Shown: positions 1 to 19,772 of the stretch, piece after piece
Numbering within the stretch: the first letter of the stretch is position 1
How the letters are laid out: each line of letters opens with the position of its first letter
Assembly (NCBI GenBank): GCA_017501345.1
Contig: JAFVXC010000011.1
Span: 1 to 19,772, forward strand
DNA: 19,772 bases
Direction: 5' to 3'
Origin: Clostridia bacterium
GTDB taxonomy: Bacteria; Bacillota_A; Clostridia; Oscillospirales; CAG-272
Notes under the pieces: model-generated
The model's input: only the letters and a program-made list of their open reading frames with translations
The model's database searches: none
Told to the model about the DNA's origin: nothing
Position numbers and translations under genes: made by a program

Positions 1-3000
1 AAATATACCACGGGCTCACCGTTCTTCGTCACGACACGCGCAATGGCGTTATCTCGATCGATCACGATGCTCTCACCCGTCGACTTGTTCTCTACCCGCT
101 GAAGATCGGTAGCCTTCTCTCGGATCGCCTCGGATTTCGCTTCCTTTGAATTATTTTTCGAAGAACTATTGACATTTCCCACAGAATCGGGTATACTATT
201 AGTAGCAGAGTTCGATTGAGCATTGGGTAACGGCAATTGTAGCCTATTGACCTTCAACCAATCGTCAACTCTGCTTTTGTTTTCGTTTACAAAACGGACG
301 TTGCTGGAGTTTATCAAATTCTGCGTATCCTTGCGCGTATATGCACTTGCAACCTTTATCACATCCACATAAGATGAGTTTCCTCTTCTTGTAGTTGGGT
401 TAATCTCTAATACCACTATAACAGGTCTGCCTTTAGCATAAATTTCTCCCAAAACCACAAGGCGACCATCGACAGTTTTAGAATCAAGCACCAAAATGGG
501 ATCGTTCAGAAGATACGGCAGATTCTTGATAACCTCGGTTGTCATTTCAGGATGATCCCGCATAATTTTTTTAATCTTTGTAGCATCTATGCGTATCTGC
601 CTTTTGCCAATCTTCTTTCTGTTTACTTCCAGCTCAGAAAGGTACGAGGGCGTTTCACCCAAAACAAAAGCAAATCCATCGGTTTTTCCATCCCACGAGT
701 CAATGCGTTTTTGGAAATTTTCAGCGTAGGCTTTGTTTTTTTCAGAAACAGAATGCTCTTCACTATTATCCGTAACCTGCATGTTTTCGTCATTCGTGCG
801 CGTTACGGTCTTTTTATTTTCTCCGTTCTTCTCCCGTGCTGCCGCCTTCTGCTTTTCGATCTCCGCTTCCCTCGCGGCATCCTTCTCCGCACGAACCGTC
901 GTACCGAGCTCGTAGGCGAGCTTCCTCTGACTTTCGGAAAGCCCCCAAAAATCACTTCCACGGGGAATATTCTCCATCCGGAGACCCACAGAGCCGTAAA
1001 GATACCCGTCCTCCACCGCACGGGCATACTGCTGTGCAGAAATCCCCGACGTCTCGGAATACGCCCCGATCAGAGCGTCAGCCGACTCGGGTGCCATCCC
1101 CTCGATCCGCGGGATCTTGTCGTAAAGCTCGTTCTTTGCGTCCGACCCGAAATCAAGCGCGGCACTCTGAGCAGTGCTTCCGTCCGACAGCTTCACGGTC
1201 GCGACGCCATCCTTCACGGACACGATCTTCTCGACTGTCGCCTCGGCTCCGTCGTCAAGCCGCGTCACGGCACCGACCGTCGCGCCCTCTCCGCTTGTTT
1301 TCGGCACCGCAGAGCCGCTTTCCGAGCCGCGAGGGGTTTCTACCCCCGTAGCACCCTCGAACGCCTCTGCGCCCCTCTTGGCGGTCTCTGTGCCCTTTGT
1401 GTCGGTCGCGCTCGCCTCGATCGCCTTGCCGACCTGATTCTTGACCTCATACGAAAGCCTGCCGACGTTCTTCGCGGAGGCTTTTTTCTCTACCTTCGAG
1501 GTGAGCTTCTCCAACCGCTTCGCGTCCCGCTTACTCGCATCGGCCGCAAGCTCACGCGAGAATTCAAGCAGCGGGTCGACACCGTTTTCATTGATGATGC
1601 GCCGCCCATCTCGTTTCGCCGCTTGATTATACTGTGCATTATTGGCTGATGCGGCTATGTAACCTCCAACACCGCCGCTGATGAACCCTCCGATTCCGGC
1701 GTTCACAACATTCTTTGCAAATGTTCCAAAGTCTTCCCAATTCGATTGGCTACCCATCACAAGAGCATCGGTGAGTGTGTTCACGATCTCGGTTGCCATC
1801 TCCTCGCTCGCTTCAACACCACCCATAATGCTCGCACGGACGAATCCCTCCCAAAAGCTCTTAACGGCCTTTTTGTCCATATCCTTAATGGCTTTAAGCT
1901 CGCCAATAGATATTTTCTCAAACACCATCTCTGCGGCACCGTAAAGAATACCCTCGCCGAGCATCTGCTCCATTGTACCGCCTCTTTCGTAAACGTCCTT
2001 CATTGCAGACGTAGCGGCATTCATACCAAGAAGCACATGACCGCCGGGGATTACGGATGCAAGTGCCGAGTCACCAAAGGACATAATGCTTTGATACACG
2101 TCCCCGAAGGTTGTTCCAACCAAAGGCAACGCCGCGTTTCCGAAAAATTCATTTATATCCTCTGCGGTATCCTGCCGAATTGCAGAGGCATCGTTCGTAA
2201 AGGAGTGAGCCGCAGAGTAGGGGTTATATTCCTTTCCTTCAATGGCGCCGATAGTGTCTTCGAGAGCACCGATAACACCTCCAAAAACAGACATAGGAAC
2301 GGATGCGATATTATACCCTATCTGTTCAAGGAGACCGGCCTTGCTGATTTCGTCCGCTCTCTTCTCGGTTGCTCTTTTGGTAAGCGGCACAGCCATATCG
2401 TCGAGGTACTTATATGCCGCCTCTTGACCCTGCGTATAGAGAAGATTATAGTAAATGTTTATCTCATAATCGGAGAGCTCGCCCCACGCATTGGCTTTTC
2501 CCTCGGTTAATATGTTCGCCCAAGTGCTACTATTTGGTAGCATAGAAGCGGCTTTACTGAGTTCTTCTTGACTTGCGGCAAGATACATTCCGAGCTTGTC
2601 TTCGACAACGGTATTGTAGAAACCAGCTTCACCTTTCTCCACAAACTCTCTAGTGATGGGATCGCTGTTCTTTTCGTGGATTTGTCCGTATTTGTTAATT
2701 ATGTTGCCTTCCTCATCAATATCTCCGATGTTTTTAATTAAGTCACGCAGAAAGAGATCATACTTATCAAGCTCTTCCTTTGAAGCATTGGTGTAGTCTC
2801 GGTGTGCGGCATTCTTAAGAAAATCTTCGGTTTCGGGGGTGTAGTATTGATCCAGCTTTCCCTGAACGGATTTGTACTTGTTGTTTTCGGCACGAAGTGC
2901 TTCATATTCGTCGCGGAGAGCCTCTTGCTCTTTGGAGAGGAAAATATCCTCAAGCCAATTCGCAGTCCCATCAGCAGCGGCAAAAAACGGCAACGACTCC

Positions 3001-3569
3001 TTTATCTCCCTCATACGAGCCTCGTTGCTCTGATACCTCTCCTGCCGAGCCTTGACACCCTCTGCGGTTAGCTCTACCTTCTCATCGAGCCAACCAATGT
3101 ACCAATCCTCATATTCCTTTTCGGAGCCGAACTTCGAATAGAGGTCATTCACCTTCGTAAGCTGCTCAAGATAATCCTTACCGTAACCGTCAAAACCGTC
3201 AAGCGCCTTCGTTACAGACTCCACCCATTCTGCGTTGTAATAGTCACCGTAAAGCGAAAGCTCTTTTCGAAAGCTCTGCGCTTTCTTTGCATAATCGTCA
3301 AAAAGCATCTGCGTACTCGAGAGATAGTCCGCAGTACCCTCCCTGTACTTCGATGTGTCGGTCGCTGAAATATAGGCACCTACGTCACGAAGCGAGGTCT
3401 CGTAATCCGTCAGAAAGCCCTGAACGCGATCGCCAAGGGATTCCCTTTTGCGCTTGCGATAGAAATCCTCGACCGTCATTTTTTCAGTGCTCTTCGACCC
3501 CACCGACACCTCGGTAGAGTTTTCGGTCGTTTCTCCTCTTCGCTTCTTGTATAGCTCTTTTACCGTCAT
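1..3569 (-). CDS. Giant polyvalent virion/ejection protein with MuF-C-like domain (3' end outside window)
   Basis: A single frame of at least 1,189 codons runs from the ATG at 3569 off the left edge; I checked every in-frame triplet and found no stop. AGGAGG lies 11 bases before the ATG and 22 bases after the upstream stop. Residues 1-41 contain a near repeat (MTVKELYKKRR then MTVEDFYRKRK). Residues about 45-400 are charged and helical. Three hydrophobic or glycine-rich stretches follow near 409-442, 509-552 and 590-645, as in tape-measure or ejected membrane-active proteins. Residues about 762-795 look like a small beta-barrel module. Residues about 990-1115 (LPYLLNDPILVLDSKT, then RLVVLGEIY, SAYTRKD and RLQLP) resemble the MuF-C/PBECR type of phage nuclease-like domain found in large polyvalent proteins. 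Its place after the nozzle and ejection genes suggests it is packaged and injected. Domain naming is from memory of the family; the role is inferred. Confidence 0.88.
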   Translation of the reverse strand, partial: MTVKELYKKRRGETTENSTEVSVGSKSTEKMTVEDFYRKRKRESLGDRVQGFLTDYETSLRDVGAYISATDTSKYREGTADYLSSTQMLFDDYAKKAQSFRKELSLYGDYYNAEWVESVTKALDGFDGYGKDYLEQLTKVNDLYSKFGSEKEYEDWYIGWLDEKVELTAEGVKARQERYQSNEARMREIKESLPFFAAADGTANWLEDIFLSKEQEALRDEYEALRAENNKYKSVQGKLDQYYTPETEDFLKNAAHRDYTNASKEELDKYDLFLRDLIKNIGDIDEEGNIINKYGQIHEKNSDPITREFVEKGEAGFYNTVVEDKLGMYLAASQEELSKAASMLPNSSTWANILTEGKANAWGELSDYEINIYYNLLYTQGQEAAYKYLDDMAVPLTKRATEKRADEISKAGLLEQIGYNIASVPMSVFGGVIGALEDTIGAIEGKEYNPYSAAHSFTNDASAIRQDTAEDINEFFGNAALPLVGTTFGDVYQSIMSFGDSALASVIPGGHVLLGMNAATSAMKDVYERGGTMEQMLGEGILYGAAEMVFEKISIGELKAIKDMDKKAVKSFWEGFVRASIMGGVEASEEMATEIVNTLTDALVMGSQSNWEDFGTFAKNVVNAGIGGFISGGVGGYIAASANNAQYNQAAKRDGRRIINENGVDPLLEFSRELAADASKRDAKRLEKLTSKVEKKASAKNVGRLSYEVKNQVGKAIEASATDTKGTETAKRGAEAFEGATGVETPRGSESGSAVPKTSGEGATVGAVTRLDDGAEATVEKIVSVKDGVATVKLSDGSTAQSAALDFGSDAKNELYDKIPRIEGMAPESADALIGAYSETSGISAQQYARAVEDGYLYGSVGLRMENIPRGSDFWGLSESQRKLAYELGTTVRAEKDAAREAEIEKQKAAAREKNGENKKTVTRTNDENMQVTDNSEEHSVSEKNKAYAENFQKRIDSWDGKTDGFAFVLGETPSYLSELEVNRKKIGKRQIRIDATKIKKIMRDHPEMTTEVIKNLPYLLNDPILVLDSKTVDGRLVVLGEIYAKGRPVIVVLEINPTTRRGNSSYVDVIKVASAYTRKDTQNLINSSNVRFVNENKSRVDDWLKVNRLQLPLPNAQSNSATNSIPDSVGNVNSSSKNNSKEAKSEAIREKATDLQRVENKSTGESIVIDRDNAIARVVTKNGEPVVY

Positions 3570-3591
3570 TCTCTTGCTTCCTCCTCAGTTT

Positions 3592-4398
3592 TCACTTGTT
3601 ATTTCTTCCACGAAGTTCGCTACTATCCGGTCTCTCCACCTCCGTCGGCTCTGTATCACCCCCATAAATCTTATCAAATATCTCCTGGGTAAGTCCGTAT
3701 ATTTTAAGCCAATCTGGGAGCTCGTCCTCGGATAGATTGAGTCCGTTCAAATACAGAATCATCTTTTCATATCCACTGGTATCTCCATTTATTGAATATG
3801 CGAGTTCCGCTTCTTCTGCAAGCTTATCGAGGTGATTCTGAGCTGCTATTATCTCGCCCGGGGTAAGCCCCTTCGCCTTAAGCTCCTCGTTCTCCTTCGT
3901 AAGATCCTCGTTTATACCCGTAAGATCCTCGATCCGTGTATCGTTCCACCTATCGTACGCATCGACATACGTATCGACGTTCGCTTGAAGATTGTCGGTC
4001 TCCCGGTCGTAGCGCTCACGTGCGATCTCGTACAGCTCAGGGATCATATTGTCAACGTCGTCAAGCGCACCTTGGTACACCTGCTGGCCCGCCGTCTGCG
4101 CGTAGCTGCTCGCATAGCCGCCGTTCATCGCTGCGATCTGCCCGATCGTGTCCTTCATCGCGAGCTTGCCCGACTTCTCTGCCGCACTTCTGTACTGCCG
4201 GTAGGTCGGATCATTCTCGGCAGAATATTCAAAAGGCTCTCGGTCTCTTGCAGCCAAGATTGCATTCCTTGCATTCTCTGTATGCGGGTTTACGTACTCC
4301 CACCCGGGGCCTTCAATATTCCCGTCCGAATTGGTCTTTTCGCGCACCTCTACTTTTCCAAGAACGTCATCCTCTATCCACGTCGTATAACGCCCCAT
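3592..4398 (-). CDS. Probable internal virion / ejection protein
   Basis: This 268-residue protein starts at an ATG preceded by GGAGGGATAAGGCT. The middle carries a segment at about residues 63-112 (DPTYRQYR, AMKDTIGQIAA, GGYASSYAQTAGQQVY) that I recognise as recurrent in structural proteins of Clostridia phages. A long helical or coiled-coil region follows at about 115-175, then a hydrophilic tail. There is no signal peptide or membrane segment. It lies between the 59-residue coiled-coil gene and the giant protein, downstream of the tail nozzle, which is where podoviruses keep genes for proteins ejected with the DNA. The virion role is inferred from context and the recurrent motif; the biochemical function is unknown. 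Confidence 0.8.
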   Translation of the reverse strand: MGRYTTWIEDDVLGKVEVREKTNSDGNIEGPGWEYVNPHTENARNAILAARDREPFEYSAENDPTYRQYRSAAEKSGKLAMKDTIGQIAAMNGGYASSYAQTAGQQVYQGALDDVDNMIPELYEIARERYDRETDNLQANVDTYVDAYDRWNDTRIEDLTGINEDLTKENEELKAKGLTPGEIIAAQNHLDKLAEEAELAYSINGDTSGYEKMILYLNGLNLSEDELPDWLKIYGLTQEIFDKIYGGDTEPTEVERPDSSELRGRNNK

Positions 4399-4402
4399 AG
4401 CC

Positions 4403-4582
4403 TTATCCCTCCTCTTCCGTATTCGCTACACCGAGCTTCTTCCGAAGCTCCTCGTTTTCTTTTTCGAGCCTCTCAAGCTCGAATTTGATCTGCTGTGTGA
4501 GCTCTGTCAGATAATCGATCAGATACTCACCTTTATTTCCCGTAATGCCGCCTCTCCTCGGCGGATCTATTCTGACAGCCAT
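4403..4582 (-). CDS. Small 59-residue coiled-coil protein of the tail module
   Basis: The ATG at 4580-4582 follows the TAA of the tail nozzle gene with no base between them, so translation is probably coupled. The frame ends in TAA at 4403-4405, four bases before the next ATG. The protein begins MAVRIDPPRRGG, continues with YLIDYLTELTQQIKF and ends in a charged heptad-like helix (LERLEKENEELRKKLG). That gives a short basic arm followed by one amphipathic helix, likely a homo-oligomeric coiled coil. It is shorter than usual ORF cut-offs and easily missed. Position suggests a small tail or ejection accessory protein. I do not recognise a named family. Confidence 0.8.
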   Translation of the reverse strand: MAVRIDPPRRGGITGNKGEYLIDYLTELTQQIKFELERLEKENEELRKKLGVANTEEEG

Positions 4583-6427
4583 TTAATATGCACTTCCCTT
4601 CGTATAGGATTTCGCGAGCGCAAAGAGCTTCATATCTCCCGTGCCGCTGAATTTTAGTCTGAAATGATCGCACCGCTGTGGTGTGATCGGAATCGTAAAG
4701 GTGTTTGTCGACGTTCCCGGAATGCGGAAAAGATACTCCCACCGACCGCTTGAATCATACTCGATAAATGCAAAGAGAACACCCCCGACAGCAAGCGACA
4801 GCCGTACGGAAATATCCCTTAGAAACTTCCTATCAACCGTCTCCGAGGTGATCATCCCCGTTTCAAACGACCACGGGATCACCGCCTCGCCGCCGGCGTC
4901 CCCTCCCGTTACGTCAAGAATGCAGTCACCCGACGCAGGGATGCAGTATAGCGCGCGCATCGTGTCACAGAAGCAAACGGCGCGAAGCTCATCCTCCTTG
5001 TGCCACAACCCGTATCGCGCGTCATATACGAAGAGCGACCATTCGTCCGTGTCAATATCCCGCATCGACAAATAGTATTTGTATCGGTGAGCGCCCCCGA
5101 CCGCATCTGCATATCGACAGTCGCCGAGCGAATACGAAATGTCGGTCGGATAGCTTCCGTCAAAGGAACAGACAGCATCGACTGCTTTATAGTACAGCAC
5201 ACCGTTGATCATCGCCGTGCTGTCCGACGATCCCTGCTGTATCCCCTTGCATTCGACCGCCTTCACCTGATACTGCGCGGGATACGAGCCGTAGACCTTG
5301 TGGTAGCATTTTTCCTTGAAGAAGATCGGATACCCGTTCAGCGAGCACGCCCCGGTAAAGGGGCCTTCCGTTCCGACGCCTTGCTTGTAAGCATCGGTTG
5401 AAACACCCTCGAACTTCGAAAAATCCCGAAAGCTTCCGAGCGCTGACGCATAGATCTCATTCACAAGCTCGCCAAACACGTTCCTTCCATAGCGGCATCC
5501 CCACAGACGGTTTTCGTGCTCGAATACGTGATCCATTTCGGGAATCGGGTCTCCAACAAGCGTGAAGCCGTAGTCGTAAGCCGACAGATCCCTTTCGGTA
5601 TATTCAGAAATGATTTCCCGATACACCCCCTTGAAAATGATCGCACGCTCCTGAAGCGCATAAACGACAGCATTCGATATGTCGTAATACTTAACAGCGT
5701 ACAGCGTCCTCTCACCAATCGGAATTTTTATGCTTTCTCCTTCAGGAAATTGCGTTTCGGTGTATATCGTTTCCGTTTTTGTCAAAATTTCCGGACTCGG
5801 AATTCCGAGGTGATATTCGAAATTCGGATCCGAGGACAGCGCCTCTGCCTTAAGACTTTGACCGACGCGGAATCCTGCCTTCGAGATCGACTCACTCTCT
5901 CCTTCGCTCGTATAGTTGGTATAGCAATTCAGAATAAAATAACCGGAGCCCGAAGCAGCGGTCGCACCGTTCTCATCGCAATATCCGATCGTGTAGTTAC
6001 AATAGGTAAGGCTAACATAGCTGCTAAAGCGCGTCTCAATCGCGCCCTGATCACTCGTATCCGCCATATTGACGTAATAATGATCCGGAAAAACGATGAT
6101 GTAGGTTCCCATCGACACAAGCTTTTTCGGCAGCATTGAGGAAGCGGTCGAAAGCCCGCATTCGATCCGCTCGGCTCCGATCACGAGCGCCGAGCCGTCC
6201 ACGTAGCAAAGACGGTCGGTGTAGATCATCGCGGACGGCGCGGTCACCTCGCTATCCTTGAAAATTCCGCGCGCCCTTCGGACGGAGAGCGCAGGATAAT
6301 GGTCTGCCGACAGGTTCTTCATATCGAAAAAGGAATTGTCGGGAACCGTGCTGTGATGGTGATACCCGCCAAAAGTCGAGATCATATCCCGCGACACCGA
6401 ATGCGCGGAAAGCGTGGGCAATTTCAT
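4583..6427 (-). CDS. Probable tail nozzle / tail tube beta-propeller protein
   Basis: A protein of about 614 residues. I place the start at the ATG at 6427 (MKLPTLSAHSVSRD), 11 bases after the adaptor stop at 6439 and behind a G-rich AAGGGGGG site; an upstream extension in the same frame would overlap the previous gene. The sequence is rich in beta-strand repeats with aromatic and glycine turns (for example FGGYHHH, LWGCRYGRNVFGE, YKYYLSMRD, YGLWHKEDE), and ends in a strand-rich domain near WEYLFRIPGTSTN. This resembles the beta-propeller nozzle or packaged-DNA stabilisation proteins of podoviruses (T7 gp12 or P22 gp10 class). It follows the adaptor gene, as in those phages. The assignment rests on order, size and fold impression, not on a diagnostic motif. 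Confidence 0.68.
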   Translation of the reverse strand: MKLPTLSAHSVSRDMISTFGGYHHHSTVPDNSFFDMKNLSADHYPALSVRRARGIFKDSEVTAPSAMIYTDRLCYVDGSALVIGAERIECGLSTASSMLPKKLVSMGTYIIVFPDHYYVNMADTSDQGAIETRFSSYVSLTYCNYTIGYCDENGATAASGSGYFILNCYTNYTSEGESESISKAGFRVGQSLKAEALSSDPNFEYHLGIPSPEILTKTETIYTETQFPEGESIKIPIGERTLYAVKYYDISNAVVYALQERAIIFKGVYREIISEYTERDLSAYDYGFTLVGDPIPEMDHVFEHENRLWGCRYGRNVFGELVNEIYASALGSFRDFSKFEGVSTDAYKQGVGTEGPFTGACSLNGYPIFFKEKCYHKVYGSYPAQYQVKAVECKGIQQGSSDSTAMINGVLYYKAVDAVCSFDGSYPTDISYSLGDCRYADAVGGAHRYKYYLSMRDIDTDEWSLFVYDARYGLWHKEDELRAVCFCDTMRALYCIPASGDCILDVTGGDAGGEAVIPWSFETGMITSETVDRKFLRDISVRLSLAVGGVLFAFIEYDSSGRWEYLFRIPGTSTNTFTIPITPQRCDHFRLKFSGTGDMKLFALAKSYTKGSAY

Positions 6428-6438
6428 AAGCGCCCCCC

Positions 6439-6816
6439 TTAAAAGAGCTTCCACCGCGTGCGGCGGATCGGTGCGTGCTCCGACGTGTACCACTTACCGT
6501 AATCACTATATACCGCATTGAACATCGTCATAGCGTTTCGATAGCGCACGTCGTCGCCGTTTAAGTAGTGGATCTTCGCCTCGATAAAATAACCGTAGAT
6601 CTCACAGTACGGCTCGGGCGCGAGAAGCTCGGTTCCTTCGTCTGTATCCGCGTTGTAGCCCATAAACTGAATCTTGTCCGCACCCTCGTGCCTCTGTATG
6701 ATCTCGCGGTAGATCATATAATCAAGCGTATTCAGCCACGCGATCTTGACCTCCCTCGAGTGCCTGTTCGGCACCGTGGCATCGATCAATGCAAGCTGCT
6801 CTCTGATCGTCATCAT
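6439..6816 (-). CDS. Probable head-tail adaptor / connector protein
   Basis: A 125-residue protein. Two consecutive ATG codons (6816 and 6813) follow AAAGGAG; the second has the more usual spacing of seven bases. The sequence is mostly helical: an N-terminal segment (IREQLALIDATVPN, WLNTLDYMIYREII), an acidic loop (YNADTDEGTELLAPEPY) and a C-terminal helix with YGYFIEAKIHYLNGDD and FNAVYSDYGKWY. This small helical protein, between the capsid cluster and the nozzle gene, fits the dodecameric adaptor that podoviruses place under the portal (T7 gp11 or P22 gp4 class). No catalytic motif or membrane segment is visible. Function is inferred from size, secondary structure and position. Confidence 0.65.
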   Translation of the reverse strand: MMTIREQLALIDATVPNRHSREVKIAWLNTLDYMIYREIIQRHEGADKIQFMGYNADTDEGTELLAPEPYCEIYGYFIEAKIHYLNGDDVRYRNAMTMFNAVYSDYGKWYTSEHAPIRRTRWKLF

Positions 6817-6842
6817 TCTGCTCCTTTCATTTGTGAAACAAA

Positions 6843-6883
6843 AGCGGCACGGAGTATCTATGTTTCCTCATACCCCGTGCGCT
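6843..6883 (-). terminator. Candidate intrinsic terminator or attenuator before the adaptor gene
   Basis: On the minus strand the arms GCACGGGGTAT and ATACTCCGTGC (plus coordinates 6870-6880 and 6847-6857) pair over 11 bp with one G-U. The outer AGC and GCT extend the stem past a single bulge. TTTTGTTTC follows at once. The loop is 12 bases. It sits between the small acidic gene and the adaptor gene and could reduce transcription from the head genes into the tail genes. The U-tract is interrupted, so readthrough is likely. Confidence 0.55.
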
Positions 6884-6887
6884 CCTC

Positions 6888-7148
6888 TTATTTTACGTTG
6901 ATCTGATTCTTTTTTTCGTACTTTTTTCCCATAGACGAATCATTCTTGCGACACTTCAGAAATGCCGCTACGTGCTCGGGCACCCGACATTCCCGATTCT
7001 TCGGAATTCGGTATTCCTTGAAATTGATCGACACGACGAGATCATCCTCATCATCCTCGTTTGCGCCCGGGACGAATACCGTCACCATCTTTTCGACATC
7101 CCGGACGGCTTCCTCCCGTGCATCGCTTTTCTTCTTTTCTTCGGTCAT
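6888..7148 (-). CDS. Small acidic protein downstream of the major capsid gene, function unknown
   Basis: An 86-residue protein with an ATG preceded by AAGGTAGGTAAGATAAT. The N-terminus is charged (MTEEKKKSDAREEA). An acidic block follows (GANEDDEDD), then a short strand-rich segment (LVVSINFKEYRIPKN, CRVPEHVAAFLKCRKND) and a lysine-rich tail (GKKYEKKNQINVK). It lies directly after the major capsid gene and before the adaptor gene. I have the impression that similar small proteins with the VSINFKEYRIPKN-type segment occur at this position in related Bacillota phages, but I cannot name a family. A head decoration, head completion or capsid accessory role is possible from context only. Confidence 0.72.
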   Translation of the reverse strand: MTEEKKKSDAREEAVRDVEKMVTVFVPGANEDDEDDLVVSINFKEYRIPKNRECRVPEHVAAFLKCRKNDSSMGKKYEKKNQINVK

Positions 7149-7172
7149 ATTATCTTACCTACCTTTCAGATG

Positions 7173-7199
7173 GACCGAGAGGACTGTGTCCCCTCGGTC
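7173..7199 (-). other. 12-bp hairpin between capsid and small acidic gene
   Basis: On the minus strand, GACCGAGGGGAC and GTCCTCTCGGTC pair over 12 bp with one G-U around the loop ACA. It begins 10 bases after the capsid TGA. No T-run follows, so it is not a classic intrinsic terminator. An mRNA 3'-end stabiliser or RNase site that raises capsid mRNA is a reasonable guess. Confidence 0.6.
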
Positions 7200-7209
7200 A
7201 AAATACAGA

Positions 7210-8286
7210 TCAGTTCGCCAAAGCGGTTTTGGAGAACTTCGAGAGAGACTCGACACGGTAAATGTACTTTGCGATCAGAACCTCTGCCGCCTTCGTCATC
7301 TTCCAGCCAACGGTCGATCTCTGGTTCAGAGGATCGGCAGAGCCCGCAGAACCAAGCTGCTTAATGAAGGTCTCAAGGCCGCCGCCCTCGATCTCGGTGT
7401 CGCCGTAAGCGCCCTCACCGATGAACAGCGTCGAGAATACAGCCATATCAGTCGGACAAGTGTCATCCTTCCAGATCTTCGCATTCGAGGTTGCAACGAA
7501 GCGAACGCCCGCGATGTTGCCGATCTCGCCGTTGAAGAGCTCCTCGGGCTTGCCGTACTTGTGTGCGTCGACCCAATCGTCACATCTGCGGAGATCGTAC
7601 GCCGCATACGGGTGAATGATCGCGACGTAGTCTCCGCCAAAGGTCGGTGCGTTGTTCGCACGGAGACCTGCTGCCGCCTGCTCGACAAGGTCGAGGGTAA
7701 GACGTGCGGTCGCATCGAGTCCCGAACGGGTAGTAACCGCGGTCTCCGCACCCGCCGAGCTGATCTTCGGTGCAAAAATCACGTTGGTGATGCCCGCATT
7801 GATCTTGTTACGGATGACCTTGTCCGCAACGACACCCGCCTGTCTGCCGCACTTCTTTGTTGCCTCTACGATCACGGGATCGATCGAGGTGAACTGAAGC
7901 ATATCGGTCAGCGGAACGAAGCCGCCGTACTGCTTGACGGTCGACTCAAGGGTCTTGACGTTCAGTGCCTGTCCCTCGGGCGTCTGTCCCTCGGTAAGGA
8001 TGCGCTCGTCTACGTCGTCCGAAAGATCCTCGAACTTGCGGAATTCAACCGTCTTGCCGCGTCCCTTCGGGATCGGACGCTTCTGCGCAAACTGCGCGTG
8101 GACGAGCTCTGCGCCCGCCTCATCGATCAGGAGGCCGTCGTAATAGACCTTCTGCTCAGGCGTCATACCCGAGCCGCCCCAACCTCTGATACCGTCGGAT
8201 ACGGTTTCAGTGTTCGCCGCACCCGAGGTCGTGGTATTGATTTCAGCAAAAAGCTGAAGATCCAGATTATACTTATTTTTCTTCAT
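7210..8286 (-). CDS. Major capsid protein, N4-gp56 family, with N-terminal Prp-type cleavage tag
   Basis: A 358-residue protein. The start is the ATG at 8286, eight bases after GAGGAGGGG; the in-frame extension upstream uses the ribosome binding site itself as codons. Family features are the PIPKGRGKTVEFRKF segment (about 71-85), LTEGQTPEG (97-105), YGGFVPLTD (120-128), and the C-terminal IGEGAYGDTEIEGGG and KYIYRVESLSKF. These match the N4-gp56 capsid family (HK97-like fold). Residues 8-14 read LDLQLFA, like the L27 and phage 80alpha tag cut by Prp between F and A; the predicted mature N-terminus is Ala14. The scaffold carries the same tag and a Prp homologue is encoded two genes upstream. 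Capsid family is certain enough; cleavage is inferred. Confidence 0.93.
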   Translation of the reverse strand: MKKNKYNLDLQLFAEINTTTSGAANTETVSDGIRGWGGSGMTPEQKVYYDGLLIDEAGAELVHAQFAQKRPIPKGRGKTVEFRKFEDLSDDVDERILTEGQTPEGQALNVKTLESTVKQYGGFVPLTDMLQFTSIDPVIVEATKKCGRQAGVVADKVIRNKINAGITNVIFAPKISSAGAETAVTTRSGLDATARLTLDLVEQAAAGLRANNAPTFGGDYVAIIHPYAAYDLRRCDDWVDAHKYGKPEELFNGEIGNIAGVRFVATSNAKIWKDDTCPTDMAVFSTLFIGEGAYGDTEIEGGGLETFIKQLGSAGSADPLNQRSTVGWKMTKAAEVLIAKYIYRVESLSKFSKTALAN

Positions 8287-8328
8287 ATTTCCCCTCCTCA
8301 AGGGTTGTTTTTTTGATCATTTTTCGGG

Positions 8329-9318
8329 TCAAAGAACGATCTTTTCCCCATTCATAGCACGACGGGCGATCTCCGCTCTGTCGGCCTTCGTAAATGAATG
8401 AACGTCGGTCTTTCTGACCGCCGTGGAGGAGGAACGGTTCCCGTTTTCCTGCGGGCGTGACCCGTTTTGGCGCACACTGTTCATAACCCTCGCCTCAGCA
8501 TCCTGCGCCGCCGCGCTCATTGCAGCGTTTACAAGCTCCTGTGCGTGGATCGCCTCGTATGCAGTCTTCATACTGACTCCCGAGCCGAGGATCTTCTTGA
8601 ACTCCGGGTTCCGCAGCTCCGACCGAAGGTCAAAGGCAGGATAGATCTTCTTTACCCCCTCTGCCTCGCCCGAGAGCTGTTGATAGATCCTTTTCGACTC
8701 CTCTTCAGCTTTCCTCGTACGCTCCGCTTCCGCAAGACGCTCGTTTTCGCGCGTTATGGTCCGAATCCTCCGTAACTGCTCGGTCGGCGTCCCCGTCTCA
8801 ATCGATTCCTCCTCAAGATACGAATCATCCTCCTCAACGGCTTTTACGATCGCCTTGACGTCCGTCTTGTCGATGCCGTATTTCTTCGCGAGGATCTCGA
8901 TCATAGGCTGAAGCGTTTCGTACTTCTCCACGGTTTCCTTGGTGGATTTGAAGCGATCGTCAACACTACTCTTCACGCGCTTGCCGTAGAGATCGGCAAA
9001 TTCTCCGTGAATCAGCTCGTCGAAGCGTCTCTCCCGCTCCTCTGCCGTTTCCGTGTTCTCATTTTTCGCTTTTTTCTCCCCGGCGACGGGAGTGGGATCC
9101 GGCACGTCTGTCACCGCACGTCCGTACTGAACGGATGCAAGCGGATTCTTCTGCGCTCCGGATTTTCTGCCAAACTGCGGGGAGGCGATCTCCGCCTTTA
9201 CTGCCTCTTGTCCCGTGGCGGCTCCACCGTCCGCCCCGCCCGAGGATGCAGCCGCTCCATCCGAGAAGAGCTGCAGGTCGAGCTTCACGTGACATTTGTT
9301 AAGATTTGACTTGAGCAT
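8329..9318 (-). CDS. Capsid scaffolding protein with N-terminal Prp-type cleavage tag
   Basis: About 329 residues. I choose the ATG at 9318 because AAAGGAG lies just before it; the longer frame to 9384 would overlap the protease gene. The N-terminus has KLDLQLFS at residues 12-19, matching the tag on the capsid protein. Low-complexity Ala/Gly/Ser residues follow (about 20-40), then a highly charged helical body (about 90-260; EERERRFDELIHGEFADLYGK, RENERLAEAERTRKAEEESK) and a polar, basic C-terminus (about 285-329) that could bind the capsid. High charge, few aromatics and position between protease and capsid genes are typical of phage scaffolds. No serine or cysteine protease motif is visible in it. 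The tag suggests N-terminal trimming by the upstream Prp homologue. Confidence 0.85.
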   Translation of the reverse strand: MLKSNLNKCHVKLDLQLFSDGAAASSGGADGGAATGQEAVKAEIASPQFGRKSGAQKNPLASVQYGRAVTDVPDPTPVAGEKKAKNENTETAEERERRFDELIHGEFADLYGKRVKSSVDDRFKSTKETVEKYETLQPMIEILAKKYGIDKTDVKAIVKAVEEDDSYLEEESIETGTPTEQLRRIRTITRENERLAEAERTRKAEEESKRIYQQLSGEAEGVKKIYPAFDLRSELRNPEFKKILGSGVSMKTAYEAIHAQELVNAAMSAAAQDAEARVMNSVRQNGSRPQENGNRSSSTAVRKTDVHSFTKADRAEIARRAMNGEKIVL

Positions 9319-9368
9319 AATGCTCCTTTCTGCCCGTAAGTGGGCGACCCTATGTATTTTGCAAGGCG

Positions 9369-9692
9369 TTAGCCCGTAAAACAAACGTATTTGGGGTATT
9401 GCTCGGCAAGGAGAGAAAAGCCGACAGCGAAAAACGACGTTGCCGCTCTAAAATCCTCCCTTGCGGATTCCCCGACGTCTGCGGAAAGCACGGTGTTTCC
9501 GGATTCGAGCTTCTCGTCCACCATCGCGATCTCGCTGTAATCAGAGAGCCGATAGATCACCTCTGCAAGCGTCGACGTCAGAACGGATGCTCCCGCGCAA
9601 ATAAGATCCTGTCCGTACGGTGCATACCCCGCGTGCCCCGATACGTAGAAGAAAAATCTACCGTCCTTCTCCTCGGTATAAGCGTGGATCAA
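9369..9692 (-). CDS. prp: Phage-encoded ribosomal-processing cysteine protease Prp homologue (head maturation)
   Basis: A 107-residue protein, the normal length for Prp/YsxB. The family signature is complete: GHAGYAPYGQDLICAGAS at residues 19-36, with catalytic His20 and Cys32. In Bacillota, host Prp removes the N-terminal extension of ribosomal protein L27 and also trims the capsid and scaffold proteins of staphylococcal phage 80alpha. Here the gene is in the head cluster, between portal and scaffold, and both downstream proteins carry the matching tag, so a virion maturation role is the simplest reading. The start is TTG at 9692, seven to eight bases after GAGGTG, just past the portal stop. 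A weak start codon would keep the protease scarce relative to its substrates. Confidence 0.9.
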   Translation of the reverse strand: MIHAYTEEKDGRFFFYVSGHAGYAPYGQDLICAGASVLTSTLAEVIYRLSDYSEIAMVDEKLESGNTVLSADVGESAREDFRAATSFFAVGFSLLAEQYPKYVCFTG

Positions 9693-9703
9693 TAAGCATC
9701 ACC

Positions 9704-11719
9704 TCATCTCGGGGCGGATGCCTGTGCCGCACGCTCTCTTGCACTCCGCGTCACCTCGGATTCCCCCGAGACGGCACTGCTGCCGCCAAGCATCTCCTGC
9801 CCCTCCGTATCGGGCATCTCTTTGCCCGAGGCTGTAGAAGGGCGGCTTTGCTTTCTCTGCGCTCCTCCGCTCTCTGTAGGCATCTGAAGAGGCATTCCCG
9901 TTGCCTTCGCGAGCGCCTCCGTGAGCATCACGATCTGCTGCTGCATCTCCATCAACTGCTGATACATCGTTCCGTTCTGCGCGATCCGTGCCTGCACGAA
10001 GGACTTCCTGTCAAAGTCCATCATTTCGAGGCAAGCGAGCGCATTGTCGGCGTTCCCGGGCTGGAAAAAGCCTTGACCATAGAACTGAAGTGCAAGCTCG
10101 TTCTGCGACATTTTCGAGTACGGGCTCTGCTTCTGCGCCGTGACCTCGATGTCAAAAAGCGGTACGCGAGGATCACCGTTCGTTTGCGATCGAATATTCG
10201 CGTTGCTGTATTTCACGTACCGCTCTGCCCCTCCGTCTCCCGCGATGCGGAAGCACCGAGGGAGATCGTAAAACTGACGGATCAGCTCGATCACGAGAAG
10301 CACGATGCGGCGATAGGCGCGATACGAAGCCTTGATGATATCTCTCGACTGCTTCGAGCCCGCCTCCTGGAGCGCGGCGATCGCCGACGCAGCAGTGACA
10401 CCCGAGGTGCTTCCGCCCGTCGAAACGTCTCTGCACCCCGTCACCTCCTTCAGCTCCGCGATCTTCCCCTCGAGAACCGAAAGATATACCGAGGGAAGCG
10501 TATTCCCCTTGATAAAGATCACAGAATCACTTGAAATGCTTTCGGCGTGTACGATCGACTTCGTCGTATCAGCGAACTCTTCCTCATTCAGCCCCGAGGA
10601 ATTCTTCACGATCGCACGCGGCTTTGCGTTCACGAACAGATTTTCGAGAATCGCACTGTTCGACCTGTCGATGTATTCCTGCGCTTCCTTCCCGACGTCA
10701 ATGTAGGAATATCCCGCAGGAGACCCCTCGATCGGAAAAAGCACGTCAAATTCGAACGGGTACCGTCCGTGATCGTAAAGCCCGCTCTCGGCTACCGAAG
10801 GACCCGCTTCTACCATCACCGCTTGTCCGGTTGCAGGATCTATCTGCTGCTTCATAGGCCTCTGTACCTCGTTCTCGGTCGCGTATAGCACGGCAGAACC
10901 CGAGAACTTGCAGTAGTGAAGCACGACCCTTCCGTTTGGATTTCGCCGCTTGTAATACCAATCGACGACCATACACTTATCCGAGAGATCGACCTCATCG
11001 TCGTAGATGTATTTCGTTACGTCGCCCGATTCCCCACTCGCGAGGCTTCCTTCGTGGTCCGGATATTGCGATTCCAGCAGATCACGGTCAACGAAATCAA
11101 CCACAAAAAGGTTTGCAGACTCCTGAATATCGGTCACTCCGGGCTCCCAGAACATCCGAAGGAGATCTACCTTACGAATACTGATGTCCCCGAGACCTCC
11201 GTGTGCGGATCCGTCCCAGAACACACCGTAGACCCCCGCACCGTGCTTCAGCTTGTACTGCCATACGTCGCTGTATGTGCGTTCAAAATCACACTGATCA
11301 AGGAGCACGGGCACGACCGACGAGAGAAGCTCCGCCTCTGCCTTGTCTCCTTCCTCTCGCGGAAGAATGTTCGGCGACGGAAAGTTATCCATCGCGTCCG
11401 CATGCTTGTTCTGAAGCGCATTGAAGAGCCACGCCGACGCGGGCTCTGCGTGCTCCTCGGGGTCTCTCTCCTCTTTTCCCTCGCTCCCCTTCCGCATCTG
11501 CTCCCAATGACGGAGCTTGTACCACTCCTCGTTCGCAACGATCTTTGCGTCAAGGTTCTTCTTACCGCGCATATAGCGTTGCATCGTCGCGTATGCCGTC
11601 GCCACGCGCTCTGCGTTGATCTGCGGCTTGTATTCGGTGTAACCGCTTTCGGGGGCATTCCCACCCATAGAAGCATTGCGCTTCCCGAACGCACCGAATA
11701 GCTTTTGTAAAGGATTCAT
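9704..11719 (-). CDS. Portal protein
   Basis: About 671 residues from the ATG at 11719 (MNPLQKLFGAFGKRN), chosen because ATGAGG lies six bases upstream. An in-frame ATG at 11731 lacks a good site, and the longer frame to 11809 runs through palindromic DNA. The protein has the charged helical N-terminal region, the wing and stem segments (KVDLLRMFWEPGVTDIQES, EYIDRSNSAILENLFV) and the segment around residues 430-470 (STGGSTSGVTAASAIAALQE) that I know from portals of podovirus-like phages. A Gln/Met-rich helix and a disordered Ser/Thr/Gly tail end the protein. The portal forms the dodecameric ring at the vertex used for DNA packaging and works with the terminase encoded just upstream. Confidence 0.88.
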   Translation of the reverse strand: MNPLQKLFGAFGKRNASMGGNAPESGYTEYKPQINAERVATAYATMQRYMRGKKNLDAKIVANEEWYKLRHWEQMRKGSEGKEERDPEEHAEPASAWLFNALQNKHADAMDNFPSPNILPREEGDKAEAELLSSVVPVLLDQCDFERTYSDVWQYKLKHGAGVYGVFWDGSAHGGLGDISIRKVDLLRMFWEPGVTDIQESANLFVVDFVDRDLLESQYPDHEGSLASGESGDVTKYIYDDEVDLSDKCMVVDWYYKRRNPNGRVVLHYCKFSGSAVLYATENEVQRPMKQQIDPATGQAVMVEAGPSVAESGLYDHGRYPFEFDVLFPIEGSPAGYSYIDVGKEAQEYIDRSNSAILENLFVNAKPRAIVKNSSGLNEEEFADTTKSIVHAESISSDSVIFIKGNTLPSVYLSVLEGKIAELKEVTGCRDVSTGGSTSGVTAASAIAALQEAGSKQSRDIIKASYRAYRRIVLLVIELIRQFYDLPRCFRIAGDGGAERYVKYSNANIRSQTNGDPRVPLFDIEVTAQKQSPYSKMSQNELALQFYGQGFFQPGNADNALACLEMMDFDRKSFVQARIAQNGTMYQQLMEMQQQIVMLTEALAKATGMPLQMPTESGGAQRKQSRPSTASGKEMPDTEGQEMLGGSSAVSGESEVTRSARERAAQASAPR

Positions 11720-11731
11720 ATAATACCTCAT

Positions 11732-11748
11732 GTCGCGCCCTGCGCGAC
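11732..11748 (-). other. 7-bp GC hairpin touching the portal ribosome binding site
   Basis: On the minus strand, GTCGCGC and GCGCGAC pair perfectly around the loop AGG. The stem ends one base before the ATGAGG that serves as the ribosome binding site of the portal gene. A stable hairpin here could tune portal translation or mark the end of the structured leader upstream. Confidence 0.6.
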
Positions 11749-11763
11749 GCAAATAGATTTTGT

Positions 11764-11823
11764 AATTCGCTCGTGCCGCTTCTGCGGCAAAAATGGGCTC
11801 GGGTCCCATTTTTAGAGCGAATT
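11764..11823 (-). other. Perfect three-way-junction palindrome between terminase and portal genes
   Basis: In 60 bases there are three perfect stems, totalling 23 bp. The outer stem pairs AATTCGCTC with GAGCGAATT (11815-11823 and 11764-11772). One inner hairpin pairs AAAAATGGG with CCCATTTTT (11805-11813 and 11789-11797) around a 7-base loop. A second pairs GCCGC with GCGGC (11784-11788 and 11775-11779) around a 4-base loop. Only three bases are unpaired at the junction. The pattern could be a structured RNA, an attenuator (the inner hairpin ends in five T), or a dispersed palindromic repeat of the host. The weak reading frame through it is probably not translated. Confidence 0.7.
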
Positions 11824-11826
11824 GAT

Positions 11827-11870
11827 GCGTGAACAGTAGATTTCGGTCTTATGATTTCAAGCCTTCACGC
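11827..11870 (-). repeat. Inverted repeat at the 3' end of the terminase gene
   Basis: GCGTGAA (11827-11833) and TTCACGC (11864-11870) are perfect inverted copies, 30 bases apart. The second copy overlaps the last base of the terminase TAG. The arms lie just outside the three-way-junction palindrome on the terminase side and may belong to the same structured element. Seven base pairs across a 30-base loop is modest evidence. Confidence 0.35.
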
Positions 11871-13351
11871 TATTCCTCCTCATTTTCGTCAAATATTAAG
11901 ATCTCACGGTTGCGGTCATCCGTATGAAGCTCCTCATCCGTGAGCCCGAACACCGCGTAAAGCGGATCGCTTTGAAGATCCTTTCTTTCCTTTTGTCTGC
12001 GCGGCAGGATCGGACGCGCCATACACATATATCGCCACTCGTCCGCAATGTGATCCTCCATCGCCGTATTGATATCCTCAACCTTGTGCTCGTCGAATTG
12101 GAGAAGCGGGACGGTCCTGATGAAATCCTTGCAATTTTTGAAGACGTACATCCTCGGATACCCGTTCTCATCGAACTGTAAGCGATAATGACATTGCATC
12201 CACCCGGGAATGCGCTTGTGGTCGCCGGGATCAAAAAACACGTGATACCGCTCCGCCGTCTCCGCAATCGATACACCGCTTTCAGCGTCCCAGATCGCGG
12301 GATCGGCAATACCATAGATCCTTCGTCCTCGGAGCCACGGATGCTCTACCTCAATACGATGGATCTCCCGAAATACCTCGTCGGGCGTCTTTCGCACTCC
12401 CTCGTTCGGCGTTCCCGTGCAGCCGTAATACTCGAGGATCCTATATAGCATCCCGTCGTAGTCGATTGCCCACCACGCACAGGAAAAGGGCCTCGCATAT
12501 CCCCAGTCGAAGGAACGGTAAACCGTCCATCCCGCAGGCGGCTCAAACGGATCGATCACGTGCGTAAACCGCCTGTCCTTGTAGTGCTCGGGATCATCTC
12601 TCCATTCAGCGAAATACTGCCCCGAATAACTGTTCCAATCCCCGTATAAAAGTGCTTTACGTTCAGCCTCGGGAAGTGAAGCAAGACGCGCCAAATAATC
12701 CGGATCGTTTTCGAGTAAGATCTTATTGTCAAATACCGAAGACGGAACAAAGATCCTCGACCTGTACCGCGTATCCGTTTTTCCGTTCGGATGTTGCACC
12801 TGCACCTTTTCCCACATCGTCGTCATCGGCTTCGCGGGCGTGATAAATCGATCCTTCACCCATCCGTGACCTATCCCTCCGGGGTTCGCCGTGGCCCTGA
12901 TGTAACACCTCGTACCGGGTCCGTTCGGACGGTTTCGCGAGGAAAGGTAAATGTACTCCTCGTACGTAAAATGCGTCAACTCATCAAAAGCGATAAAATC
13001 GTACGCTTTTCCTTGATAATTCAGCTTGTCTTTGGAATGCTGCATAGATCCAAACACAATCTTCGCTCCGCTGCGAAACGTCCAAGTGTGCTTGGAATCG
13101 TTGTATCGCGCATCCGGAAACGCGGCAGGATAGTATAGCAGCGACTTCTCGATCAGTTCTGTCAGCTGTGGATAGGTCTTTCGGAGGATCAGCGCCTTGT
13201 AATGTGGAATATGTACCTGTCGCGTCGCTTCGATCACAAGGGCGTCAGACTTTCCTCCTCCCGCCGCACCTCCGTATAGCGCCTCGTCCTCGGGGCGAGA
13301 CATAAACGCTATCTGCCTCGGTTGAGGCTTCCACACTGCGTTATTCTCCAT
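11870..13351 (-). CDS. terL: Terminase large subunit (packaging ATPase and nuclease)
   Basis: A 493-residue protein of normal length. The ATPase domain has Walker A GGAAGGGKS at 27-35, Walker B YDFIAFDE at 117-124 with the catalytic Glu, and the coupling segment RATANPGG at 152-159. The nuclease domain has the expected acidic residues: Asp282 in SFDWGY, Asp350 in YGIADPAIW, and Asp437 in DHIADEW. The protein translocates DNA into the prohead through the portal and cuts the concatemer. Its ATG at 13351 overlaps the 3' end of the small subunit gene by 11 bases and follows GGAGGACGATT, so the two subunits are translationally coupled. The stop is TAG. No key residue is missing. Confidence 0.96.
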   Translation of the reverse strand: MENNAVWKPQPRQIAFMSRPEDEALYGGAAGGGKSDALVIEATRQVHIPHYKALILRKTYPQLTELIEKSLLYYPAAFPDARYNDSKHTWTFRSGAKIVFGSMQHSKDKLNYQGKAYDFIAFDELTHFTYEEYIYLSSRNRPNGPGTRCYIRATANPGGIGHGWVKDRFITPAKPMTTMWEKVQVQHPNGKTDTRYRSRIFVPSSVFDNKILLENDPDYLARLASLPEAERKALLYGDWNSYSGQYFAEWRDDPEHYKDRRFTHVIDPFEPPAGWTVYRSFDWGYARPFSCAWWAIDYDGMLYRILEYYGCTGTPNEGVRKTPDEVFREIHRIEVEHPWLRGRRIYGIADPAIWDAESGVSIAETAERYHVFFDPGDHKRIPGWMQCHYRLQFDENGYPRMYVFKNCKDFIRTVPLLQFDEHKVEDINTAMEDHIADEWRYMCMARPILPRRQKERKDLQSDPLYAVFGLTDEELHTDDRNREILIFDENEEE

Positions 13352-13832
13352 AATCGTCCTCCGTCGGAGGCACAGGCACTTCTGATATAGCGGGCAGGAT
13401 CAGAACGCCGGTGTCTCTGTTTTCGCCTCCGCTATTAGCATCCATTTCAAGCCTCTTGATCCTCGCCTCCTGCTCTCTCGTGTCGAGGTCGCTCTTGATG
13501 CCGTCAATCTCCTGTATGCGCTTCAATGCCGTTGCATAGTCCTTCGCGCTCTGCGGACCGATGCTGTCGGCGTTGTTCAGCGCATTGTCGATCTTGACAA
13601 GAAGCTTGTCTGCAATCTCCGTGATCTTACGCGCAACACGCGCCTGTTTTTTGCTCACACTTTTTGTGATTTCTGCGTCTGTTTTGCGCTCGGTTTGCGC
13701 TCGCAATTCAGTCCACTTCTCACGTTCTGCAACACGACGCAAGACGGCATAGGATATACCGTGCTTTTCTGCGAGCTTGCGACAGCTGATGCCGCCCGCA
13801 ATATACTCGGCTTTGATCTCGTTAATTTCCAC
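13341..13832 (-). CDS. terS: Terminase small subunit (DNA-recognition)
   Basis: A 163-residue protein starting at GTG 13832, six bases after GGGAGG. Residues about 4-40 form a helix-turn-helix (IKAEYIAGGISCRKLAEKHG, then YAVLRRVAEREKW) of the type found in phage small terminases. Residues about 55-130 are helical and suit ring oligomerisation (KKQARVARKITEIADKLL, DYATALKRIQEIDGIKSD). The C-terminus is acidic (PPTEDDYGE) and may contact the large subunit. It recognises the packaging site and recruits the large terminase, whose gene overlaps its end. This is the first gene of the late block, downstream of a terminator and a candidate promoter. Confidence 0.88.
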   Translation of the reverse strand: MEINEIKAEYIAGGISCRKLAEKHGISYAVLRRVAEREKWTELRAQTERKTDAEITKSVSKKQARVARKITEIADKLLVKIDNALNNADSIGPQSAKDYATALKRIQEIDGIKSDLDTREQEARIKRLEMDANSGGENRDTGVLILPAISEVPVPPTEDDYGE

Positions 13833-13867
13833 ACGGCACCTCCCTCTCCGCGCGATCGTATGGCTTT

Positions 13868-13873
13868 ATTATA
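13868..13873 (-). promoter_or_regulatory. Candidate -10 box of the late operon
   Basis: The minus strand reads TATAAT, a perfect sigma-A type -10, 35 bases upstream of the terminase small subunit start and downstream of the terminator of the previous operon. At 16 to 18 bases further upstream there is no recognisable TTGACA, so activation by a phage factor would be needed if it is used. The position is ideal for a late promoter, but a hexamer alone is weak evidence. Confidence 0.4.
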
Positions 13874-13928
13874 CATCCCAAAAACACCCCGCAGGGAGCC
13901 CCCCCTAAACACGATTTTTTGAAAACAA

Positions 13929-13951
13929 AAAGCCGAGAAAATCTCGGCTTT
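13929..13951 (-). terminator. Intrinsic terminator closing the early/accessory operon
   Basis: A perfect inverted repeat (core AGCCGAGA and TCTCGGCT, extended to 10 bp by A-T pairs) surrounds a 3-base loop. On the minus strand it is followed by TTTTGTTTTC. It begins about 10 bases after the stop of the cysteine-rich 72-residue gene. The U-tract is on the correct side for leftward transcription. Confidence 0.88.
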
Positions 13952-13961
13952 CCGTAAAGAA

Positions 13962-14180
13962 TTATTCATCTCGATTTGCGACCATCTTATAGACGGGACA
14001 ACTGCGATGCCCCTCTACGCGGTAACAGTACCGCTTTCGAAATTTCGTCCGCTCTCCCGGGGTGTCGAAGCTCTGACTGTTCGTCATTTTCGGCAGCGGT
14101 CCTTTGCATAATATTCGTTGCCCCTTATCGCCCTTGTAATACGGACACACTACAAGGGGACTCTCCTTCTTTTGGCTCAT
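13962..14180 (-). CDS. Small cysteine-rich (putative zinc-binding) protein
   Basis: A 72-residue protein starting at the ATG at 14180, which directly follows the stop of the membrane protein gene; the GGGGGT of that gene's last codons may serve as its ribosome site. Four cysteines are placed as CPYYK (12), ILCKG (25), RYCYR (52) and SCPVYK (60), compatible with one metal site. The rest is basic. I have the impression that small proteins with CP-Y at both ends recur in Bacillota phages near the terminase genes, where some may act as regulators, but I cannot name a family. It is the last gene before the terminator. Confidence 0.78.
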   Translation of the reverse strand: MSQKKESPLVVCPYYKGDKGQRILCKGPLPKMTNSQSFDTPGERTKFRKRYCYRVEGHRSCPVYKMVANRDE

Positions 14181-14181
14181 G

Positions 14182-14343
14182 CTACCCCCACATCAAATAT
14201 ATTTGAACCACAATACACAACGCGGCGATCGTTCCACCGCACACCTGAAGCCCAAGACTGTGCCTTGCAGACCCGACACACATAAGAACGATACCGATGA
14301 GAAGCCCGAGCGCGAGCAAAGCATCGGCGTAATAAATCAACAT
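14182..14343 (-). CDS. Small membrane protein (53 residues, two hydrophobic helices)
   Basis: The minus-strand frame from the ATG at 14343 to the TAG at 14182 encodes MLIYYADALLALGLLIGIVL and a second hydrophobic segment (GGTIAALCIVVQIYLMWG), separated by the short basic stretch SARHSLGLQ. GGAGG lies 12 bases before this ATG; a TTG six bases upstream would have tighter spacing and add two residues. The gene fills the gap between the VRR-NUC and cysteine-rich genes exactly, with the next ATG one base after its stop. Two hairpin helices and small size resemble phage membrane proteins such as holin-like or superinfection factors, but nothing specific identifies it. A competing 71-residue frame over this DNA has no such features. 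Confidence 0.72.
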   Translation of the reverse strand: MLIYYADALLALGLLIGIVLMCVGSARHSLGLQVCGGTIAALCIVVQIYLMWG

Positions 14344-14361
14344 CAGCAAATTGTACCTCCG

Positions 14362-14730
14362 TTATATCTTCTCGTTTTTCGCATACCTGCATATCTCCCG
14401 CGCCGCCTCCTCAAAGCCGCGGCAAACGACCGCACGGTATCCATTCAGAGAGAGGAGCGCGAGCCACTCCTCCTGCTCGGGCGAGGTCTTGCCCCGCCCG
14501 TATTTCAGCTCGATGAAGAGCCCGTGAAAGCCCTCTCGGGCGAGCGGGACGAACAGATCGGGGAATCCCTTCCGCAGTCCCGCACGCTTCATCTGCGCGG
14601 CGTACGCCGCCGACCGCTTCCCCTCGTTCGGGATATGTACGATCGGTATGTGGCGCACGTCGCAGTATTCGACCAGAGCCTCCTGCTCGGCAGCCTCGGA
14701 GGAGAGGTAGCGATCACTCTGCTTTCGCAC
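14362..14730 (-). CDS. VRR-NUC domain nuclease
   Basis: About 122 residues, essentially a lone VRR-NUC domain of the PD-(D/E)XK superfamily. Visible motifs are the N-terminal EQEALVEYC helix, HIPNEGKRS, KGFPDLFVP with Pro57-Asp58, GLFIELKYGRGKTS with Glu74 and Lys76, the Q86 helix (PEQEEWLALL) and the GYRAVVCRGFEEA end. Such stand-alone VRR-NUC proteins are common in phages and are thought to process branched DNA during replication or recombination. The start is uncertain: the GTG at 14730 has GAGGTG eight bases upstream, while GTG codons at 14739 and 14760 are also in frame. The gene is translated close behind or overlapping the DUF3102 stop. Confidence 0.9.
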   Translation of the reverse strand: MRKQSDRYLSSEAAEQEALVEYCDVRHIPIVHIPNEGKRSAAYAAQMKRAGLRKGFPDLFVPLAREGFHGLFIELKYGRGKTSPEQEEWLALLSLNGYRAVVCRGFEEAAREICRYAKNEKI

Positions 14731-14740
14731 AGCATTCACC

Positions 14741-15790
14741 TCACACCTGCCACCCGGCACGGTTGATCAGCCCAAGAAGCGTGGACTCACACCGAGCGCG
14801 CATCTTCTGCCCGCTTCCGGGGTTCTCCTTCTCCATCGCCTCAATCTCCGCGTTGATATCGTTCAGCGCGCGGCTGAAGCCCTCGAGGGCGTACGAGATG
14901 CGGGACGCGTGCGGATCGGACTTCGCGAGCAGCTGACGGATCTTCTTCGCCGTCTCCTCCTGCGCCTCCGCCATCACCTTCTTGTGATGCTCCTCCCTCT
15001 CTGCGAGGTCAGCAGACAACTTCTCAATATCGTTCTTGTGCTTCTCCTCGACCTCTGCGATCGCCTCTGCGCGGATCTTCTCGATCTGCTCGGCAGTCGG
15101 CGCGTAGACGGTCTCGGTTTCGGTCACGACCTCCTTTTCTTTCGGAGCGTTGCGGAGCTTCTCGAGCTCCTTTTCGAGCTCATCGGCACGCCCTGCGCGC
15201 TCCTCTGCATCGCGCACCCGTTCCTCGGTTTCCTTTATATCCGATTTCGCCTCATAAAGCTCTGTAATAAGCTCCTCGTAGCTTTCTTTACTTTCGAGGA
15301 TCTCCTCGTCCTTCCGGGCGATCACCTCGTCCTTCTTATCGAGCTCTTCCTTCTGCGCCTTGATGAGATCCCGCATCTCCCGGATCGACATATCGCCGCT
15401 TTCAAGCTCCTCGCGGTGCGCCTCGACGAAATCCTCGCGTTCCCCTCTCGGGAGAGCGAACAGCTCAACGAGCTGGGACTGCGACAGACCTCCAAAGGTC
15501 TCGGCGTCGCTCTTGCCCGTCAGCATATTGATCTGCTCCCCGCCAAACTCGCGGTAGATCCGCATCAGGTTCCCGGCGGTGGATTCCGAATACTCGAAAT
15601 TGTTTTCGAGCCACGCGCCCCATTCACCGTGCGGAAGGAGTGCCTTCGCCTCCTCAAGCCGCTTGCCGATCTCAAAGCAGGATTGCTTCGCATAGGTAAA
15701 CGCCGCACAAAGAATCCCCGACGTCTGGGATTTGATCGCATTGATCTCTGCGGCGATCACCGCAGGGCTTCTTACAAGATTGTTGCTCAT
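14741..15790 (-). CDS. DUF3102 protein with long coiled coil
   Basis: A 349-residue protein with AGAGAGG seven bases before the ATG. Residues about 10-75 match the DUF3102 pattern: AAEINAIKSQTSGIL, a helix, then EIGKRLEEAKALLPHGEWGAWL, YSESTAGNLMRIYREFG. The following segment (LSQSQLVELFALPRGERE) resembles the ParB-like or KorB-like helical region often fused to it. Residues about 130-290 form a long, strongly charged coiled coil. A conserved C-terminal helix ends in LGLINRAGWQV. DUF3102 proteins occur widely in Bacillota phages and conjugative elements, usually near replication or DNA-processing genes. A DNA-binding role is likely but not shown. It lies between the PcfJ-like and nuclease genes in one operon. 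Confidence 0.86.
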   Translation of the reverse strand: MSNNLVRSPAVIAAEINAIKSQTSGILCAAFTYAKQSCFEIGKRLEEAKALLPHGEWGAWLENNFEYSESTAGNLMRIYREFGGEQINMLTGKSDAETFGGLSQSQLVELFALPRGEREDFVEAHREELESGDMSIREMRDLIKAQKEELDKKDEVIARKDEEILESKESYEELITELYEAKSDIKETEERVRDAEERAGRADELEKELEKLRNAPKEKEVVTETETVYAPTAEQIEKIRAEAIAEVEEKHKNDIEKLSADLAEREEHHKKVMAEAQEETAKKIRQLLAKSDPHASRISYALEGFSRALNDINAEIEAMEKENPGSGQKMRARCESTLLGLINRAGWQV

Positions 15791-15811
15791 TTTATGTACC
15801 TCTCTTTCTGT

Positions 15812-17962
15812 TTACGAGATTGCCACTATGGGATCTTCGTTGTACTCTTTGAAATCCGCCTCAAGGACCTCGACAAGGAGACGGCCTGCAAGCCGACCGT
15901 TACGGATCACGTTGCCGCCCTTCCGCAGCTCCTCGAATTCCTTCAGCCGCTTCTCCCGGCTGACCTCGGCGGCGTCTATCTCCTTCTTGCCGCCCTCAAC
16001 TTTGCAGAGGCGCTTTTGAACCTCGCTCTGCCACTTGCGGAGTGCCTCCTTCGCTTCTGCACGGTCCTTTCCTTCCTCGTCACCGATCGTACGGAGCTGA
16101 CGCACCTTACCGCCGGGTTCAATCTCCATCGTATACCACGGTGTATCGGGACGGTTCTTTTTCCTGAGAAACATGATGTACGACTCGCTTTCTGCAATAC
16201 GGTCAAAGTATCGGTCGGTCGAGCCGACGCAGTGCCGAAGGAGCCGTCCCTCTCTGATGATGTCGTATGCTCCCGAGGGAACGCGCACCATATAATCCTC
16301 GTCGCTCCATTCGTAGAACGGACGGATGCGGTCACACGTCGGTACAACGGCAGGATAAAGTCCCTCGATGCGATCCCTCTCAAGCTCGTCCTTCTTCTGT
16401 GAAAGGAGCATTGAAAGCTCGTCGTGCCGCCCCTTCAGGTCCTTCGGTCGATAGATCATTTCCTTCGACGTGTCAAGGTTCAGCTTTTCTGCCATATCCA
16501 TATAGTCACGCCATTCTCCGATCACGTGGTTCGCAGAGAGATAGTCCGATTTCTTCCCGTAGAGCCCGATCTGCTTCTCAACGTAATTCGCGGCCGACTC
16601 CGGGGACATCCCACAGTTCAATGCGAACGCAAGATCGGTCGGGCTGACGGCGTGCGCGCTGAACCACCGAAGTGTCTTGTCGGAGATCTTATCGCCGCAC
16701 ATCTGTGCCGACTGAAGCCAATGCAGCACACAGAGATCTCCGTCGAGCTGCCGAAGCCGCGCCACGCCCTGACCGTCGAGAAGGAGCACGTCCTTCGCGC
16801 TGCTGCCGCTCTGCTTGATCCCGCGCACGTACGCCCATCGGAGGATCGAGATCTCGTCGACGAGCCCCTTGAACCCGCCCTTAATGAGATACTCGGTCAC
16901 GGGTCTGCGGTCGATCATCAGGTTATTGTAGCCGATGTACCACCCTCTCGCGGCGGCTGTTTCAAGCCCGAGCCCGTCGTAAACGGTATTCGAAAGCGCT
17001 TCCTTTACGGTGTGCGGGTAGGTGTATTCGCGTTTGGTACGGAAATTTCCGAGATTGCGGTCGTGCCAGCTCGTACCGAACCACCCCCGGCAGTGGTAGA
17101 ACCACTTCGACGCAGACTCTGCGGGGTGCAGGATATCCTTCGCCTTCGGAAGCACGATCACCATCGCGTCGTCGGGATAGATCTTCATCCCTCTCTCCGT
17201 CCACTCTGCCCATACGTAGAGATGCCGCGCGACCGCGCACCTTCCGAACGGGGTATCGTCCTCCATACTCTGAAGCAGCTGTACCTGTTCCCTCTTCTCG
17301 ATGCAGGTTTTTCGCTTCGTTACCTTGACCTTTTGGTTTGTACGCTTACATACCGTCTCCTGCCGATCCTTCAATCCCTTGATGCGGTGTTTTTGGCCGC
17401 ACGCGGTGCAGCTGTATTCGTCGCACTTCGCCTTCCCGAAGAAATAGTGCTCTCCCTTGAATACGACCTTCTTGCACCACTCCTCAAAATCCTCGGGGTA
17501 CTCGGGTAGGAGTGCTATAAAGTCGTGGATCTTCTTCGATTTGTTTCTCTCATACGTCTGTCGGCGGTCCTCGTTGTAGTGATCATCGATTCTCTGGAGA
17601 CGCTCGGTGACCTGATTGACCGAATAACAGGACGTTGTGAGCTCCTCGAGGTAGGGCTCTGCGACCCGTCTGCTTGCAGGGTTCGCGTAGCTCTGCGACG
17701 TACCGTAGAGGTCGCACCCGTAGATCCATCCTCCACCGAGAAGATATCGGATGCCCTCAGTTCCCCACGTGTCGCACTTTTCTCTCTTTGTGGCCCGTCT
17801 GCCGTTCTTATGCAGCACGTAAATACCACACCGCTCCCCGTCTCTGTATACGCCGAGGATCAGCCGATCGTCGTTTTCGATCGCGCGGTAGACGATGCCC
17901 TGCTTCTTCGGGATCTTCTCGCCCCGGTACCACTCCGCGATCTCCTTTCTCGTCATTCTCAT
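15812..17962 (-). CDS. PcfJ-like protein
   Basis: A 716-residue protein whose ATG at 17962 overlaps no gene but lies one base after the previous stop, with GGGAGG ten bases upstream. A zinc-ribbon-like CTACG (Cys185, Cys188) with another Cys near 205 lies in the N-terminal half. The C-terminal third carries the PcfJ signature: RLLRHCVGSTDRYF from about 573, SYIMFLRKK, then DTPWYTMEIEPGGKVRQ near 606-622. PcfJ was named in the Enterococcus conjugative plasmid pCF10, and homologues are common in Bacillota and Bacteroidota phages and prophages. The biochemical role is unknown. A PcfK-like gene lies two genes upstream in the same operon, which supports the call. Confidence 0.87.
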   Translation of the reverse strand: MRMTRKEIAEWYRGEKIPKKQGIVYRAIENDDRLILGVYRDGERCGIYVLHKNGRRATKREKCDTWGTEGIRYLLGGGWIYGCDLYGTSQSYANPASRRVAEPYLEELTTSCYSVNQVTERLQRIDDHYNEDRRQTYERNKSKKIHDFIALLPEYPEDFEEWCKKVVFKGEHYFFGKAKCDEYSCTACGQKHRIKGLKDRQETVCKRTNQKVKVTKRKTCIEKREQVQLLQSMEDDTPFGRCAVARHLYVWAEWTERGMKIYPDDAMVIVLPKAKDILHPAESASKWFYHCRGWFGTSWHDRNLGNFRTKREYTYPHTVKEALSNTVYDGLGLETAAARGWYIGYNNLMIDRRPVTEYLIKGGFKGLVDEISILRWAYVRGIKQSGSSAKDVLLLDGQGVARLRQLDGDLCVLHWLQSAQMCGDKISDKTLRWFSAHAVSPTDLAFALNCGMSPESAANYVEKQIGLYGKKSDYLSANHVIGEWRDYMDMAEKLNLDTSKEMIYRPKDLKGRHDELSMLLSQKKDELERDRIEGLYPAVVPTCDRIRPFYEWSDEDYMVRVPSGAYDIIREGRLLRHCVGSTDRYFDRIAESESYIMFLRKKNRPDTPWYTMEIEPGGKVRQLRTIGDEEGKDRAEAKEALRKWQSEVQKRLCKVEGGKKEIDAAEVSREKRLKEFEELRKGGNVIRNGRLAGRLLVEVLEADFKEYNEDPIVAIS

Positions 17963-17963
17963 A

Positions 17964-18515
17964 TCACGTCACCTCCCGTGCTTTCCCGCGCGTGTCATAC
18001 CATACGTCGGGAAGCAGCTCCTCACCGTCAATGCGATACAGTCCGACCTCAAGGACCGCCCCGTCCTCTCCCTCTCTCGCGAGAGCAAGATAATCACCAA
18101 CCCTTCCGCCGCGCGCAACAGGATCCTTCCCGCGCACTACGATGAAATCGTTATAGGACACCTCTCCGCGCTCTGCGGAAACGTGATCGCTCCACGGTCG
18201 CTTCGGATGCTCTGCCATATACTGAAGCGCATGGGCAAGAAATTCCTCTTTTCCGAGACGTCTGAGGATCTCGAGGCGCGTGCAGGAGATCTTCGAATCC
18301 GATCCGTCCTCGTGCACGTCTCCGTCCGCATAGCAGAGCCAACACTCGCTTTCATTAAAGTTGCTGTAATATGAAAGGCAGTCAAGCGGGTTCTCCGCTG
18401 CGTGAAAGCCCTCTCTCACACAGGTCGCATGCTCGCATTCGTTCACACCGACCTTGAATTGATAATCACGGCAAACGAGACCGGGACAGAACATCTTGTA
18501 TACGTACATTCCCAC
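17964..18515 (-). CDS. DUF7666-type phage protein
   Basis: A 183-residue protein. The N-terminal half carries the conserved pattern I associate with DUF7666: MYVYKMFCPGLVCRDYQF, a CEHATCVREGFHAAENPLD segment with paired cysteines and His, and LSYYSNFNESECWLCYADG. The second half has a strand-rich stretch ending VGLYRIDGEELLPDVWY. The family is frequent in phages of Bacillota but its function is unknown. The start is GTG at 18515, two bases after the stop of the PcfK-like gene; an ATG two codons later is also possible. The gene separates the PcfK-like and PcfJ-like genes, so the three probably act in, or are at least expressed in, the same unit. Confidence 0.8.
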   Translation of the reverse strand: MGMYVYKMFCPGLVCRDYQFKVGVNECEHATCVREGFHAAENPLDCLSYYSNFNESECWLCYADGDVHEDGSDSKISCTRLEILRRLGKEEFLAHALQYMAEHPKRPWSDHVSAERGEVSYNDFIVVRGKDPVARGGRVGDYLALAREGEDGAVLEVGLYRIDGEELLPDVWYDTRGKAREVT

Positions 18516-18517
18516 GG

Positions 18518-18967
18518 TCAGTCACCGTCCTCTCGCGTGTCCAGAAGATCTAAGATGATCGCCTGTCCCTCTGTGTCCTGCTTCGGCTCCGCACCGAGAT
18601 CGAGAAGATCGTCGTCATACTCGTTCGGAAGCAGAATGCGGAAGGATACCGTTACCTCAGCCGCAGTCAGATAAAAGCGCACCGCCCTGACGTATGCCTC
18701 GACGTCAGAGATCGACGGATTCGACCGCGTCACGTCCTTCACGATCTCCGCGACGTTGTCTATAAGCTCCTTCTCGCATCGCAGGACCGCCTGTGCGAAT
18801 TCCTCATCCTGATAACAAAACTTCGTGAGCATCTTGCATACAGGGCCCACGATCGCCCGCTTGATCTCCTGCGTCGGTGTCGTTCCCTTGAAAACTTTTT
18901 CGGCCCTCTCAAGCTCCTTTGAGAGCTTGTCCGCCGCACGGTCGGATATGTTTATTTCTTTTGCCAT
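18518..18967 (-). CDS. PcfK-like protein
   Basis: About 149 residues. I choose the ATG at 18967 because AAAGAGAGG sits nine bases before it, the same context as in front of the DUF3102 gene; the frame also opens at 18991, immediately after the upstream stop. The sequence is helical: an N-terminal charged helix, IVGPVCKMLTKFCYQDEEFAQ in the middle, and ISDVEAYVRAVRFYL near residue 100, which corresponds to the EVY-x-AVHYY-type motif of PcfK. The C-terminus is acidic and contains AIILDLLD. PcfK family proteins usually travel with PcfJ, and a PcfJ-like gene is present downstream. Sequence match is moderate, so the call leans on that pairing. Confidence 0.6.
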   Translation of the reverse strand: MAKEINISDRAADKLSKELERAEKVFKGTTPTQEIKRAIVGPVCKMLTKFCYQDEEFAQAVLRCEKELIDNVAEIVKDVTRSNPSISDVEAYVRAVRFYLTAAEVTVSFRILLPNEYDDDLLDLGAEPKQDTEGQAIILDLLDTREDGD

Positions 18968-18991
18968 TGTCTTGTACCTCTCTTTTGTCAT

Positions 18992-19654
18992 TCAGACTGC
19001 ACAGTCTGTAAGCGCAAACCTCTCGACCACCCCGAGTGCGATGCGGTTCGCCCTCTCAAGAGCTCTCGTAAGACGGGAAATCTCGCCCTCCGCACGTTCA
19101 AGCTCCTTCTCGTACCGCGCAAGGATCGCATCCGCACCGGCATGCTCGAGCTTTCGATACTCATCAAACTGCCGTTCGGTCTCCGCGAGGGCGGCCCTTG
19201 TATCCTGAAGCTCGCGATCGAGATCACTCGCACGGTTGTGCAGCTCGATCCCTTTATCAAGAAGTCCATCATTCTCCTTTTCGAGCTCCTTATTGCTTGC
19301 TTCAAGCTCTGCGATCCGAGTCGTTAGCTTCTCGATCTCCTCCCTCTGCTGCGTGATCGTGTTCGCCATCTCCTGTTCGAGTGGGTTCAGCTCGCCCTTT
19401 TCCTCCGCAGGATCCGCCTCACTTGTAGGGACAGGCTTCCCCGACGGTCCGTTTTCTGCAGTACCCGTAGAACCGACTTTGTTCGGGAGCTTCCCTTGAT
19501 CTCTCAGCTGCCACAGCTTCCCCGACACAGCTCCTTCCGTCCGCCCGAGCCGTTGCGCGATCTCTGCGGCAGTCACGCCGTTTTCACGCATCTTGATCAG
19601 GTCCTTGACCTCTTCCTCCGTCCACGAAGACGGCCGTCCTTGCTTATTCGTCAT
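18992..19654 (-). CDS. Helix-turn-helix (SANT/Myb- or GcrA-like) protein with coiled coil
   Basis: About 220 residues from the ATG at 19654, which has GGAGG eight bases upstream. Residues 9-56 form a compact DNA-binding domain (SSWTEEEVKDLIKMRENG, TAAEIAQRLGRTEGAVSGKL) of the SANT/Myb- or GcrA-like kind, where one helix reads LGRTEGAVSGKL. A Pro/Ser/Gly linker (about 57-90) leads to a long coiled coil at about 95-205. The design suggests a dimeric or multimeric DNA-binding protein, perhaps a regulator of the operon it heads in this window. The reading frame stays open to the right edge through an A9 run, so a longer form with a cysteine motif is possible; see the separate entry. Confidence 0.8.
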   Translation of the reverse strand: MTNKQGRPSSWTEEEVKDLIKMRENGVTAAEIAQRLGRTEGAVSGKLWQLRDQGKLPNKVGSTGTAENGPSGKPVPTSEADPAEEKGELNPLEQEMANTITQQREEIEKLTTRIAELEASNKELEKENDGLLDKGIELHNRASDLDRELQDTRAALAETERQFDEYRKLEHAGADAILARYEKELERAEGEISRLTRALERANRIALGVVERFALTDCAV

Positions 19655-19772
19655 CTTGATTTCCTCCGTTGCTTCTTTTTTTTTACTTTTTTCGAGTATC
19701 ACGAACCGCTCGTACGCAACGTCGCTTTCCGTGAGATAGGTGTAGCACGCCGGGCAGACCGAGACCACATAC
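19655..19772 (-). other. Open frame with CPAC motif at the right edge: N-terminal extension or end of an upstream gene
   Basis: In frame with the HTH gene, the DNA to the window edge encodes VVSVCPACYTYL and a lysine-rich stretch, crossing GAAAAAAGT and a run of nine A. A CxxC pair at this spot looks more like the tail of a small zinc-ribbon protein than an N-terminus of an HTH protein. In the frame one base over, a TGA overlaps the HTH start as ATGA, the usual coupled-gene arrangement. So an indel in the A9 run, ribosome slippage, or a true fusion are all possible. Confidence 0.45.

What the first reader, a model, noticed from the sequence alone, without database searches (positions are those of the whole stretch)
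7210..9692. Self-contained Prp head-maturation module: protease gene next to two virion proteins with the same cleavage tag
The protease at 9369-9692 has the complete Prp motif (His20, Cys32). Both the scaffold (LDLQLFS, residues 13-19) and the capsid protein (LDLQLFA, residues 8-14) carry the L27-type tag. At DNA level five of the six LDLQLF codons differ between the two genes, all synonymously, so the match reflects selection on protein. Established: host Prp trims L27, and the capsid and scaffold of phage 80alpha. Inferred: this podovirus-like phage brings its own Prp and uses it on N4-gp56 capsids. A side effect on host L27 is conceivable.
Basis: partly seen in the sequence, partly recalled or inferred. 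Interest (0 to 1): 0.78.

Follow-up and report, generated by a model that had tools for sequence, protein, structure and literature searches.

The report
Phage-borne Prp protease with matching tags
A gut phage carries its own copy of a bacterial ribosome-trimming protease beside two head proteins that bear that protease's cutting tag, and comparison with about a hundred related phages suggests that protease and tags travel and change together, even in some bacteria that have no such protease of their own.

Summary
The window has a Prp protease (PF04327; His20, Asp29, Cys32), a scaffold with LDLQLFS and an N4-gp56 capsid with LDLQLFA; five of six shared codons differ synonymously. (1) 105 of 114 dereplicated relatives have Prp within 4 kb upstream of the capsid. 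(2) Of 58 host genomes whose L27 N-terminus was read, 24 have L27 without the extension and no Prp found except at phage loci (10 are isolates, two of them complete chromosomes); all 24 phages keep Prp, so the host enzyme cannot be required there. (3) Tag and protease covary: Prps with a shortened His-Cys loop go with tags lacking the P3 Gln (capsid 14 of 15, against 5 of 110 others), although independent changes are few. (4) In Faecalibacterium phages and others Prp and scaffold are one reading frame with the tag at the junction. Phage-borne Prps are not new as such (phiFL3A, PLgT-1, Cp-1). Nine relatives lack Prp, seven with a capsid tag; in the three with readable hosts the host has Prp. 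The host of the window is unknown.

The parts
9369..9692 (-). Prp-family cysteine protease gene (107 aa, TTG start)
   Evidence: PF04327 58.2 bits; phrog_4478 peptidase; AlphaFold model pLDDT 91.4; the 11 Foldseek PDB hits at E<=0.001 are S. aureus Prp (7jvs, 7kld, 4peo) and streptococcal proteins 2g0i/2g0j/2idl, which also match the Prp profile
9633..9635 (-). catalytic His20 codon
   Evidence: invariant in alignments A1, A6 and A8; equivalence to SaPrp His22 is my reading of PMC9405229
9606..9608 (-). Asp29 codon, likely equivalent of SaPrp Asp31 that stabilises the active-site loop
   Evidence: role of Asp31 from PMC9405229 section 3.3.1
9597..9599 (-). catalytic Cys32 codon
   Evidence: invariant
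9699..9705 (-). GAGGTGA, likely ribosome-binding site of the Prp gene
   Evidence: read from the upstream string (inference)
8329..9318 (-). scaffold gene (329 aa, ATG), phrog_13908 family
   Evidence: 304 homologues, 120 listed; position between Prp and capsid in relatives
9262..9282 (-). scaffold tag LDLQLF|S, residues 13-19
   Evidence: pattern in 119 of 120 listed homologues
7210..8286 (-). N4-gp56 family major capsid protein gene (358 aa, ATG)
   Evidence: TIGR04387 256.9 bits, cut-off 60; phrog_1357
8245..8265 (-). capsid tag LDLQLF|A, residues 8-14
   Evidence: pattern in 118 of 120 listed homologues; Q11 and F13 invariant in 26 aligned capsids
9704..11809 (-). portal protein gene, P22 type, directly upstream of Prp
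   Evidence: PF16510 132.9 bits; phrog_156
11870..13351 (-). terminase large subunit gene
   Evidence: PF03237; phrog_979

Best explanation
A phage head-maturation module with its own dedicated Prp protease. Shown: a complete Prp active site and a predicted Prp fold, a conserved gene order portal-Prp-scaffold-capsid, and the same Prp-type tag at the N-termini of scaffold and capsid. Inferred: during head assembly the phage Prp cuts both proteins after Phe (scaffold after residue 18, capsid after residue 13), removing short N-terminal peptides. It does not depend on host Prp or on ribosome maturation, and it coevolves with its tags. Why the cut is made is open: by analogy with 80alpha, the uncut scaffold tag may matter more than the cut.
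For: Prp family and fold. Tags in 118 of 120 and 119 of 120 listed homologues, 0 of 120 in internal control stretches; portal N-termini as control: 1 of 97 with a full-score Gln tag, against 77 of 124 capsids and 71 of 124 scaffolds. Prp within 4 kb upstream of the capsid in 105 of 114 dereplicated loci not fetched by Prp. Hosts without Prp: of 73 host genomes, L27 was found in 60 and its N-terminus read in 58; 24 have short L27 and PF04327 hits only at phage loci, and all 24 phages carry Prp (positions matched by script). Covariation: short His-Cys loop with capsid P3 not Gln 14 of 15 against 5 of 110; scaffold 11 of 13 against 6 of 100; gains on the same tree branches 3, null mean 0.28, P 0.00125. 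Prp-scaffold fusions with the tag at the junction, 28 distinct junctions.
Against: No cleavage data. 9 of 114 relatives lack Prp, seven of them with a capsid tag. The count of independent loop-tag changes is small: treekit's independent pairs give 3-4 of 5 the same way for the capsid and about 2 of 4 for the scaffold, none the other way, none significant. One short-loop phage (L135) keeps LQLF tags; L109, L281, L315, L092 and L313 have a non-Gln tag on at least one protein with an 11-residue loop. The fused AlphaFold model leaves the junction tag below pLDDT 50. The host of the window is unknown, so the host-Prp argument is made on relatives, many of them metagenome bins.
Confidence: 0.87

Rival explanations
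1. The host Prp does the cutting, as for 80alpha, and the phage Prp is redundant or has another target such as host L27.
For: Precedent of 80alpha (PMC5744158). 9 of 114 relatives have no Prp and seven of these show a capsid tag; the three of these with readable hosts (L267, L276, L311) sit in hosts with Prp and long L27. L311's tags (SLQFF|A, GYQFF|A) resemble its host L27 tag (GLQFF|A).
Against: 24 host genomes have neither long L27 nor a detectable host Prp, yet their phages keep Prp; 23 of these 24 keep an LQ or IQ capsid tag and one (L281) has LNLKNF|A. L310 has LNLKRF|D and LNLRRF|D tags with its own altered Prp in a host with MNLQFF|A and a standard Prp. Fusions tie Prp physically to the scaffold.
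Confidence: 0.07
2. The tag is mainly a binding or folding signal and Prp acts chiefly as an assembly factor; cutting is incidental.
For: In 80alpha uncleavable capsid and scaffold are viable while the precleaved scaffold makes no capsids (PMC5744158). PMC9405229 has a section on a chaperone role of Prp, whose heading alone was seen.
Against: The invariant residues include both catalytic ones, His20 and Cys32, and F at P1 with a small or acidic P1' residue is mostly kept, which suggests that catalysis is selected. Compatible in part with the best explanation.
Confidence: 0.12
3. Chance: unrelated Prp-like gene and coincidental N-terminal peptides.
For: None found.
Against: Pattern in 118 of 120 and 119 of 120 listed homologues with 0 of 120 in controls; expectation about 2e-6 in the window.
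Confidence: 0.005

Closest known systems
Staphylococcus phage 80alpha capsid and scaffold cut by host Prp (PMC5744158, passages)
   Same: N-terminal L27-like tag on both scaffold and capsid; cut between F and A
   Different: 80alpha uses the host protease; here the phage carries Prp upstream of the two genes
Ribosomal-processing Prp of Firmicutes (MEROPS C108, ysxB between rplU and rpmA; PMC9405229, passages and sections 3.1, 3.2, 3.3.1)
   Same: Fold, Cys-His dyad, loop Asp, tag type
   Different: Lies in a phage head cluster; below the cut-off of every NCBIfam Prp equivalog that it matched (best 33.4 bits, lowest listed cut-off 133)
Pneumococcal phage Cp-1 protease (PMC12445089 and PMC9405229, passages; original 1998 paper not held)
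   Same: A phage's own protease, placed with Prp in clan CR, that trims the N-terminus of the major head protein (first 48 residues in one passage, about 40 in the other)
   Different: Cp-1 orf13 scores only 18.5 bits to PF04327, below the cut-off of 27, has a 7-residue His-Cys loop, and the capsid start shows no LQ-type tag; that orf13 is the protease is my reading, the record calls it hypothetical
Prp genes of Enterococcus phiFL3A, Lactococcus PLgT-1 and TP712, Oenococcus phages
   Same: Prp at or just after the portal gene, tagged scaffold and capsid downstream (five of the six isolate phages fetched as Prp hits)
   Different: A minor head gene lies between Prp and scaffold (MuF domain noted for phiFL3A); annotated only as peptidase, ribosomal protein, hypothetical or unknown
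Protease-scaffold fusions: herpesvirus assemblin/scaffold, lambda C/Nu3 (recalled, not from a call)
   Same: Protease and scaffold in one reading frame, as in the fused relatives
   Different: Unrelated protease folds (recalled); the window itself is not fused

Membership tests
Prp peptidases (PF04327 / MEROPS C108) | Sequence score over the curated Pfam cut-off | tested here: met
   58.2 bits, cut-off 27
Prp peptidases (PF04327 / MEROPS C108) | Catalytic His and Cys, loop Asp | tested here: met
   His20, Cys32, Asp29
Prp peptidases (PF04327 / MEROPS C108) | Prp fold | tested here: met
   Predicted model pLDDT 91.4; TM 0.71 to 7jvs, 0.67 to 2g0j, by query length
Prp peptidases (PF04327 / MEROPS C108) | Cuts after F in LxLQxF | not testable with these tools
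   Needs an assay or mass spectrometry
Ribosomal-processing Prp (NCBIfam equivalogs) | Score over an equivalog cut-off | tested here: not met
   Best 33.4 bits against 185
Ribosomal-processing Prp (NCBIfam equivalogs) | Gene between rplU and rpmA | tested here: not met
   Lies between portal and scaffold
N4-gp56 major capsid proteins (TIGR04387) | Score over cut-off | tested here: met
   256.9 bits, cut-off 60
Prp-processed head proteins (80alpha type) | Prp-type tag near the N-terminus of both capsid and scaffold | tested here: met
Prp-processed head proteins (80alpha type) | Observed cleavage between F and A | not testable with these tools
   No virion protein data
Scaffolding proteins | Internal, released assembly scaffold | tested here: inconclusive
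   Position, size and family (phrog_13908, unknown function) fit; no structure for it alone, no Pfam or NCBIfam family

The most novel reading that the evidence does not exclude
In N4-gp56 phages of gut Clostridia, Prp is a dedicated head-maturation protease that evolves with its tags and needs neither host Prp nor a long L27. In Faecalibacterium phages and some others it is built into the scaffold as one Prp-tag-scaffold polyprotein that cuts itself at the junction: the plan of a herpesvirus protease-scaffold, made from an unrelated enzyme. The ribosomal Prp-L27 pair of Firmicutes could then be a domesticated phage module.
Probability: 0.5. Interest if true: 0.78.

Novelty: new variant of a known kind. 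Interest (0 to 1): 0.62.

Why it matters
Prp is known as a ribosome-maturation enzyme and proposed antibiotic target that phage 80alpha borrows from its host. Here is a large phage family in which the enzyme belongs to the phage, is kept where the host has none, and changes with its tags. That gives natural protease-tag pairs for dissecting Prp specificity (including natural Prps without the loop Asp), makes the question why Prp tags sit on self-assembling complexes testable, and raises the question which came first, the phage or the ribosomal use.

Tried and rejected
Host genome of the window: none held. The A9 and A10 capsid scans were made to find more loop variants; they added few (L383, L416, L381). 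A first survey figure that required the window-type portal (282 of 288 loci, 122 of 125 dereplicated) was biased towards Prp carriers, because phages with other portals (L267, L276, L312, L316, L411, L430) were left out; I use 105 of 114 instead. The covariation test was defined after seeing the variants. Its detector ignores P3; it misread two capsid tags (L090, L034), which are counted against me and corrected by eye only in the rows marked so. The five non-Gln capsids among the 110 are these two, L109, L281 and L381 (12-residue loop without the Asp); the six scaffolds are L092, L109, L140, L313, L315 and L381. Adding loops of 12-13 residues and loss of the Asp raises same-branch gains to 4 of 7, P 7e-5, post hoc. 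Capsid and scaffold tags lose Gln together (13 of 17 against 4 of 96), but independent pairs are too few to test it (about 2.6 of 6 the same way, 0.2 the other). Phages without Prp are not shown to be tied to hosts with Prp (0 of 24 short-L27 hosts, three long-L27 hosts; no test run). Rows dropped: loci without Prp, without a readable loop or with a capsid tag score under 6, which left 125 of 143 dereplicated loci (124 in the tree). Considered and rejected: chance; gene conversion between the two tags (five of six codons differ in the window).
Full report
WHAT IS THERE. The window (19,772 bases, GC 0.54) is a phage late region on the minus strand: terminase large subunit, P22-type portal, Prp, scaffold, N4-gp56 capsid, then further genes, among them one of the phrog_511 'internal virion protein' family. 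The Prp gene (9369-9692) scores 58.2 bits to PF04327 and is predicted with pLDDT 91.4. The 11 PDB matches at E<=0.001 are S. aureus Prp, one entry with a substrate peptide (7jvs, TM 0.71), and streptococcal proteins that match the Prp profile too. It stays far below the NCBIfam cut-offs for the ribosomal enzyme, so it is a Prp peptidase, not the ribosomal equivalog. The scaffold carries LDLQLF|S and the capsid LDLQLF|A; five of six codons differ, all synonymously. No other gene in my list of 19 has the tag.

THE TAG IS CONSERVED. Among the 120 best listed capsid relatives (of 5401 scored hits) and the 120 best listed scaffold relatives (of 304), 118 and 119 carry the tag pattern near the N-terminus; none does at residues 101-145. 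A first, stricter pattern that demands Leu at P6 found 37 of 120 and 107 of 120; the capsids that fail it mostly have another residue there.

PROTEASE AND TAGGED GENES TRAVEL TOGETHER. I fetched relatives by capsid or scaffold similarity, not by Prp (each returns only the best 80). With at least 4 kb upstream of the capsid, 221 of 236 loci, or 105 of 114 after dereplication at 90% capsid identity, have Prp within 4 kb upstream. Nine lack it (L149, L227, L267, L276, L311, L312, L316, L411, L430). L149 looks rearranged; L311's capsid tag is degenerate (GYQFF|A) with the scaffold tag kept; the other seven show a capsid tag.

HOSTS WITHOUT PRP. The genome scan gave named hosts, mostly metagenome-assembled Clostridia and Faecalibacterium. 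I gave 73 of its 80 loci to the genome searches, which reached 73 genomes, and searched L27 and Prp in them. L27 was found in 60 (45 of 50 and 15 of 24; one genome, without L27, was in both sets); its N-terminus could be read in 58. In 33 it has the extension (two are cut at a contig end but show FF or LF before AHKK); in 30 of these a Prp gene lies beside L27 (one, G073, with a stop inside). In 25 it is short; one of these, a Treponema bin, has Prp beside L27, and 24 have no Prp match other than at phage loci. A script matched every PF04327 hit of these 24 genomes to the head locus of a fetched phage, save one: that one, in G032, is a further Prp-scaffold frame with the tag at its junction, in a stretch that also encodes a tagged N4-gp56-like capsid start. 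Of the 24 phages, 23 have an LQ or IQ capsid tag; L281 has LNLKNF|A. Ten of the 24 are isolates by record title: Faecalibacterium longum, F. prausnitzii (three), F. gallinarum, Faecalibacterium sp. I4-1-79 and I4-3-84 (complete chromosomes), An121, An122, and Cuneatibacter NSJ-177. The Prp search finds B. subtilis, L. lactis and T. maritima among its controls. In these hosts the phage Prp cannot be a mere copy of a host activity, and L27 offers no tag. The other genomes are bins, so a missing gene may be a gap. For the three phages without Prp whose hosts could be read (L267, L276, L311), the host has Prp and long L27; this fits use of the host enzyme but rests on three cases. L316's bin has two Prp matches but no L27, L312's bin has neither.

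TAG AND PROTEASE COVARY. The canonical loop has 11 residues between His and Cys. Of 125 dereplicated loci with readable loop and capsid tag (from 143), 15 have a shorter loop (6, 7, 8 or 10); 14 of these have a capsid tag without Gln at P3 (LTLF, LDMF, LHLF, LRLF, LKRF, LGLF and the like), against 5 of 110 others; for the scaffold 11 of 13 against 6 of 100; P1' is Asp or Glu in 10 of 15 against 4 of 110 capsids and 12 of 13 against 4 of 100 scaffolds. The tag detector ignores P3. Fisher p-values (1.4e-13 and so on) ignore descent: most of the short loops form one clade. On a capsid-core tree, gains of a short loop and of a non-Gln capsid tag fall on the same branch three times (null mean 0.28, P 0.00125); treekit's stricter independent pairs give 3-4 of 5 the same way and none the other, which cannot reach significance. 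Counter-examples: L135 (8-residue loop, LQLF) and L109, L281, L315, L092, L313 (11-residue loop, non-Gln in at least one tag). The 6- and 7-residue loops also lack the Asp that aligns with SaPrp Asp31, whose loss kills SaPrp (PMC9405229 section 3.3.1). In one bin the host has MNLQFF|A with a normal Prp, while its phage has LNLKRF|D, LNLRRF|D and a short-loop Prp (L310).

FUSIONS. In 12 of 125 dereplicated loci the Prp and scaffold HMM hits lie in one uninterrupted reading frame; 28 distinct junctions with a tag were seen over all loci. In an alignment of 23 fusions, L, Q and F of the junction tag are invariant. In 23 of the 28 a start codon lies at P6 or P7 of the tag, often after a purine-rich stretch, so free scaffold could also be made by internal initiation; in five (L051, L120, L146, L147, L156) there is none, so release of scaffold would need cleavage. 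All Prp frames of Faecalibacterium genomes listed but one (G040, 150 aa) are 310-484 aa long, as expected for fusions. The model of one fusion gives no confident placing of the tag.

HOW IT MOST LIKELY WORKS. Shown: enzyme, tags, order, conservation, presence in relatives whose hosts lack Prp, fusion. Inferred: the phage Prp cuts scaffold and capsid after Phe during assembly; placing protease with scaffold would bring it into the procapsid. Unknown: what the cut achieves. In 80alpha capsid cleavage is dispensable, and the scaffold needs its N-terminus but not its removal (PMC5744158, passages).

WHAT IS KNOWN. 80alpha uses host Prp. Cp-1 has its own protease, placed in the same clan, that cuts its head protein (PMC12445089 passage; PMC9405229 passage). 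tblastn finds 18 phage records with a match to the window Prp and 25 with a match to the PLgT-1 Prp, annotated, where annotated, as peptidase, ribosomal protein, hypothetical or unknown. In five of six isolate phages fetched as Prp hits (L002-L004, L006, L007) both scaffold and capsid carry the tag; in the sixth, the Dorea phage L005, the motif search found tagged genes but no complete Prp frame. In the held library I found no account of phage Prps acting on their own heads apart from Cp-1, of hosts without Prp, or of Prp-scaffold fusions (listings, with five papers on Prp or phage proteases opened for passages or sections); the 2015 Prp paper and the 1998 Cp-1 paper are not held, so they may say more. 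The PMC10846135 passage only names a phage protease beside general Prp text; the PMC8569155 passages concern another type of protease.

VERDICT. The finding is real and its inference is well supported. For the window alone it is a new member of a known kind; with the covariation, the Prp-free hosts and the fusions it is a new variant of phage head maturation.

Noticed in passing
L284 9001-9939, L155 8571-9920, L051 7597-9015 and others: Prp and scaffold in one reading frame with the tag at the junction, 28 distinct junctions; five have no start codon near the tag.
   Followed up: partly
L216 5718-6020, L222 5519-5827, L226 6924-7223, L253 8667-8981: Natural Prps with a 6- or 7-residue His-Cys loop that lack the loop Asp but keep His and Cys, paired with LTLF/LSMF/LHLF/LGLF-type tags; L216 is below the Pfam cut-off (23 bits), the other three above.
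   Followed up: partly
L311 8983-10990: A relative without Prp whose tags (SLQFF|A, GYQFF|A) resemble the L27 tag of its host (GLQFF|A), which has Prp.
   Followed up: partly
L044 8001-8285: The matched Prp stretch contains a stop codon in this viral contig.
   Followed up: no
L361 (G009, Treponema bin): Short L27 with a Prp gene beside it, in a genome bin that also holds an N4-gp56 phage with its own Prp.
   Followed up: no
L510 (G068): The L27 match in this Faecalibacterium bin has two TAA codons inside it, perhaps an assembly fault.
   Followed up: no
window 3-3569: 1189-aa open frame at the window edge with a MuF C-terminal domain (PF18819).
   Followed up: no
window 14362-18515: VRR-NUC nuclease (14362-14760), DUF3102 (14741-15790), PcfJ-like (15812-17962) and DUF7666 (17964-18515) genes upstream of the terminase region.
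   Followed up: no
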